Shown here one piece after another: positions 1 to 64,000 of a DNA stretch of 64,000 bases (position 1 is the first letter of the stretch; the number at the start of each line of letters is the position of its first letter). The position numbers and the translations under genes were made by a program. The notes below the pieces were generated by a model that saw nothing but the letters and a program-made list of their open reading frames with translations, did not search any database and was not told the origin of the DNA. The stretch is from Kiritimatiellia bacterium (GTDB taxonomy: Bacteria; Verrucomicrobiota; Kiritimatiellia; RFP12; UBA1067). The stretch spans positions 1 through 64,000 of the forward strand of contig JAFXTB010000110.1 in assembly GCA_017525225.1 (NCBI GenBank), given 5' to 3'.

Positions 1-2418
1 CACCGCGGCCACGCTTGGTAGGGCCGCCTCGCCGAGGCGGCCGCCATCAACGTTGGACTGCTCGCCATCGGTTCCTGATTGCGGCCCGCTCGGCGAGCGG
101 GCCCTACCATTTTCTCCCGTCAGATCCCACTCCACCGGCACATACGCCATCGTGGTGATGTTCGTTAGGTCATCCCCGAACACCGCCGCATCCGGCGCCT
201 TGGGCGTCACGAGCATCCGGTACTTCATGGTCTCGTAATACGCGCCCTTCTTCTTCTTCGCCGTGATCGTGAAGAGCCCCGCCTTCGTCGTCTTCCCGTA
301 CACCGAATACGGCAACGCATTCGTGGTGACGGACACCACCTTCTTGCCCTTCTTGTTCGCCTTCGTCACGAGCTTCGACGTGTACTTGAGACCCGACGGC
401 AGACCCGACACCGTCCAGCCGTTCGTGACGCCTGGCAGGTAGAGCGGCGACTCGGCGTTCCAGGCGGTCCCTACCGGGAACGTGCCAAGCTCCTTCACGT
501 CCTGCGCGAACACTTCAAGGTAAAACGGGACCAACTCCGTCTTTCCGCCCACGGTGATCGCGAGATACGGCGGATTCGTCTCGTAGTCGAGCGCCGCAGT
601 CGGCACGCCCTCGATCCACCACTCGCTCTTCGCGGGCTTCACCACGACCTTCTTCCACTTCCCCTTCACCTTCACCTTCTTCGTGACGGCCTTGTTGCTC
701 ATGAGCTTCAGTCCCGCCGGCAGCCCGTACGCCTTCACCGAATACGCCGTCCCGTTCGTCGGCACGTCGTACCCCATCTCCGCCAGCGTCGCCTTGAAGT
801 ACTCGCCCGCCACGAGGCTGCCGAATCCGCAGTACGGGCAAAGGCCACGCGCTTCGTCGGCGTAGGGGCAGGGCGTGACCTTCGCCCAGCTGCTGCGGCA
901 GACGGCCTCGCGTTCGCCAAAAGCGACTGGCGTCTCCGATGTATCGGCGTCATATACAGCCATGCCGAGGAGGATGGACAGCGAACCGTGGTTGGTACCG
1001 TCTTTCCCCCCCCCGCCGCCGATGCCAGCGCCGTAGCCGCCGTGAACCTCAACTGTGCCGCCGTTGATCGTCACCACGCCGCCCGCGCCATGTTTGCCGC
1101 CGCCGATGCCAGCGCCCCAGTAGCCGCCGTGGGCCTCAACAGTGCCGCCGTTGACAGTCACTTCACCACCGTTGCCTAGCTCGCCGCCGCCGATGCCAGC
1201 GCCGAAATCGTCGCTGTGGACCTCAACCTTGCCTCCGTTGACTGTCACCGTACCGCCGGAACCATAGAAGCCACCGCCGATGCCCGCGCCGCTGGCGCCG
1301 CCGTAGGCCGTGACCGTGCCGCCGTTGACCGTCATCGTGCCGTCGGCGCCACGGTAGCCGCCGCCGATGCCCGCGCCCCAATAACCACCAGTAGCCGTGA
1401 CCGTGCCACCGTTGATCGTCACCGTACCGCCGGCGCCTTGGTAACCACCGCCGATGCCCGTGGCATATGTGCCGCCGTGGGCCTCAACCGTGCCGCCGTT
1501 GACCGTCACCTCGCCGCCAGCGCGACTCTTGCCGCCGCCGATGCCCGCCTGCCTTTCTTCGCCCCGTGCCAGGAGCTTCCCGGCGACGGTGTTCGTGCTC
1601 TGCGCCCAGATGGTGAGGCTGTTCTCCCCTTCCACGTTGACGCCGCCGTTGGCCGCCAGCTCCGCGCCGTCCGTGAGGATGAGGTTCACGTCGCCGGAGA
1701 CATGTATGCAGCTGCCGATCGCGACGGCACCCGCCACCACGTACCAGCCGCTCGAAAGTTCCGTCTGACTTGTTATGAACGTATAGCCGTGACGGACCTT
1801 CTCGGGGTTCGCGTGATCCGTCGGGTCGAGGTAGGGTACCTCCGGCGCGTACGGCAGCGCGGCGGTGGTGACGTGCATGTAGATGAAGTCGCCTCCGGCG
1901 CCGGAGTTGAGGTCGTAGCCCGTCGTGCCGCCGTTCTTGCCGACGGCGCCGGACTGGTCGGAGTTGATGGTGATGCCGGTGACGACGCGATTGTCAGGGA
2001 GGGCAGACTTGGTGTAGTAGAGGTGGATGACGTCGCCTTGCTTCACGGTTTTGCTGTTGAGGTCGCCTTGCCCTTCCACGAAGGCTTCGCTGCCGGCGCA
2101 GGGCGCGAGGCTGTACGCGCGGCCGGCTTGCGTCAGCTCGTTGGTGACACCATCCTTGCCGGTCTTGATGTAGAAGCCGGTGATGAAGCCGTTGGACACG
2201 ATCGCGCTGTCCGCCGACTTGTAGAGCAGGTATATGTAGTCGCCTTTGGCGCCGGCGTTCAGGTCCTGAGGGATGACCTTCCATCCCTGCTCCGCGTAGG
2301 AGTTCGTCACGCTGCTCGAACTGCCGCCGACGACCATCACGTCGGTGATGCAGGTCGTGGCCGAAGCCGCGAACGGCACCGCCAGCGCGGCCATCATCGC
2401 AACAATTTTCTGTTTCAT
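1..2418 (-). CDS. Giant secreted repeat protein (3' end outside window)
   Basis: The reading frame is open from ATG at 2418 to the window edge (806 codons seen), after an AGGAA Shine-Dalgarno. It begins with a signal peptide (MKQKIVAMMAALAVPFAASA). Residues 22-200 hold two copies of a beta-prism-like motif (DLNAGAKGDYIYLLY; DLNSGAGGDFIYMHV) resembling MABP-type domains. Residues about 280-475 are tandem NGG...GAGIGGG repeats of about 22 residues, as in Verrucomicrobia-type surface proteins. From about residue 530 it has Lys-rich Ig-like repeats (GLPAGLKL, GLPSGLKY) nearly identical to those of the next gene, so the two are tandem paralogues. A run of nine G (coding strand) lies in the repeats. 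An in-frame TGGTAGGG palindromic element is at 16-109. The role is unknown; surface adhesion or glycan binding is inferred. Confidence 0.85.
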   Translation of the reverse strand, partial: MKQKIVAMMAALAVPFAASATTCITDVMVVGGSSSSVTNSYAEQGWKVIPQDLNAGAKGDYIYLLYKSADSAIVSNGFITGFYIKTGKDGVTNELTQAGRAYSLAPCAGSEAFVEGQGDLNSKTVKQGDVIHLYYTKSALPDNRVVTGITINSDQSGAVGKNGGTTGYDLNSGAGGDFIYMHVTTAALPYAPEVPYLDPTDHANPEKVRHGYTFITSQTELSSGWYVVAGAVAIGSCIHVSGDVNLILTDGAELAANGGVNVEGENSLTIWAQSTNTVAGKLLARGEERQAGIGGGKSRAGGEVTVNGGTVEAHGGTYATGIGGGYQGAGGTVTINGGTVTATGGYWGAGIGGGYRGADGTMTVNGGTVTAYGGASGAGIGGGFYGSGGTVTVNGGKVEVHSDDFGAGIGGGELGNGGEVTVNGGTVEAHGGYWGAGIGGGKHGAGGVVTINGGTVEVHGGYGAGIGGGGGKDGTNHGSLSILLGMAVYDADTSETPVAFGEREAVCRSSWAKVTPCPYADEARGLCPYCGFGSLVAGEYFKATLAEMGYDVPTNGTAYSVKAYGLPAGLKLMSNKAVTKKVKVKGKWKKVVVKPAKSEWWIEGVPTAALDYETNPPYLAITVGGKTELVPFYLEVFAQDVKELGTFPVGTAWNAESPLYLPGVTNGWTVSGLPSGLKYTSKLVTKANKKGKKVVSVTTNALPYSVYGKTTKAGLFTITAKKKKGAYYETMKYRMLVTPKAPDAAVFGDDLTNITTMAYVPVEWDLTGENGRARSPSGPQSGTDGEQSNVDGGRLGEAALPSVAAV
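16..109. repeat. Palindromic TGGTAGGG element, copy A (in frame)
   Basis: 94 bases, starting TGGTAGGGCC and ending GGCCCTACCA. Two hairpins sit at the ends: GGCCGCCTC-GCC-GAGGCGGCC on the left and GGCCCGCTC-GGC-GAGCGGGCC on the right. It is in frame with the host gene and encodes a Gly/Ser/Arg-rich peptide containing GRARSPSGPQS. It is identical to copy C at the equivalent site of the neighbouring paralogue. Confidence 0.85.
1006..1014. repeat. Mononucleotide C9/G9 tract in coding sequence
   Basis: Nine C on the plus strand (nine G in the sense of the gene) fall in the Gly-rich repeat, where the other repeats use GGCGGCGGC. The frame stays open through it (GIGGGGGKDG), so no frameshift is present in this sequence. 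Such tracts are prone to strand slippage. Confidence 0.8.
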
Positions 2419-2428
2419 GGTGTTGTTC

Positions 2429-2458
2429 CTGAAGTTGGAAGGTTTGAAAGTTTGAAGG
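2429..2458. repeat. TTCAAAC/TTCCAAC micro-repeat before the first giant gene
   Basis: The 47-base gap between the two giant genes reads, in the sense direction, as degenerate tandem CTTCAAAC/CTTTCAAAC/CTTCCAAC units followed by the AGGAACAACACC leader and ATG. It is low-complexity DNA without an obvious promoter. Confidence 0.5.
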
Positions 2459-2465
2459 TTGAGAG

Positions 2466-5400
2466 TTAGAATGGCACAGGTGTGGCGAAGCCGGGGAAGT
2501 TGTTGGCGGACGAGGGTGCGAAATACAGCGGCACCTCGCCCGTGAACGGATCGGCATTAGGTACTGCGGTGGGTATTACCACCGTCGAGCACGTCGGCTT
2601 GTAAATCACTGCCTTGCCTTTCTTCTTCTTGCCCGTGTCGTAGGTGAGCGTGGCCGTCACCGCGCCCGCTGTCGTGATCTTCAGCGACAGGTTGATAAAA
2701 CAGGTCAGACCTGTTTTATCAACATCATCGCCCTTCTGGATGAACGTGGCCGCGCCCACGTCATTGGTGTAGACATCGACCGTGAAGGTCTTGTACTGCT
2801 TCTTCTTGCTCGTGTAGAAGAGCTTCTTGCCGACCGCCTTGTACGTGGAACCCCAAAGGTTCTGCCAGGCATTGATCGTGGTTGCGGACGAGACGTCCGC
2901 AACCCCGACCTCGGTCATCGCCACCATGCCGCGCGTTTCATCCGTTTCATCTTGGGCAGGCTCGTTGTCCGTGACTCGCCGTTCATCAACGGTGAGCGCG
3001 AATGTGCGCGTAACGTACTTTGTGACCGTCTTAAGCTTCCCCTTCACCTTCTCCTTCGCCTTGTAGGTATACTTTGCGACCACATTGGAGCAAATGAATT
3101 CCTGGTAGGGGCGGCTCGCCGAGCCGCCCGCATCAACGCTGATTTGCGAGCCACTGGCCTGCGACTGCGGCCCGCTCGGCGAGCGGGCCCTACCATCCGT
3201 GTAGCTCGCCGCGCTCAACGCCCAGTTCGTGCCGCCCTCATAGAACTTGCCGCTGATCTTGCCCACGCTCGACACCGTGATCGTGGCAAGGCCCAAGACA
3301 TCCTCCCCCAATTCTCCATTTTCCATTTTACACTTTACACTTCCGTTGAACGTGCCCTTCGCCCAGGCGGGAAGGCCCTCCACCACCAGCAAAATCCTCT
3401 GCGTCACCGTCTTGCCGTTCAGCGTCGCCGTGACCGTCACGAGATACGTCCCCGCTTTTGCCGTGAAACCCTCAAATCCCCACCACACGGGAGGGACGCG
3501 CCCCGTCGCGTCCGTACCGCTTCCGGTCGCGACGGGGCGCGACCCTCCCTCCTCCAGCCTCACCAACTTGATCCCTTTCGGCAATCCACTCGCCTTCACT
3601 GTCGCGTTGCTTGTCGCCTCGAACGCCAACAAATCGCCGTACTTCAATCCTACAACACCGCCTTCAATCACGCCGCCCGACGTGTTGAAGCCGAGCGAGA
3701 GCGGCGCGTCGTTCGCGACGACCGTCCACAAAATCTGCGCCGTCTTGGCGACGGTCTTCTTCTTTTTGCCCGTGCCGGTCGTCACGTTCTTCGTGAACGT
3801 CACCACATACGTCCCCGGTTTCGTCGGCGTGCCCACGATCGTCTGGCCCAGTTGCTTCACTTGCTTTTTCTTCTTGTCCTTGTACGTCGTCGCCGCCGCA
3901 AAGGCCAAGCCTGTGGGCAGCCCTGCCACCTTCGCGACCTTGCCGCCCACCGCGGCCACGCTTGGTAGGGCCGCCTCGCCGAGGCGGCCGCCATCAACGT
4001 TGGACTGCTCGCCATCGGTTCCTGATTGCGGCCCGCTCGGCGAGCGGGCCCTACCATTTTCTCCCGTCAAATCCCACTCCACCGGCACGTAGGCCATCGT
4101 CGTGATGTTGGTCAAATCATCCCCGAACACCGCCGCATCCGGCGCTTTCGGCGTCACGAGCATCCGGTACTTCATGGTCTCGTAATACGCGCCCTTCTTC
4201 TTCTTCGCCGTGATCGTGAACAATCCCGCCGCCTTCGTCTTGCCGTACACCGAGTACGGCAGGGCGTTCGTGGTGACGGACACCACCTTCTTGCCCTTCT
4301 TGTTCGCCTTCGTCACGAGCTTCGAAGTGTACTTGAGCCCCGACGGCAGGCCCGACACCGTCCAGCCGTTCGTGACGCCAGGAAGGTAGAGCGGAGTCTG
4401 CGCGTTCCAGGCGGTCCCAAGCGAGAACGTGCCAAGGTCCGTCACTTCCTGTGCCAACACTTCTACGGGGAGCTGCAGCGTCTCGGTCACTCCGCCCACG
4501 GTGATCGCGAGATACGGCGGATTCGTGGCGTAATCGAGCGCCGCCGTCGGCACGCCCTCGATCCACCACTCGCTCTTCGCGGGCTTCACGACGACGGTCA
4601 CGGTCTTCTTGCCCTTCTTCACCTTCTTCGTGACGGCGGCGTTGTACTTGAGCTTGAGCCCGGCGGGCAGCCCGTACGCCTTCACCGTGTACGGCGTCCC
4701 GTTCGTCGGTACGTCGTAGCCCAGATCCTCAAGCCTGACCTTCACGTACTCGCCCGCCGCGAACCTTTCCGGCATGGTTGACACCGCCACAGGCTCGCTC
4801 ATGCCGAAGCACACCGTGCCGGCTCGCTCCGCGCCGGCTACCGCCTCGGCGCTGCGCTCGCCTTCCAGGTTGTCTGACAGGGTTCTGACAAGGCGGAAGC
4901 CGCTGTAGCTGATCTCGTCCGACGGGTTGCTGATGTACCGGATGGACGAAGCGCAGATGTCCGCATCGACGTTCCAACTGCCGCCGCGTTCCACCCGGTA
5001 CGACCCCGAGGAAGAATACCGGTCAAGACACCACTCCCACACGTTGCCATGCATGTCATAGAGGTCCCAAGCATTAGGCCGCTTTGTGCCGACCGCTTGC
5101 GTCTGGTTCGTGGAGTTTTCTTGAAACCACATGTAGTCCCCGTTGGCAGTGTCGCCGTAGCTGTATTGCGTCGTCGTACCAGCGCGGCAGGCATACTCCC
5201 ACTGCGCCGCAGTTGGGAGGTCGAGCGCATCGAAGCCGGATTTTAGGCGCAAGACTCCTAGGAAGGACGACTCATAGACCGCGTTCGTATTCGGCCAGTC
5301 ATAGGTATCCGCATTGCCTCTGATCATGTTCCAGGAGACCTGCTCCACCGGGCGCATGGGGGAGTCGGCAGCGTTTTTGAATTGGCTTGGATTGTCGCCC

Positions 5401-6920
5401 GTCACCAGTTCCCACTGCCGCTGCGTCGTCTCGAAGATGGCGCAGTAGAACGGCGGCTTGCCCTCCGACTCTGGCTCGATGAGGCGCATCGCAAGCTTCG
5501 TGGTCTTGTAGTCGTCGGTGTTGAAGGCGGCGGGGACATTGGGGACATTGGAGACGTAGGAGACCGGGTAGGAAGAGGCATCCTTGCCGCCGGAGAGGTC
5601 GATGATGCAGTATTCGCCCGGCACGTCGAACGGAGTGACGTACGCCACCGTGAAGGTGACGTTGGAGGAGGCGAACCGGATTCCCTGCCCGTACATGTCC
5701 CAGGTGACCGCGTGCTCGCCCTTCGAACCGTAGAGCGCGTCGTCAAGCTGGTAGGGCGCTCTCGCCGAGAGCGCCGAGACGGCCGCCACGTAGTTCGAGC
5801 CGGTCTCGTTGTCCGTCGCCATGATGGAGAGGAATGGCCGGTTCCAGTCCGGGAAGCCCTTCGCCACGTCGTTCGTGACCGTGAACGAGACGTCCACCAT
5901 TCCGTCCCAGAGCGCAGGCTGCTCCACGACGACGTCCGTGACCACGGGCATCTGGGCGCCGCACCACCGGCACGCGCCGTGCTCGTAATCGTGCCGGCAG
6001 GCCACGAGCATCACCCATTGGCTGTGGCACGTGGTCGTGCGTTGGTTCTTCGCCACTGGCGACGTGGCGGACTCGGACGCGTAGGCCAGCATCGCGTCGC
6101 CGAGCGTCAGCGTGCCCGTGTCGGCGCTTGCGTTCGCCAGGTTCACGCCGATCGCCTGCGCGGCCTTGCCGGTGCCGGAAGGCGTGCCGGCGATGGCGAC
6201 GACCGTGCCGCCGGTGATCTTCACCGTGCCGGATTTGGGCGAGTTGTTCAGGGGCCGCCCCGCACCGATGCCCGCAGCGGCCTGCCCCGTCGTGACGCGG
6301 ATGCTGCCGATGGCCGTGACATGGCCGCCGTTGATCTCCACTTCGCCGCCGCTGCCGTCGTCGCCGCCGCCGATTCCCGCCGAGCCGTTGTAGCCTTCGG
6401 CGGTGATCTGTCCGCCGTTGACGACGAGCTTGCCGCCATTTGCGGCGCGGCCGCCGCCGATGGCCGCGCCGTACTGGCCTCCCCGGACCGTCAGCCGGCC
6501 GCCGTTGACCGTCAGCGTTCCGCCGCTCTCCCGGTCGTTGCCGCCGATGCCGGCGTAGTAAATGGCGGGACTGAGGGCGAAGAGCGCGCCCGTGCCCTTC
6601 GCCTGGCCGTAGACCGTGAGGCTGTTCGAGCCCGCCACTTGCACGCCGTTCGTGGCGTTCAGCGTCGCGCCGTCGCAGAGGATGAGGTGCACTCCGCTTC
6701 CGCTGACCGTGATGCGGCCCATGATGGTCACGTCCGCCTTGACGGCGTACCAGCCGCGCGTCAAGATCGTGGTGGAGCTGGTGACGAGCGTGCAGTCCGC
6801 CTCCTTGTCGGGGTTATCTGGATCGGTGGGGTCGTAGTACCGCACCACCTGGACATTCGCCGCCCACGCGCCGAGCATCGCGCCCGCCGCAAGTGCCATC
6901 GTCATCAAATACTTTTTCAT
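2466..6920 (-). CDS. Giant secreted protein with GIGGG repeats and FGE-sulfatase-like domain
   Basis: 1484 residues. Signal peptide MKKYLMTMALAAGAMLGAWA. Residues about 110-260 are NGG/GIGGG repeats like those of the downstream paralogue. Residues about 435-680 form a formylglycine-generating-enzyme (SUMF1) fold, shown by PVEQVSW, LPTAAQWEYACRAG, DMHGNVWEWC, RGGSW and GFRLVRT. The usual paired active-site cysteines are not evident (only one Cys, in DADICASS, follows RGGSW), so I infer a structural or binding role rather than catalysis. Residues about 700-1250 are Lys-rich Ig-like repeats; the C terminus has beta-rich KKKGKA segments. No LPXTG or PEP-CTERM anchor is seen. The gene carries several in-frame short repeats of different families, listed separately. 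Confidence 0.85.
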   Translation of the reverse strand: MKKYLMTMALAAGAMLGAWAANVQVVRYYDPTDPDNPDKEADCTLVTSSTTILTRGWYAVKADVTIMGRITVSGSGVHLILCDGATLNATNGVQVAGSNSLTVYGQAKGTGALFALSPAIYYAGIGGNDRESGGTLTVNGGRLTVRGGQYGAAIGGGRAANGGKLVVNGGQITAEGYNGSAGIGGGDDGSGGEVEINGGHVTAIGSIRVTTGQAAAGIGAGRPLNNSPKSGTVKITGGTVVAIAGTPSGTGKAAQAIGVNLANASADTGTLTLGDAMLAYASESATSPVAKNQRTTTCHSQWVMLVACRHDYEHGACRWCGAQMPVVTDVVVEQPALWDGMVDVSFTVTNDVAKGFPDWNRPFLSIMATDNETGSNYVAAVSALSARAPYQLDDALYGSKGEHAVTWDMYGQGIRFASSNVTFTVAYVTPFDVPGEYCIIDLSGGKDASSYPVSYVSNVPNVPAAFNTDDYKTTKLAMRLIEPESEGKPPFYCAIFETTQRQWELVTGDNPSQFKNAADSPMRPVEQVSWNMIRGNADTYDWPNTNAVYESSFLGVLRLKSGFDALDLPTAAQWEYACRAGTTTQYSYGDTANGDYMWFQENSTNQTQAVGTKRPNAWDLYDMHGNVWEWCLDRYSSSGSYRVERGGSWNVDADICASSIRYISNPSDEISYSGFRLVRTLSDNLEGERSAEAVAGAERAGTVCFGMSEPVAVSTMPERFAAGEYVKVRLEDLGYDVPTNGTPYTVKAYGLPAGLKLKYNAAVTKKVKKGKKTVTVVVKPAKSEWWIEGVPTAALDYATNPPYLAITVGGVTETLQLPVEVLAQEVTDLGTFSLGTAWNAQTPLYLPGVTNGWTVSGLPSGLKYTSKLVTKANKKGKKVVSVTTNALPYSVYGKTKAAGLFTITAKKKKGAYYETMKYRMLVTPKAPDAAVFGDDLTNITTMAYVPVEWDLTGENGRARSPSGPQSGTDGEQSNVDGGRLGEAALPSVAAVGGKVAKVAGLPTGLAFAAATTYKDKKKKQVKQLGQTIVGTPTKPGTYVVTFTKNVTTGTGKKKKTVAKTAQILWTVVANDAPLSLGFNTSGGVIEGGVVGLKYGDLLAFEATSNATVKASGLPKGIKLVRLEEGGSRPVATGSGTDATGRVPPVWWGFEGFTAKAGTYLVTVTATLNGKTVTQRILLVVEGLPAWAKGTFNGSVKCKMENGELGEDVLGLATITVSSVGKISGKFYEGGTNWALSAASYTDGRARSPSGPQSQASGSQISVDAGGSASRPYQEFICSNVVAKYTYKAKEKVKGKLKTVTKYVTRTFALTVDERRVTDNEPAQDETDETRGMVAMTEVGVADVSSATTINAWQNLWGSTYKAVGKKLFYTSKKKQYKTFTVDVYTNDVGAATFIQKGDDVDKTGLTCFINLSLKITTAGAVTATLTYDTGKKKKGKAVIYKPTCSTVVIPTAVPNADPFTGEVPLYFAPSSANNFPGFATPVPF
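2691..2723. repeat. 33-bp perfect AT-rich palindrome in coding sequence
   Basis: Arms GTTGATAAAACAGGTC and GACCTGTTTTATCAAC are perfectly complementary around a single central A. It is AT-rich inside a GC-rich gene and is read in frame as VDKTGLTCFIN. It looks like a small palindromic insertion. Confidence 0.75.
3103..3195. repeat. Palindromic TGGTAGGG element, copy B (in frame)
   Basis: 93 bases with TGGTAGGG and CCCTACCA ends. The right hairpin is identical to that of copies A and C. The left hairpin is GGGCGGCTC-GCC-GAGCCGCCC: both stem sides changed together relative to copy A while the CTCGCCGAG core stayed, which is compensatory change. It is read in frame, starting DGRARSPSGPQS. Confidence 0.85.
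3312..3346. repeat. AAATGGAGAATT-type micro-repeat in coding sequence
   Basis: A degenerate AT-rich tract (sense GTGTAAAATGGAAAATGGAG) is read in frame as KCKMENGELG. Its composition is unlike the GC-rich Lys-rich repeats around it, suggesting a low-complexity insertion. Confidence 0.5.
3489..3549. repeat. 61-bp palindromic element in coding sequence
   Basis: Arms of 22 bases (GGGAGGGACGCGCCCCGTCG... and its complement at 3528-3549) match except for one base and enclose a 17-base loop. It is in frame and read as EEGGSRPVATGSGTDATGRV. Its sequence differs from the TGGTAGGG family but the design is the same. Confidence 0.75.
3963..4056. repeat. Palindromic TGGTAGGG element, copy C (in frame)
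   Basis: 94 bases, identical to copy A and at the homologous position of the paralogue, so the element was probably present before the gene duplication or was shared by gene conversion. It has the two-hairpin layout with TGGTAGGG/CCCTACCA ends and is in frame. Confidence 0.85.
5532..5551. repeat. GGGGACATT tandem micro-repeat in coding sequence
   Basis: Two adjacent copies of GGGGACATT(GG), in frame, read as NVPNVP just before the FGE-like domain. Short and weak on its own, but one of several micro-repeats in this gene. Confidence 0.4.
5749..5775. repeat. Half copy of the TGGTAGGG element
   Basis: TGGTAGG followed by the hairpin GGCGCTCTC-GCC-GAGAGCGCC. This corresponds to the left end of the element with a third stem sequence around the same CTCGCCGAG core. 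The right half is missing. It is read in frame as LSARAPYQ. Confidence 0.65.
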
Positions 6921-6974
6921 CTGACTGTTCCGAATAACGCTTCTTTACAACCATTTCCTTTCTTTACCTATCCA

Positions 6975-9900
6975 CTACCTGATCATGAGGCGGAGACCGG
7001 GACCGTACCCCTCCAGAACGCGCAGCACGCCAGGCCCCGTAATGTATGGGGCGAGCGACGTGTCGTAGCGCGTGCCGTCGTCGTAGAGCCCGGCGGCGCG
7101 GGAGTGCCCGTTCATGCGCAGGCGCTTCACCGTGAACTCGCCGTCGAAGTCGATGTCAAGCGTGCCCGCGTGCGTCATGTCCAGCTCGACCGTCTGGGGG
7201 ATGTCCGCCCCCGCCCCGATCGAAAGCGTTCCCGCCGAAAGCGTCAGGTTCGTGGCGGCCGTGGCGCAATCAAGCTCCAGCGTGCCACCCGCGACCGTCC
7301 ATTGCGGAACGCCGGACATGTTCCCGTGGAATCCTGCGCGGCCTGGACCGGCCTGCACGATGCTGCCGGAACCGAGGAACGGGCAGAAGAACGCCGAGCT
7401 GGTCGCCTCGTCCACCTGTGCGAACGTGATGTCGCCCGCGAGCGTGACGGAGAGGCCGGCCTCGAACGGGATGCCGACGCCAGACGACTTCACTACACCG
7501 CCTTCAAGCCGGATGGACGCCAAGCCCTGGCCCTGCTGCAAGGTGTTGCCGCGCGCCACCAGCAGTTCGCCGGACTTCATCGTATGAATGTAGCGACGCG
7601 CCTGGGAATTGGCGAGTTTCACGGAATTGGTGAAGGAGACTGTGCCGCCCGTCTGTACGAACGTGAGCCATCCATCGGCAAGCGGAGAAGAGGCGAAATT
7701 CATCAAGGCCCCCGGGGCGGCGATCAGGTTGGCCGTGGACCAGTCGCTGTTGGAAGCCCAGCGTGCTTCCATCATAATACCCCAGAAGAGCTTGCGGAAT
7801 TCAAGCGTGGACGGCGATGGAACGCGAATGATGTAGTGGCTGTTGAGGTTGTACGACCTGTCCTGGTTCACCACGTCGCCCGCGAACACTATCTTGCCGC
7901 CGCCTTTGATGACAACGGGCGCGGGGTCGATGACGTCGTCGATCTTGTACGCTTTGCCGATTACCACCATCGAATCTATCACCAGCGTGGAGACTGGAGA
8001 GACGGTGATGGTGCCATTCGTCAAGGTGAGATACGCATCCCCGGAAGCGGAAAGCGTCACCGTGCCGGGAACGTCGATGGAGAGAGAACCCAAGGTGACA
8101 TTTTCCGCGAACGTCAGGTTCGCACCGTCCTGGAGAGAGGCGCTATCGAACGTCGCCGAAGCGGTCTCGCCGTTCGGCACGGCGCTTCCCGACCAGTTGG
8201 CGGCGGAAAGCCAGTTGCCGCCGGAGGCTGGTCCGATCCAGTGTCCCGTGCCCGCGTCCGGCGGCGGAACCACCGTTACCGTACCACTGCCGAACGTCTG
8301 GCTGGAACCTGCCGCGACCGCTACACCGCCGATCGAAAGCGACGAGACCGACCACGTGGTCCCGGCTGGCAGGACGAGCGAATCGGCAGATGCGAGCGTG
8401 ATGCGCGTCGGCACCGCCTGCACGATGGCGGAAGCGCCCACGGAGACGCTGCCAGCCTCGACCGTGAGGGAACCCGTGAAGTTGTTGGTGCCGTTGAGAT
8501 GCAGCGTGCCGTCGCCAATCTTGCGCCATGCTCCCGTGCCGGAGATCGCGCAGGACTGGAAGGTGATGTCATGCCCGTCAGTGTCGATCGTGGCGGCGCC
8601 TCCCCTGCCGCTGATGGCGGTATCGAGCGTCACCGTGAAATCTGCCGTGGCATGGAGCGTCGCGCCACCCAGCTGGAGGGACGGCGTCGTGTTACGGCCG
8701 CCCAGAGTCTTGTGTGTCGACCTTAATGTCGGGCTGTCCGTACTCTGGATGCCGCCCGCGCCCACGTACACGTCGCCGCCATCGAGCCAGTACCAGTTGG
8801 CCCAACTTTCACTCGTCATGAGCGGGGTGGTGAGAGTGCCGCCTGTCATTTCGAAGGAGCCGCCGCCATAGCGTGTCCAGCTTAAGTAGTCGCCGGTGGT
8901 ATTTTCGCCTGTCAGCGACTTGTTGAGATATATGCCCTCGATGCAGGTGAGCGAACCGCCCTTGAGATACCAATAGTAAGGCAGCTGGTTGTCGTTGCGG
9001 TGCGGATTGATGTAGAGGTTCGTTATGGTGAGCTTCGCTCCATCGCGCTGGGTTACGCTGTTGAACGCGGAATATCCGCCGCGCGCCCATACGAACTTGT
9101 TGAACTCGACGTCGGTATTCTGCCCCTCGAACACGACATGCCCCTCGGTCTCTCCGCCACTGGCCCAGAACGAAAGGCATGTGTCCTTGGTGCTTTCGTT
9201 GTTGTAGCGGATGAACTGCGTGACATCGCGGTATACGAGCGTACCGTCGATGCAATGGACGCAAAGATAAGCGATGGAGGTCGGGGTGGCGTTGGGCCCC
9301 ACGATGCAGCGGTTGTACACGAACTTGCCGTTGCCGGCGAGGATGTTGTGCCCGGAATTCCGCATTTCGCAATCGAATATAAGCTCCGCATCTGGGCGGA
9401 CAAGGCAGGACGGCACATAGCCGGTCGCACCAATGGTCAATATGGAAGACTCGCTGTATAGCTTAAGCTTCTTGTTCGCACCATTCGGACAGTAAAATAC
9501 GCCACCGATCGTCATATTGGAAGAAAATACGATGTTCGTGGCGCGGGAGAGGTCGACATAGGAGTCGGCGTTGCTGGGCGGCACGGCGCCACCCTCCCAG
9601 TTGGCGGCCTGCGACCATGTACTGCCGTCGCCATTGCCGGTCCAAGTATACATGATGACAACATAGCAGTCGGTGTTGGAGCGGAATGGACCCGATGTGC
9701 TTTTGTTAAACCTGTATTTTCCCCTGGCGAGGGAAACGCCGCTTGTGGATACCGAATGGCAGTATGCGGCTATGCGGGCGTCGCCAAGATTGAATATACC
9801 GCCGTCCTCGACCACGAGATCCAAAGGCTGGTAGATCAGGTTGCGAGATCCTTTCATGACGAATTCGGCGCCGGATTTCACGGTGACACGCCAGGGAGTG

Positions 9901-11207
9901 TAGTCGTTGGCGCGTCCGTATAAGCCGAAGCGGAATCCGCCACCGGAGTAGATCTGGGCAAGCCCCTCCTGGACGACGAACGTGCCTACGGCCGGAAAGT
10001 CCGAATAGAACGTGAAGGTGCCCGCACCCGTCTTGGTGATCGTGGTGTCAGGCGCGACGGTCGGGGAATATGCAAGCGTGAGCGTCTTGCTGGACGGGAT
10101 TTCGATCGTGGGCGTTCCCGAGAAGTGGAGCGGCCCCGCGATGCTGATGCTGTCCGGCAGCGCAAGCGTGCCGCCGTTCAACTCGAAGCGGACACGCCCC
10201 GTCAGGTCGGGCGTGAAGCCAGAGGAGGAGGTATACTTGAAACGTCCGCCGTTCAGCGCGAAAAGCCCGTACGAGCGCGTATCGCTGCCGGCCTCGACCT
10301 TGCTGACCGTGGCGGTGCCGCCATCCTGGATGTAACGGCCGGGACGGTGTTGGCCGATCACCATCTTCCCGGTTGAGGTGAGCGTGCCGCGCACGAGATG
10401 GTATGTGGAGGTGGACCAGGCATCTGTATCGGCATTGACGCCAATCGCAAACGTTGCGGAATCGGCTCCGCCGCCGATCTCGGTCACGGTATCGTCGCCA
10501 TCCTGATGCCAGATGCAGCTCACGGCAGAACGGGATGAGCCAAAATTGAGGGCCGGCGTCTTGACGTGGGCACGATCCCGCTGGAACAGCTCGGCGAGAC
10601 GGATGTTCTCCGGCGTGTTGAATCCGAAATGCAGGCCACTCCTGCCGAGCAGGAACGAGAAATCGCCCTCGAAGATGTTCGTGCCGCCGCCACCGAGGTA
10701 TGTAGAGCAGTCCACGCTGGCATTGACGCCGTTGGTGAAGGTGTTGCCCCATACGATGGTACCGTCGCCCCAGCGGTCGAAACGCAGATGCTGGAGGATC
10801 GGTGCGTCCAGGTAGAGCGTGGAACCGTAAAGCGCCACCAGGCCGTCGCCGTTGACGGCCCGCACGGCGCCTTCGGCAAGATCGAACGCGAGGGAACCGG
10901 AGTCGGTCGACGTGAGGCGCACGGGGGTCGCGCCCTTCTGGACGAGTCCGTAGAGCGTCACCGCGACGTCGAGGCGGGATGTTGCTACGACGCCCGCGCC
11001 GAGATCCAGATCGAACACGACGTTATCATCGACCGTGTACGGATAGGAGTAGGATGCGCCGGCTGGCGAGCATGACCAGTTGTCGGCATTGGACCAGTCG
11101 GGCGTGGTACCATTGCCGGTCCATGTCCAGGTATAGGTGAAGTTCGCCGCATGCGCGGCGGATGCGGCACAAAGCGCAAGACACGCCAGAACTCTCTTCG
11201 CAATCAT
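6975..11207 (-). CDS. Giant secreted protein with autotransporter-type beta-strand repeats
   Basis: 1410 residues from ATG 11207; upstream in-frame ATGs lack a ribosome site whereas this one follows AAAGGGAAACC and opens a signal peptide (MIAKRVLACLALCAASAAHA). The mature part has repeated WTGNGTTPDWSNADNWS-type modules (residues about 30, 520 and 1010) and passenger-type repeats such as GDGTLHLNGTNNFTGSL, which predict a long beta-helix. There is no beta-barrel translocator domain at the C terminus; it ends in an AGLYDDGTRY...ITGPGVLRV motif shared with the 48364-50538 protein. Likely an exported surface or matrix protein, function unknown. Confidence 0.85.
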   Translation of the reverse strand: MIAKRVLACLALCAASAAHAANFTYTWTWTGNGTTPDWSNADNWSCSPAGASYSYPYTVDDNVVFDLDLGAGVVATSRLDVAVTLYGLVQKGATPVRLTSTDSGSLAFDLAEGAVRAVNGDGLVALYGSTLYLDAPILQHLRFDRWGDGTIVWGNTFTNGVNASVDCSTYLGGGGTNIFEGDFSFLLGRSGLHFGFNTPENIRLAELFQRDRAHVKTPALNFGSSRSAVSCIWHQDGDDTVTEIGGGADSATFAIGVNADTDAWSTSTYHLVRGTLTSTGKMVIGQHRPGRYIQDGGTATVSKVEAGSDTRSYGLFALNGGRFKYTSSSGFTPDLTGRVRFELNGGTLALPDSISIAGPLHFSGTPTIEIPSSKTLTLAYSPTVAPDTTITKTGAGTFTFYSDFPAVGTFVVQEGLAQIYSGGGFRFGLYGRANDYTPWRVTVKSGAEFVMKGSRNLIYQPLDLVVEDGGIFNLGDARIAAYCHSVSTSGVSLARGKYRFNKSTSGPFRSNTDCYVVIMYTWTGNGDGSTWSQAANWEGGAVPPSNADSYVDLSRATNIVFSSNMTIGGVFYCPNGANKKLKLYSESSILTIGATGYVPSCLVRPDAELIFDCEMRNSGHNILAGNGKFVYNRCIVGPNATPTSIAYLCVHCIDGTLVYRDVTQFIRYNNESTKDTCLSFWASGGETEGHVVFEGQNTDVEFNKFVWARGGYSAFNSVTQRDGAKLTITNLYINPHRNDNQLPYYWYLKGGSLTCIEGIYLNKSLTGENTTGDYLSWTRYGGGSFEMTGGTLTTPLMTSESWANWYWLDGGDVYVGAGGIQSTDSPTLRSTHKTLGGRNTTPSLQLGGATLHATADFTVTLDTAISGRGGAATIDTDGHDITFQSCAISGTGAWRKIGDGTLHLNGTNNFTGSLTVEAGSVSVGASAIVQAVPTRITLASADSLVLPAGTTWSVSSLSIGGVAVAAGSSQTFGSGTVTVVPPPDAGTGHWIGPASGGNWLSAANWSGSAVPNGETASATFDSASLQDGANLTFAENVTLGSLSIDVPGTVTLSASGDAYLTLTNGTITVSPVSTLVIDSMVVIGKAYKIDDVIDPAPVVIKGGGKIVFAGDVVNQDRSYNLNSHYIIRVPSPSTLEFRKLFWGIMMEARWASNSDWSTANLIAAPGALMNFASSPLADGWLTFVQTGGTVSFTNSVKLANSQARRYIHTMKSGELLVARGNTLQQGQGLASIRLEGGVVKSSGVGIPFEAGLSVTLAGDITFAQVDEATSSAFFCPFLGSGSIVQAGPGRAGFHGNMSGVPQWTVAGGTLELDCATAATNLTLSAGTLSIGAGADIPQTVELDMTHAGTLDIDFDGEFTVKRLRMNGHSRAAGLYDDGTRYDTSLAPYITGPGVLRVLEGYGPGLRLMIR

Positions 11208-11267
11208 GGTGGTTTCCCTTTCAGTATGGTACGGCCTGTACGACAAATGCTGAATCACGATGTCGAC

Positions 11268-11276
11268 ATTCTACCA
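11268..11276 (-). promoter_or_regulatory. Extended -10 promoter for the beta-helix protein
   Basis: TGGTAGAAT in the sense direction, about 60 bases before the ATG, with a normal leader containing AAAGGGA. Confidence 0.5.
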
Positions 11277-11297
11277 AAGTACGGTATATGCCGTCAA

Positions 11298-12182
11298 TCA
11301 CGAACTCGGCTTCTGATTCTTCTCCTTTTCGGGGAAACGGATCTCCTCGCCGTCTTTCTGCCACAGGCGCACCCAGTCGATCCAGTATTCGATCGGCAGC
11401 GGATCGTCAGCCTTGATGCGGTAGCCCTCGGGACACCACCCGTGGCCGGGCGTGAAGATCTCGTTGTTGAAGATGACACTCTCGAAGTCGTGGAAGCCGT
11501 CCATGCCGGGAACCTTGTCGGCGTGGAAGTCGTTCGCCTCGTCGATCGGGCAGCTGCCGTACTTCTTACCGTCCACCCAGAACGACATCTCCTTCGGAGT
11601 CCACTCGAAGCCGTAGACGTGGAACTCCTCGTTCAGCTTCTCCGCCTTCGGGAACTTGAACCACGGGGACGGAATGCATTTCTCCCTCGGCACGACCACG
11701 TGCTTACGGCCCGGAGCCCACTTGTGGAGATTGTAGGCCAGCGAGTTCGTGGACGAAAACACCTCGAAGATGTCGATCTCCGCCATCCACTTCGACTTGC
11801 GGAACGCGGGCGTGGCCGTCATCCAGAAGCTTGGCCACGCGCCGTGGCGGAACGGCACGCGCCCGCGCATCTCCAGGTAGCCATACTTGAACCCCATCGT
11901 CTCGTGCGTGGCGACGCCGCGCGAGAGCATCTGCGGCTTGGCGGGATTGCCGGAGGGAACGACGAGTAGGTGCAGGCAGCCGTTCTCCACGCGCGCCGTC
12001 CGCGAGTCGTTAGAGTATACGCAGTCCGTCGAATGCATAGTCGCGCGGAAGCGCCACTTCGACCTGTCGAGCGAGGTGCCGTCGAACTCGTCGCCCCACA
12101 CGAGGCGCCGTCCATCCTGCGGCGCGCCCGACGCGACGCATGCCGCCGCCAGCACCGCTAGCAACAGTCCATTCCGTTTCAT
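11298..12182 (-). CDS. Secreted glycoside hydrolase family 16
   Basis: 294 residues from ATG 12182 (AAAGGAACG upstream; signal peptide MKRNGLLLAVLAAACVASG). GH16 jelly-roll enzymes cleave beta-1,3/1,4-glucans or galactans. Seen here: WGDEFDGTSLDRSKW at the N terminus, YGYLEMRGRVPF, and the catalytic motif E135-I-D137-I-F-E140 (nucleophile and acid/base glutamates), then WTPKEMSFWVDG and a closing YWIDWVRLWQ strand. Length is typical of a single catalytic domain. Which glucan or galactan it attacks cannot be told from sequence alone. It is preceded by a TGCTATACT extended -10 box. Confidence 0.93.
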   Translation of the reverse strand: MKRNGLLLAVLAAACVASGAPQDGRRLVWGDEFDGTSLDRSKWRFRATMHSTDCVYSNDSRTARVENGCLHLLVVPSGNPAKPQMLSRGVATHETMGFKYGYLEMRGRVPFRHGAWPSFWMTATPAFRKSKWMAEIDIFEVFSSTNSLAYNLHKWAPGRKHVVVPREKCIPSPWFKFPKAEKLNEEFHVYGFEWTPKEMSFWVDGKKYGSCPIDEANDFHADKVPGMDGFHDFESVIFNNEIFTPGHGWCPEGYRIKADDPLPIEYWIDWVRLWQKDGEEIRFPEKEKNQKPSS

Positions 12183-12226
12183 GCTAACTGCGTTCCTTTC
12201 CCTAGAGGTATTTTCCCATGCCGTAA

Positions 12227-12232
12227 AGTATA
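12227..12232 (-). promoter_or_regulatory. -10 box for the GH16 gene
   Basis: TATACT with TGC directly upstream (extended -10, TGCTATACT), about 45 bases before the GH16 ATG. Confidence 0.5.
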
Positions 12233-12264
12233 GCATTTCACCCCCCTCGGCACAAGCGCACATC

Positions 12265-12348
12265 AGTTTCTTGTTTCTAGTTGGGTACGGATAAATTCTG
12301 TAATTACTCACACCCAGAATTCCATCGGTGAACTAGAAACCAGAAACT
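12265..12348. repeat. Inverted repeat AGTTTCTTGTTTCTAGTT
   Basis: Arms at 12265-12282 and 12331-12348 (18 bases, one mismatch) face each other across 48 bases between the GH16 promoter and the end of the small anchored protein. It could end transcription of the signal peptidase operon, or be a low-complexity AAACTAGAAAC repeat. It has no clear T-run. Confidence 0.45.
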
Positions 12349-12844
12349 ACTTCTCAATGATATTCGTCAACCTGGCGCGCGCGAATTTCCAGCGTCCACT
12401 ATCCGGGTCCTTGTGCAAAGTGGCCTCGAGTTGACGGGCATCGCGCACGGACCATCCGAAATCATCGCCTGAATAGAAGAAATCACATATGACCTCCGCC
12501 GTAGCACTGCCAGATATATTTACGGACAGATCCTCGAACGACACATGCAGGTGGGCCGACATCGTACGAAAGGCCGTTATCTGGTGCTGCATTTCGCGTA
12601 CATCCCTGGCGAAAGCGACCGTCCTGCCGAACGCCTCCACCGTACATCCTGGCTCGACCAGCCTGGCGATGCTCCGTGCCTTCCCGATGCCCTTCAGCGG
12701 CGGCTCTACGCCGTTCTTCTCAATCGCGGCGGACAGCGCCTTGAATGTCTCCTTCACGCGCGACTCCTCGGACGACGACAGAAACCACCAGCCTGCCAGC
12801 ACGGCCGAGAAAAGGATCAATATGAGGAGAAGCCTGTTCACCAC
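12347..12844 (-). CDS. Membrane-anchored NTF2-like hypothetical protein
   Basis: 165 residues with an uncleaved-looking N-terminal membrane anchor (LLLILILFSAVLAGWWFL) and a soluble domain. The C-terminal half (HLHVSFEDLSVNISGSATAEVICDFF...RDARQLEATLHKDPDSGRWKFARARL) has the pattern of an NTF2/SnoaL-like alpha+beta fold. Function is unknown. It starts with GTG at 12844 inside the last codons of the signal peptidase gene (7-base overlap), so translation is probably coupled. Confidence 0.7.
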   Translation of the reverse strand: MVNRLLLILILFSAVLAGWWFLSSSEESRVKETFKALSAAIEKNGVEPPLKGIGKARSIARLVEPGCTVEAFGRTVAFARDVREMQHQITAFRTMSAHLHVSFEDLSVNISGSATAEVICDFFYSGDDFGWSVRDARQLEATLHKDPDSGRWKFARARLTNIIEK

Positions 12845-13326
12845 AGCGTCCTTCCCGCAACGCGGCGGAGCGATATCTCGCCACCGACATGGTTTTCAAA
12901 CGGCACGGAGCGGTTGTCGCCCATAACGTAGATGTTCCCTGGCCGTATGGTGCGCGGCGGCACGGTCCAGCCGGAGTTCTTTACGACATACGGCTCGTCT
13001 AGCGGCTTGCCGTCCACCACGCACACGCCGTTGCTGAACGACACCGTCTCGCCGGCGAACGCCAGCACGCGCTTGAGCAGCATGTAGCGCATGCCGCCGT
13101 ACCTGAGCGCCACGACATCACCACGCGCCGGCGGATGCGAGCGGTAAGCGGTGAGCACGCACACGTTGACTCCGTGCGAGGCGTAGGTGGGCTCCATGCT
13201 TTCACCATCCACCACCATCGGGCGCAGCCAGTACATGCCGATGAGCCACGTGGCGGCCGCCAGGATGGCCAGCCGCACGAGGAAGCCGCGCGTGAGGCGT
13301 GGAAATATGAAGTATTCTAGCGACAT
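12838..13326 (-). CDS. lepB: Signal peptidase I
   Basis: 162 residues from ATG 13326, chosen because GAGGTGA lies just upstream and the long upstream extension is not protein-like. Type I signal peptidase: one N-terminal membrane segment (LVRLAILAAATWLIGMYWL), catalytic Ser in DGESMEPT, general-base Lys in LLKRVLAFAGETV, and the C-terminal MGDNRSVPFENHVGG box (usually GDNRxxSxDSR; here slightly diverged). It cleaves signal peptides after Sec export, fitting the many secreted proteins nearby. A TGATATAAT box lies 44 bases upstream. Confidence 0.92.
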   Translation of the reverse strand: MSLEYFIFPRLTRGFLVRLAILAAATWLIGMYWLRPMVVDGESMEPTYASHGVNVCVLTAYRSHPPARGDVVALRYGGMRYMLLKRVLAFAGETVSFSNGVCVVDGKPLDEPYVVKNSGWTVPPRTIRPGNIYVMGDNRSVPFENHVGGEISLRRVAGRTLW

Positions 13327-13369
13327 CTCGTCACCTCGATGTGCACCGCAGACAGTATCACCTGCGCAG

Positions 13370-13378
13370 ATTATATCA
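13370..13378 (-). promoter_or_regulatory. Extended -10 promoter for lepB
   Basis: TGATATAAT in the sense direction; predicted start of transcription about 37 bases before the lepB ATG, leaving room for the GAGGTGA ribosome site. Confidence 0.6.
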
Positions 13379-13418
13379 TATTTCCGACGGCTATTCACGC
13401 CATCGATGGCCCGCGCAC

Positions 13419-14465
13419 TCAACGGCGCGGTCTGCGAGCGGATTGACGCTGGCCTTCCCGCCGCTCCAGCAGCGCCAGGCTCAGCCTGATCGTCGCCTCG
13501 ATGGCCTCCGTCCCATCCTGAAGCGCCATCCACTGCCCGTTCATCAGCTTGAACCGGCGCTGCGCGGGCGTAACCTTCTCGAACAGGTAGGACGTCTTTG
13601 CGCTCTGCACCACGTTGCAGAACTGCTTGCCTGCCGCCCTGCGCAGACCGCGCCCGCACATCTGGATCGTCGGAAGCCTGCTTGCGTCGCGAGCGAAGAT
13701 CGTCTGCACGTCCGGCTGGTCGAACCCCTCCGTCAGCATGGACACGTTCGCGATCACTCGCACCTTGTCGGCCACGAAATCCTCCAGCTGGCGATCCTTG
13801 TCGCTCTCCGACGTCACGACCTCGCATGGCACCCCTGCGTCCACAAGTACCTTCTGGAACTGGCGGCATTCTAGTACGGTGTGGAAGAACACGAGCGACT
13901 TGCCCCATCGCTCCGGCGAATTGAGATAGCATTCACCGACTATCTGCGGACCATAGTGCGGCAGCATGTAGGAATGGAACGGGCTCAGATACCCTTCGCG
14001 TATCAGGCGGTCGATGGAGCAGGTCGTGACGGTCTCCTGGAACGAGAGCTTCATGCGGTCCGTCCTCAGCGGCGTGGCCGACAGACCCAGCGTGTACGCC
14101 CCTTTCATCTTCTCGTAGAGGAGCACGCATGACTGCGTAGCTTCATGGTGCGCTTCGTCGAGTACCACAAGGTCCGCCGGAGGAGGAGTCTTCTCGAAGA
14201 GCGACACCGGGCGGACGACGTCCCGGTGGAGATCCATGTTCGCCTGCATCACCTGCTGCAGCAGATGGCGGCGCGGCGCCACCCAGTCCACACGCAAGGG
14301 ACGGCCGATCAACCCCTGGAGGAGATGGATGGTCTCAAGGGCCATGTACGTCTTGCCGGAGCCGACGGGCGACTCCAGCATGACCGATGACTTGCCCTTC
14401 TCGATGAAGCCGGCCAGACATGCGGCAACGGCCTCCTGCTGGTATGGACGCTCCTCCCAGGTCAT
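13419..14465 (-). CDS. SF2 DEAH helicase / ATPase
   Basis: 348 residues. Superfamily 2 motifs: Q-like RPYQQEAV, Walker A ESPVGSGKTYMA (about residue 32), DEAH in VVLDEAHHEA (about 100), motif III GLSATPLRTD, motif V MLTEGFDQPDV and motif VI QMCGRGLRRA. It resembles the short RecG/XPB/phage-type helicases, with no nuclease or accessory domain. Its ATG overlaps the stop of the DUF932-like gene (ATGA), so the two are co-translated and probably act together. The substrate (DNA or RNA) is not evident. Confidence 0.88.
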   Translation of the reverse strand: MTWEERPYQQEAVAACLAGFIEKGKSSVMLESPVGSGKTYMALETIHLLQGLIGRPLRVDWVAPRRHLLQQVMQANMDLHRDVVRPVSLFEKTPPPADLVVLDEAHHEATQSCVLLYEKMKGAYTLGLSATPLRTDRMKLSFQETVTTCSIDRLIREGYLSPFHSYMLPHYGPQIVGECYLNSPERWGKSLVFFHTVLECRQFQKVLVDAGVPCEVVTSESDKDRQLEDFVADKVRVIANVSMLTEGFDQPDVQTIFARDASRLPTIQMCGRGLRRAAGKQFCNVVQSAKTSYLFEKVTPAQRRFKLMNGQWMALQDGTEAIEATIRLSLALLERREGQRQSARRPRR

Positions 14466-15688
14466 GCGCTGGCCTTCTCCTCAAGGTCTATCCCCCGCAG
14501 ATAGTAGCCGCTCGTCGGATGGACATGGGGATACATATCCTCGAGATCGAAGCTCTTGCCGTAGAAGTCGCCGAGAAGCCCGTTCGCCGCATCGCCGTTC
14601 TTGAGAATCGCCGCGTGGTGGGTGTTCAGCTCGGAGACGAAGTTCATGACATCCGCCACCGAGGCACCTGTAGGCAGAAGCGCACGACGACGTTCACCGA
14701 TCGCGCCAAGGTCCGTGACGCCGTACCGGACGCACGGATTGTCCGCCACCTCCTGCAAACGCTCGCACAGGACCATCTGGTGCCGGGCGTCACGCACCTG
14801 GCGGCGTATGAACGATTCGACCTGGTGCACCTCGTCCACCGACGCCTTCGTACCAGTGGCGGCGACAAGGCGGACATGCAGCATCTCCACTCCGCGCGGA
14901 TTGCTGAACGACGTCAAGAGCCGCCTGAAATGCTCGCCGCTGGAATCCTTCACCTCCATCTTGGTGCGAAAGAGCGGCGCCTCGGCGACAGCGCCATTGG
15001 AACAGACCTGACGCCACGTGGCAAGCGTTGCCTCCGGCGTTCCCATGCCATCCACCGGAACCTCCGTATGGACATGGACCCCGTACTTGCTGTCGTTCGG
15101 GATGTCCCATGCCTCGCCGAGATCGAACCGGCCCGTGATCACGCCGTCGCGGTAGTTGAAATCCTGAAGGCGCCGATCCTCCTTCATCACGATCTCGATG
15201 TTGCCCGCAGGAATGGGTACGCCCTTATCCTCTATGAGCCCCAAAGCCTTGTGGTCCTGCCTATCAAGCGTAAGCCTGAGCTGAAGGTCTGGCGCACGCT
15301 CTGCGGCCCTATGCACGACCTCCAGCGGAGAGAACAGGTCGAACACGCTGAGAGAAACCTTCATGCGCTGCGCAAGACCCTTGAGGAAACGCCGGGAAGG
15401 CTTGTAGCGCTCGCCCTCAAACGATATTCCGGAGAAACGGCCCTTCTCCTCCACCACCGAATCAGCCACCCAGCGCGGCGTGACACGCACGGTATCGAAC
15501 CGCTCACGGAAAGGCATCGGACTCTTTTTCACTTCCTCACGGACATGGGCCGATGGCATCCTATCGGCGGCCGCGGCACCAGAGGTAGACCCGCCATTGC
15601 TGGACGGACCACTGTATTCTTCACGCATGAGCCGGACGACCTCGCTCCAATCGCCCTCGCGCATCTTGGACAATATCATATCATTCAT
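14462..15688 (-). CDS. DUF932-like protein paired with helicase
   Basis: 408 residues from ATG 15688 (AGGAAC seven bases upstream). No signal peptide or membrane segment. The middle (PNDSKYGVHVHTEVPVDG followed by GTPEATLATWRQVCSNG) and the later SFSNPRGVEMLHVRLVAA match what I recall of DUF932 phage/plasmid-type proteins, whose hallmark is a CSNG motif after a VPVDG strand. Biochemical function of that family is unknown. The residue 30-70 stretch is Ser/Gly-rich. It forms a two-gene unit with the following helicase (4-base overlap), suggesting a mobile-element or defence-related pair. The family assignment is from memory and moderate. Confidence 0.6.
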   Translation of the reverse strand: MNDMILSKMREGDWSEVVRLMREEYSGPSSNGGSTSGAAAADRMPSAHVREEVKKSPMPFRERFDTVRVTPRWVADSVVEEKGRFSGISFEGERYKPSRRFLKGLAQRMKVSLSVFDLFSPLEVVHRAAERAPDLQLRLTLDRQDHKALGLIEDKGVPIPAGNIEIVMKEDRRLQDFNYRDGVITGRFDLGEAWDIPNDSKYGVHVHTEVPVDGMGTPEATLATWRQVCSNGAVAEAPLFRTKMEVKDSSGEHFRRLLTSFSNPRGVEMLHVRLVAATGTKASVDEVHQVESFIRRQVRDARHQMVLCERLQEVADNPCVRYGVTDLGAIGERRRALLPTGASVADVMNFVSELNTHHAAILKNGDAANGLLGDFYGKSFDLEDMYPHVHPTSGYYLRGIDLEEKASA

Positions 15689-15843
15689 GTGTAGTTCCTT
15701 TTTTCTTTTTACTCCCATAAAAGCAGAATGCATGCCAATGGTGAAAAACCCCGAAAAACACGGCTTCCCCAACCTAGCGGCCAATCAAAATTTCATTGAC
15801 CGATCAGAATTTGACGGTTGGCTTTTTCCTAGTGGCTACATCC

Positions 15844-15872
15844 TTGACAGCATGGAGTGTATCATATATCAT
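15844..15872 (+). promoter_or_regulatory. Sigma70-type promoter for the PP-loop gene
   Basis: TTGACA at 15844-15849, 17-base spacer, TATCAT at 15867-15872. Transcription would start around 15879-15884, directly in front of ATG 15885, predicting an almost leaderless message. Confidence 0.65.
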
Positions 15873-15884
15873 ATCCGTACTGCC

Positions 15885-16895
15885 ATGAATCCCAAGAAAC
15901 AAGACATCAAGAAGGCCCGTGGGTTTGCGCTTCTATCCGGCGGGCTCGACTCCCAGCTGGCCGTATGCGTGCTACGCGACGCCGGCGCCGAGGTGGAAGG
16001 CGTCACGTTCTCGACGCCTTTCTTCTCCCCGGACGCGGCGCGCAAGGCCGCCGCCGCCCTGGGCATCACACTCCACGTGGTAGACTTCACCGACGATGAG
16101 CTGCAGCTCATCAAGTCGCCCCCGCACGGCTTCGGCGGTGCAATGAACCCTTGCATCGACTACCATGCGCGCATGATCGCGCGTGCCGGCGAGATGATGC
16201 TGGAGCGTGGATATGATTTCGTGTCCACGGGTGAAGTGCTCAACCAGCGCCCCATGAGCCAGAACCGCCAGTCACTCGGAGTGGTGGAGAGGTGTTCCGG
16301 GCTCAAGGGGCGACTCGTCCGGCCGCTATGCGCCCTGCTGCTGGAGCCGACCATCCCGGAGCAGGAAGGCAAGATCGACCGCTCCAGGCTGCTAGGCCTC
16401 TCCGGCCGCCGCCGCGAACCGCAGTTCGAGCTTGCCCGGAAGTACGGGCTTGTGGACTATCCATCCCCGGCGGGTGGATGCAAGCTGACGGAAAAAGGCT
16501 TCGGTCGACGACTCAAGGACCTTCTTGAACACGAGGGCCTGGACGACCGCCGACTCGTGGAACTGCTAAACATCGCGCGCAGATACCGCCTGCCAGGCGG
16601 CAGCGGCGTGATACTGGGACGCGATGCCCGCGAGAACGCCATGCTCAAGGAGGCCATGCGGCCAGGCGACACGTTGCTCGTACCCGTATCCGCGCCCGGT
16701 CCGACCGCGCTCATCCCGAAGCTCTCCGGCGAGGCGGACCTAGATATCGCGCTCAAGCTTGTATGCGCCTTCTCACGCTGCGACAGGCTCGAAGGCGACA
16801 TGAACGTGCGCGTGACATCCGGCGGGTCAACGCGCGAGACCACCGTTCCCCGCCCCTACGACCGCGCCCCGCTGCTGCCATTCCAGCTGCTGTAG
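15885..16895 (+). CDS. PP-loop tRNA thiolation enzyme, MnmA/ThiI-like
   Basis: 336 residues. PP-loop ATPase motif LLSGGLDSQLAV at residues about 15-26, then the family signatures GAMNPCIDYHARM, STGEVLNQRPMSQNRQSL and DYPSPAGGCKLTEKGF. The last part (YRLPGGSGVILGRDARENAML, then PGDTLLVP) looks like an NFACT-R/DUF814 module, a known partner domain in this family. These proteins are annotated as tRNA thiouridylases; the exact modified base is not established. ATG 15885 is chosen because the promoter points to it; an ATG at 15852 lies within the promoter. The gene converges on walJ with a 4-base gap. Confidence 0.85.
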   Translation: MNPKKQDIKKARGFALLSGGLDSQLAVCVLRDAGAEVEGVTFSTPFFSPDAARKAAAALGITLHVVDFTDDELQLIKSPPHGFGGAMNPCIDYHARMIARAGEMMLERGYDFVSTGEVLNQRPMSQNRQSLGVVERCSGLKGRLVRPLCALLLEPTIPEQEGKIDRSRLLGLSGRRREPQFELARKYGLVDYPSPAGGCKLTEKGFGRRLKDLLEHEGLDDRRLVELLNIARRYRLPGGSGVILGRDARENAMLKEAMRPGDTLLVPVSAPGPTALIPKLSGEADLDIALKLVCAFSRCDRLEGDMNVRVTSGGSTRETTVPRPYDRAPLLPFQLL

Positions 16896-16899
16896 GGAA

Positions 16900-17679
16900 T
16901 CATATCTCCACAAGTTCGCCGGGCTCGTTCTGGCTCAGTACCTCGATGCGTACATCGTGCCGGCCGCAATCGTCCAGCGCGGCACAAATCGCGGCCCGGG
17001 CGAGCGAGGGCGTGTTACATTCCTCGGAGAGATGCGCCAGCAGGAGGGTCTTCATCCGCGGCGGATTGACGCTGCGTACCAGATCGGCCGCATCGTCGTT
17101 GGAAAGATGCCCGGAGCGTCCCGCGATGCGCTGCTTGAGCACCTCGGGGCGGTTGGATGTCTCGAGCAGCACGGGATCGTAGTTCGTTTCCAGCACGGCG
17201 CAGTCGCTGCGCCGCAGCGCATCGCGCACGCCCAGCGTCGCCATGCCGGTATCCGAACCCACGAACAGGATGCGTCCGCCGCTTTCCAGGAGGAAGCCGA
17301 CCGGATCCGCGGCATCGTGCGACACGGAGAACGGAGTGATGCGAAAGTCCGCCAGATCGAACGGCACCGCCGTCTCGAAGACCGACCAGCCGTCCGCCAC
17401 GCCGGTCTTGGACGCGATGGAGTCGGCAGTGTCCCCGTTCGCGAACAGCGGCACCAGCGGATGGCGCCTGTGGAATGCCGAGAGGGACGAGAAATGGTCC
17501 GAATGGTCGTGCGTGAAGAGAATGCCCGCGGCCGTGGATACATCGATGCCGCAGGCCTCGGCACGCGATCTCAGATCGGAGAACTGAAGTCCCAGATCAA
17601 TGAGCGCCAGCACGCCGCCAGCCGACCGTACGGCCAGCACGTTGCCCTTGGACCCGCTCGAAAGAACACGCAGCCGCAT
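16900..17679 (-). CDS. walJ: WalJ/YycJ-type MBL-fold exonuclease
   Basis: 259 residues. Metallo-beta-lactamase fold with metal motif FTHDHSDHFSS (about residue 56), a further GSDTGMAT and the family-specific GHLSNDDAADLV and LLLAHLSEECNTP. Family members are 5'-to-3' DNA exonucleases or cell-wall-linked hydrolases (YycJ/WalJ). The ATG abuts the purE stop codon, so it is the last gene of the purD operon. Confidence 0.9.
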   Translation of the reverse strand: MRLRVLSSGSKGNVLAVRSAGGVLALIDLGLQFSDLRSRAEACGIDVSTAAGILFTHDHSDHFSSLSAFHRRHPLVPLFANGDTADSIASKTGVADGWSVFETAVPFDLADFRITPFSVSHDAADPVGFLLESGGRILFVGSDTGMATLGVRDALRRSDCAVLETNYDPVLLETSNRPEVLKQRIAGRSGHLSNDDAADLVRSVNPPRMKTLLLAHLSEECNTPSLARAAICAALDDCGRHDVRIEVLSQNEPGELVEI

Positions 17680-18180
17680 CTACTCGTGTATCTTCTCGTT
17701 CGCCTTCGCGACCTTGGCCGCGAGCGTCCGCTTGTGGTCGTGGAACTTCGCGCGCAAACCGGCATCCGCCGTGCCGAGTATCTGCACCGCCAGAAGCGCG
17801 GCATTGACGGGTCCCGCGCTGCCGCAAGCCACCGTCGCCACTGGCACGCCGGATGGCATCTGCACGGTGGCGTAGAGGGCGTCGAGTCCGTTGAGGGCGC
17901 CCCCGGCGACAGGTATGCCTATGACGGGCAGGACCGTACCGGCGGCAAGGACACCGCCCAGATGGGCCGCGCCGCCGGCCGCTGCGATGATCACCTGCAG
18001 CCCGCGACCCTCGGCTGCGCGGGAATACTCCAGCGCCAGCTCGGGCGTGCGGTGCGCGCTGATCACGCGCGTCTCGTAGGGCACGCCAAATCCGTCAAGC
18101 GTGGCGCAGGCCTTCTGCACCAGCGGCCAGTCGCTGTCGCTGCCCATGACTATGCCGACCTTGGGGTTTGCTGAATCCAT
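17680..18180 (-). CDS. purE: N5-carboxyaminoimidazole ribonucleotide mutase
   Basis: 166 residues, normal for class I PurE. Motifs [11 protein letters not shown] (substrate-binding P-loop), VISAHRTPE with the catalytic His, [14 protein letters not shown] and [13 protein letters not shown]. It converts N5-CAIR to CAIR in purine synthesis. It is in an operon with purD, separated by the small secreted protein gene; no purK is in the window. Confidence 0.97.
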
Positions 18181-18183
18181 TTT

Positions 18184-18870
18184 TCACCTCTTTTTATTCC
18201 GGATGTCCTTGTTGACGCTGAAATCGTAGAACCGGCAAGGTCCTTCGCAGCCCGTCAGGCCGACATGGAACCTGTCGGGAAGGTTCGGCTCGATATAGCC
18301 GAACTCATGCCCGTCGCAGATCGCCGTGAACAGCGTGCGGCCATGGCGACGGGTTAGGCGGACCGTGAGCGTGTAGCGTTTCTCCGACACGAAATGCGCG
18401 TCGAGGTAGGCGGTGAGATGCCAGCTCGGCTTGCCGTCCATGAACTCGTGGTGCCATACGTTGACGCCCTTTTCGTACAGGACGATCTCCCAATGCTCGC
18501 GAAACACCTTCTTGCCGTCCTTCGCCTCTGCCAGCTCCGGTGCGATGACGAGCAGCGGAGCCCCGTGCTCGCCGAAGCTCATTGCGGCGGAGAACTCCAC
18601 GGGCACCTCTACCCTGTTCGTCCACACCAGGCCGATATAGGCATCAGGCCCGTAGTGCATGCGGCCGCGGGGATCCTTCTTGCCGATGGCGAGGTTCGCT
18701 ATGTGGTCGGGCCGCTGGATCCAGCTGCCATGATCTTCCCAGCGCGGACTCATAACCTCACAGAAGTCGGCATGGTTCCATCTGCCCTCCGAGAAGTCAA
18801 ACGACTGCATGGCAGCCACGGGCTGCAAGGCGAGGACCAGCACGACCAGCGGCGTCAGGCTCCACTTCAC
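18184..18870 (-). CDS. Secreted hypothetical protein, concanavalin-like
   Basis: 228 residues with signal peptide MKWSLTPLVVLVLALQPVAA. The rest is beta-rich with Trp/His-rich strands (FSEGRWNHADF, GSWIQRPDHIANLAI, GVNVWHHEFMDGKPSWHLTA) and closes with RFHVGLTGCEGPCRFYDFSV, a pattern seen in LamG/concanavalin-like carbohydrate-binding folds and DUF1961-type proteins. No catalytic motif is recognisable. It overlaps purD by four bases (ATGA) and precedes purE, an odd place for an exported protein. Confidence 0.65.
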   Translation of the reverse strand: MKWSLTPLVVLVLALQPVAAMQSFDFSEGRWNHADFCEVMSPRWEDHGSWIQRPDHIANLAIGKKDPRGRMHYGPDAYIGLVWTNRVEVPVEFSAAMSFGEHGAPLLVIAPELAEAKDGKKVFREHWEIVLYEKGVNVWHHEFMDGKPSWHLTAYLDAHFVSEKRYTLTVRLTRRHGRTLFTAICDGHEFGYIEPNLPDRFHVGLTGCEGPCRFYDFSVNKDIRNKKR

Positions 18871-20177
18871 AGGCCGTCCCTCTCAAACGCCCTGTGCGCG
18901 ATGTCCCTGCGGTAGAAGGCGCCTTCGAAGGAGATGCAGCTGACGGCACGATAGGCGGTGTCCACCGCCTCGCGCAGAGTGCCTCCGAGCCCCGTCACGG
19001 AAAGGACGCGCCCCCCAGCCGTGAGCACCTGCCCTTCCACCGCCTTCGTGCCGCAATGGAAAACTATCGCGCCAGGCACCTTCGCCGCCTCGTCCAGCCC
19101 GGACATTACCTTGCCTTTTGCGTACGAGCCGGGGTATCCGCCCGAGGCCACGATCACCGTCGCGGCGCAGGAAGGCGAGACCACCACGTCCTCATCCTTC
19201 AGCGTACCCTCCGCACAGGCGAGCAGCGTCTTCGCGAAATCGCCGCCGATGCGTGGAAGCACGGCCTCGGTCTCGGGGTCTCCGAAGCGGGCGTTGAACT
19301 CCACAACGTTGACGTCGCTGCCGCTCGCGGCCTTGCGCCCATCCGGCAGGTTGTTGACCATGAGTCCGGCGTAGAGCACGCCCCTGTACACGATGCCACG
19401 CCGCTTCAGCTCGCGCACCACCGGCAGGATGATCGTGTCGCGGATGAAAGGCAGGCGGTCGGCCGTGACCACCGGCGCGGGCGAATACGCCCCCATGCCG
19501 CCGGTGTTCGGTCCCTTGTCGCCGTCGAATACGCGCTTATGGTCCTGCGACGACGGCAGCAGCACGGCGTGTTCTCCGTCCACGAGAGCGAGTATGGAGC
19601 ATTCCTCGCCTTCGAGGAACTCCTCCACGAGCACCTCGGCGCCGGCGGCGCCGAACCTGCCGCCCACGAGCATATCGTCTATGGCGGCCTCGGCCTCTTC
19701 ACGTGTCTCGGCGATGATGACGCCCTTGCCGGCCGCAAGGCCGTCCGCCTTGATGACCACCGGCAGGCCGAACTTCGGAAGCGCGGCCTTTGCGGCGGCA
19801 GCGTCGGTGAAGGTCTCGGCAAGGCCGGTGGGGACACCGGCCGCCTTCATGACCTCCTTCGCGAACGCCTTCGAGCCTTCCATGCGCGCGCCGGCCTGCA
19901 CTGGTCCGAACACCTTCACGCCGACCGCAGTCAGCGAGTCCGCCAGTCCTTTGCAGAGCGGCGCCTCGGGACCGACCACCACGAGATCGGGCCGGTTCGC
20001 CGCCGCCCACTCCGTGATCGCCGCCACATCCTCCGCGCCGATGGCGAGGTTCTCCGCCAGCGCCGCCGTGCCTGCGTTACCGGGGGCGCAGAACAGCTCG
20101 TGCTTCGTTTCATCCTGCGCGAGACGCCATGTTATCGCGTGCTCGCGCCCTCCACTGCCAACTACCAGGATTTTCAT
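18867..20177 (-). CDS. purD: Phosphoribosylamine-glycine ligase
   Basis: 436 residues from ATG 20177 (MKILVVGSGGREHAITW). ATP-grasp GAR synthetase: GREHA, GPEAPLCKGLAD, ADGLAAGKGV, EEFLEGEECS, GDKGPNTGGMGAYSPAP and VEFNARFGDPETEAVLPR. It makes glycinamide ribonucleotide, the second step of purine synthesis. The alternative ATG at 20186 overlaps the -10 box and cannot be the start. TATAAT ends 7 bases before ATG 20177, predicting a leaderless transcript. First gene of purD - secreted protein - purE - walJ. Confidence 0.97.
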   Translation of the reverse strand: MKILVVGSGGREHAITWRLAQDETKHELFCAPGNAGTAALAENLAIGAEDVAAITEWAAANRPDLVVVGPEAPLCKGLADSLTAVGVKVFGPVQAGARMEGSKAFAKEVMKAAGVPTGLAETFTDAAAAKAALPKFGLPVVIKADGLAAGKGVIIAETREEAEAAIDDMLVGGRFGAAGAEVLVEEFLEGEECSILALVDGEHAVLLPSSQDHKRVFDGDKGPNTGGMGAYSPAPVVTADRLPFIRDTIILPVVRELKRRGIVYRGVLYAGLMVNNLPDGRKAASGSDVNVVEFNARFGDPETEAVLPRIGGDFAKTLLACAEGTLKDEDVVVSPSCAATVIVASGGYPGSYAKGKVMSGLDEAAKVPGAIVFHCGTKAVEGQVLTAGGRVLSVTGLGGTLREAVDTAYRAVSCISFEGAFYRRDIAHRAFERDGL

Positions 20178-20184
20178 GGACGAC

Positions 20185-20193
20185 ATTATACCA
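20185..20193 (-). promoter_or_regulatory. Extended -10 promoter for purD, leaderless spacing
   Basis: Sense TGGTATAAT, then GTCGTCC, then ATG. Seven bases between the -10 hexamer and ATG place the expected transcription start at the start codon. No -35 resemblance is seen. Confidence 0.7.
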
Positions 20194-20197
20194 TAAA

Positions 20198-20869
20198 TCA
20201 GGCGGTGGCGGAGCGGGAAAGAAAATCCCGCACGGCCGCCACGTGTTCGCTGGCCAGGGCCTGGATGCCGGCGATGTCCCGGCGCTCCAGCAGGTCGCGC
20301 CGCATCACGGTAACGCCCGTGCCAACGGCGAGGATGCCGCACGAAAGGAATTCAGGGATTGTCTTCGGATTCACGCCGCCCGTGGCCATAAGCGGCACGT
20401 GCGGCAGCGGCCCCTTGAGATTGCGTATGTAGTGGTAGCCGAGATCGTCGGCCGGGAACAGCTTGACGATGTCCGCCCCCATCCGCCAAGCGCGCATCAC
20501 CTCCGACGGCGTCATCGCGCCGGGGATGGAGGCCATGCCAAGCCGCTTCGTCTCGGCAACCACGTCTGGATCGGTACCGGGGCTTATGATGTAGCTCGCC
20601 CCGGCATCATGTGCGGCGCGCACCTCGTCGGGATCGAGCACCGTTCCAGCGCCCACCGCGACCCTGTCCCCCACGGCCGCCACGAGGGCGGCGATCTTCT
20701 CCGCGTTGTCCTTCAGCGGATCGGCCACGGTGTGGTCGAACGTGCTTTCAAAGAGGGTTATGCCGGCATCGGCCAGCGCCGCCACCGCCTCCACGAGAAG
20801 CCCCTTCTCCACGCCGCGCGCCAGGATCACCAGCCGGCTGCGCCGTATCTCCTCCATCACGTCAGGCAT
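20198..20869 (-). CDS. eda: KDPG/KHG aldolase
   Basis: 223 residues. Class I aldolase of the Entner-Doudoroff and uronate pathways, cleaving 2-keto-3-deoxy-6-phosphogluconate to pyruvate and glyceraldehyde-3-phosphate. Motifs: ILARGVE (Arg), FESTFDH (Glu), GAGTVLDPDEV, ISPGTDPDVV, and the Schiff-base lysine in ADIVKLFPAD, then MATGGVNPKT. It follows the MFS gene by 9 bases. With UxaE elsewhere in the window it supports uronic-acid catabolism. Confidence 0.95.
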   Translation of the reverse strand: MPDVMEEIRRSRLVILARGVEKGLLVEAVAALADAGITLFESTFDHTVADPLKDNAEKIAALVAAVGDRVAVGAGTVLDPDEVRAAHDAGASYIISPGTDPDVVAETKRLGMASIPGAMTPSEVMRAWRMGADIVKLFPADDLGYHYIRNLKGPLPHVPLMATGGVNPKTIPEFLSCGILAVGTGVTVMRRDLLERRDIAGIQALASEHVAAVRDFLSRSATA

Positions 20870-20878
20870 TGCATCCTC

Positions 20879-22120
20879 CTATCCTTCAACCCGTCTCTTC
20901 ATGAAGAGGAAGAGGTACGAGTAGGCCATCACAAGCGCCGCCAGCACAAGAAGCGCGCCCATGGAGGCGAAGCCGATCTCGAAGCCGCGCAGACCGTACC
21001 GCTGCGAGAGTATGCCGAGCAGCAGCGGCGAGAGCGACCCCACGAGGCTGCCGATCACGCTCAGGAAGCCCACCGCCGAGGCCCGGCTCTCCGGCGGCAC
21101 CACGTCGAAGACGGAGGCATAGTTGTTGGATTGCAGCAGGCCGCGCACCACGCCCCATCCCACCAGGGCCGCCCACACGCCGCCGACGGTCGGCGAGAAG
21201 CCGAATGCGACAAGCATGGGCGTGCCGACCAGAAGCGCCGTTATCTGCAGGGCCAGGCGGAAGCGAGGATGCCTGCCGACGAAGATGTCCGTGACGTAAC
21301 CCGCCCCGATGACGGCCGCCATCGCGGCAAGGTTCGGGCCGAACATGACGCCATGGGCGGCCTCGCCTACGCCGAGATTGAACTTGAGGGCGACGAACTT
21401 GGGCGCCCACGCCGCCGTGGCGTTGGACACGAACATCAGCACCACGAATCCCGCGCCGGCGCACAGCGCCGCCGGATTGCCGAAGAAGGCCCGCATCCCT
21501 GCCGCAAGGCTCTTCTTCGCGCCGACACTCCTGGAACCGTCGCGCCAGAACACGGCCGCGAACGCCACGCCCACGAGAAGCGTCATCGCCCCGAAGGCGA
21601 AGTACACGGATCTCCAGCCGCCGAAGTACGCCAGCAGCGCCGAGACGATCGCACCGGAGCTGAGCAGCCCCACGTACATCGCCCCCTGGTGCGTGGCCAG
21701 CGCGACGGTACGCGTCTCGCGGTGCTCCGAGGCGATGAGCGCGTTCGCGGAAGGTCCGTACAGGGTCTGCACCCCGGGCGTGAGTATGGATCTCACGAGC
21801 AGCATGCCGATGAAACCGCCCACAAGCCCCATCGCGACGGTGAACAGTCCCCAGAGGACTATCGAGACGGCTATAACGCGCTTGCGCGCGAACCTGTCGC
21901 CGATCCATCCCGAGAACGGCATCGCCAGCGCTATCACCCAGAACAGCACCGTGTCGATGAACCCTATCTGTATGTCGCTCAGGCCCGTCTCCTTCTGGAT
22001 CGGGATGACCAGCAGCCCGAAGAGATGGCGATCGGTCATGTAGAAGAAGAACGCAAGGCACAGGAATGCCAGCGTCGTCCATTTGCGCGACCCGTCTGCA
22101 GAATGCTTTTCGCCGGTCAT
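20879..22120 (-). CDS. MFS transporter, likely sugar-acid uptake
   Basis: 413 residues. Twelve hydrophobic segments of the major facilitator fold with the loop 2-3 motif GWIGDRFARKR and a DRHLFGLLV first helix, resembling the anion:cation symporter branch that carries hexuronates and related acids. ATG 22120 is preferred because AGGGG stands nine bases before it; a GTG at 22138 would overlap the lysA stop (GTGA). Substrate is inferred only from the adjoining KDPG aldolase. Confidence 0.85.
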   Translation of the reverse strand: MTGEKHSADGSRKWTTLAFLCLAFFFYMTDRHLFGLLVIPIQKETGLSDIQIGFIDTVLFWVIALAMPFSGWIGDRFARKRVIAVSIVLWGLFTVAMGLVGGFIGMLLVRSILTPGVQTLYGPSANALIASEHRETRTVALATHQGAMYVGLLSSGAIVSALLAYFGGWRSVYFAFGAMTLLVGVAFAAVFWRDGSRSVGAKKSLAAGMRAFFGNPAALCAGAGFVVLMFVSNATAAWAPKFVALKFNLGVGEAAHGVMFGPNLAAMAAVIGAGYVTDIFVGRHPRFRLALQITALLVGTPMLVAFGFSPTVGGVWAALVGWGVVRGLLQSNNYASVFDVVPPESRASAVGFLSVIGSLVGSLSPLLLGILSQRYGLRGFEIGFASMGALLVLAALVMAYSYLFLFMKRRVEG

Positions 22121-22134
22121 GGCCCGTACCCCTT

Positions 22135-23430
22135 TCACGGTAGCGTCTGGCAGGCGAGGCCAGGATGGTCAAGCGTCGCGAAGTAGTCCGCCAGCGTCTC
22201 CGCCCGGCGTATCTGCACAACGGATCCATCCTCCTTCAGCAGCAGCTCCGCGCTGCGCAGCTTGCCGTTGTACTGGAATCCCATCGCATGCCCGTGCGCG
22301 CCGGCATCGTGGATCACCACGACATCCCCGGGAGCGACCTCGGGAATCTCCCGCTGGACCGCGAACTTGTCGTTGTTCTCGCAGAGCGACCCCGTAACGT
22401 CGCAGAGCATCATGGGCGTCTCCACCTTCTCGGTGTACGTGGTGCCGGCCTCACCGTACTTCGGCACGGATATGTGGTGGTACGCGCCGTAGAGCGCCGG
22501 ACGCATCAGGTTCGCCATGCATGCGTCAAGCCCCACGTACGTCCGGTATGTACGCTTTATGTGGCGCACGCGCGCGACGAGATAGCCGTATGGCCCCGTG
22601 ATGCAGCGGCCGCATTCCATGTACAGCCTGAGGTCGGGATGGCCCTGCCCGAGCAGGTGCGCGCGGTAGGACTCCTCTATGCCGCGGCCGACCAGCTCTA
22701 TGTCCATCGCCTGCTGGTCGGGACGGTACGGTATGCCCACGCCGCCGCCGATGTTGACGAAATCGAACACGATGCCGACCGCGCGCGAGATCTCCACCAC
22801 GAGGTCGAAGAGCATCGTCGCCGTATCCACGATGTACTGCGGATCCAGTTCGTTGGATGCGACCATCGTGTGCAGGCCGAAACGCTTGACACCCTTCGCC
22901 TTCATCTGCGCGTACGCATCGAAGAGCTGCTCGCGCGTGAAGCCGTACTTCGCCTCCTCCGGCTTGCCGATGATGGCGTTGCCGCCCTTGAGCGGCCCGG
23001 GGTTGTAGCGGCAGCAGAGCAGTTCCGGCAGCCTGCCGCCCAGCGTGTCCTCGAGGAACGCAAGGTGCGAGATGTCGTCGAGATTGACTATCGCGCCCAG
23101 CTCGCAGGCCATGCGGAACTCCTCGGCCGGAGTGTCGTTCGAGGTGAACATTATGTCTTCGCCCACGTTGCCAACGGCCTTCGCCAGCACGAGCTCGGCC
23201 ATCGACGAGCAGTCGCTGCCGAATCCCTCCTCACGCAGCATCGCCATCAGGTACGGGTTGGGCGCCGCCTTGACCGCGAAATACTCGTGGAAGCCCTTGT
23301 TCCACGCGAACGCGGCCTTGAGACGGCGCGCATTCGCGCGGATCGCCTTCTCGTCGTATATGTGGAACGGCGTAGGATAGGTCTTCGACCAGGTCTCCAG
23401 CTGTTCCGCCGTGAATGGGAGCGTCTTCAT
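22135..23430 (-). CDS. lysA: Diaminopimelate decarboxylase
   Basis: 431 residues from ATG 23430 (AAAGGCAAG upstream). Fold III PLP enzyme: lysine in EYFAVKAAPNPYL (about residue 50), NIGGGVGIPYRPDQ for phosphate binding, ECGRCITGPYGYL, and the C-terminal VTGSLCENNDKFA with the cysteine and GAHGHAMGFQYNG. It decarboxylates meso-DAP to lysine. A related decarboxylase of another substrate cannot be fully excluded. The start overlaps the preceding stop by one base (TGATG). Confidence 0.9.
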   Translation of the reverse strand: MKTLPFTAEQLETWSKTYPTPFHIYDEKAIRANARRLKAAFAWNKGFHEYFAVKAAPNPYLMAMLREEGFGSDCSSMAELVLAKAVGNVGEDIMFTSNDTPAEEFRMACELGAIVNLDDISHLAFLEDTLGGRLPELLCCRYNPGPLKGGNAIIGKPEEAKYGFTREQLFDAYAQMKAKGVKRFGLHTMVASNELDPQYIVDTATMLFDLVVEISRAVGIVFDFVNIGGGVGIPYRPDQQAMDIELVGRGIEESYRAHLLGQGHPDLRLYMECGRCITGPYGYLVARVRHIKRTYRTYVGLDACMANLMRPALYGAYHHISVPKYGEAGTTYTEKVETPMMLCDVTGSLCENNDKFAVQREIPEVAPGDVVVIHDAGAHGHAMGFQYNGKLRSAELLLKEDGSVVQIRRAETLADYFATLDHPGLACQTLP

Positions 23431-24062
23431 CACTTGCCTTTCCTTGGTTGTTCTGGTGGCGTCTTGCCGAGGCGCGCCAGCGCCGCCTTGAGATCGGCCC
23501 ACAGCCTCAGCTTGAGAGCACGTATCTTCTCCGGCCTGTGGCCGAGGAAGCGATACGTCTTCGTGGGCGAAGCCGTCACCAGCGCGGGCGTATCGCCGCG
23601 CTGTACCCACTGTCCGGGACGCGCCAGTACGCCGGGGATCCACTTCCTCAAGGCATCCGACCCCAGCACTATCAGCACGCGCGCCGAAGGATCGTTGATC
23701 TTGACGCCATCCGGACCATAGCCGATCGCCGCCGACATCTTCGGCAGAAGCTCCGCCACCTCGCCCTCAGGCTCGCATTCAAGCAGAAAGGCGAAATCAG
23801 CCGACGGCTCATCCTTCTCGCCTTTAACGGCATTAAGGCCATTAAGGCCGTTAACGCCGTTAGAGCCGTTAACGCCGTTAGGGGCGCTAGGGCCATTAAC
23901 GCCATTAAGGCCGTTAGGGGCGCTAGGGGCGCTAACACTCGCGCTGGCGGCGGGAGGGGGCATACGCAACAGCGCACGGTCGATTTCGACCGTGCGCGTG
24001 CCGAGTTCGCGCTCAAGCTCCAGGGCGTCCTCGAAGGCCGATAGTATCGCCGCCAGGTCCAC
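23430..24062 (-). CDS. Uracil-DNA glycosylase-like protein lacking motif 1
   Basis: 210 residues. The C-terminal half (VLIVLGSDALRKWI, then RGDTPALVTASPTKTYRF and LRLWADLKAALARLGK) has the layout of the C-terminal part of type 4/5 uracil-DNA glycosylases. The N-terminal catalytic GEAPGxxED motif and the Fe-S cysteines of that family are absent. Instead there is a Pro/Gly/Asn linker of tandem xNG tripeptides (residues about 43-78). The C-terminal HPs motif is also altered (ASPTK). It is therefore probably not a normal glycosylase, perhaps a degenerate or accessory form. Confidence 0.6.
   Translation of the reverse strand: MDLAAILSAFEDALELERELGTRTVEIDRALLRMPPPAASASVSAPSAPNGLNGVNGPSAPNGVNGSNGVNGLNGLNAVKGEKDEPSADFAFLLECEPEGEVAELLPKMSAAIGYGPDGVKINDPSARVLIVLGSDALRKWIPGVLARPGQWVQRGDTPALVTASPTKTYRFLGHRPEKIRALKLRLWADLKAALARLGKTPPEQPRKGK
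23829..23936. repeat. 12 tandem copies of a 9-bp unit in coding sequence
   Basis: Exactly 108 bases: twelve 9-mers of form GCCRTTARS (GCCGTTAAC, GCCATTAAG, GGCGCTAGG and so on). In frame they encode xNG and SAP tripeptides (NGLNGVNG, SAPSAPNG). Copy number changes would keep the frame. Confidence 0.9.
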
Positions 24063-24072
24063 CTCTAGCCCT

Positions 24073-25143
24073 TCAGCCTTTCGCCTTCTTGAATCCGTAC
24101 GGGTTCATGGACTGCCACCGCCAGAGATCCTCGCACATCCTCTCGATGCCGAACTCCGCCTTCCAGCCAAGCTCCTTCAGCGCCAGCGAAGGGTCTGCCC
24201 ACACCTCGCCAACGTCGCCCGGACGGCGCGCCTTTATGACATACGGCACCTTGCGTCCGCTGGCCTTCTCGAAGGCCTTGACGATCTGCAGCACGGAGTA
24301 TCCGTGGCCGGTGCCGAGGTTGATCGTCTTGAGCCCATATCCACCCTTGCGCGGCTTCGCGCCCTTGCGCGCCGGCCGGGTGGCGGCGCCGATCCGCTCC
24401 ACGGCCTTGACGTGCGCCCGGGCGAGATCGACCACGTGTATGTAGTCGCGGATGCCCGTACCGTCGGGTGTGGGGTAGTCGTTGCCGAACACGCTCAGTT
24501 CCTTGAGCCGGCCGATGGCCACCTGCGCCACGTACGGCAGGAGGTTGTTCGGGATGCCGGCGGGATCCTCGCCGATGAGACCAGAGGGATGGGCGCCTAT
24601 CGGGTTGAAGTAGCGCAACAGGATCACGTTCCATTCGGGATCGGCCCGCTGCACGTCCTTGAACACCTGCTCCATCATCAGCTTCGTCCATCCATACGCA
24701 TTGGTGCATCCGGGCGTGGGGAAGTCCTCGCGGATGGGCACCGTGGGCGGCTGGCCGTAGACCGTGGCGGAACTGGAGAACACGATGTTCTTGCACCCGT
24801 GCTCCGCAAGCGTCTTGAGCAGCGTGAACGTGCCGCCGAGGTTGTTGGCGTAGTACTTGAGCGGTATCTGGATCGACTCGCCCACCGCCTTCAGCGCGGC
24901 GAAATGGATCGTGGCGTCGAACGGCCCCTCGGCCGCGATGATCCTGTCGAGCCGGCGCTCGTCGCGGATGTCCGCCTTGTGGAACTTCACGCGCCTGCCC
25001 GTGATCTTCGCCACCCGCTTCAGGGATTCACGCGAAGAGTTGCAGAGGTTGTCGACGACCGTCACCTCGTGGCCGGCCGACAGCAGCTCGACGCACGTGT
25101 GCGAGCCGATGAAGCCCGCGCCGCCTGTAACAAAGACTTTCAT
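24073..25143 (-). CDS. galE: UDP-glucose 4-epimerase
   Basis: 356 residues from ATG 25143 (MKVFVTGGAGFIGSH); a GTG nine bases upstream is possible. SDR fold: NAD motif TGGAGFIGSH, VVDNLCNSSRESL, FSSSATVYG, catalytic YGWTK (YxxxK), LRYFNPIGAHPSGLIGEDP and DGTGIRDYIHVVDLA. It interconverts UDP-glucose and UDP-galactose for sugar use or glycan synthesis. A short basic insert (TRPARKGAKPRKGG) near residue 285 is unusual. Confidence 0.95.
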   Translation of the reverse strand: MKVFVTGGAGFIGSHTCVELLSAGHEVTVVDNLCNSSRESLKRVAKITGRRVKFHKADIRDERRLDRIIAAEGPFDATIHFAALKAVGESIQIPLKYYANNLGGTFTLLKTLAEHGCKNIVFSSSATVYGQPPTVPIREDFPTPGCTNAYGWTKLMMEQVFKDVQRADPEWNVILLRYFNPIGAHPSGLIGEDPAGIPNNLLPYVAQVAIGRLKELSVFGNDYPTPDGTGIRDYIHVVDLARAHVKAVERIGAATRPARKGAKPRKGGYGLKTINLGTGHGYSVLQIVKAFEKASGRKVPYVIKARRPGDVGEVWADPSLALKELGWKAEFGIERMCEDLWRWQSMNPYGFKKAKG

Positions 25144-25181
25144 TTTCCGCACCCGATTCTACCAGTCCACCGGCGGCAACG

Positions 25182-25757
25182 CTACCTGGTGGCCGTGCGG
25201 TCGTTGTAGGCGCCGGTTTCGGTGTTGATGCGGATCGTATCGCCCTCGTTGATGAAAAGAGGCACTGCGCAGACATATCCGCCCTCGACGGTCGCGGGCT
25301 TCGTCACCTTGCCGGATGCCGTGTTGCCCTTGACGCCAGGCTCGACCTTGACGACCTTGCGCTCCACGAGCTGCGGCAGATCCACGCCGATGACCCTGTC
25401 GTTGAAGAACAGGGCCTTCACCTCCATCTCGTCCATGAGGAAGTACTTCTTGTCGCCCATCACTTCCGCTGATACACGTATCTCCTCGAAGTTCTCGTCG
25501 GTGAACACGAACGCGGTGCCGTCGTCGTACGAGAATGTGACGTTGCGCTGCAGCAGCTCCGGACGCTCGAACTTGTCGCCCGAACGGTAGCTGCGGCTCA
25601 TGCCGCCGCCCGTGATCATGTTGCGCAGCTTGCAGTTGTAGATGGCCTGCCCCTTCCCCGGCTTGGAGAAATCGAACTCCGTGATCTCCCACGGTTCCCC
25701 GTCGATCAGCAGTTTTACGCCCTTGTGCAGCTCGCCCGCACCGATAACATCAGCCAT
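25182..25757 (-). CDS. efp: Elongation factor P
   Basis: 191 residues. Three beta domains; domain I tip loop SKPGKGQA with Lys35, the position that is modified in many bacteria, so the residue needed for polyproline rescue is present. The C-terminal domain ends GDTIRINTETGAYNDR. It starts at ATG 25757 after AAGGAG. The secreted repeat proteins nearby contain few polyproline runs, so context says little. It heads a closely spaced gene series (galE, UDG-like, lysA, MFS, eda). Confidence 0.97.
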   Translation of the reverse strand: MADVIGAGELHKGVKLLIDGEPWEITEFDFSKPGKGQAIYNCKLRNMITGGGMSRSYRSGDKFERPELLQRNVTFSYDDGTAFVFTDENFEEIRVSAEVMGDKKYFLMDEMEVKALFFNDRVIGVDLPQLVERKVVKVEPGVKGNTASGKVTKPATVEGGYVCAVPLFINEGDTIRINTETGAYNDRTATR

Positions 25758-25790
25758 TGTTTGCTCCTTATTGTTTTAAAGACGGCTAAT

Positions 25791-25819
25791 AGTGTACCAA
25801 AAACCCGTCCATCGGGCAA
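25791..25819 (-). promoter_or_regulatory. Promoter for efp
   Basis: Sense TTGCCC, 17 bases, TACACT with TGG in front (extended -10). The leader contains AAGGAG before the efp ATG. Confidence 0.6.
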
Positions 25820-25918
25820 TCACCATGTGCCAACTTTTTGGCTTTTGGCCCTTTCCCCGCGACATGTTTTATGATACCATAGGCAAATCCAGCAAGGAAC
25901 CAGAAAGGCATTGTACAA

Positions 25919-27286
25919 ATGGCTGTGAATCGCAGATCTTTTCTCGCCGGAGGCGCGCTTCTCGCGGCCGCCGGCGCAACTGGCCAGGCCGGCGCCGCCG
26001 CCGACAAGGCCGCCACGCCCGCAAACCCGCACGCCGGGCCGGACGGCCGCGCATACACCGTGGGCGAACCATGCCTGCAGGCACCGGCGGAGACGTCGAT
26101 GGGCGTATGCTGGGCGGTATCGCACCTCACCAACGGATGGGTCGAATACGGCGAGAAGCCGGACCTCTCCGACGCCCGCATCTCGATATGCGAAGGCGCC
26201 CCCGGCATCACGGGGTTCGACGAGTACTCCGTGCGCGTACGCCTCACGGGCCTCAAACCCGCCACGAGATACCACTACCGCACCGTATCCCAGCAGATCT
26301 TCTACAAGGACAACTACAACCGCGGCTACGGAGAGAAGATCGTCGGCAGCATCCACTCCTTCGAGACGCTCGGCGCCGCCCAGCGCGCGCATTTCTGCGT
26401 CATCAACGACACCCATGCCATGTGGCGGCCGTTCAAGCTGGTCATCGACAAGGTGAAGGAGCTCGCCCCCGCCGCCGTGGTGTGGAACGGTGACGCCTCG
26501 AACCGTACCGAGGACCCCGAGACGGGCGTGGAGATATTCCTCCGTCCCAAGGACAGCGAGGACTTCGCCACCGACATCCCGTACCTGTGGGTCGATGGCA
26601 ACCACGATTTCCGCGGCATCTGGAACCGCTATCTCGACCGTCTCGTGATGACGCGCCTGCCAACCGAACGGGCGGCACGCGACTGGGCGCTCACGCGCAA
26701 CTTCGCTGTACGCCTCGGCGAGATCGCCATGATAGGCCTCGACACCGGCGAGGACAAGCCGGACCGCCACCCCCAGTTCCACGGCCTGGTGGTTGCCGAG
26801 GAGTACCGCCGCGCACAGACCGCCTGGCTCGCAGACGCCCTGGAACGTCCCGACATCAAGGCCGCCCCGTTCGCAGTCGCGTTCCTGCACATCCCGATCT
26901 TCGATTCCGACCCCACCTCGCATCCTGGCGACGTCACCGACAACGGCGGCGGCAAATACAAATCCGACTTCGCCTACTGGCAGAAGCAGTGCAACGAACT
27001 CTGGGCGCCGCTGCTGGAACGCCACGGCGTGCAGCTTGTCATCGCCGCCCACCAGCATTGCTACCGCTACGACGCCCCCACGGCAGACCGCCCCTGGGCG
27101 CAGATCGTCGGCGGCGGCCCGGATCTCGGGATGGTCGGCCGGGGTGAAAAGCGCCGCAAGGACGAAAGCAGGTTCCCCACAGTCATCGAGGGCAAGGTTG
27201 AAGGCGGCAAGCTCGTTGTGACGGCGCACGACGTCTTCAACAAGCGCGTCGCCGGCAGGTTCGAGTACAATCCACGCAGGGTCTGA
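25919..27286 (+). CDS. Tat-exported metallophosphatase, purple acid phosphatase-like
   Basis: 455 residues. Twin-arginine signal NRRSFLAGGALLAAAGA. Residues about 40-145 form a fibronectin-III-like domain (YSVRVRLTGLKPATRYHYRT), as at the N terminus of purple acid phosphatases. A calcineurin-like metal site follows: INDTH, WNGD, DGNHDF, FLHIP and AAHQHCYRYD. The substrate is a phosphoester or nucleotide; exact identity unknown. It starts at ATG 25919 after GAAAGG and its stop overlaps the radical SAM start (TGATG), so the two form an operon. Confidence 0.85.
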   Translation: MAVNRRSFLAGGALLAAAGATGQAGAAADKAATPANPHAGPDGRAYTVGEPCLQAPAETSMGVCWAVSHLTNGWVEYGEKPDLSDARISICEGAPGITGFDEYSVRVRLTGLKPATRYHYRTVSQQIFYKDNYNRGYGEKIVGSIHSFETLGAAQRAHFCVINDTHAMWRPFKLVIDKVKELAPAAVVWNGDASNRTEDPETGVEIFLRPKDSEDFATDIPYLWVDGNHDFRGIWNRYLDRLVMTRLPTERAARDWALTRNFAVRLGEIAMIGLDTGEDKPDRHPQFHGLVVAEEYRRAQTAWLADALERPDIKAAPFAVAFLHIPIFDSDPTSHPGDVTDNGGGKYKSDFAYWQKQCNELWAPLLERHGVQLVIAAHQHCYRYDAPTADRPWAQIVGGGPDLGMVGRGEKRRKDESRFPTVIEGKVEGGKLVVTAHDVFNKRVAGRFEYNPRRV

Positions 27287-28197
27287 TGTCCGGGAATGTG
27301 CCTTTCGCCGCGCCACGCGTGCTGGCATGGGAAGTGACACGCCGATGTCCGCTTCGATGCAGGCACTGCCGTGCCGCCGCGACGTCCACCGCCAGCGCCG
27401 AAGAACTGTCGACCGCCGAGTGCCTGCGGGTGATCGATTCGCTCGATGGCACCATGGTGATCTGGACCGGTGGCGAACCGATGCTCCGGCAGGATATCCT
27501 CGAGCTTGTCGCCCACGCCACCTCGCGCGGACTTAGAAGCGTGATGGCGCCGTGCGGCATGCTCGTGACGGAAGAGCGTCTCGCCGCACTCAGGTCGGCG
27601 GGCGTCATGGCATGCTCCTTCTCGCTTGACGGTCCAGATGCCGCCTCGCACGACGCCTTCCGCGGAGTCAAGGGCGCCTACGGAAACGTGGTGGAGGCAA
27701 TGGCCGTGGCGAAACGCATCGGCATGCCGTTCCAGGTCAACACAACGGTCTCCACGCTGAACATCGGCAGACTCGATGCCATATACGACCGCGCGCTGGA
27801 GCTTGGCGCGACGAAGCTGGATCTGTTCTTCCTCGTGCCGGTGGGGCGCGGTCGTGAAATCGCCAGCTACGCCCTCTCGGAGGAGCAGACGAGAACCGTC
27901 CTAGACTGGTGCTTCCGCAAGGCGGTGGAGGGTCCGCTCGCCATAAAGGAGACATGCTGCCCTTCCGCGCCTGCCTATTGGGCGAGATGCGGCTCGCCAG
28001 GGCCGCGTCCATCGGGATGCCTGGGTGGTCGCGGATTCGCCTTCCTCTCGCATGTGGGCGATCTGCAGACCTGCGGGTTCATCGACGTGCCTTGCGGCAA
28101 CATCCGCGACTTTGACCTGGACTTCAAGGCGCTCATCGCCGCGGCCTCCAATCCGCTCGGCACTACGGGAACATGCCGCCAGGCATGCATGCGCTGA
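27286..28197 (+). CDS. Radical SAM enzyme, AhbD/NirJ-like, shortened C terminus
   Basis: 303 residues. N-terminal radical SAM cluster motif CPLRCRHC (C-x3-C-x2-C), WTGGEPMLR (GGE motif), SFSLDGPDAASHD, and FFLVPVGRGREIA, a combination typical of the NirJ/AhbD/PqqE branch. A second Cys-rich region follows (GCLGGRGFAFLSHVGDLQTC, then GFIDVPCGN), consistent with an auxiliary cluster. The C terminus stops at GTCRQACMR, whereas relatives usually continue into C-x2-C...CGGCR, so it may be shortened. The substrate is not known. Overlap with the Tat phosphatase gene suggests a joint function. Confidence 0.8.
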   Translation: MSGNVPFAAPRVLAWEVTRRCPLRCRHCRAAATSTASAEELSTAECLRVIDSLDGTMVIWTGGEPMLRQDILELVAHATSRGLRSVMAPCGMLVTEERLAALRSAGVMACSFSLDGPDAASHDAFRGVKGAYGNVVEAMAVAKRIGMPFQVNTTVSTLNIGRLDAIYDRALELGATKLDLFFLVPVGRGREIASYALSEEQTRTVLDWCFRKAVEGPLAIKETCCPSAPAYWARCGSPGPRPSGCLGGRGFAFLSHVGDLQTCGFIDVPCGNIRDFDLDFKALIAAASNPLGTTGTCRQACMR

Positions 28198-28212
28198 GCG
28201 CGACAGGGCGCC

Positions 28213-29991
28213 TCAGAACCGCCGCCAGCCGCCGGCAGCGACGGTCTGGCCCTTGTAGGAGTAGGGCCTGCCGGAACGGTTCACCACGGTCTCCGCACCG
28301 CCGGCATACACGGTGAGCGCGACACCCGGCGCAAGCTGGCGATGATCCTCCATGAACTCGAACTGCAGGTCGGAAAGCTTCGCGAACTCGTCCGCACCCT
28401 GCTTTATCCTGGCGATGGACTCCGCCATCTCCGCGGTCGTTCCCGCCACGAGGTCCTCATGTCCCATCCATTCCATGCCGGTCATGTAGTCCGAATAGAG
28501 GTAGAACATCGGCCGCCCGCCGAACTCCACCATCGAAAGACGGTTCGCGTTCGGCTTGATCGTGTAGTTCGTGCATGCGGCGAACGGCATGGAAAGGATG
28601 ATGCCGTGGTATACGAGCTGCCACATCGGCACCATGCGCGTCACGAGCGGCGGCAGCTTCGCCAGGGCGGGATCGGCATAGCTGGCGTAGAGGCAGAAGT
28701 CGTAGTCGCCCGCGCAGAAGTCGTAGGGGCCTTCGGACGCGGCGCCGCCCATCAGCTCCCGCGCGTACGCAAGCGTGCGCCCCAGGTGGCGCGCTGAATC
28801 CCTGCGCGTGCAAGGATGGCGGGGATCGTGGCAGATCGGCGGACGCCCGATCGTTATCACGTCGATGTAGTGCAGTCCCCTGAACCCGAGCGCGGCTATC
28901 TTGTTGAGGTCCTTCAGCACGAACCTCTCCCATGCACGCTGGGGGCAGAGCTTGTAGGTGGTACCGCCCGACCATACGTACTTGCTGCCCTTGTTGGATA
29001 CGACCCTGCCGCCCGCATCCTTGCACATGTCCGCCATGTCGAAGCAGTCGGCGACGGAATATGCGTCCGTATGGTTGTTGTGAAGCACGATTCGGTAGCC
29101 GAGCGACTGCGCCGACGCCACCAGGCGGCGCATTGCAGCTTCGCCGCCCAGCTGCGGCTCAACCGGCCATATCTGGGGGTAGCGCCCGTCGTGGCCGCGG
29201 AACTTCCAGCCGACGAGGCAGAACTCCGCCGGACCGATCCCCGCCTTGGCGCAGCCGCGCACAAAGTCGTTCACCTTGTCGAACGTCATGGCCACGGTGA
29301 GCGGCGGCTCGTTGAAGTCGTTCTGCTCCGGCACTGGCGAAGGCGCCGGCTTCCACGACTGGCGCACACGCACCTCTATCGAGGTGGAGATGTACGCGAG
29401 GTCCGGCTGGGCGGCGAGCCGCGCGCGGATCGGCTTCACGGCGCCGGCGGCGAGCCGGTGTGCGCGGTAGACCCTGGCCATGTCGGGATACTCCGCGGAT
29501 TCCGGAAGGAACGTCCAGTCCAGCGCCACATCCTCGTAGGGGCGTTCCCTGTCGAACGAAAAGCAGGTCGACACGACATATTCGCCGCCCTTCACGTCGG
29601 CACGGATGGAATAGTCCAGCTCCATCCCCTTCACCTCGCACACGAACGTGCGGCGAGGGGTCTTCATCCCCCAGAACGCCATCGGCGGACTGGCGAGGTT
29701 GTAGGAGCCGGCATCAGATGTGAATTCGCCGACCATGCCGTCCGGGAACGCGAAGTAGCCCTTCTCCCCTTTGCGGGCGCGGGCGAAGGGTGGTACGACA
29801 TACAGCACGTCCACGCCTTCCAGCTCCGATCGCGGGATGACGAGGGACATCCCGTCTTCACGCGGCGTGGCGGACATGGTCCTGGTCTCCCTCACTCCGC
29901 CACGGCGGAACGTCACCTCCACGTCCACATCCGCGCACCATGCGGAGGATGCCAGAAGCGCCGCCGCAAAAACCGTCGTAAAACCATTCAT
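28213..29991 (-). CDS. Secreted DUF5696-type glycosidase-like protein
   Basis: 592 residues with signal peptide MNGFTTVFAAALLASSAWCA. An N-terminal beta domain (to about residue 215) precedes a TIM-barrel-like region (VGWKFRGHDGRYPQIWPVEP, RIVLHNNHTDAYSVAD, GLHYIDVITIGRPPICHDP). This matches DUF5696 proteins, which are related to GH101-like endo-alpha-N-acetylgalactosaminidases. Asp/Glu residues such as D in YIDVIT could be catalytic, but I cannot assign them. It is 48 bases after wecB and convergent with the radical SAM gene. Confidence 0.75.
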   Translation of the reverse strand: MNGFTTVFAAALLASSAWCADVDVEVTFRRGGVRETRTMSATPREDGMSLVIPRSELEGVDVLYVVPPFARARKGEKGYFAFPDGMVGEFTSDAGSYNLASPPMAFWGMKTPRRTFVCEVKGMELDYSIRADVKGGEYVVSTCFSFDRERPYEDVALDWTFLPESAEYPDMARVYRAHRLAAGAVKPIRARLAAQPDLAYISTSIEVRVRQSWKPAPSPVPEQNDFNEPPLTVAMTFDKVNDFVRGCAKAGIGPAEFCLVGWKFRGHDGRYPQIWPVEPQLGGEAAMRRLVASAQSLGYRIVLHNNHTDAYSVADCFDMADMCKDAGGRVVSNKGSKYVWSGGTTYKLCPQRAWERFVLKDLNKIAALGFRGLHYIDVITIGRPPICHDPRHPCTRRDSARHLGRTLAYARELMGGAASEGPYDFCAGDYDFCLYASYADPALAKLPPLVTRMVPMWQLVYHGIILSMPFAACTNYTIKPNANRLSMVEFGGRPMFYLYSDYMTGMEWMGHEDLVAGTTAEMAESIARIKQGADEFAKLSDLQFEFMEDHRQLAPGVALTVYAGGAETVVNRSGRPYSYKGQTVAAGGWRRF

Positions 29992-30039
29992 CGCAGACCT
30001 CCCTTACCTACTCCTTGACGGACCTCGTCCTGCATCCAT

Positions 30040-31182
30040 TCAATCCCCAGACCTGGCCAGTATGCCGGCGATGCGCTCCGCGGTGTGGCCGTCCCAGAGC
30101 TCAGGCCGCATCGCGCGCCGTTCGGCGTCGATCTGGCTCCGGTATGCCTCGCGCATCCTGTCCACGGCGTTGCCTACCAGTATGGACGCGCCGCCATTCT
30201 CCATCAGCGTCACGGGGCGTTCCGTATTCCAGCGCATCGTGAGGCATGGCGTTCCCAGCACGCAGCACTCCTCCTGCAGTCCGCCGGAATCGGTCATGAA
30301 GAGGCGCGCGCCCATGTTGAGCCTTAGCATCGCATGGTAGCCGAGCGGATTAACCAGCACCAGGTTCGGATTTGCCGCAACCTCGTCCCACAGGCCGAAC
30401 TCCATGAGCATCTTGCGCGCACGCGGATGGATCGCCCATACGATCGGCCACTCGCGGCTCACTTCGTCCAGGAAGAACCGCATTGCGGGAACCAGCGTCT
30501 CGCGGCTGTCCACGTTGCTCGGCCGGTGCATGGTCATGGCCACATAGCCGTTGTCGGCGAGGTGCGGCTCTGTGCGCCGCGCCTGTCCATCGATGGCGTT
30601 GTCGCGCACGATGGCGTCGAGATCGAGCGACTCCGCCTTCGAGCGCTCGCGCTCAAGCGTGTCGATCATGATGTTGCCGACGAATCGTATGCGATCCTCC
30701 GGCACGCCCTCCGCGCGCAGGTTGGCGTCGCTCATGCGGTCCGGGGTGAAGAGAAGGTCGCTGAGCCTGTCGGTCACGAGCCTGTTGATCTCCTCCGGCA
30801 TGTCCATGTCGCGGCTGCGGAGTCCGGCCTCGATGTGGGCGCAGCGCACATGCTCCTTCTTGGCCGTGATGGAGCAGGCGCATGTGGCGTTGACGTCGCC
30901 AAGCACCACCACCCAGTCGGGGCGTTCGTCCCTGAGCACCTTCTCGAACGCGATCATGGTGCGGCCCACCTGCTCGGCATGCGTACCGCTGCCGATCTCC
31001 AGGTTTATGTCCGGCGAGGGGATGTCGAGCTCGCGGAAGAACTGCTCGCTCATGCGCACGTCGTAGTGCTGGCCCGTGTGCACCAGCACGTGCCTTACGT
31101 CCGGATACGCCTTCAGCGCCCGGCAGAACGGCGCCACCTTCATGAAGTTCGGCCTTGCGCCGACTACGCTCACTATCTTCAC
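30040..31182 (-). CDS. wecB: UDP-GlcNAc 2-epimerase, non-hydrolysing
   Basis: 380 residues from GTG 31182 (VKIVSVVGARPNFMKVAPF), which overlaps the preceding stop as GTGA. GT-B-like fold with HTGQHYDVRMSEQFF, VLGDVNATCACS, HIEAGLRSRDMDMPEEINR, MTMHRPSNVD, TDSGGLQEEC and RWNTERPVTL. It makes UDP-ManNAc for exopolysaccharide, capsule or O-antigen. It sits in an exopolysaccharide-type gene set. Confidence 0.96.
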   Translation of the reverse strand: MKIVSVVGARPNFMKVAPFCRALKAYPDVRHVLVHTGQHYDVRMSEQFFRELDIPSPDINLEIGSGTHAEQVGRTMIAFEKVLRDERPDWVVVLGDVNATCACSITAKKEHVRCAHIEAGLRSRDMDMPEEINRLVTDRLSDLLFTPDRMSDANLRAEGVPEDRIRFVGNIMIDTLERERSKAESLDLDAIVRDNAIDGQARRTEPHLADNGYVAMTMHRPSNVDSRETLVPAMRFFLDEVSREWPIVWAIHPRARKMLMEFGLWDEVAANPNLVLVNPLGYHAMLRLNMGARLFMTDSGGLQEECCVLGTPCLTMRWNTERPVTLMENGGASILVGNAVDRMREAYRSQIDAERRAMRPELWDGHTAERIAGILARSGD

Positions 31183-33362
31183 AGCACCGCCTCCGTGGCG
31201 CCAGACCTGAGGGCCTTCAGGGCCGCAAACGTGGCGCGCGTCACGTTCGCCAGCTCGTCGAACGGGATCGGCATGGCGCCTCCGCTTCCCACCGCATCCA
31301 GGGTCGCGGCGATCTCCTCCGCGAACCCCTTGCGCTGGCTGCCCTTCAGCCTGCGCCGCCCGAGGCGACCGGAACACGACGTGCTGCAGAAGTTGTCCAT
31401 CGTGGCGGTGGATCCCTCGCCGTGGATTTCGCAGAACTCCTTGGGCTGCGAGGTGTCGCCCAGCGCCACGTATTCCAGCGTGCCCACGCTGCCGTCGGCG
31501 AAAAGCAGATTGACGCTTGCGGAGTCCTCGGGCGTCTCGGCGGCGTTCTGGGTCTGGATGCACATCGCCTGCACCTTCACCACCGGCGCGCCGCAGACGT
31601 ATCGCATGAAGTCTATGAAATGGCACCCTTCGCCGACCAGCCGACCTCCACCAACCTCGGGGTCCTGCAGCCACACGTCCTTCGGCACGGATCCGGCGTT
31701 GACCCGGTAGTGCATCACGAGCGGCAGCGTCCGACGGGCGAAATAATCCCTGATCATCAGGGCATGTGGCGAGAATCTCCGGTTGAAGCCCACCATCACC
31801 CTTTCCAGGCCTGCGCGGGGATTCCCTTCGGAATCACGCAGAAGGCCCTCCAGCTGCCCTTCGTCAAGGCAGAGCGGCTTTTCGCAGAACACGTATCTGC
31901 CGGCGTCGAGCGCCGCCGCGATCTGGCCGGCATGGAGGTTGTGCCGCGTCGTAACCATCACGAGGCTGGTGCCTTCGTCTTTTAGAACCTCCCCCTCGTC
32001 CGTGGTGGCGAATGCGAACCCTTCCTTCCTGCCCGTCTCGCCGCAGCTCATGCCGCTTGCGGTGCAGACGCCGCGAAGGCACGCATGGCCGGACTTCTTG
32101 AGCGTCGGCAGCAGCACCGCCTTGGCGAAATTCCCGCATCCGAGGAACGACACGCCCACCTTGTCCGTCCTTGCGGGAGGCGGCACGGGCCTCCCATCCT
32201 TCCGGTCGAAGTCGATCCTTCTTCCGATGCCGGCACCCTCTCCGGACGGATCCTGCGGATATTCCAGCACGATGCCGAGGTAGGGCTCGGTGCGCTTCAG
32301 CAGAAGCTCGTAGGCGGCAAGGGCGTCGTCGAACTTGAAGCGGTGGGTCACCAGGCGCGACGGCGTAACCTTGCCCTCCGCGACCAGCTGGAGGAACGCC
32401 GCCATGTTGCGCTGCTCCGTCCAGCGGACGTATCCGAACGGATAGTCCACGCCCTGCTCTTCGTAGACAGGATCGTAGCGGCCGGGGCCGTACGAACAGC
32501 TGAGGCGGAAGTCGATCTCCTTCTTGTAGTACTGGTCCCGGGGGAGGTTCATGCCTACAAGCCCCGTGGCTACCACGCGTCCCTTGCGGCGGCATATCTC
32601 CGCGGCCACTGTCACGGGTTCATCGGAATGCGTGGCCGCCGTGATCAGCACCGCATCCACGCCCTGTCCGCCGGAAAATGCCGCCGCCGCCGGAACGAGG
32701 TCCCCGGTCACGGTGCTGTCGCATCCGAGTTCGGCGGCGAGGGCGCATCGGTCCGCTGCCGGATCGAAGCCGATCACGCGGCATCCTGCGGCCTTCAGCA
32801 TCTGCACCGCCAGGATGCCCATGAGGCCTAGCCCTATCACGGCGACCGTCTCGCCCAGGCGTACATCGCATTGGCGCACGCCCTGCATGGCGATCGCACC
32901 CACCGTCGCGCAGCTCGCATCCTCGAAACCCACGCCGTCCGGGATCTTCACAGCGAGATTCCGCGGCACGTAGTCGAATTCGGCGTGGTTCGCAAACCCG
33001 GCGCCGCCGCACGCGACCCTGTCGCCCGCCTGCAGGCCGCTCTCCCTTCCCGCCTCAGCCACAATCCCGGCGCAGGAGTAACCCAGCGGAATGGGCTGGT
33101 CCAGCTTCGCCTGCACCTTTTCAAGCGTCGAAAGGAGACCTTCCGTCTTGATCTTGCGGAGGACCTTCCTCACCTGGTCCGGCATCTGCAGCGCCTTGCC
33201 CACAAGCCCCTTCCTGGCGAACTCCGCCAGCATGCGCTCGGTGCCTGCGCTGACGAAGCTCGCGCAGGTGCGAACCACCGCGCCCCGCGTCCGGCAGAGC
33301 GGCGCGGGTACGTCGGCCAGCCACATCTCGCCAGTCCTAAAGCTTTGCAGAATCTGTTTCAT
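31179..33362 (-). CDS. Fused alcohol dehydrogenase - Gfo/Idh/MocA oxidoreductase
   Basis: 727 residues. Residues 1-360 are a medium-chain dehydrogenase (GYSCAGIVAEAG, ASCATVGAIAMQGVRQ, GETVAVIGLGLMGILAVQM Rossmann motif). Residues about 395-727 are a Gfo/Idh/MocA domain (VGVSFLGCGNFAKAVLLPTL, VMVTTRHNLHAGQIAAALD, VFCEKPLCLDEGQL, GGGRLVGEGCHFIDFMRYV). This fused form is a regular partner of heparinase-II/III-like proteins in exopolysaccharide clusters, as here. The reaction is presumed to be NAD(P)-dependent sugar oxidation or reduction. It overlaps the preceding gene by 26 bases and wecB by 4. Confidence 0.92.
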   Translation of the reverse strand: MKQILQSFRTGEMWLADVPAPLCRTRGAVVRTCASFVSAGTERMLAEFARKGLVGKALQMPDQVRKVLRKIKTEGLLSTLEKVQAKLDQPIPLGYSCAGIVAEAGRESGLQAGDRVACGGAGFANHAEFDYVPRNLAVKIPDGVGFEDASCATVGAIAMQGVRQCDVRLGETVAVIGLGLMGILAVQMLKAAGCRVIGFDPAADRCALAAELGCDSTVTGDLVPAAAAFSGGQGVDAVLITAATHSDEPVTVAAEICRRKGRVVATGLVGMNLPRDQYYKKEIDFRLSCSYGPGRYDPVYEEQGVDYPFGYVRWTEQRNMAAFLQLVAEGKVTPSRLVTHRFKFDDALAAYELLLKRTEPYLGIVLEYPQDPSGEGAGIGRRIDFDRKDGRPVPPPARTDKVGVSFLGCGNFAKAVLLPTLKKSGHACLRGVCTASGMSCGETGRKEGFAFATTDEGEVLKDEGTSLVMVTTRHNLHAGQIAAALDAGRYVFCEKPLCLDEGQLEGLLRDSEGNPRAGLERVMVGFNRRFSPHALMIRDYFARRTLPLVMHYRVNAGSVPKDVWLQDPEVGGGRLVGEGCHFIDFMRYVCGAPVVKVQAMCIQTQNAAETPEDSASVNLLFADGSVGTLEYVALGDTSQPKEFCEIHGEGSTATMDNFCSTSCSGRLGRRRLKGSQRKGFAEEIAATLDAVGSGGAMPIPFDELANVTRATFAALKALRSGATEAVL

Positions 33363-34980
33363 GCACGATGTCCCATTCCAGTTTCACCGGCAGGTCGCCG
33401 GTCCGTTCAAGCACCTCGCAGGTGCCGTCGCATAGTTTACCAAATTCGCATGCCAGCAGGCAATCCTCGCTGTGGGGCGAAAGTCCGTCCGCCGCCACAA
33501 GCGACACCATCGCACACCGCGTCATGTGGAAGCGCGCCGCCACCTTGTGGCAGCCGGCGCCGCCGATCTCGTCGATGCCGTGCAGTCCCTTCGCCGTAAG
33601 CTCCAGCGTGCGCCGATGGGTGAACCCGCGGCGGTCGCGGACTGCCGCAGTCACCCGGCAGGCGGCAACGTCCACCTCCACGGAAAGCGGCGTGGCCCGG
33701 CGCGCCACGCGATGTCCGCCCCATACCTCGCTGGAGTCGAAACCGTCCACGCTCACCGTGTTGTGGGCGGACGTGCCGCGCTGGTAGAGGCGCTGGCCGT
33801 CGACCGCATAGCGGTCGGTGCCGGTATCGGATACGACCTTCCTGCCTTCGCGCCACAGTTCGAAGGTGAGCGAATCCGCATGCGCATGGCCGGGCTGGAA
33901 GTCTGGACCAATCTGGCCGCATTTCACGATGAGCGTCCAGCCGTCCCTGCCCAGTCGCACGTATCCGGAATCCGGGCCATCCCTCCGCGCCGGATCGGCC
34001 GCCACGCCAAGCCGGCGGGCGTAAGACTCAAGCGAAGAAGGCGCAAGGGCGATACCATGGGCGGCATCATTGAACATCGCTATGCGTCCATCCGGTCCCG
34101 TAAGCGTTTCCAGGCCGTGCAGCATCCGCGCGGCGCATCCCCTGAGAAACGCCGCGTCCTCGCACCGTGCGGGATCCGGCGATGTCCCTTCCAGTAGATT
34201 GACGACGTCTAGCAGGTCTTCGAGAATGATGGAATGGTACATCGCGCTCAGTTCGAAATGGATGCCGTCGGAAAGTATCTGCACAGGCAGTTCGCGGCGG
34301 TATATGTCCATGCCCGTACGGTACCAGCGCGCCGCCGCCGTCCCTTCGAGGAAAACGCCGGCAAAGACAAGCGCCTTCGCGTTTGCGAGCAGGTGGTTCG
34401 CCAGCAGGTGGTATTCCAGGCGCCGGGCAAGGCCTGCGGCCTGCATGGCAAGCGACTGCACGACTCGTTCGCGCGTTCCGGCATCCCGGCATGCGGAAAC
34501 TTCGTCTCCAAGCAGCCACTTAACCCAGTTTACGATGCGCAGCGACACAGGGTACGGTTCCCAGCCGCTGCCGCGTCCTGCTGGATTCTCATTGATCCAG
34601 CGCAGCACGAGACCTTCTGTGGCCGCCGCAGGCGGTCGAGGCTCCTGGCGTAGACAGTCGAAGTAATGCAGGTTGTAGCGCCAGAGGCGTCCGCATCCCG
34701 GATCGTCCCAATGCGCCGGCGCATCGATGCGGCGTGTCTCGTTGAGGAAGGTGAAGGTTGACGCGCCATCCCATACGACGCCGCATCGCGGCCATTGGCG
34801 GCGGACCGGTCCGGCGGCCTCCCGTACGGCGGAGGACGGCCGCCAGCCCCTTCCCTTCCATGGCCAGATCCGCCAGCGCTGCCGCCAGAGCCGGTTCCAT
34901 ACCTGGATGGGCCTCAGATGCCGCACTGTGTGCAGGTAGAGCGAAATGCCGTTCAAGCCCAGACCTCCGCCATCATGCAT
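33337..34980 (-). CDS. Heparinase II/III family protein
   Basis: 547 residues, no clear signal peptide. An (alpha/alpha)-toroid (residues about 110-320: WEPYPVSLRIVNWVKWLLG, EYHLLANHLLANAKALVFAG, HFELSAMYHSIILEDLLDV) is followed by the heparinase beta-sandwich (FQPGHAHADSLTFELWREGR with the His motif, then GTDRYA, RGTSAHNTVSVDG). Family members are polysaccharide lyases; those beside WecB and the fused oxidoreductase are usually thought to trim or shape an exported polysaccharide. It abuts the lpxI stop codon. Confidence 0.92.
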   Translation of the reverse strand: MHDGGGLGLNGISLYLHTVRHLRPIQVWNRLWRQRWRIWPWKGRGWRPSSAVREAAGPVRRQWPRCGVVWDGASTFTFLNETRRIDAPAHWDDPGCGRLWRYNLHYFDCLRQEPRPPAAATEGLVLRWINENPAGRGSGWEPYPVSLRIVNWVKWLLGDEVSACRDAGTRERVVQSLAMQAAGLARRLEYHLLANHLLANAKALVFAGVFLEGTAAARWYRTGMDIYRRELPVQILSDGIHFELSAMYHSIILEDLLDVVNLLEGTSPDPARCEDAAFLRGCAARMLHGLETLTGPDGRIAMFNDAAHGIALAPSSLESYARRLGVAADPARRDGPDSGYVRLGRDGWTLIVKCGQIGPDFQPGHAHADSLTFELWREGRKVVSDTGTDRYAVDGQRLYQRGTSAHNTVSVDGFDSSEVWGGHRVARRATPLSVEVDVAACRVTAAVRDRRGFTHRRTLELTAKGLHGIDEIGGAGCHKVAARFHMTRCAMVSLVAADGLSPHSEDCLLACEFGKLCDGTCEVLERTGDLPVKLEWDIVHETDSAKL

Positions 34981-35820
34981 TCATGGACGAGTCGGCGCCG
35001 GCGGCAGGTCGGTGGCCATGCCGAAGATCGCGATGCCGCATCTGTCCGCAAAGCGGATCACCTCGTCGCGATCGAGCAGGATGAGCCTGCCGGCCTGGAA
35101 GGCAAGCGCCGTGGTCCCGGCCTTCTTCATGGTCTTTATAGTCTTCAGGCCTACGACTGGGATGTCGAAGCGCATGTCATGCCCCTCGCGCGCACCTTTC
35201 ACGAGCACCGCTCCCCTGCCGCCAAGCTTGCCGCCGCGGCGGATGGCGGCGTTGGTTCCCTCGAACGCCTCGACCGCCAGCACCATGCCTTCCTTCACAA
35301 GCACCGTCTGCCCGACATCGTGCCGGCCCATGTCGCGCACCACGGCGGCGCCATGCCTGGCGTCGGACAGTTCGCGCTCATCCGGCGCACGGGCCGTCAG
35401 CGTGCCGGCGCCTGGAAGATGTCCATCCATGTAGGAGGATGCGGGCAGGATGGCTACACCGAGCTTCTCGAACTCCTCCACAAGCCGTCCGTATACGGTA
35501 TGCGCGCACTTGACGGGCAGTTCCGACAGCAGCTGGCGGGTGTCGGCGTCGAATCGTGTGCGGAAAAGCGACAGCGGATTGACCTGCCCGGCGAGGATCG
35601 CGCCCTCGTATCCGTTCTCAGCCACCCACCTCACACCCGAAAGCGCGCAACCTATCCCCTTGAAATAGACATGGTCGCCCGCACGCACGGTGGCACGGTC
35701 CGTCGAGCCGCGCAATGCCAACACGTCGACGGTCTCCACGCCGGCCGCCTTCGCACCCTCCACGACAAGCCTAGGATAGCTTCCAGCGCCGGCGATGACG
35801 ATGATGCGACGAGGCGTCAT
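34981..35820 (-). CDS. lpxI: UDP-2,3-diacylglucosamine hydrolase LpxI
   Basis: 279 residues. DUF1009/LpxI family: N-terminal IIVIAGAGSYPRLV, GEVN-like AGQVNPLS, AILPASSYMDGHLPGAGTLT, DVGQTVLVKEGMVLAVEAFEGTNAAI, then VKGAREGHDMRFDIPVVGLKTI. It hydrolyses UDP-diacylglucosamine to lipid X in lipid A synthesis, so the organism has an LPS-type outer membrane. Four-base overlap with tsaE upstream. Confidence 0.95.
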   Translation of the reverse strand: MTPRRIIVIAGAGSYPRLVVEGAKAAGVETVDVLALRGSTDRATVRAGDHVYFKGIGCALSGVRWVAENGYEGAILAGQVNPLSLFRTRFDADTRQLLSELPVKCAHTVYGRLVEEFEKLGVAILPASSYMDGHLPGAGTLTARAPDERELSDARHGAAVVRDMGRHDVGQTVLVKEGMVLAVEAFEGTNAAIRRGGKLGGRGAVLVKGAREGHDMRFDIPVVGLKTIKTMKKAGTTALAFQAGRLILLDRDEVIRFADRCGIAIFGMATDLPPAPTRP

Positions 35821-36251
35821 GCAGGAATCCCCTTTCTGAAGCTGATGACGCGCGCGTCTTCGGCATCACCCTGGGCAAGCCCCACGTGCCATGCATCCTG
35901 AGGGATGAGATCACCGGCGCGGTCGGGCCATTCCACACAGAGCGCCGCCCCGCGCGCGAGATAGTCTTCCCAGCCGAGGTCCAGAACGTCGTCAGGGCCA
36001 TGCAGGCGGTAGAGGTCGAGATGCACGAGGAGCATGCGGTCGGTACGGTGTTCGGCCGCCAGACAGAACGTGGGGCTTGTGACGGCGCACGGCGAACCGA
36101 GCGCGGCGGCGAGCCCCTGCACGAACGTCGTCTTTCCCGCCCCCAGATCACCCTCCAGCGCGACGATGTCGCCCGGCTCCAGCTCCGCGGCGAACTGCCG
36201 CGCAACCGCCCACGTCTCCTCGACGCATCCTGTCCTGTACTCCGCCTCCAT
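35817..36251 (-). CDS. tsaE: tRNA t6A ATPase TsaE
   Basis: 144 residues. P-loop ATPase with GDIVALEGDLGAGKTTFVQG, SPTFCLAAE, LLVHLDLYRL and VEWPDRAGD. It works with TsaB, TsaC and TsaD in threonylcarbamoyladenosine modification of tRNA. It lies 5 bases after UxaE and overlaps lpxI by 4. Confidence 0.95.
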   Translation of the reverse strand: MEAEYRTGCVEETWAVARQFAAELEPGDIVALEGDLGAGKTTFVQGLAAALGSPCAVTSPTFCLAAEHRTDRMLLVHLDLYRLHGPDDVLDLGWEDYLARGAALCVEWPDRAGDLIPQDAWHVGLAQGDAEDARVISFRKGIPA

Positions 36252-36256
36252 GCCGT

Positions 36257-37666
36257 CTACTTCGAGAAACCGCTGTAGAGAAGCTCGAGATGGCGGCCGA
36301 TGTGCTTTTCAAGGCGGCAGGCGTACTCTTCGTCGTGCGCGCGCCAGAGGCGGAAGAGCCTGTCGCGGAAGCGGAACGACCCGTCCGCATCCTTCACCGT
36401 GAGGATGAGGCCGTAGGTGATGTGGATCAGCTGGCGGGCGTCGTTCTGCTCGAAGAGGCCCTCCAGCTCATCGTCGCGCAGCGAATCGAGCGCGGGAATC
36501 TTCCCGAGATCGGTCGTGACATGGTAGTACTTGCGCGCTTCAGCGAAGGCCGTCTCGAGCGCGTAGGCGTGGATCTCGCGATAGAGCGCTGGATCGCACA
36601 TCGCCACGACGCGCATCGCCTCGAGCCAGTTCGTGCCCGCCGTCTTCACATGGAAGTTTCCGTTGGTGAGCCGGCCTATGATCGGGAATGTGGAGAACTT
36701 GTCGGACCCGGAATGGATCGAAAGCTTGTATCCGAACTTCCGCGCTATGGCGGCATGCACTGCCATCTCGCGCTCGAACTGCGCGAGGTCGCCCATGTAG
36801 TCGATGCCCTTCTGGAATTCGCCGCAGAAGCGCGGCGCCACGGTCGCGATCTTCACGCCACGGCGCGTGAGCTCGTTGGCAACGAAGTAGTGCTGCACGG
36901 GCGTCGTGGGCGTCATGGTCTCGTCGATCGACACCTCGAAGTCCACGGGACGGCCTTCGACATGCCGCTTGTAGATGCCCACCGCATGGTCTATCGCCTT
37001 GCAGTAGATGAGGCACGTGCGCTTGAACTCCTCGGCGCCGAACGCGACGTCCTGGCCCTCTACGGAGAACGTCCTGCCGAGATAGATCGACTCCAGCTCG
37101 GCGTCTGGCGCATATTCCGCGTCCACCTGCGCGGCCGTCATGCCCAGCACGTCGTTGCGGATGTGCTCGGAGCAGTCGAGCGTGAGCATCGTATAGCCTT
37201 CACCAAGCGCGTATTCAACCTCGGCGTCGGTCTTGAGATGGTCACCGTCCGCCCCGTATCCCTTCTGGAAGTCCTCGCGGAATACGGCCCGCGTGGCGCA
37301 GTCCAGCACGTCGCCGAAGGTGCGGTTCGTGAGGGTGAGCTCGCGGATGGACTGCTGCGCCAGAACGGGGATGGCGTCGTACTTCTCGAAGACGCGCAGA
37401 TGTCCGGGCGTCGCAAGGCCGAGCCTGTCGCCCACGCCGACGGTGCGGACGGATGTAAGGACCGGCTTCGGCGCGCAGAACGGGAACAGCCTGCGCAGGA
37501 GCGCGGTGTTGGCGTGGTCCAGCGGGAAGAATCCCTCGCCGGCCGCGCATGTCCCCGCAAAGCCGGGATTGGGGCCTTCCACCTTGAGGAAGTCCTCGTC
37601 TTCGCCGCGGACCATCGAGACGGTCGTCTCGCCAAGCCTATGTACGGATTTCGGATACTGTGTCAT
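36257..37666 (-). CDS. uxaE: Tagaturonate epimerase
   Basis: 469 residues, the usual UxaE length. It interconverts D-tagaturonate and D-fructuronate, linking galacturonate to the mannonate/KDPG route. Seen: PVLAQQSIRELTLTNRTF, DCSEHIRND, FEVSIDETMTPTTP, VAPRFCGEFQKGIDYMGD, and KLSIHSGSDKFSTFPIIG with conserved His/Asp metal ligands. With eda and the MFS gene it indicates uronic acid use. Its promoter box is at 37741-37749. Confidence 0.93.
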   Translation of the reverse strand: MTQYPKSVHRLGETTVSMVRGEDEDFLKVEGPNPGFAGTCAAGEGFFPLDHANTALLRRLFPFCAPKPVLTSVRTVGVGDRLGLATPGHLRVFEKYDAIPVLAQQSIRELTLTNRTFGDVLDCATRAVFREDFQKGYGADGDHLKTDAEVEYALGEGYTMLTLDCSEHIRNDVLGMTAAQVDAEYAPDAELESIYLGRTFSVEGQDVAFGAEEFKRTCLIYCKAIDHAVGIYKRHVEGRPVDFEVSIDETMTPTTPVQHYFVANELTRRGVKIATVAPRFCGEFQKGIDYMGDLAQFEREMAVHAAIARKFGYKLSIHSGSDKFSTFPIIGRLTNGNFHVKTAGTNWLEAMRVVAMCDPALYREIHAYALETAFAEARKYYHVTTDLGKIPALDSLRDDELEGLFEQNDARQLIHITYGLILTVKDADGSFRFRDRLFRLWRAHDEEYACRLEKHIGRHLELLYSGFSK

Positions 37667-37740
37667 GATATGCCCGATCGCCTTTCTTTGTCGTTTTGAA
37701 GCTCTCCGCCGCTCCCGATGGAGACCGGCGGATGACCTGT

Positions 37741-37749
37741 ATTATAGCA
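37741..37749 (-). promoter_or_regulatory. Extended -10 promoter for uxaE
   Basis: Sense TGCTATAAT, about 75 bases before the uxaE ATG; it would drive uxaE, tsaE, lpxI and probably the exopolysaccharide-type genes, which are all tightly packed. Confidence 0.6.
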
Positions 37750-37794
37750 CAATACCCAACAGGCGGCAAACCTGGAGCTTTCGAAGTTGCGGGG

Positions 37795-38301
37795 CTAGGC
37801 CAGCCACCAGATAGCGGCGGAAAGAACGGCCGCGCTGTATGCGGCGGAGACGACATCGTCGAACAGCACCCCCGATGCCGTGTGGATGTTGCGGTCTATG
37901 TAGCGTGCGCCAGGCAGCTTGATCGCATCCAGGATGCGGAAGATCACGAACCCAGCCAGCGGATGCCACCACGCCGTCATGGGCAGGCAGAACAGCGGCA
38001 CGCACAGATAGCCCACTATCTCGTCCAGGACGAAATGCCGAGGATCGGCATCATGCCACTTCGCCTGCGCCCACGGCGTAAGCCAGTAGTGGATCGCCGA
38101 GAACAGGAGCACCCCCCACAGGCACCACAGCCGCGTGGCCATATCGCTCCAGCCGAGCAACAGCGCAAGATAATGCCATCCGAGACCGACAAGCGCGCCA
38201 AAGGACCCCGGCACCAGCGGCGCAAGCCCCAGCCCGAACCCGCTGGCCAGGAAAAGCCGCAGACCGTCGCATTCCCGATTTGACCGTTCTTCACTGCCCA
38301 T
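37795..38301 (-). CDS. pgpA: Phosphatidylglycerophosphatase A
   Basis: 168 residues from ATG 38301. Small membrane phosphatase: FGLGLAPLVPGSFGALVG, FVLDEIVGYLCVPLF, FVIFRILDAIKLPGARYID and HTASGVLFDDVVSAAYSA match the PgpA family (GLAPxxPGTxGT, DEIVG, FRxFDxxKP, DDxxAG). It makes phosphatidylglycerol from its phosphate. GATAAT ends 7 bases before ATG 38301, another leaderless-type arrangement. Confidence 0.92.
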   Translation of the reverse strand: MGSEERSNRECDGLRLFLASGFGLGLAPLVPGSFGALVGLGWHYLALLLGWSDMATRLWCLWGVLLFSAIHYWLTPWAQAKWHDADPRHFVLDEIVGYLCVPLFCLPMTAWWHPLAGFVIFRILDAIKLPGARYIDRNIHTASGVLFDDVVSAAYSAAVLSAAIWWLA

Positions 38302-38308
38302 GCGGAAG

Positions 38309-38317
38309 ATTATCGCA
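38309..38317 (-). promoter_or_regulatory. Extended -10 promoter for pgpA, leaderless spacing
   Basis: Sense TGCGATAAT, then CTTCCGC, then ATG: 7 bases, the same spacing as purD, the OppD-type gene and the rhamnosidase. Confidence 0.6.
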
Positions 38318-38347
38318 AAAAGCCGGACTGAAAGCAAGCCGCATCTG

Positions 38348-41230
38348 TCACTCGATTACGCTGACACTCACCGGGCCTAGCAGACCAGATTCGTACAGCT
38401 GCTCGTCCGCCGTCCAGAGGCGACATGTCGTGAAAGCATGGCGCCCTGTCGGCGAAGGCTTGCCTTCCTTGAACCAGCCAGGCCAGCGTTTGACGAGCGG
38501 ATAGCCACGGCTTTTCTTTCCATCGTCCCATTCGCAGTCGTCCGGAAGACGAGCATCGCCAATGAGACGATTTGGCCAGTAGTTCGTCACCTTGACCTCG
38601 ATCTCCATCGGCACATCCGACAAACGCTCCCAGCCAGCTGGCAGGGCGTCGGTTATGTCTACCTTGAACGGCGGCTTCCACAACGCCGGATACTTCCTGC
38701 CGTTGATCGTGACCTCCGCGATGTTCTTGACCGTCCCAAGATCGAGACAAACCCGTTTCTTCTGGGGACCGCCCCCATTCGCCGCAAGGGAGAACTTCAT
38801 GCAATAGCTTGCAGTACCGGAGAAATAACGAATATCCGGATTGTCGCTTTTTGTCCACGACCCAAGATTCGCAAACCTTGCCGTCGCGACATCGCTCATG
38901 GCCATAGGTTCGCGAAAGGCCACATCCCATGTTCCGACAACTGGTATCGTCATGGGGACAGACCCTTGTGCCTTTTGCGTCTTGGGGACAGTCCCCTTGC
39001 GCTGGGGCCGGAACACGACAAAAACCGAATGGACAGGTGGGCAGTCGAGCGTAAGTTCCGTGCAGCCATCCGCAGTTGTCCTGAAGTCTGCCGCGTCAAC
39101 AACCCGGACAGAGCCGGACACGGGATCCCACAGCTCAGGTATCTTTCCATGGACTCGAAACGTACATCTGACCTTCTTCGCGATCTCGTTCGGAATCGCG
39201 ACGAAGTACAGGTCGTCTTCGCCGATACGACGATGCATCCATGTGACATCATTGTCGTCACATTCGAAATCTGGCCTGCATCCCATCCTCTTGAGCGCGG
39301 TCGCCACATGGCCATATTCCACCACGATGGCCCCGGCTCTCTCGATGCGGTCGAGCACGGCGTTCACCTCGGGACGAAGCGAAGCGCGCGGAGGCGTTCC
39401 GACCACGCGATAGCGCACGCCGCCAGGCACGACAACGCTCCCCCCATCCACCCTGCACTCGGCAATCGCGCTCGGATGGCAACGGTCCCCGTCGTAGCCA
39501 CGTGGAATCTCGCCGTCGGTCCCGTAGTCTGGCGCCTCGCCGGAAGTGCAGAGCAGCACATCGGCGACGAACCTTCCCTGCTGCAACAGATGCTGTGCAC
39601 GGGCGACGTAGGTGAAGAATTCCCTGGCGCCATGTTCCCACCATGTCTGGGTACGGTCAAAATGCCCGCCGTAGGCCGCCATCGTCATTCCGGGACAGCG
39701 TGCGGGAACCGTCCACGGCTGATGCACGAAACGATGCAGTATCATACGGTTGACACCGTCGGCAAATATCCTGTCGCACTGCAGTTTCAGCTCGAACGGT
39801 CCCTGCAGCCAACGGCCGGAATCCCTTGTTGGGTAGGCTGTGAAGGCCTCCGCGCCGACGATTCGCTTGCCCCAGACGTGCGCAATGGCGGAAACCGCCT
39901 TTGCGTTGCCGAGCGTACGATTACCCCACCGTGTCTCCATGTACGTTCGATGCGGTTCCCGCGCCAGCGCCGCAAAGTTGCAGCCGTTCGTGAGCGGTTG
40001 CCAGAACTCGGCCATCGGGATGTCGCAGAAACGACCATACTCAAGATTGTCGAACGGGCCGTTGCCGTACGGTTCGCAGGAAAAGATCAGCCCGTTCTCG
40101 TGGCAGCGCTTCTGAAGCTGGGCGGCGTAGTTCCTTACGAACTGCTCGGAGATGACAAGTCGAAAATCCTTGAGGAAGCGTTCCGTCTCGGCGGCGTTTC
40201 CCACGGGGTAGCCCGCCAGCACGGGCAGATAGCCGGAGATGGAGTATCCCATTCTGTCGGCGAACGTCTTCTCGAACCCGCGCGTCCAGTTCTGTCCGTG
40301 CACCTCGTAGCTGTCGAGAAGTACGTTGTTGAGCGCACAGCCCTTCCCGAGACGTTTCAGCACCTCGCCGACGTAAGCGTCAAAATGTACGTCCAGCGCA
40401 TGCGCATCCAGCTTGTCGCACTCCAGTCCGAGACCGGCCTGGGATGCGCTGCGGTTTTTGCGTCCGTTGCACATATAGCCGATGCGAAGCACGGTCCAGG
40501 AATCATGGGACGATGGAGCGATCCATGCAAGGCGCCCATCCTTGACATCGCTCGTGAGGTCGATGATATCGTTCTTCACCACGCACGAGTCCGATGGCAG
40601 TTCTTTCCCTGTCAGGCGCTGCGGCTTGACTGGCGCATTCTCCGCCCCGCGCGTGCGGAACACCTGCCAGTCGAAGTCCGGCCACTTGGCCTGCACTCTC
40701 GGCGTGGGAAACGCAAGGACGGCAATGTCCTCGTAGAAGCCATTTGTCTGCTCTGGTAGCGGCAACGCACCATCGAACCGCTCTCCGCCCTTCACGCGCA
40801 CAGTCGTGTTGGTGACGAATTTCATCGCCAGCTCGGGCGTGATCCACGGGCCTGCCGAACTTGTCCAGCCGCTGCAGTTGGCTATGCAGAGCTCAAGTCC
40901 GAGTCGCTTCGCCTCGCGATCGGCGTGGGCGAGGCAGTCGTACCAGTCATCTGTCGCAAACTCCACCGGGCCTTTCGGCAGGGCCAGTCCCGCATCGAAA
41001 ATCTGTACCCCGCCAATCCCGACGCGCGCCATCGCCTCCAGGTCGGCGGTGATACCCTCCTTGGTGACGTTGCCGTTCATCCAGTGCCACCACGTGTGCA
41101 GCCTCGCCTTCGGCGGCGGCGAACGAAATTCCTCAGGGGAAAGCCCCGCCGCCGAGACAGCAAGACTCGCCAATACTACGCACGCGGCGCAAAACCGCAG
41201 GAACTTGCTGCGCTTAAACTTGTTTTGCAT
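38348..41230 (-). CDS. Secreted GH106 alpha-L-rhamnosidase
   Basis: 960 residues from ATG 41230, with signal peptide RFCAACVVLASLAVSAAG. GH106 pattern: FRSPPPKARLHTWWHWMNGN at the mature N terminus, ITADLEAMARVGIGGVQIFD, LGLELCIANCSGWTSSAGPW, VLLDSYEVHGQNWTRGFE (catalytic Glu region), ETRWGNRTLGNAKAVSAIAH, EAFTAYPTRDSGRW, and C-terminal beta-sandwich domains ending in a jelly-roll (CLDLGTVKNIAEVTINGR). It removes terminal L-rhamnose, e.g. from rhamnogalacturonan. A GGGGACA/TCCCC palindromic motif lies in frame at 38951-39000. Confidence 0.93.
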   Translation of the reverse strand: MQNKFKRSKFLRFCAACVVLASLAVSAAGLSPEEFRSPPPKARLHTWWHWMNGNVTKEGITADLEAMARVGIGGVQIFDAGLALPKGPVEFATDDWYDCLAHADREAKRLGLELCIANCSGWTSSAGPWITPELAMKFVTNTTVRVKGGERFDGALPLPEQTNGFYEDIAVLAFPTPRVQAKWPDFDWQVFRTRGAENAPVKPQRLTGKELPSDSCVVKNDIIDLTSDVKDGRLAWIAPSSHDSWTVLRIGYMCNGRKNRSASQAGLGLECDKLDAHALDVHFDAYVGEVLKRLGKGCALNNVLLDSYEVHGQNWTRGFEKTFADRMGYSISGYLPVLAGYPVGNAAETERFLKDFRLVISEQFVRNYAAQLQKRCHENGLIFSCEPYGNGPFDNLEYGRFCDIPMAEFWQPLTNGCNFAALAREPHRTYMETRWGNRTLGNAKAVSAIAHVWGKRIVGAEAFTAYPTRDSGRWLQGPFELKLQCDRIFADGVNRMILHRFVHQPWTVPARCPGMTMAAYGGHFDRTQTWWEHGAREFFTYVARAQHLLQQGRFVADVLLCTSGEAPDYGTDGEIPRGYDGDRCHPSAIAECRVDGGSVVVPGGVRYRVVGTPPRASLRPEVNAVLDRIERAGAIVVEYGHVATALKRMGCRPDFECDDNDVTWMHRRIGEDDLYFVAIPNEIAKKVRCTFRVHGKIPELWDPVSGSVRVVDAADFRTTADGCTELTLDCPPVHSVFVVFRPQRKGTVPKTQKAQGSVPMTIPVVGTWDVAFREPMAMSDVATARFANLGSWTKSDNPDIRYFSGTASYCMKFSLAANGGGPQKKRVCLDLGTVKNIAEVTINGRKYPALWKPPFKVDITDALPAGWERLSDVPMEIEVKVTNYWPNRLIGDARLPDDCEWDDGKKSRGYPLVKRWPGWFKEGKPSPTGRHAFTTCRLWTADEQLYESGLLGPVSVSVIE
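38951..39000. repeat. GGGGACAGTCCCC-type repeat pair in the rhamnosidase gene
   Basis: TGGGGACAGACCC and TTGGGGACAGTCCCC stand 18 bases apart, in frame (GTVPKT and GSVPMT). GGGGACTGTCCCC motifs of this type are known in many bacteria near REP-associated tyrosine transposases; no such transposase is in the window. Confidence 0.65.
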
Positions 41231-41237
41231 GGCGGAC

Positions 41238-41246
41238 ATTATACCA
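41238..41246 (-). promoter_or_regulatory. Extended -10 promoter for the rhamnosidase, leaderless spacing
   Basis: Sense TGGTATAAT, GTCCGCC, ATG (7 bases). It means the rhamnosidase gene has its own promoter within the 61-base gap after the GH2 gene. Confidence 0.7.
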
Positions 41247-41291
41247 CAGAAATGGTGAGAGGCAACCGTAACATTCCCGGAAGATCCCTCT

Positions 41292-43736
41292 TCACAGCCC
41301 CGTCCAGCGGCGATAGTCGGCAAACTTGATCTTCTTCTCGCCAACGTACTTGCACGTAGGGCCGCCGTAAAGGTAGTGGCTGCGGAAAGTCCTGCCTTCA
41401 ACATCGTATGCGATCTTGATGACGCCCTGGCCGACAGGCCGTACTTCGCCGATCTTGGCGACTGCGTTCTCGCCGCATGAGAAGTCGCCGTCGAAGAACG
41501 TCTTGCCTGTCTCGGCGTCTTTCAACACGGCATGTCCCTTGACAGGCCGGAGAAGATCGTTCACGGCCAGCACGTCGCCGTTTTCGTCCACCATCACAAG
41601 GACATCCTGCTGCGCGCGCTTTATGTACTCGTAGGCGAGCTTGCGGCGGCCATAGTAGTCCACCACCGCGTCCGATATGATCGGCCAACCGTCGCGCATG
41701 TTCCACCACGTCATGCCGGTCTTGCCCTCGAACTTGCGCGCGCGACAGTGTTCGACTATGAATTTCATGCCCTCCGCCTGCGCGCACTGGCTCTCCAGCG
41801 CGAAACCTTCAAGATCCGTCTCGATATCGCCGAACAGCATGTGCATCTGAAGGATCATGCGGTGGTTGCGGCAGGCGACGAACCTGCTGCGGGCGAGGGA
41901 GTTCTCGAACACGCACACGCCGCGCTTGACCCACTGGTCGTTGAAGTCGAACACCCCTTCCGGCGGCTCGCCGGGTTCAAGCTCGTTGGAAGAGTATCTG
42001 CCCGGGACGTACGGGTTGTAGCGCACCTTCCACATGACGTTCTTCTCCTTGGGGCTGACGAACGGCTCGTGGCAGTCGGGAGAGAACATCTCGCGGATGG
42101 AGGCGGCGGACGGACAGCCATGGCAGCCAATCTCGCTGTAGAACTTCTCGTGCGAGGCCGTTATGAGCTCCCCTTTCCACCAGCGGCGGTAGTAATGCCC
42201 CTCGACAGACCGCGACCGGCCCGCCATCACGTCCGAATCGACATACGGCGAACTTGGCAGATATGGATGGACAGGATCGAACTCGCGCAGCACCTCAGGC
42301 AGAAGGCGCCGCGAGAAGACGTCGTCGTTGGGGTCGGCGCCGTATTTGCGCCACGGCCCGTGGGTGAACACGGAATCGTTCTCGTTGTTGCCGCACCAAA
42401 GCGCAAGCGAAGCGTGGTTACGCAGGCGCTTCACCACGGCAATTGTCTCCTTGCGGACCATTTCCCGGAAGGCGATGTCGTTCTGGGGATATTGCGTGCA
42501 GGCGAAGCAGAAGTCCTGCCACACCATCACGCCGTTCTCGTCGCACCAGTCCCAGAACGGTTCCGGCTCGTACAGTCCGCCGCCCCAGACGCGGACCATG
42601 TTGCAGTTGGCCTCGCGTACAAGTTCAAGGGTGGGGACGATGCGATCCTTGTCGCGGCAGTGCAGGGCGTCCGTAGGCGTCCAGCTCGTGCCACGAATGA
42701 AGCACGGCTTCCCATTGACGATGAATTTCATCTCGCCCGGCCTACCAGAGGCGATATCGTAGTCGGACAGCACGAAATCCACCTTCTTGACGCCCAGGCG
42801 GAACGACTTGTCGGCGAGCAGCGCCCCTGTGGCGCAGTCCTTCCATTCAACCTTCACGTCATAGAGCGCAGGTCCGCCGAATCCGAGCGGCCACCAGAGC
42901 TCCGCGTTGCTGATTCCGAATCTGAGGCGCGGCGTCCAATGCAGGACCTTCGCGCGTCGGCTGGCGGCAATCCTACCTTTGCGGGACACCGTCACCTCGA
43001 TCTCGGAATTGTCGAGGCGGCGGAACGGCCCTTCCAGCCTAAGATCCAGCAGATACCGCGCAGAGCGTTTCTCGGGGTCGAAGTCCGTCAACGCACAATA
43101 GAAATCGCGTATACGCTCCGGCTTGCGCATGGCGATGCGGACATCGCGAAAGATGCCTGCCGAAATGAAACGCGGCAGGATATCCCACCCGATCATGTGC
43201 GCGGGCTTGCGGAACGCTTCCAGTTCCGACGTGGATCCTGCGTTGCCGATCGGAGCGATTTCGCTGAACTGCGATTCCACCACCGGCGAACGGAAGAGCA
43301 CCGCGATCTCGTTCTCTCCTTCGCGGACGACCTTCGTGACGTCGAACGCATGCGGGATGAACATGTCCGCCGCCTCGCCGATCTTCTGTCCATTGAGAAA
43401 GATGTCGCAAAGCGTGTCAAGCCCGTCGAACTCCATGAAAGCCTTTTCGTCCTTGGGCACCTTGCCCAGCGTGAACTTGCGCGAATACAGCCACTGGTGC
43501 CCCTCGTACTTTCTGGCGGCATACTGGTTGTTAGCGTAGAAAAGATCCGGTAGCATTCCTGCGGCGCAGAGGTCCAGTTCATAGCATCCCGGCACTTTCG
43601 CGGGGATTGAGACCGTTTCAGACGGGACGTCGTCGAGGATCCGCACGCTTCCGCGATCGGGCGTAGGCCATCCCTTCAGCTGCCAATCTCCGTTCAGCGA
43701 CAAGACCGCCGCCATCATCAAGACCATTGAATTCAT
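41292..43736 (-). CDS. GH2 beta-mannosidase-like enzyme
   Basis: 814 residues, with a weak N-terminal signal (MNSMVLMMAAVLSLNGDW). Layout of GH2: sugar-binding domain (YSRKFTLG, GLDTLCDIFLNGQKIG), Ig-like domain, TIM barrel. Catalytic acid/base Glu in LALWCGNNEND (about residue 452) and nucleophile Glu in KFYSEIGCHG (about 533). NMVRVWGGGLYEPEPFWDWC is typical of beta-mannosidases. The start overlaps the upstream gene's stop (ATGA). Beta-mannoside or a related exo-activity is likely; the linkage is not certain. Confidence 0.92.
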   Translation of the reverse strand: MNSMVLMMAAVLSLNGDWQLKGWPTPDRGSVRILDDVPSETVSIPAKVPGCYELDLCAAGMLPDLFYANNQYAARKYEGHQWLYSRKFTLGKVPKDEKAFMEFDGLDTLCDIFLNGQKIGEAADMFIPHAFDVTKVVREGENEIAVLFRSPVVESQFSEIAPIGNAGSTSELEAFRKPAHMIGWDILPRFISAGIFRDVRIAMRKPERIRDFYCALTDFDPEKRSARYLLDLRLEGPFRRLDNSEIEVTVSRKGRIAASRRAKVLHWTPRLRFGISNAELWWPLGFGGPALYDVKVEWKDCATGALLADKSFRLGVKKVDFVLSDYDIASGRPGEMKFIVNGKPCFIRGTSWTPTDALHCRDKDRIVPTLELVREANCNMVRVWGGGLYEPEPFWDWCDENGVMVWQDFCFACTQYPQNDIAFREMVRKETIAVVKRLRNHASLALWCGNNENDSVFTHGPWRKYGADPNDDVFSRRLLPEVLREFDPVHPYLPSSPYVDSDVMAGRSRSVEGHYYRRWWKGELITASHEKFYSEIGCHGCPSAASIREMFSPDCHEPFVSPKEKNVMWKVRYNPYVPGRYSSNELEPGEPPEGVFDFNDQWVKRGVCVFENSLARSRFVACRNHRMILQMHMLFGDIETDLEGFALESQCAQAEGMKFIVEHCRARKFEGKTGMTWWNMRDGWPIISDAVVDYYGRRKLAYEYIKRAQQDVLVMVDENGDVLAVNDLLRPVKGHAVLKDAETGKTFFDGDFSCGENAVAKIGEVRPVGQGVIKIAYDVEGRTFRSHYLYGGPTCKYVGEKKIKFADYRRWTGL

Positions 43737-46483
43737 CTACGGACAACCTCACTGGAGACTTGCAACGAAACTTTCAAGGGGCCCAGATCCTTGCGCGATG
43801 CGGCAAGCCTGCCGTCGACAAGTACCCGAAGACCACCGTACGCCTTGTTCCATAGAATGTCGATGCGGCGGCCGCGGTAGCGCAGGCGCTCCAATTCGAA
43901 ATGCGTCCAGGACGCCGGACAGAGAGGATTGACCATGAAATCATCCTTCCCGCCCGGCACGAAGCCTGCCATGCCGGTTATCACGAGATCGCAGAAGGTC
44001 GAATGGTTGTAGTCCCTGCCGCGCTCCTTCGGGAACCTCGCGCGCATCTTCGGCGTGGCGAGTATGATCGAGCGCGCCAACCATTCGCCGGTATCGGGGT
44101 CGAGGTTCTCGTCGATCCAGGGTACGGACTCTATCCATGGCAGCGACCGGGACTGGAACGTCCGCATCGCATGCTGCTTCGCGTACTGGACGAGCAGACC
44201 GGCGAACACGTCGCGTCCAACGCCATGCTTCCCCCCGCCATGCAGATGGCGCTCGAGCGCGGTCAGGGCGATTGACGTGGCATACGGCCAGCTAGGCCCG
44301 TTCCACTGGCATTCGTGACCATCGCGCCGCAGCGCGAAGCCGGGCGAAGACGTCTCGGGGAAAGGCATGCCGAACCTCGCCTTGAAGCCATCCTTCGCGG
44401 AAAGCCGCTTCCAGGCGGATTCGAGTCCGTTGAGCGGCATGCCGAAGTACCACGGCGCGTAGCCGTGCAGCTCGCGGATTGGAGAAAGCGCGCCGTCGGG
44501 CCGCAGCGTCGTGAAGAAGCCGCGCTCAACGTTCCAGAGGCGCGTCTTCACTGCGGATTCGATCTTCGCGGCCTCGGCGCTCCATCTGGCGGATCTTGCC
44601 GTGTCACCCGCGAGACTCCACAGCCTAGCGAGCGACTTCGCCTCGCCGTACATCGCCGAATTCACGAGCGGACGCCGCCCGTTCCCGGAAAGCGACATCT
44701 CGGTGCCTTCGCGATCGTCGGTGATGGAGTAGAGCCCGTCGTCGCCGCGTCCGAAACGGAAACCCTTGTGCGTCCAGCCCTTCGCCCACGCCTCGAAATT
44801 CCTTTCCAGAAGTGGCAGGAGCCTGAGCGCCGCCGCCTCGTCGCCAGTGACGTCCAACCAGCCGCAGAGCGATGTCGCTGGCCACCAGCAGTAGGCGACA
44901 GGCCCGCTGACGCCGCCTTTCTCCAGCATCCACGAAAGATAGCCGTACGCCACCTCCCCGCCGCCGAGCCAGCGCCCTTCGCGCAGATGGTGGCCGCTCG
45001 CGCAGTTGATCGTGCCCTCGGGTCCCGCCCAGGGCACAGGCGGCAGGAATTCCGATACGATCCAGCTGCCGTCCTTCGCCTTCTTGACGTGCTTGCGGTA
45101 GGTCCACCAGCGGAAGCAGTACGCGCGCTCGACGTCGTGGTCCGGACAGCTGAACGACGGCGCGTTGGCGCGAAGGAACTCCTCAGCCGCGGAATTCGGC
45201 ACCGCGTTGACGTAGAGCTCCTCGTCGAGGCTGTTGAAACCTGGCACATACTGCGCCCATACGTCGCGTGCGCCGGCCATCCTGCATCGCGCCTCGCCCA
45301 GCATGGCGTCAGAGTCCCTCGTCCCCTCGAGCGCCATCGATTCATGTACGAAGATGCCGTCCAGCCCGAGGTCGCGCACGGTATCGGCGCATTGGCGCAG
45401 CTGGTCGTGGCACTGGCGCGCGGTGATCCACCCCGAAAAAACGAGAAGAGGCACGCGTCCCTTCGCATAGCTGACGTATTCGGGGATGAAGACGTCGGCG
45501 GGGAAGCTCCCGGGCGCGACGGACTTGACCCCCTTGGCGCGCCAGAGGCCGTTCATCTTCCAAAGGCACTCGTAGTCCCCGAGGACCAGCGAATCGGCCA
45601 GTCCCTCGTCTATCCAGCGCTTCCACTCCAGCTCGATCCTGTACTTCACATGCTCGCTGAAATGCGGCGAACTGAAGTCGAGCGAGCCGCCGAGCGCGGT
45701 ACCCACCATGAGCTTTATGCCGTGCGGACGGCACTCCGCCTTGAGCCTTGCGAGGAATTCGGTGAATTTCGCGCCTGGCAGCGTGCCGAAGGCCATGTCT
45801 GGCTCGGGGAAGGCGAGGTGGCGCGCATGGCACGAGGTGCAGAGGTATAGTCCGTCGGGCGCATACCTGTAAAGTTCGGCGATCGCATCCAGCTTCTGGC
45901 GCACGGCCTTTTCGTTGGAGTAGTCCCTGAGGCCGGGATATTTCGCGCCGTCTTTCGCCGTCACGAGGACATCCGTATTGGCGAGCAGGAACTTCCCGAA
46001 CATCTCGTCGAAGAGATCCACGAAGAAGTAGATTTCAAGCCCCTCCTCGCGGCACGCCTTCACTGCCTCCGCGAGAGGGTCCATGTTCTCGAGCATCTTG
46101 CGGAAGGTTGGGATCTTGTGCGCAGTTATCTTCCTGTCCTTGCAGCGTTCCCACAGGCAGTCGGGAAGCTTCGGCGGGTAGTCGTCGATGGTGGAGAGTT
46201 CGCGCGTGGGATATCCCGCGATACCGAGGTGCTGCACGCGCCATACGAGCCCGCGCACCCCGGCCTTCCTGTACTTCACGACGAGCGCACGAAGGTTCTC
46301 CTTCGTCATGCCCGTCTTGTAGATGGTCGTCTCGTCCATCGGATCCACGGTGACATACAGCGCCTTAGCGCCGTTCCCCGGCGCAGGCGCGCCGGCGCAG
46401 GGCAGAACCGCCGCCGCAAGGACACAGATCGCCGCAGATGCGAGCAATTTGCATTTGAACATTTTCATTGAGGCAATAGGCAT
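43733..46483 (-). CDS. Two-domain glycosidase: TIM barrel plus MGH1-like domain
   Basis: 916 residues if ATG 46483 is used; ATG 46468 (MKMFKCKLL) is equally possible as neither has a good ribosome site. Signal peptide LLASAAICVLAAAVLPCAGA. Residues about 45-420 look like a GHL-type TIM barrel (AGVRGLVWRVQHLGIAGYP, GLEIYFFVDLFDEMFG, PDGLYLCTSCHARH). Residues about 480-900 are an (alpha/alpha)6 domain of the mannosylglycerate-hydrolase/GH63 type (FRWWTYRKHVKKAKDGSW, INCASGHHLREGRW, HECQWNGPSWPYATSIAL, GRDYNHSTFCDLVITG). The two modules may act in sequence on one glycan. Confidence 0.8.
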   Translation of the reverse strand: MPIASMKMFKCKLLASAAICVLAAAVLPCAGAPAPGNGAKALYVTVDPMDETTIYKTGMTKENLRALVVKYRKAGVRGLVWRVQHLGIAGYPTRELSTIDDYPPKLPDCLWERCKDRKITAHKIPTFRKMLENMDPLAEAVKACREEGLEIYFFVDLFDEMFGKFLLANTDVLVTAKDGAKYPGLRDYSNEKAVRQKLDAIAELYRYAPDGLYLCTSCHARHLAFPEPDMAFGTLPGAKFTEFLARLKAECRPHGIKLMVGTALGGSLDFSSPHFSEHVKYRIELEWKRWIDEGLADSLVLGDYECLWKMNGLWRAKGVKSVAPGSFPADVFIPEYVSYAKGRVPLLVFSGWITARQCHDQLRQCADTVRDLGLDGIFVHESMALEGTRDSDAMLGEARCRMAGARDVWAQYVPGFNSLDEELYVNAVPNSAAEEFLRANAPSFSCPDHDVERAYCFRWWTYRKHVKKAKDGSWIVSEFLPPVPWAGPEGTINCASGHHLREGRWLGGGEVAYGYLSWMLEKGGVSGPVAYCWWPATSLCGWLDVTGDEAAALRLLPLLERNFEAWAKGWTHKGFRFGRGDDGLYSITDDREGTEMSLSGNGRRPLVNSAMYGEAKSLARLWSLAGDTARSARWSAEAAKIESAVKTRLWNVERGFFTTLRPDGALSPIRELHGYAPWYFGMPLNGLESAWKRLSAKDGFKARFGMPFPETSSPGFALRRDGHECQWNGPSWPYATSIALTALERHLHGGGKHGVGRDVFAGLLVQYAKQHAMRTFQSRSLPWIESVPWIDENLDPDTGEWLARSIILATPKMRARFPKERGRDYNHSTFCDLVITGMAGFVPGGKDDFMVNPLCPASWTHFELERLRYRGRRIDILWNKAYGGLRVLVDGRLAASRKDLGPLKVSLQVSSEVVRR

Positions 46484-46527
46484 GTTGTAAAACCGGATCT
46501 CTTGCGAAAAAACGCGATAGGGCGATC

Positions 46528-48309
46528 TCAGAGACCTTCGCCGGAGAAAAGGAGCGTGCCGACGTCCCATCCTGGCATCGCGGGAAGCGTTACAAGGATC
46601 TCGTCCCCCTTCCCCGGAACAGATTGGATTTCCGTCGGGCGGTCCGTAGGATGCAGCCACACGAGCTTTCCTGCTGCCGGACGCCTGATCCGCACGCGCA
46701 CTCCGGCCTCCCTTCCAACGGAGCCGTTTATGAAAGTGACGGCGAGCGTCCTTCCATCCGACGCGATCCTCGGAAATGCCGCAACGCGGCATGTCTTGTC
46801 TATTCTGACGCACATGCGGTCCGGAGCTGCGGCGTCGAGGGCATTGAGAAGCTCCTTCCTGTGCTGCGTACATGGCTCAAGCCCCAGGTTGCGGTCCTTG
46901 ACAGCACGGCGGTACTTCTCGTTCGCGCGGTCTGCGGCGGTCATCTCCGCCTCGGTGCCGCGCCCAATGATGTATGCGTCCGGCGCGGCCTCGGCGACGG
47001 TAAGCGGCACGCCGATCCAGACGAGTTCGCAGACGAGCTTGTGGCCGAGGTTGTGCTCCTTCATGGCCTCCGCGTTCTCCCCGCGGTATATCGCAACGCC
47101 GCCCAGCTTCGTCCGGCGGCTTATTTCGGCAAGCTTCTCCATGTACGGTCGCCATTCGCTGACGTATTGCGCGAACTCGTCGTAGTACTCCAGCGGCTCG
47201 GGCGTGTTGTGATCGTAGAAGTAGAGCGTCAGGGCGTCGCAGCCGGAGGCCAGCGCGCCGACGCACTCCTTGAGGATCGCCTCCGCCGACTTTCTCAGCA
47301 CGAGTCTCGGATATGTCTCCATCTCGTACGCGAAGCTCTCCACCGGGATGCCGCTACGCCTGAGCCGTTCACATTCGAACGCGACGGCATACCACTTGCC
47401 GCACCAGTAGCGCGGGGTCCAGTCGGTATAGCAGCCGGAGCCCGGCCGGATGCCCACCGTCCAGCCGTTCGTGCCCGAGAAGGATTTCAATATCTCGCCG
47501 TATCCGCTTCCGGCGCAAAGTTCGAGCGAAAGGCAGGTCTGGATGCCGAGCCGGCAATCCGGACGCGAGGCATCCGCCCCCCTGCGCACCGCGGCGGAGT
47601 AGATGGCGAGCGAACGCTCGCAGAACCTGAACCAGTCCCGACGGATCGTATCGGGTCCATCGCCCTCCTTCAACCGGGAGACGAGTTCCTTGCGACCCAC
47701 AGAATGTCCGAACTCGGCGTTGAACGCCTTTAGGCAGCGTTCGCAGAAGCAACCGTCCGGACGCCACTCGGCCATCCGCATGTCGTCGTCAAGCCAGAAC
47801 GATTCGACACCTGCGGCGTCGATGACCGCCTTCGTGTAGTACTCCTGCCATTCCCACGCGGCCGGCGAGCGCGGGCAGAGGAAAGGGATGCGCTCGCCAT
47901 CGAGCCCGATCTCCCAGGCGTCGTCCGGGAACGGCCAGCCTTCCTTCGCGGGATCGGTGAACTTGCCGCCACGATGCCCTATCGCCACACCCTGCTGGTA
48001 TCCGACCTTTATGCCGTGCGCGCGGAGGATGTCGGCAAGCCTTGCAAGCTTCGGCAGCTCGCGCTCGTTGTACGCCCTCGATTTCCAGGATGGGAAGTTC
48101 AGCCAGATTTCATCGCACGAGCCGGGATGGCGTCCGTTTATCGCAACGAGCTTCTCGAGGACTTCCGGATGGTTCAGGAGTCCGCCGGTCTGCCGGATGG
48201 TGATGAACGGCCACGACCTCTCCGCGCCACCGGCAAGCAGGCACACGGAAATGGCGCCCGCAAGCGCAAAGGCATTCGCCGCCGTCGTTGTCTTGCATCT
48301 GAAGTTCAT
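46528..48309 (-). CDS. Secreted TIM-barrel glycosidase-like protein
   Basis: 593 residues; signal peptide ANAFALAGAISVCLLAGGA. The central region (IWLNFPSWKSRAYNERELPK, FWLDDDMRMAEW, then CFCERCLKAFNAEFG) fits the uncharacterised GH-like TIM barrels common in Verrucomicrobiota and Lentisphaerota, with a DDD acidic strand end and a paired-Cys loop. The C terminus is a beta domain (RTLAVTFINGSVGREAGVRV). No CAZy family can be named with confidence. It lies between the beta-strand repeat protein and the MGH1-like gene. Confidence 0.65.
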   Translation of the reverse strand: MNFRCKTTTAANAFALAGAISVCLLAGGAERSWPFITIRQTGGLLNHPEVLEKLVAINGRHPGSCDEIWLNFPSWKSRAYNERELPKLARLADILRAHGIKVGYQQGVAIGHRGGKFTDPAKEGWPFPDDAWEIGLDGERIPFLCPRSPAAWEWQEYYTKAVIDAAGVESFWLDDDMRMAEWRPDGCFCERCLKAFNAEFGHSVGRKELVSRLKEGDGPDTIRRDWFRFCERSLAIYSAAVRRGADASRPDCRLGIQTCLSLELCAGSGYGEILKSFSGTNGWTVGIRPGSGCYTDWTPRYWCGKWYAVAFECERLRRSGIPVESFAYEMETYPRLVLRKSAEAILKECVGALASGCDALTLYFYDHNTPEPLEYYDEFAQYVSEWRPYMEKLAEISRRTKLGGVAIYRGENAEAMKEHNLGHKLVCELVWIGVPLTVAEAAPDAYIIGRGTEAEMTAADRANEKYRRAVKDRNLGLEPCTQHRKELLNALDAAAPDRMCVRIDKTCRVAAFPRIASDGRTLAVTFINGSVGREAGVRVRIRRPAAGKLVWLHPTDRPTEIQSVPGKGDEILVTLPAMPGWDVGTLLFSGEGL

Positions 48310-48363
48310 CGCATACGCCTTTTGATGCGGATGCCGACGGCGTACCGCCGCCTGCCGCCCGCG

Positions 48364-50538
48364 CTACCTGAAATTGACACAGAAGCCCAGCGTCCCGACG
48401 CGGATCGTGCCATCGCCTTCGATGACGTCCGGCAGACGTACCCTGCCGTAGATCCCCGCGCGCATCGCAGTGCCCCCCACCGTGAAGGCGCTGACCGCCG
48501 CACGGTTGGCGACCACGTTCATCTTCCCGCCCGATGCCACGGAAAGAGAAGCCTTCCCCGGCAGCGTCGCGCCGTTCATGAGCTTCAGCATGGCATTTGC
48601 GCCGACCGTCACGGACTGTCCACCGAAGACGCTCGTCTGCGAGAGTGTATTGGTGCCGCCGTTGAAGGTGAGCGTAGCCTCCGATGCGGCGGCGGTCGTC
48701 GCAAACGCCGCTATCGAAAGAGGATTGTAGCCTTCCTTGATGATCGAGCAGTCGAGCGGGGAATTCGCTTCGAAGACGAAACCGCTTTGCGCGGAACCGT
48801 TCGCGCTGGAAAGCGTGACCGTACAACCCGGGGCGGAAAACCCGTTTTTGAACCGCATCTGTCCCCAGCCGCAGGAAAGCTTGCAATCGACCTCGGATGA
48901 AAACGCGCCCGCGAAAGTCGTGACGTCTCCAACGGTGATGGTCTTTGTCATGGGAATTGTCCCCTTGACCTCAACCCGATTCGAGATCGTGGTGTTGTAC
49001 CTGCGTTCATCGAAGTATGGCAGAGTCGCCAAGTTCGCGAAGATGCGGATCGTGCCGGTTCCGATGCCGCCGACCGTCGACGTAGAAGGCGGATCATCCT
49101 GGAACAAACCGTTGTAGATGTCGATGTCGCCGGAGAAATCCGGCCAAAGGCCCTTCTTGACGAACTGTCCGACCGTATCGCCCGCTACGACAAGCTTCCC
49201 GGCGCCAGTCAATTCACCGTCAAGATTGACGGTAAAATTCTCGACATCGAAGAGGATGCCGCTTTTCCCCGCGACGGCGTCTTCCGTCGCAATAGCCGAC
49301 GCCGCCGTAACGGTGACATTGTTCGTAAACCGCGCCACATCTCCAGGCTGCGGCACCCTGGGGCTCCATTTCGTGGAATCGGTCCACGATCCCGAAGCAC
49401 CGCCCTTCCATACGCAGCAGGCAATATCGCGTTTCTCGCCGCCAAGCACCACCACCGATCCGTACTGCACAAACGCATCCGGGCAGTTCGAGGCGGAATA
49501 GATGCCGGCAGCCTTCGACACTCCATCCACCGAGAAGGAACGCGTCAAAAGCCGATGTCCCTCGGCCATGTTCAGCTTCGCCCCGTCGGAAAGCGCCAGC
49601 GAATCGCATCTCGCGCCACTGACCCTGAGGACAGACGACGTGCCCTTCACCACCACGTCGCCACCCCAGAAGCCCGTGATCTGGTTCAACTTTACGGCAT
49701 ATTTGGACGAATCGATATTCGTGTCGATGGTCAGCGTGTGGCTGGAATTCGTCGAAAATCCGGCCAGTGTGATTCGTCCGTAGTTTACCTTTTTTATCGA
49801 TGCATTCACCTCGCCCTCAAAACGGATCGTGTGGTAATCGCCGCCCAACCCATAACTCTTGACATCGCATGTGACCGTCCTACCAGGTGCCACCACGTCG
49901 CCCTTGATCGTCAGATTCCCATACCCGGCCGTCAGAGTGAAATCGACCTCCGACGAGATTGATTGCATCACGCTGGGATTCCCGCAGTATATCGCCATGA
50001 CGGACTCCCCTTCCGCCAGTTCGCCGACGATGCTGACAGGTTCGTCGATATACGTCGGATTCCTCGGGAGATACAGCAACGCATATCCTTTCGTGGACGG
50101 CTTTCCCGTGGCCACAAGTTCGAACGAACCACTACCAAAATGGTTGTGCGAACTCACCACATCAACCTGGAACGTTCCGTTTTCGACGCGTATCTTGCCG
50201 GAGAATCCCGTCCATTTCCCACCTTGGATGGCCAGGACATTCGCTCCCCTCTTGACCAATGTGCCCGATCCGGAGAACACCACTGAATTGGTTACATAGG
50301 CAGAAGTTTCGATCGTGAGCCCCGCTGAACCCAAATCGAAACTCCCCGTCAGGTTGACCGAGGCTGTGGATATCGTCACAATGTCGCCGGGCGCGGGCGC
50401 GCCGTTGTCCCAGTTGTCTGCGGTTGAGAAATCCGTGCTTCCGCCTCCTCCGGTCCATGCCGTGGTCTTTGCGGACGCCGATACGCAGACGACCGCCAAC
50501 AGCATCGCCGCCGGCAGCACGAGACTTCTCTTCACCAT
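48364..50538 (-). CDS. Secreted autotransporter-type beta-strand repeat protein
   Basis: 724 residues; signal peptide KRSLVLPAAMLLAVVCVSASA. Two modules each begin with a Trp/Asn motif (AWTGGGGSTDFSTADNWDNG at the start, VWKGGASGSWTDSTKWSP near residue 385) followed by beta-helix repeats (FSGKIRVENGTF, LTGAGKLVVAGDTVG, FSGDIDIYNGLF). It ends AGIYGRVRLPDVIEGDGTI, like the 6975-11207 protein. No translocator barrel. It shares an operon with hydrolases, so it may bind the glycan or hold enzymes at the surface (inference). Confidence 0.82.
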   Translation of the reverse strand: MVKRSLVLPAAMLLAVVCVSASAKTTAWTGGGGSTDFSTADNWDNGAPAPGDIVTISTASVNLTGSFDLGSAGLTIETSAYVTNSVVFSGSGTLVKRGANVLAIQGGKWTGFSGKIRVENGTFQVDVVSSHNHFGSGSFELVATGKPSTKGYALLYLPRNPTYIDEPVSIVGELAEGESVMAIYCGNPSVMQSISSEVDFTLTAGYGNLTIKGDVVAPGRTVTCDVKSYGLGGDYHTIRFEGEVNASIKKVNYGRITLAGFSTNSSHTLTIDTNIDSSKYAVKLNQITGFWGGDVVVKGTSSVLRVSGARCDSLALSDGAKLNMAEGHRLLTRSFSVDGVSKAAGIYSASNCPDAFVQYGSVVVLGGEKRDIACCVWKGGASGSWTDSTKWSPRVPQPGDVARFTNNVTVTAASAIATEDAVAGKSGILFDVENFTVNLDGELTGAGKLVVAGDTVGQFVKKGLWPDFSGDIDIYNGLFQDDPPSTSTVGGIGTGTIRIFANLATLPYFDERRYNTTISNRVEVKGTIPMTKTITVGDVTTFAGAFSSEVDCKLSCGWGQMRFKNGFSAPGCTVTLSSANGSAQSGFVFEANSPLDCSIIKEGYNPLSIAAFATTAAASEATLTFNGGTNTLSQTSVFGGQSVTVGANAMLKLMNGATLPGKASLSVASGGKMNVVANRAAVSAFTVGGTAMRAGIYGRVRLPDVIEGDGTIRVGTLGFCVNFR
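48949..48969. repeat. GGGAATTGTCCCC-type palindromic motif in coding sequence
   Basis: CATGGGAATTGTCCCCTTG is read in frame as KGTIPMT. It is the same short motif class as in the rhamnosidase gene (KGTVPKT, GSVPMT). Confidence 0.5.
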
Positions 50539-50621
50539 ACCATCACTCCAATACTGAAATTTCTAGCCTTCTGTGACAAGTCCGAAGACTAGGCAACAAC
50601 ACCATGTCGCTGCGATTGGAT

Positions 50622-50627
50622 ATTATA
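50622..50627 (-). promoter_or_regulatory. -10 promoter for the 50.5-41.3 kb glycan operon
   Basis: Sense GGGTATAAT; about 84 bases before ATG 50538. The genes downstream to 41292 have gaps of 54, 44 and -4 bases, so one transcript is plausible. Confidence 0.5.
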
Positions 50628-50690
50628 CCCTCCCACCTGCCGTTGTTGCAAGTGTAAATCTCAGGGTGTATAGACGCGGGGAACATCGAG

Positions 50691-52949
50691 TCAACGATCG
50701 ACGATGCGCATGAGCCAGGTGGCGGAGCCGTCCGTCTCCAGCGCGGCTCCGCCGCGTCCGAGCAGGCGGCCGGTGGCTAGATCCTCGATGGATCTGCCCT
50801 TCTCGGCGGCGGGCAGCTCGACAGGCCAGGCCCCGGCCCGTCCCACATGCACCATGAGATAGTCGCCATGACGCCTCACGTACGCCCCCGCGCGCGTGTA
50901 GCAGTGTTCGCCCATGATCGACATGATTGCGGCGAACGCTTCCGCGGAATTGGGCACTTTCGGGAAGAAATACGCCGTAGCTCCGTCGGCGAGACTCTTC
51001 TTCCAACCGCCGCCGTATGCGTTCACACGCACGGCATCGAGGTCGACGCATTCCACGTGCGGCGCCGCGCCCGCGCCGCGAAGATCCATGCCCACCAGAT
51101 CGCGCATCGCATCGTCCGAAAAGCCATCCTCGCACACCGATCCCGGCGCAGTGAACCATAGCGTCGAAACGCCGTGCGCCCTTGAAAGGCGCTTTACGGC
51201 ATCGCGCTCGGCTGCGGAGAAGGAGAAGCCGTCAAGGAACACGATGCGGCTGTAGCTCTTCTTCGACGCGAGCAGGTCGTCGAGCGAAAGGACGTCGAAC
51301 ACGGCGCCAGAGCGGCGCATGTTGAGCGGCGCCCTCACGAAGATGTTCGCCCATGTGCCACGGGCGGGATTGTTGAGCTCCATGTCCATGTAGAACCTGT
51401 CGCGCGGATTGGAGACGAGCGCCATGTCGGCTCCGGAATCCTCCGGGAGAGATGTCACCTTCGATATCGTGTCGAACGCCTCGCGCTGCACCGCAAGGGT
51501 ATTGGGATCGTCGAAGGAGTGCGGACGCTCCCCGCGCCGGCCGTTCGGATCGCACACCTGGTATCCGCCCCTGTCGAAGAGCGTGTTGGCGATGTTGCGC
51601 AGAAGCACCGAACGGTCGTCGCGCGCCGATAGCGTGCACCATCCAGGCCTCGTGTAGTTCGTGATGTAGTGCAGCCGGCTGTCGTCCTCGATCACGTGTA
51701 TCTTGCCGTGGCGATGGTGGGAGGCGGGAATGGACTTGCTGCCGTAGTCTCCGCCGGGCAGACGCACCTGCCGGTCGTAGTCTGGCGGATTGCTGAAGAA
51801 ATCGATGTAGGGTGAGGCGAGTACCTTCTCGAGGATGAAGTTGGAACTCTCCGGCGGCCAGGGATTGAAGACATAGCCGTAGTACACCCCCACAAGCCGC
51901 CCCGGCAGAACCTTCTTCGTGCGCTTCGCGAGCGTCAGCAGTAGATCCGTCATCACTTCGGAGCTGCACATGAAATAGTCGATCGAACGGCGGTTCAAGG
52001 CGGGATCGTAGAGGAGCTTGCGCGTATTGCGCACCTCGGGCGGCGGGACGGACGCCGTCTCGAGCGTGACCGCCCCGTCGCGCCACGCCTTGCGCAGCGC
52101 CTCGTCGGTACCGTACTTCCCCTTGAGATAGCGGCGGAACGCCCGGTTCATGGCCACGCCCATGTCGGGGTAGGAGAGTGGACAGTACGTGAACCATTCG
52201 GTGGCACCGCCATAGTTGAGGCGAACGCCCACTACATGGTCGCCCCAGGACGCCTTCTTCACGTGCTCCGCCATCGCATCGATCGTGCGGAGCATCGCGT
52301 CGCGGAACTTCTCCGACGCCGCCGACGGCCTCACGGGCGCGCCCGCCCATTCGTCCTTGCTGGTCGGATCGATCGCCGCGCCGCCATAGACCACGGCTTC
52401 GTCGGGATTTGCCATCGCCCACTTCTCGAAGCGGAAGCGGATGTTGACGATCAGCTGCGCGTCGGGGACGATCTCGATCGAACGATTCGCCTTGCGGTCG
52501 AGGATGGAGAAGTCGAAGGTGCCGTCTTCGCGCATGTAGTCCTTGTCCTCGAGTCCCATCTGGAGGATGCGCGGACCCACAATCTTCGTAGCGTGTTCCA
52601 CATACTCGTCCACAGTACGCTCCGCGCAGCCGCCGGTGGAAGAGCATCCGCAGACGTCAATGAACGGATACCTGGCGACTCCATCGACGATGAACCTCGG
52701 AAGGCCGTCCACATACCCGACCTTCGCCTGCGGCGACGATCCCGCCGAGCGCACCGACGCTTCTGCCCCTTCCAGCACGCGCTTGACTTCCGCCGGCAAT
52801 CCGGCAGATGCGGAGACCGTCCTCTCCAGCGCATTGGTCTGCATCATCCAGGCGGCCTTGTCGTCTGCCGCCTGCGCAGTTATCCACGCGGCGGTTGCGA
52901 TCAGCGTCGCCGCCACATGCAAAGCCATGTTGCCATTGCGAGAATTCAT
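50691..52949 (-). CDS. Secreted GH42-like glycosidase
   Basis: 752 residues; hydrophobic signal region ALHVAATLIATAAWITAQA. A TIM-barrel-like part (residues about 90-460) has NYGGATEWFTYCPLSYPDM (possible acid/base Glu near 251), AWRDGAVTLETASVPPPEV, VGVYYGYVFNPWPPESSN and HVIEDDSRLHYITN (possible nucleophile Glu near 418), as in beta-galactosidase GH42 relatives. A Rossmann-like trimerisation-type domain follows (VFDVLSLDDLLASKKSYSRI), then a beta domain. Substrate unknown. Confidence 0.75.
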   Translation of the reverse strand: MNSRNGNMALHVAATLIATAAWITAQAADDKAAWMMQTNALERTVSASAGLPAEVKRVLEGAEASVRSAGSSPQAKVGYVDGLPRFIVDGVARYPFIDVCGCSSTGGCAERTVDEYVEHATKIVGPRILQMGLEDKDYMREDGTFDFSILDRKANRSIEIVPDAQLIVNIRFRFEKWAMANPDEAVVYGGAAIDPTSKDEWAGAPVRPSAASEKFRDAMLRTIDAMAEHVKKASWGDHVVGVRLNYGGATEWFTYCPLSYPDMGVAMNRAFRRYLKGKYGTDEALRKAWRDGAVTLETASVPPPEVRNTRKLLYDPALNRRSIDYFMCSSEVMTDLLLTLAKRTKKVLPGRLVGVYYGYVFNPWPPESSNFILEKVLASPYIDFFSNPPDYDRQVRLPGGDYGSKSIPASHHRHGKIHVIEDDSRLHYITNYTRPGWCTLSARDDRSVLLRNIANTLFDRGGYQVCDPNGRRGERPHSFDDPNTLAVQREAFDTISKVTSLPEDSGADMALVSNPRDRFYMDMELNNPARGTWANIFVRAPLNMRRSGAVFDVLSLDDLLASKKSYSRIVFLDGFSFSAAERDAVKRLSRAHGVSTLWFTAPGSVCEDGFSDDAMRDLVGMDLRGAGAAPHVECVDLDAVRVNAYGGGWKKSLADGATAYFFPKVPNSAEAFAAIMSIMGEHCYTRAGAYVRRHGDYLMVHVGRAGAWPVELPAAEKGRSIEDLATGRLLGRGGAALETDGSATWLMRIVDR

Positions 52950-52994
52950 TGTCCGATATCTCCTTTGTACCCCTTTATCCAGGGAGACGGGAGT

Positions 52995-53022
52995 ATTGTA
53001 CCATAAATCGGCTATACATCAA
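52995..53022 (-). promoter_or_regulatory. Promoter for the GH42-like gene
   Basis: Sense TTGATG, 16 bases, TACAAT preceded by TGG (extended -10), about 46 bases before ATG 52949. It is divergent from the nifS promoter. Confidence 0.55.
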
Positions 53023-53103
53023 ATCACACTCTTGACATGATTTGGGGTTCCGCGGGAAGCAATGATGTGACGGCGAAAGGTTGATGCGCCAGACGGTCGA
53101 ATA

Positions 53104-53112
53104 TGGTATAAT
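53104..53112 (+). promoter_or_regulatory. Extended -10 promoter for nifS
   Basis: TGGTATAAT, 15 bases before ATG 53128, with AAAGGG at 53120-53125 between them; the leader would be only about 9 bases for that start. Confidence 0.65.
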
Positions 53113-53127
53113 CTCGCGCAAAGGGAA

Positions 53128-54321
53128 ATGTCGCAAATGAATCCGACCATATATCTGGACAACAACGCCACCACGCGCGTCGCCCCCGAGGTGCTGGAGG
53201 CGATGCTGCCGTTCCTTCGCGAACGGTATGGCAACCCGTCCTCCATGCACGCATTCGGCGGGGCCATCGCAAAGGACCTCGCCCGCGCGAGGGAGACAGC
53301 CGCCGCCTTCATAAACTGCGAGCCGGACGAGATACTCTTCACATCCTGCGCCACCGAGGCCGACAACACCGCCATCCGCGGCGCCGCCGAGTTCATCGGC
53401 CGTGGTGCGCGGATCGTCACCACCGCCGTTGAGCATCCTGCCGTGCTGCAGCCGGCGCGCCGCCTCAAGGCCATGGGGCACGAGGAGATCGAACTGCCGG
53501 TGGACGGCGTCGGGCAGATCGATCTGGAACGCCTTCGCGCAGCGATCGGCGACGGCCCCGGCACCATCGTCTCGACGATGTGGGCCAACAACGAGACCGG
53601 TACCATATTCCCAATCGAGGCCATCGCGCAGATCGTGAAGGAGCGCGGTGCGGTAATGCATACGGACGCCGTCCAGGCCGGTGGCAAGATACCCATCGAC
53701 GTCAGGCGCGTGCCTGTGGACATGCTGACCCTCGCCGGACACAAGTTCCACGCTCCGAAGGGCGTGGGCATGCTCTATGTGCGCCGCGGCACGAAGCTGA
53801 AGCCGTTCATGCTCGGCGGACACCAGGAGGGCGGCCGCCGCGCAGGGACGGAGAACGTGCCGTACATCGTCGGATTCGCGAAGGCGTGCGAGCTGGCACA
53901 GGCCGGCATGGCGCAGGAGGCGGCCGCGCTTGCGCCGTTGCGGGACCGCCTCGAGGCCGGCATCCTCGCCGCCTGTCCGAACGTGCGCGTGAACGGCGAC
54001 CGCGAGCACAGGCTGCCCAACACGCTCAACGTCAGCTTTGAATACATCGAGGGCGAGGCGATAGCCTACCGCCTTTCGGACATCGGCATCTGCATATCCA
54101 CCGGCTCCGCATGCGCGTCGGGCTCGCTCGACCCTTCGCACGTGATCCGCGCGATGGGGGTGCCCTTCACGGCCGTGCACGGCTCGGTACGCTTTTCGCT
54201 CTCGCGCTATACCACAGCCGAGGAGATCGATTTCGTGCTGGAGAGGCTCCCGCCCGTCATACACGGTCTTCGCGAGCTTTCACCCTTCGGTCCGGGCAAG
54301 GGCCCCACAACCTTCGCCTAG
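53128..54321 (+). CDS. nifS: Cysteine desulfurase, NifS type
   Basis: 397 residues. Fold I PLP enzyme that releases sulfur from cysteine for Fe-S clusters and thiolation. MNPTIYLDNNATTRVAPEVL, GNPSSMHAFG, FTSCATEADNTAIRG, TAVEHPAVL, WANNETGTIFP, HTDAVQAGGKIP, catalytic LAGHKFHAPKG lysine, GGHQEGGRRAGTEN and the mobile-loop cysteine in STGSACASGSLDPSHV. Starts at 53128 or 53137; the ribosome site AAAGGG is 2 or 11 bases away. It may supply sulfur to the PP-loop thiolase. Its TAG stop shares CTAG with the convergent OppD-type gene. Confidence 0.95.
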   Translation: MSQMNPTIYLDNNATTRVAPEVLEAMLPFLRERYGNPSSMHAFGGAIAKDLARARETAAAFINCEPDEILFTSCATEADNTAIRGAAEFIGRGARIVTTAVEHPAVLQPARRLKAMGHEEIELPVDGVGQIDLERLRAAIGDGPGTIVSTMWANNETGTIFPIEAIAQIVKERGAVMHTDAVQAGGKIPIDVRRVPVDMLTLAGHKFHAPKGVGMLYVRRGTKLKPFMLGGHQEGGRRAGTENVPYIVGFAKACELAQAGMAQEAAALAPLRDRLEAGILAACPNVRVNGDREHRLPNTLNVSFEYIEGEAIAYRLSDIGICISTGSACASGSLDPSHVIRAMGVPFTAVHGSVRFSLSRYTTAEEIDFVLERLPPVIHGLRELSPFGPGKGPTTFA

Positions 54322-55250
54322 ACCTGGCGCAGCAGGCACGCAAGACTCCGCGCTCCGCATCTCGTCTCCGCGGGGATTTCGCTGCGGCAGCGGTCCGTGG
54401 CAAGGCTGCAGCGCGGTGCGAAAGCGCAGCCTGGCGGCCAGGCGTCCGGCGGCGGAACGGTTCCGGGAATGTCCGCAAGCGGCGCATCGCGTGGCGCATC
54501 CAGCGCCGGCACCGCGGCCAGAAGCCCCTGCGTGTAGGGATGGCGCGGATCAGCCAGCACCTCCACCACAGGGCCCGATTCCACCACCGTGCCTGCATAC
54601 ATCACGTTGACCGTATCCATGCGCCCCGCCACAAGACCGAGGTTGTGGGTTATCAGCAGCACTGCCATGCCGGTCTCGGCGGCAAGGGAGTCCATGAGAT
54701 CCAGCACCTCGCGCTGCGTGGTGACGTCGAGCGCGGTGGTAGGCTCGTCCGCCACCAGAAGATCCGGCTGGGCCGCAAGGGCCATCGCGATCATGGCGCG
54801 CTGCTGCTGTCCGCCCGAAAGCTCGCAGGGGAAGGACGATGCCGCCCGCACCGGATCTGGGAGGCCGGTGCGTGCAAGCAGCTCCACGATCCGATCGTCG
54901 CCAGCGCGGCGCGACAGGCCGTCGGGCAGCGCCTCGCGGATCTGGTCTCGCACGCGCATCACCGGGTTGAGCGATTCCGTTGGGTTCTGGAACACGTACG
55001 CCAGGCGCGGACTTCTACCCTCGATCGGCGTGAATGAGATGCTGCCGCCGACCTCGGCGCGGTCTATCGGCGGCAGCCCCGCAAGCGACAGCGCCGTAAG
55101 CGACTTGCCGCAGCCAGACTCCCCTACCAGCGCCACGCGCCCGTGCTCGGGCACGCTGAAGGAGACGTCCCGGACCGGGACCACCTGCCTGCCATCCCTG
55201 CGAAACGCTATGCGCAGATGGCTTACCTCAAGAAGCTTTGCCTGTGACAT
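54318..55250 (-). CDS. Oligopeptide-type ABC transporter ATPase (OppD/DppD-like)
   Basis: 310 residues from ATG 55250. Walker A VGESGCGKSLTALSLAG, Q-loop YVFQNPTESLNPVMRV, signature ELSGGQQQRAMIAMAL, Walker B LLVADEPTTALDVTTQ, and the OppD-specific C terminus HPYTQGLLAAVP...PPGCAFAPRC with cysteines (CRSEIP). No OppB/C permease or binding protein lies nearby. The ATG at 55259 overlaps the -10 box, so 55250 is preferred; that ATG is 7 bases from TATAAT. Confidence 0.92.
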   Translation of the reverse strand: MSQAKLLEVSHLRIAFRRDGRQVVPVRDVSFSVPEHGRVALVGESGCGKSLTALSLAGLPPIDRAEVGGSISFTPIEGRSPRLAYVFQNPTESLNPVMRVRDQIREALPDGLSRRAGDDRIVELLARTGLPDPVRAASSFPCELSGGQQQRAMIAMALAAQPDLLVADEPTTALDVTTQREVLDLMDSLAAETGMAVLLITHNLGLVAGRMDTVNVMYAGTVVESGPVVEVLADPRHPYTQGLLAAVPALDAPRDAPLADIPGTVPPPDAWPPGCAFAPRCSLATDRCRSEIPAETRCGARSLACLLRQV

Positions 55251-55257
55251 GTCGTCC

Positions 55258-55266
55258 ATTATACCA
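55258..55266 (-). promoter_or_regulatory. Extended -10 promoter for the OppD-type gene, leaderless spacing
   Basis: Sense TGGTATAAT, GGACGAC, ATG (7 bases), the same as purD and the rhamnosidase. Confidence 0.7.
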
Positions 55267-55271
55267 TAAAT

Positions 55272-55757
55272 TCAGCCGTCTGCGGCACGGCAATGGCAGC
55301 ATTCGCCATCCCGCCTCGTGAAATCCCGCACCCATGCCAGCTCGCGCCGGCGCATGCGCATGCGCCCGGCGGGGTCCAGGTCGTCCGCCCCGGAAAGATG
55401 GTCCATCCCGTGGGCGACCTAGAGCAACAGCTCCTTCGCGACCGACCACCCCTTCCGCCGCGGCGCGGCGCGGCGCGCCTGGTCCACGTTGACGAAGAGC
55501 TCGCCGTGTATGCCCGGCGTCTCCGGCGGGATGGATTCGTATGCCTGCGTTATCACGTCGGTGGCGCCGGCGACGCCCATGATCGCGCGGTGGAGCATGT
55601 CAGAGCCGCCGTCATCCACGAGATGCACCACCACCTCGTGCCACGTGCCGCCTACGCGCCTTCTGGACCTTTCTGCGAAATACTGCGCGGCCGCCCGGAC
55701 CGCGCTCCGCGCGATCCCCGCTCCGTCCGGCAGCCTTCCCGCCAGCGACACCTTCAC
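55272..55757 (-). pseudogene. ybeY: Endoribonuclease YbeY, interrupted by an in-frame TAG
   Basis: From GTG 55757 (overlapping the FecCD stop as GTGA) the frame encodes 112 residues, then TAG at 55419-55421, then 48 more in-frame codons to TGA. Before the stop: TWHEVVVHLVDDGGSDMLHR, GVAGATDVITQAYES, GIHGELFVNVDQARR. After it: VAHGMDHLSGADDLD, the YbeY metal motif HGxxHLxxxDH/D, then MRMRRRELAWV. Homologues have an aromatic residue, often Tyr, where the TAG stands. The total of 161 codons is normal for YbeY. YbeY matures 16S rRNA and is nearly universal, so this is a pseudogene, a read-through gene, or a base-call error. TAG ends other genes here and RF1 is present. Confidence 0.8.
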
Positions 55758-56617
55758 GCCCGCACCTCCCTCGCAAGAAGGAAGAGGAACAACGGCGCGC
55801 CCACGAGCGAGCACACGACGCCGGCCGATATGCTGCCCGGCAGCAGCCGTCCGATCTGCGCGGCGACCACCAGCGCAATGCCGCCGAACAACGCCGAAAG
55901 GAGAATGCGCCTGCGATGGAGGCCGCCGAAGCAGCGATTGACGAAGTTGGGAACCACGAGGCCCACGAAGCCGATCGGCCCGGCGAGCGCAACCGCCACG
56001 GCCGTGGCGAGCGACACCAGCCCTAGCGCGACGATCTTGAGCCGACGCGTATTCACGCCCAGGCACTCGGCCTCGTCGCGGCCAAGCTCCAGCACGTTCA
56101 GGTAGCAATCGACGCGCATGAGACCCGCGAGCGCCACCCCTACGGCCAGCGCACCGAACGCGAGCGACGTCGGGCGGACGTCCAGCACGTCGCCGAACAT
56201 CCATTGCGTGACCTTCGCCATCGTCGCCGGCTCCGAGCACGACAGCACGAGCATCTGGAGCGAACAGGTGAAGCCGCCCGTGACGAACCCCGCCAGCACG
56301 ACGGTGGTGCCGGACGACCTTATCCGCGCCGCCGAGGAGCCCTCCGTGCGGCGTCTCGCGGCAAGCGTCGCCACGCCGCATACAAGAATGAGCGAGAAGC
56401 ACGACCCGCAGAACGACGCCGCAGGCAGGACGAGCGCGGAGAAGGCGGTAAGGCCGAAGTGGATGGAAAGCGCCACGAACAGCGACCCGCCGCCCACCAG
56501 CCCAAGGATGTACGGCTCGGCGAGCGGGTTGCGCAGGACGCTCTGCAGCACGCAGCCAGACATTCCAAGGGCCGCGCCGACGACGAAGGCGGAGAGGATG
56601 AAGGTCAGATAGGACAC
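55754..56617 (-). CDS. FecCD-family ABC permease
   Basis: 287 residues from GTG 56617, 4 bases after the PilB stop. About eight to nine membrane segments with the FecCD/BtuC hallmark GMSGCVLQSVLRNPLAEPYILG near the N terminus and GPIGFVGLVVPNFVNRCFGG. The family imports iron-siderophores, haem or cobalamin. It is slightly shorter at the N terminus than usual, and no matching ATPase or binding protein follows; ybeY is next. Confidence 0.88.
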   Translation of the reverse strand: MSYLTFILSAFVVGAALGMSGCVLQSVLRNPLAEPYILGLVGGGSLFVALSIHFGLTAFSALVLPAASFCGSCFSLILVCGVATLAARRRTEGSSAARIRSSGTTVVLAGFVTGGFTCSLQMLVLSCSEPATMAKVTQWMFGDVLDVRPTSLAFGALAVGVALAGLMRVDCYLNVLELGRDEAECLGVNTRRLKIVALGLVSLATAVAVALAGPIGFVGLVVPNFVNRCFGGLHRRRILLSALFGGIALVVAAQIGRLLPGSISAGVVCSLVGAPLFLFLLAREVRA

Positions 56618-56621
56618 GGCG

Positions 56622-58313
56622 TCACGTGTAGCGCAGGACCTCGTCCACGGTCGTGTAGCCGTCGAGAATCGACCTGACGCCATCCTCGCGCATGGTGCGC
56701 ATCCCCAGCTCGCGCGCCTTCTCGCGGATGATCAGGGTAGGCGAACGCGAGTTGATGAGTTCGCGTATGGGGTTCGTCACGCGCAGATACTCGAAGATGG
56801 CCTTGCGTCCCTTGTACCCCGTGCCGTTGCATGTCTTGCAGCCCCTGCCGAAGTAGAACGGGCGCCCGCCTATCTGGTCGCGGGTGAGGTTGATGCGCTC
56901 GAGCGTCTCGTTGTCGGGCTCGTACGCCTCCTTGCACTCGCGGCAGCAGGTGCGCAGCAGGCGCTGCCCAAGCACGGCCTCGAGGGTGGATGCCACCATG
57001 TACGGCGCCACGTTCATGTCCACGAAGCGCATCACGGCGCCGGCGGCGTCGTTGGTGTGCAGCGTGGAGAACACAAGGTGGCCTGTCAGCGCGGCCTGGA
57101 TGGCCACCTCGGCGGTCTCCAGGTCGCGGATCTCGCCGATGAGCATTATGTCCGGATCCTGTCGCAGGAATGCGCGCAGCACCTTGGGGAAGGTGTTGCC
57201 GACATCCGGGTTGATCGGCACCTGCACGATGCCGTCCACGTCGTATTCGACAGGTTCCTCGGCGGTGAGAAGCTTCGAGTCGATGGAGTTGATGCGCCGC
57301 AGCACGGAGTAGAGCGTGGTCGTCTTGCCCGAGCCCGTGGGCCCCGTCACCACGATGATGCCGTTGGGCTTCTCGATGTCCATCGTCAGCTGCTCGTAGA
57401 CATCCTCCGCGAGCCCCACGTTCTCAAGGTCGAGCGAAGTGGCGCTCTGGTCGAGGATACGCATGACGACGGACTCGCCGTGCGCGGTGGGCAGGCACGA
57501 CACGCGCAGGTCCACGGGTCGGCCCGCGACTGTGATCGCTATGCGCCCGTCCTGCGGCACGCGCCGTTCGGCGATGTTGAGGTTCGCCATGATCTTCACG
57601 CGCGATATGATCGCGGGCGCCATCGACACGTCCGGCGCCTTCACCTCGTAGAGCGCGCCGTCCACCCGGTAGCGGATCTTGAAGTCCTTCTCGAACGGCT
57701 CGATGTGGATGTCGGCCGCGCGGTCCACTACGCCCTGGTAGAGGATCATGTTGACGAACTTCACGATGGCGTTGTTGTTGGCCGCACCCTCGAGCGCCGC
57801 CACGTCGTTCGGATCGGACTTGAGCGACTCGTCGCCGTCAAGCCCTTCGCCGAGCGACTTCAGCATGTCGGCCACCGAATCCGAGGCATCGCCGTAGTGC
57901 TGCGATATGCGCGCGTTGACGTCCGCCTCGCGCGCCATCACGAAGCGCACCTCCTTGTTGAGCGCGAAGGCGACCTCGTCGGAGACGCGCGGATCCACGA
58001 GGTTCGCCGTGGCGAGGGTGACGCTCGTGTCGTCCACGGCCACGCACAGCACGTTGTACATGCGCGCTATGGAGGAGGGTATGGCGTTCACGGTGTCCGC
58101 GTCCAGCTCCATCGCCGCAAGGTCAATCACCTCGCAGCCCTGGTACGCCGCCATCATGCCCAGGAGGTCGTCCTCCGTGACGTAACCCCCGTCTATGACC
58201 AGCTGGCGGATCGGCTTGCCGCCGTCGTTCTTCTGCTCGTCGAGGATGACTGCAATCTGCTCGTCGTCCAGGACGCCGTTCTGCTTGAGTAGGTCGAGTA
58301 GCGGATCGAACAT
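56622..58313 (-). CDS. pilB: Type IV pilus / type II secretion assembly ATPase PilB
   Basis: 563 residues. N-terminal GspE-N (MshEN) domain (residues 1-150), then NNAIVKFVNMILYQGVVDRA, ADIHIEPFE, RVPQDGRI, Walker A VTGPTGSGKTTTLYS (about residue 330), Asp box AFLRQDPDIMLIGEIRDLET, His box TGHLVFSTLHTNDA and the zinc-binding CCREC/CKTC region near 470-505. It powers pilus extension or pseudopilus assembly. Directly followed upstream by pilT (4-base gap). Confidence 0.95.
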   Translation of the reverse strand: MFDPLLDLLKQNGVLDDEQIAVILDEQKNDGGKPIRQLVIDGGYVTEDDLLGMMAAYQGCEVIDLAAMELDADTVNAIPSSIARMYNVLCVAVDDTSVTLATANLVDPRVSDEVAFALNKEVRFVMAREADVNARISQHYGDASDSVADMLKSLGEGLDGDESLKSDPNDVAALEGAANNNAIVKFVNMILYQGVVDRAADIHIEPFEKDFKIRYRVDGALYEVKAPDVSMAPAIISRVKIMANLNIAERRVPQDGRIAITVAGRPVDLRVSCLPTAHGESVVMRILDQSATSLDLENVGLAEDVYEQLTMDIEKPNGIIVVTGPTGSGKTTTLYSVLRRINSIDSKLLTAEEPVEYDVDGIVQVPINPDVGNTFPKVLRAFLRQDPDIMLIGEIRDLETAEVAIQAALTGHLVFSTLHTNDAAGAVMRFVDMNVAPYMVASTLEAVLGQRLLRTCCRECKEAYEPDNETLERINLTRDQIGGRPFYFGRGCKTCNGTGYKGRKAIFEYLRVTNPIRELINSRSPTLIIREKARELGMRTMREDGVRSILDGYTTVDEVLRYT

Positions 58314-58317
58314 GGCC

Positions 58318-59397
58318 CTACCGTCCCATCTGTTCCTTGAGCTTGGCGACCACGGTGTCCGGGTCCTGCGACTTGGTGATCAGCTCGTCGTAGGATATCA
58401 GCCCGTTCTGGTAGTGCTGCGTGAGGCATGCGTCGAGCGTGACCATGCCGAACTTCGCGCCGGTCTGGATGTCGGAACGGATCTGGAATGTCTTGTTGTC
58501 GCGGATGCGGCTGCGGATGGATGGCGTCGCGAGCATGATCTCGAACGCCGCGATCCGCCCGGGCTTGTCGGCGCGCGGCAGGAGTATCTGCGAGATAACT
58601 GCCTGCAGGCCCACGGAAAGCTGCGTGCGCACCTGCTCCTGCTGGTCCGTCGGGAAGGAGTCCACAATGCGGTCGATCGTCTCGGCGGCGCCCGTGGTGT
58701 GCAGCGTGCCGAACACGAGGTGGCCCGTTTCGGCGGCGGTGATCGCCGCGGAGATCGTCTCGAGGTCGCGCATTTCGCCCACGAGTATGACGTCCGGGTC
58801 CTGGCGGAGCGCGCGGCGGATGGCCTCGGCGAACGAGGGCACGTCGGCGCCGACCTCGCGCTGGGTGATGAGCGACTTCTTGGATGTGTGGTAGAATTCG
58901 ATCGGGTCCTCGATCGTGATGATGTGCACGCCGCGCTCCTGGTTGATGACGTCGATCATCGATGCGAGCGTGGTGGACTTACCGGACCCCGTGGGCCCCG
59001 TCACAAGGATGAGGCCGCGCGGCTTGAAGAGGAGCTCCTTCACCGTGGGCGGCAGGCCGATCTGCTCGAGCGTCAGCAACGTGGATGGAATCATGCGGAG
59101 CACGCACCCCCACCGGTTGCGCTCCTTGAACACGCTCACACGGAAGCGCGTGCCGTCGTCGTGCGAGACAGCGAAGTCGGCGCCGCCGTGCTTCTCGACC
59201 TCGGCGAACTGCTCCGGCGTGCACAGCTCGCGGCAGAGCTTCTCCGTGTCCTCGGCCTGGAACGACTCGTCCGCAATCGGCACAAGCTCGCCGTGGACGC
59301 GCAGCTCCGGCGGCATGAACGCGCGTACGTGCAGGTCCGACGCGCCCTCGTCGATCGTCGCCTGCAGCAGATCCTTCATCGTGATTTCAGTTGCCAT
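58318..59397 (-). CDS. pilT: Twitching motility ATPase PilT
   Basis: 359 residues from ATG 59397 (AAAGG eight bases upstream). Motifs: SDLHVRAFMPPELRVHGELV, Walker A VTGPTGSGKSTTLASM, REVGADVPSFAEAIRRALRQ, Walker B VILVGEMRDLET, His box TGHLVFGTLHTTGA and the C-terminal AFEIMLATPSIRSRIRDNK, SYDELI. It retracts pili. Next to pilB it supports a type IV pilus. Confidence 0.96.
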   Translation of the reverse strand: MATEITMKDLLQATIDEGASDLHVRAFMPPELRVHGELVPIADESFQAEDTEKLCRELCTPEQFAEVEKHGGADFAVSHDDGTRFRVSVFKERNRWGCVLRMIPSTLLTLEQIGLPPTVKELLFKPRGLILVTGPTGSGKSTTLASMIDVINQERGVHIITIEDPIEFYHTSKKSLITQREVGADVPSFAEAIRRALRQDPDVILVGEMRDLETISAAITAAETGHLVFGTLHTTGAAETIDRIVDSFPTDQQEQVRTQLSVGLQAVISQILLPRADKPGRIAAFEIMLATPSIRSRIRDNKTFQIRSDIQTGAKFGMVTLDACLTQHYQNGLISYDELITKSQDPDTVVAKLKEQMGR

Positions 59398-59483
59398 CGA
59401 AACAGCCTTTCTCCATGTGCGGCGGATAGTTCGCCCGTCGCGGTGACATGATAGCAAATTCCATCCGCTTAGGCAAGCCGCAT

Positions 59484-59495
59484 CTAGCCTGGCAG
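59484..59495. repeat. Left 12-bp direct repeat of the prfA-end element
   Basis: CTAGCCTGGCAG, identical to 60178-60189 (the last codons and stop of prfA) and flanking the 682-bp insert like a target-site duplication. Confidence 0.75.
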
Positions 59496-59500
59496 TAGGA

Positions 59501-59559
59501 CCGACGCATCAAAAAGGATTCCCCCTCCTGGTGGAGCGGGAATCCTTTTTTTGCGTCGG
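59501..59559. terminator. Hairpin with T-runs on both strands
   Basis: Outer stem CCGACGCA/TGCGTCGG, inner stem AAAAAGGATTCCC / GGGAATCCTTTTT. Strong intrinsic terminator shape in either direction, here between prfA and pilT. Confidence 0.75.
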
Positions 59560-60100
59560 CAATGTCCAACAGCCAACAGCCAACAACCAGCAGTCAATTC
59601 CGAATGGTCGTGGCGCGGCTGATGCCGCGCCCGATTCCTTCCATCCGCTGCGGCATCGAGCCGCAGTGTCGCTCTGCGCGGGCTATCCGCGTCCACGACA
59701 GACATGAACAGCCTGAACTGTTCTGTCGATTCCTCGTACGCCGTAACCTCGCCTAGATGGATGTATCTCTGGAACAGCTTCGTATTCTTGCGGTACTGCA
59801 GATGGTAGAACATACCGCCCTTCGCGTTGCGAGAGAGGACGCAAAGGCGGCCTCTCGTCATGCGATGCGGCATTTCCAGCATCTCCAACAGTCTGGCTTG
59901 TGCTTTCACGCCTGCCACCCTGCGGGCGGCGTAGCGGGGAAACGGCGAAGAATCGAAACGCATGGGGTGGGGGCCCCATGCAGAACGGAGGAACCGGGCG
60001 CGCGCGATTCCTTGCCGTTACATGGACTCCTCAAGGCAAAAGGCGCGCCATGACCGTTCAGAATTGGCGGTTGATTACTGGTGGTTGATTGTTGAACATT

Positions 60101-60176
60101 GCCGACGCACCAAAAATCGCGCACGAAGAAGCCGCTAGTGTGCATTATGGAGGCTTATGATTTTTGGTGCGTCGGC
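60101..60176. repeat. Right terminal hairpin of the prfA-end element
   Basis: GCCGACGCACCAAAAATC at 60101-60118 pairs perfectly with 60159-60176 across a 40-base loop, directly after the prfA stop. It mirrors the hairpin at the other end of the element. Confidence 0.75.
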
Positions 60177-60177
60177 C

Positions 60178-61254
60178 CTAGCCTGGCAGGGCGGCGGCGA
60201 CGCGCTCCGAGACGTCCTTCTCGCGCAGGGCGTCCAGCACCGGATCGAGATCGCCGTCAACGATGCGGTCGAGAGAATACAGCGTAAGGTCTACGCGGTG
60301 GTCGGTCAGCCTGTTCTGCGGAAAGTTGTATGTGCGGATGCGTTCGCTGCGGTCGCCCGATCCGCGCAGCGAGAGCCTGCTGGCGCCGGCGCGCGCCTCT
60401 TCCTCACGGCGCTTCTGGTCGAGGATGCGCGCCTTGAGCGTGGCGAGGCACTTCTCCTTGTTGCGCTGCTGGCTGCGCTCGTCCTGGCACTGCGCCACGA
60501 GCCCCGTGGGCAGGTGCGTCATCCTTATGGCGGAATAGGTCGTGTTGACGCCCTGGCCGCCATGTCCGCCGGCGCAGAAGATGTCGATCCGCAGATCCTT
60601 CTCCGGGATGTCGAAGTCGTCGTCCTCGGCATCGGCCTCGGGGAACACGATCACCGTGGCTGCGGACGTATGGATGCGCCCCTGCGCCTCCGTCACCGGC
60701 ACGCGCTGCACGCGATGCCCGCCGGACTCGAACCTGAACCGCCCGTAGGCGTTCTCGCCCGAGACGGTGAAGATGATCTCCTTGTAGCCATCGAGGGAAG
60801 TTGGCGAGGACGACATCACGTCGACCTTGAGCCCCTTCGCCTCGCAGTAGCGCGAGTACATGCGGAAGAGGTCGCCGGCGAATATCTCCGCCTCGTCGCC
60901 TCCGGTGCCGGGGCGGATCTCGAATACCGCCGCACGCCCTTCAAGCGGATCGGGCGGCAGAAGCCCGGCCATCACGGCACGCTCGGCGGCAGGAACCGCC
61001 GCCTCCAGGGCGGCCAGCTCCTCGCGGGCCATCTCCCCCAGCTCGGGATCCTCGGCGAGCGCCTTGTTGCCCTCAATGTCGTCCAACAGCTTGAAGTAGC
61101 CCTTCGCGGCGGCCTCCAACTTGCGCAGCGCGGTATGCTCGCGGACAGTGGCGCGGTAGCGCTTCGCGTCCGCCAGCACGGCGGGGTCGCCCATGTCGGC
61201 CTCCACCTGCGCCAGCCGGGCCAGCACCCGTGCGATCTGTTCCTTGTCAATCAT
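60178..61254 (-). CDS. prfA: Peptide chain release factor 1
   Basis: 358 residues, standard for RF1. The stop-codon-reading tripeptide is P186-V-T188 in HRVQRVPVTEAQGRIHTSA, as expected for RF1 (UAA/UAG), and the catalytic GGQ is at 232-234 (GGHGGQGVNTT). It ends translation at UAA and UAG codons. ATG 61254. Its last 12 bases are duplicated across the mobile element next to it. Confidence 0.97.
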   Translation of the reverse strand: MIDKEQIARVLARLAQVEADMGDPAVLADAKRYRATVREHTALRKLEAAAKGYFKLLDDIEGNKALAEDPELGEMAREELAALEAAVPAAERAVMAGLLPPDPLEGRAAVFEIRPGTGGDEAEIFAGDLFRMYSRYCEAKGLKVDVMSSSPTSLDGYKEIIFTVSGENAYGRFRFESGGHRVQRVPVTEAQGRIHTSAATVIVFPEADAEDDDFDIPEKDLRIDIFCAGGHGGQGVNTTYSAIRMTHLPTGLVAQCQDERSQQRNKEKCLATLKARILDQKRREEEARAGASRLSLRGSGDRSERIRTYNFPQNRLTDHRVDLTLYSLDRIVDGDLDPVLDALREKDVSERVAAALPG

Positions 61255-61308
61255 CGTCTTCCAATATGAGATGCGGGCAAACCGAAGCTTCCTCCAGGAG
61301 CCACCGCG

Positions 61309-61340
61309 CTAAACAAAACACCCGGCCAAGGGCCAGGTGT
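61309..61340 (-). terminator. Intrinsic terminator after rpmE
   Basis: Sense stem ACACCTGGCC-CTT-GGCCGGGTGT (one mismatch) followed by TTTTGTTT. It would separate rpmE from prfA transcription. Confidence 0.7.
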
Positions 61341-61403
61341 CGCATGGACTCGCCCCCATCGGCCCGTCCGCGCAAAGGGCGCGGCCGGGCAGCCGGGCGG
61401 CAT

Positions 61404-61610
61404 CTACTTCGCAAACTTCGCGTAGCGCTTCCTGAACATGTCGACACGGCCCTCCGTGTCGACCATTGTCTTCTGTCCCGTGAAATAGGGGTGGCACGCA
61501 GAGCACGTGTTCACCTGCATCTCCGGCTTCGTGGAGCGGGTGTGGATGACGTTGCCGCACGCGCACGTGATCGTGGCGTCGCCGTACTTGGGATGTATTC
61601 CTTCTTTCAT
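61404..61610 (-). CDS. rpmE: 50S ribosomal protein L31
   Basis: 68 residues from ATG 61610 (AAAGG upstream; the upstream in-frame ATG gives a non-family extension). MKEGIHPKYGDATITCACGN, STKPEMQVNTCSACHPYFTG, MVDTEGRVDMFRKRY. The four cysteines (CAC and CSAC) make it the zinc-binding (C+) form. Confidence 0.96.
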   Translation of the reverse strand: MKEGIHPKYGDATITCACGNVIHTRSTKPEMQVNTCSACHPYFTGQKTMVDTEGRVDMFRKRYAKFAK

Positions 61611-61641
61611 TGCTGGTCTGCCTTTCAAAAATTGGAGCGAT

Positions 61642-61647
61642 ATTATA
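61642..61647 (-). promoter_or_regulatory. -10 box for rpmE
   Basis: Sense GGGTATAAT, about 32 bases before the rpmE ATG; leader contains AAAGG. Confidence 0.5.
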
Positions 61648-61679
61648 CCCTATTCGCCGCCGGAAATCAATAGACCTAG

Positions 61680-61975
61680 CGAAAAATTTTTTAGATCCTT
61701 TAGATTTTTAGATTTTTAACCTAAATTCCTCATTTCGTTTTTCCACGCCATGTTGTATCTCACGCAGAGGCGCGGAGAGGCAGAGTTCGCAGAGGTTATC
61801 TCTATTGCTTGGATACGTATTTGCTTTCATCAATTGGGTGAAAGAGCTTTCCGAGATTTTTCTTGCCATGGTTTTCTTTTCCGTCGGATTTTGAGCTTTC
61901 TCTGCGTCCTCCGCCTCTCTGCACCTCCGCGTGAGACTTCCAACCGAGGATTTTAGGTTTAAATTCGCAAGCCGT
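61680..61975. repeat. AT-rich double inverted-repeat island
   Basis: Outer arms TTAACCTAAATTCCTC (to 61731) and GAGGATTTTAGGTTTA (from 61946) nearly match. Inner arms of 36 bases, CTCACGCAGAGGCGCGGAGA... at 61759-61794 and CTCTGCGTCCTCCGCCTCTC... at 61900-61935, match at 30 positions. This is the CTCTGCGTCCTCCGC-type repeat found scattered in many environmental genomes. Its GC content is much lower than that of its surroundings. No protein is supported inside; it may also end the DUF1703 transcript. Confidence 0.7.
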
Positions 61976-61978
61976 TGC

Positions 61979-63577
61979 CTATCGGGAAGCACTGTACGGC
62001 TCGGCGGCGCAATCGGCGAGGTGGCGCGTCTTGGAGTCAAAGGAAAGGCCAATGAGCCAGATCGGGCGGTCGTCGGCAAGGTAAGGCTCGGCGTACTTCT
62101 TTTCGCGAATCTGCGCGAAGGCCTTGTCCACCGGCTCGTCCACCTTCAGCTCGAAGATGTAGATGCCCTTCTTGTGCTTCGCCACGACATCGGCGCGTCC
62201 GTTCGACTGCCGGTCTTCGGTGACGACCTCCACGCCCTGCGATGCAAGCAGCGTATAGAGAATGCGTCCGTAGGAGAACTCCTGCACTTCGTCCTCCTTC
62301 GGGCCGTAGGGCAGATGCGCGTAGAGCGATCTGATGCCGACAAAGAACTTGGACCAGTTCGCGTGCAGCAACGTCTTGCCAAGATTCGCGGCCCACACGT
62401 CAGTCTCGCCTGCGGCGACGCCGGCGATAAGCGTGGCAAGGTCTCTGCGCACCTCCTCGTCGGGGACGCCCAGAGTGAAGTCCTCGCTATCTGCATCGTA
62501 TCCTTTTACGGTGAGGTAGCCGGACTGGAAGAGCAAGGCCGTTGCGGTGAGGTTTCTGAGGTCCGCGACATCAAAGGCCGCCGCCGGAACGCCAGACATC
62601 TCTTCGTAGTCGATCGAAAGGATGTCCTCGCGTTTCAGGTAGTTCATCAGCATCGACGGACGCCCCGTCGTCACCCATGTCGCCTTGAAGCCCGTCTTCG
62701 ACTTGGCGGCAAGCGTGTAGGCAACGGAAATGGGATTATAGACGGTCGTCTCGTCATCGGGCGAAAAGCGGAATCCGTTGTACCACCGCTTCATCTCGGC
62801 GCGGTAGTCCTCGTAGGTCTTGCCCATGATCGCCGCATGCTCGCGCAGATGCTCCTCGAAGTTCGCGGAAAGCTCGTCCTCCGTGTAGCCGAACATCGTC
62901 GCGTAGTTCCTGTCCTGGGACATGTCGACGATGTTGTTCAGCGCCGAGAACACGGAGAGCTTCGTGAACTTCGAGACACCCGTCATGAAGAGGAAGCGGA
63001 TGTCGCCGGTACGGTTCTTCATCTGCGAATAGACGACGGAAAGCCTTTCGCGCACGGCCTCGGCCTTGGCTACGTCGTCCAGGCAATGCCCCACGGGCGC
63101 GTCATATTCGTCGACGAGGATCACCACGCCCTTGTGGACGTCATTGCCGTTCTCGTCCTTTTGCCAGGCGAGCGTGTCAATCGCCAGACCGAAATTGTCC
63201 GCTGGCGTAAGCGACTTGTTGTACGCGTAGCCCGCTTGCGCGAGCTTGCGTTCAACATGCCACGCGAGCGACCTCTCGAATTCCTCCACGCTCATGGTCG
63301 TGAGGTCGTTGAACTCGAAGTGGATGATCGGGTATTTCTCCCACTTCCAGTCCATTTTGTCGATGGCAAGCCCCTCGAAGAGCTCGCGCCGGGCGGAGAA
63401 GAGCGCCCTAAGGGTCGAGACCATGAGAGACTTGCCGAACCTGCGCGGACGCGAGATAAAAAAGAGCTTGGCCCCAATGGTCGTGACAAGACGGTGGACG
63501 AACATCGTCTTGTCCACGTAAATGCAACCCTCCTTCCTCAAGGAAGGAAAGTCGTGCGTGTCTGTGGCTATCGGTCT
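61979..63577 (-). CDS. AAA-ATPase / PD-(D/E)XK nuclease protein (DUF1703)
   Basis: 532 residues from ATG 63577. N-terminal AAA-ATPase_like domain: MRPIATDTHDFPSLRKEGCI, YVDKT, ISRPRRFGKSLMVSTLRALF (P-loop, about residue 42), VVILVDEYDAPVGH (Walker B), FMTGVSKFTKLSVFSALNN. C-terminal PDDEXK_9 nuclease-like domain with GRADVVAKHKKGIYIFELKV (D...ExK, about residues 480-500) and PIWLIGLSFD. Such genes are very common in Bacteroidota and Verrucomicrobiota; role unknown, perhaps defence or mobile-element linked. TATAAT is 9 bases before the ATG. Confidence 0.93.
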   Translation of the reverse strand, partial: RPIATDTHDFPSLRKEGCIYVDKTMFVHRLVTTIGAKLFFISRPRRFGKSLMVSTLRALFSARRELFEGLAIDKMDWKWEKYPIIHFEFNDLTTMSVEEFERSLAWHVERKLAQAGYAYNKSLTPADNFGLAIDTLAWQKDENGNDVHKGVVILVDEYDAPVGHCLDDVAKAEAVRERLSVVYSQMKNRTGDIRFLFMTGVSKFTKLSVFSALNNIVDMSQDRNYATMFGYTEDELSANFEEHLREHAAIMGKTYEDYRAEMKRWYNGFRFSPDDETTVYNPISVAYTLAAKSKTGFKATWVTTGRPSMLMNYLKREDILSIDYEEMSGVPAAAFDVADLRNLTATALLFQSGYLTVKGYDADSEDFTLGVPDEEVRRDLATLIAGVAAGETDVWAANLGKTLLHANWSKFFVGIRSLYAHLPYGPKEDEVQEFSYGRILYTLLASQGVEVVTEDRQSNGRADVVAKHKKGIYIFELKVDEPVDKAFAQIREKKYAEPYLADDRPIWLIGLSFDSKTRHLADCAAEPYSASR

Positions 63578-63586
63578 CATCGCGCG

Positions 63587-63592
63587 GGTATT
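63587..63592 (-). promoter_or_regulatory. -10 box for the DUF1703 gene
   Basis: Sense GGTGTATAAT, 9 bases before ATG 63577; near-leaderless spacing. Confidence 0.55.
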
Positions 63593-63740
63593 ATACACCA
63601 TCTGCCGCCCTTTGGGCAAGGAGGTTCGTGGTCGCGCGTAGCGCCGCGTCTTCCACAAAAAACTTGGAAGAACCAAAAAATGCAGATGCGTCCAGATTGC
63701 CTTCGAAACGGCAGCATGGGTCGCAGGGATGCCGCGGATA

Positions 63741-63749
63741 TGGTATAAT
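63741..63749 (+). promoter_or_regulatory. Extended -10 promoter for the glycosyltransferase
   Basis: TGGTATAAT, 11 bases before ATG 63761; predicted leader about 4 bases. Confidence 0.65.
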
Positions 63750-63760
63750 ATGCGCGACCC

Positions 63761-64000
63761 ATGAACATACTTTTCCTTTCGCACTACTATCCGCCAGAAG
63801 GCAACGCCCCCGCTTCCCGCGTGGCGGCGCTGGCTGAACGCTGGGTGGCCGCCGGGCACAGCGTCACGGTGGTGACATGCGCCCCGAACGTGCCGAACGG
63901 AATCGTCTACAAAGGCTACCGCAACCGCTGGTGCGCGAGGGAGACCGTCAATGGCGTGGATGTGGTGCGGGTATGGACCTATCTCGCCGCCAATCGTGGC
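63761..64000 (+). CDS. Glycosyltransferase family 4, N-terminal part
   Basis: 80 codons, open to the window edge. MNILFLSHYYPPEGNAPASR and AALAERWVAAGHSVTVVTCA are the start of a WbuB-like GT4 (GT-B fold, donor-independent N-terminal domain), followed by PNVPNGIVYKGYRNRW and VNGVDVVRVWTY. It probably builds an exported glycan. Confidence 0.85.
   Translation, partial: MNILFLSHYYPPEGNAPASRVAALAERWVAAGHSVTVVTCAPNVPNGIVYKGYRNRWCARETVNGVDVVRVWTYLAANRG

Follow-up and report, generated by a model that had tools for sequence, protein, structure and literature searches.

An in-frame TAG in the ybeY gene of a Kiritimatiellia bacterium, probably a one-base consensus error over a conserved tyrosine codon

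In the assembly of a Kiritimatiellia bacterium, the ybeY gene is interrupted by a single in-frame TAG that is alone in its lineage. The best reading of this TAG, and probably the correct one, is a one-base consensus error; the wrong base is one that we infer. The gene was found in the window, the whole 64,000-nucleotide stretch of DNA that was analysed.

The interrupted ybeY frame

The ybeY reading frame (55272-55757), recognised from the sequence and by Pfam and NCBIfam, lies on the minus strand, a point left unstated in the original prediction. It runs from a GTG start at 55757 to a TGA stop at 55274-55272 and comprises 162 codons, both stops included. The predicted interruption was seen directly in the sequence as TAG at codon 113 (55421-55419, minus strand). 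A Shine-Dalgarno-like GGGAGGTG (55763-55770, minus strand) stands 5 bases 5′ of the GTG. Two intact minus-strand genes, recognised by frame and profile, flank ybeY within 54318-56683: a FecCD-type ABC permease gene (55754-56683), whose end overlaps the ybeY start, and, downstream, an oligopeptide-type ABC transporter ATPase gene (54318-55259). In the relatives compared, neither neighbour was recovered when the flanks of ybeY were searched at the protein level.

YbeY endoribonucleases cleave single-stranded RNA in a zinc-dependent manner and take part in maturation of the 16S rRNA 3′ end; here this activity is a predicted one. With the TAG read as Tyr, the frame matched PF02130 (YbeY) over residues 40-140, a match spanning the TAG, with an E value of 3.8e-13 and 49.9 bits against a cut-off of 25 bits. 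Taken separately, the N-terminal 112 residues stayed under this threshold with 22.9 bits, and the 47 C-terminal residues did not match PF02130 at all. The read-through frame also passed the NCBIfam equivalog model TIGR00043 (rRNA maturation RNase YbeY), with 52.9 bits against a cut-off of 45. The predicted fold of the read-through protein had a pLDDT of 95, and its best PDB matches were all YbeY/UPF0054 (7y7o, 1xm5, 1oz9, 1tvi and 1xax), with the YbeY proteins of E. coli, A. aeolicus and S. aureus among the structures matched; the Foldseek E value against E. coli YbeY 1xm5 was 7e-8. Compared with known YbeY endoribonucleases, the protein is alike in its fold, in its H-x3-H metal motif and, when read through, in passing the curated cut-offs, and it differs in the TAG at codon 113 of the assembly and in an Asp at the third metal-ligand position. 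As judged from its sequence, the interrupted gene is predicted to be a normal, single-copy ybeY.

All three metal-ligand positions lie 3′ of the TAG, so a nuclease could not be formed from the truncated product. Function of the split gene by re-initiation was considered and rejected: the nearest in-frame ATG stands five codons past the TAG, and the first metal-ligand His would be lost.

The claim that the gene reads normally on both sides of the TAG held up, with conserved residues kept upstream and downstream (TDVIT, GE, E109, the HGxxHxxGxxD motif and the MRRRE tail). Compared with one relative, differences at codon positions 1/2/3 numbered 13/8/37 in 70 codons upstream of the TAG and 3/6/14 in 30 codons downstream. 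The differences fall mostly at third positions, indicating that the part 3′ of the TAG is still under coding constraint. The ybeY frame is undecayed on either side. It follows that the TAG arose very lately, is an artefact, or is read through.

Conservation of ybeY, codon 113 and the metal site

The genome carrying the window comprises 4.2 Mb in 180 contigs, with an estimated completeness of 100% and contamination of 2.5%. Judging from its fragmentation and from the labels of its relatives, it was most likely assembled from a metagenome; nearly all relatives with names are themselves metagenome assemblies or uncultured, and bear the labels Kiritimatiellae, Lentisphaerae or Verrucomicrobia. A second ybeY, proposed earlier as something to look for, was not found in a six-frame search of the genome, which recovered one ybeY with a single TAG inside. 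Within the same family, a ybeY match was present in 104 of 115 genomes and contained an internal stop only in the present one, the other 103 being intact; the good genomes of the family all had it (29/29). At the level of the phylum, where the loci taken were the best-scoring ones and not a random draw, ybeY was matched in 283 of 289 genomes; the six that gave no match are near-complete.

The original prediction also put the TAG at an aromatic position, often Tyr, next to the metal site. A Tyr codon at this place was confirmed by reading the codon in 126 loci, not all independent (two collections overlap) and gathered with a pattern that did not demand Tyr: every one carried TAT or TAC. Tyr113 was likewise invariant in a 69-sequence alignment, selected by a pattern that demanded both Tyr and the Asp ligand; because of this preselection, the 126-locus reading is the fair test of the codon. 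Outside the phylum, position 113 is not always Tyr: the chains of S. aureus and T. maritima carry different residues there in the alignment. No second genome of the same species was found, the 51 relatives' loci reaching at most 69% protein identity, and a DNA-pattern search of a viral collection for same-species sequence returned nothing.

The metal-ligand motif HGMDHLSGADD occupies codons 116-126 (55380-55412, minus strand). In the zinc structure of S. aureus YbeY, the third ligand is His130 (PMC9895993). When the motif was aligned with S. aureus His120/124/130, two His and Asp126 fell at these positions, and the present protein therefore departs from the three-His pattern H-x3-H-x5-H. Asp was found at the third zinc-ligand position (HGxxHLxGxDD) in all 126 loci of the sampled phylum. 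Being common to all of them, the Asp represents variation of the lineage rather than damage to the present gene, and it is unrelated to the TAG. From the sequence, two His and an Asp may still bind zinc. This ligand substitution may be a more interesting observation than the TAG.

Consensus error or nonsense mutation

In draft and metagenome-assembled genomes, single nonsense changes reflect either sequencing error or a fresh pseudogene. The ybeY stop is like them in being isolated, one base from a conserved codon and present in no relative, and nothing distinctive sets it apart from them. The original prediction had listed base-call error, pseudogenisation, amber suppression and read-through as possible; the first two still stand, pseudogenisation in the form of a recent nonsense mutation, while amber suppression is disfavoured and read-through gained no support. 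The likelihoods given below are our judgement.

In the favoured reading, the TAG at codon 113 would be a single-base consensus error, in base calling or assembly, over the conserved Tyr codon of a likely metagenome assembly, and the gene of the living organism would then encode an ordinary YbeY. A consensus error is the simplest explanation because the stop is isolated, lies one base away from an invariant tyrosine codon, and interrupts an undecayed, single-copy and widely kept gene in what is likely a metagenome assembly. Against it stands the general error rate, which is not high, given the completeness of 100% and contamination of 2.5%, the intact neighbouring genes, and the lack of any other spurious stop in about 29,500 conserved codons.

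A genuine nonsense mutation of very recent origin, either fixed in the sampled strain or still segregating there, is possible but rather unlikely. It would make ybeY a fresh pseudogene and leave a cell without YbeY, or with traces of it arising from the usual low rate at which UAG is misread. The stop is, after all, present in the assembly, and the six phylum genomes without a ybeY match are in keeping with a loss. Passages of one report (PMC4047096) likewise describe ybeY as dispensable though important in E. coli; the same passages give it as essential in Vibrio cholerae. However, the gene carries no other sign of decay, and the near-universal retention of ybeY in the lineage, including all 29 good family genomes, argues against a mutational loss.

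Reading of TAG in this genome

Were the TAG read through or suppressed to a useful degree in vivo, whether by tRNA-Tyr acting as a near-cognate or by an amber suppressor tRNA that escaped assembly, YbeY would be made at full length, perhaps in small, regulated amounts. We regard this as improbable. The constrained downstream frame and the retained start and Shine-Dalgarno-like site are consistent with it, and no positive signal for it was detected: the stop is missing from every relative, the TAG is followed by G and not by a CARYYA-type context, and the RNA downstream folds in no unusual way (z -1.58). A literature search on YbeY read-through and on stops in metagenome assemblies found nothing. 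The suggested check for a suppressor tRNA gave no CUA anticodon when ARAGORN was run on the loci of 48 tRNA matches. These 48 matches lack tRNA-His(GTG), tRNA-Ile(GAT) and tRNA-Ala(TGC), though the genome is rated 100% complete. Because the assembly's tRNA set is incomplete, a suppressor could have been missed, which leaves some room for suppression. For PylS, no match above the cut-off was found, and the two weak matches were at the level seen in E. coli and other PylS-free control genomes. A more elaborate version, in which a genuine, fixed amber at the Tyr position next to the metal site would control through UAG read-through how much active YbeY is made, tying ribosome maturation to termination efficiency, is very improbable.

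Among the tRNA loci, a cluster around a sigma-factor-like ORF was observed on another contig (C94, L113:8782-9852). It contains three short tRNAs (77-79 nt) with the Leu anticodons cag, caa and gag, together with Met and Asn tRNAs. The Leu-anticodon tRNAs do not have the long variable arm that a tRNA-Leu should carry, and the cluster is possibly a mobile element.

The prfA gene, which encodes the factor that terminates at UAG (release factor 1), lies intact in the same window as ybeY (60178-61254, minus strand) and scored above the curated RF1 cut-off. An intact RF1 also speaks against suppression or useful read-through of the ybeY TAG. Elsewhere in the genome, a short release-factor-like ORF (contig C178:1724-2008) gave a weak RF1 match of 53 bits and may encode a rescue factor of the ArfB or PrfH type. 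Of 71 conserved genes, 14 end naturally in TAG. The proposal that other genes might contain an internal TAG was not borne out. Segments from about 736 kb of the genome (overlaps between loci included) were compared with relatives using a best-frame filter, and ybeY was the only interrupted gene in 83 conserved segments, or 29,481 codons; the remaining four stop lines (three distinct sites) lay at alignment ends, between genes. Given that no second interrupted gene occurs in these segments, the interruption is not a systematic feature. Two other approaches were set aside: an initial search for interrupted genes by homology was overwhelmed by matches in antisense frames and gave way to the best-frame filter, while a codon-usage scan for stops flanked by coding sequence returned mainly natural gene boundaries and had low power. 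TAG was inside none of the 31 ABC_tran matches in this genome. One ABC_tran match, at contig C165:2438-2899, has an internal TGA; it may be a pseudogene, or the match may run from one frame into another.

Compared with amber recoding, in which UAG is read as Gln or directs Pyl insertion, the present case is alike in having TAG at a sense position. It is unlike in that no suppressor tRNA or PylS was found, RF1 is intact, TAG serves as a terminal stop and no other internal TAG was seen. TAG keeps its standard meaning in this organism. A genome-wide reassignment of TAG to an amino acid, favoured by the single codon 113 of ybeY only, is refuted at the level the samples allow by the intact RF1, the genes ending in TAG, and the conserved segments and ABC_tran matches, with a likelihood that we consider negligible.

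If the stop is an error, its meaning would be one of annotation caution only, as automated gene callers would miss ybeY here. If the mutation is real, a ribosome-maturation nuclease present almost everywhere would have been lost here, a rare event in nature. What can be reused is the body of evidence that TAG is not recoded in this lineage.
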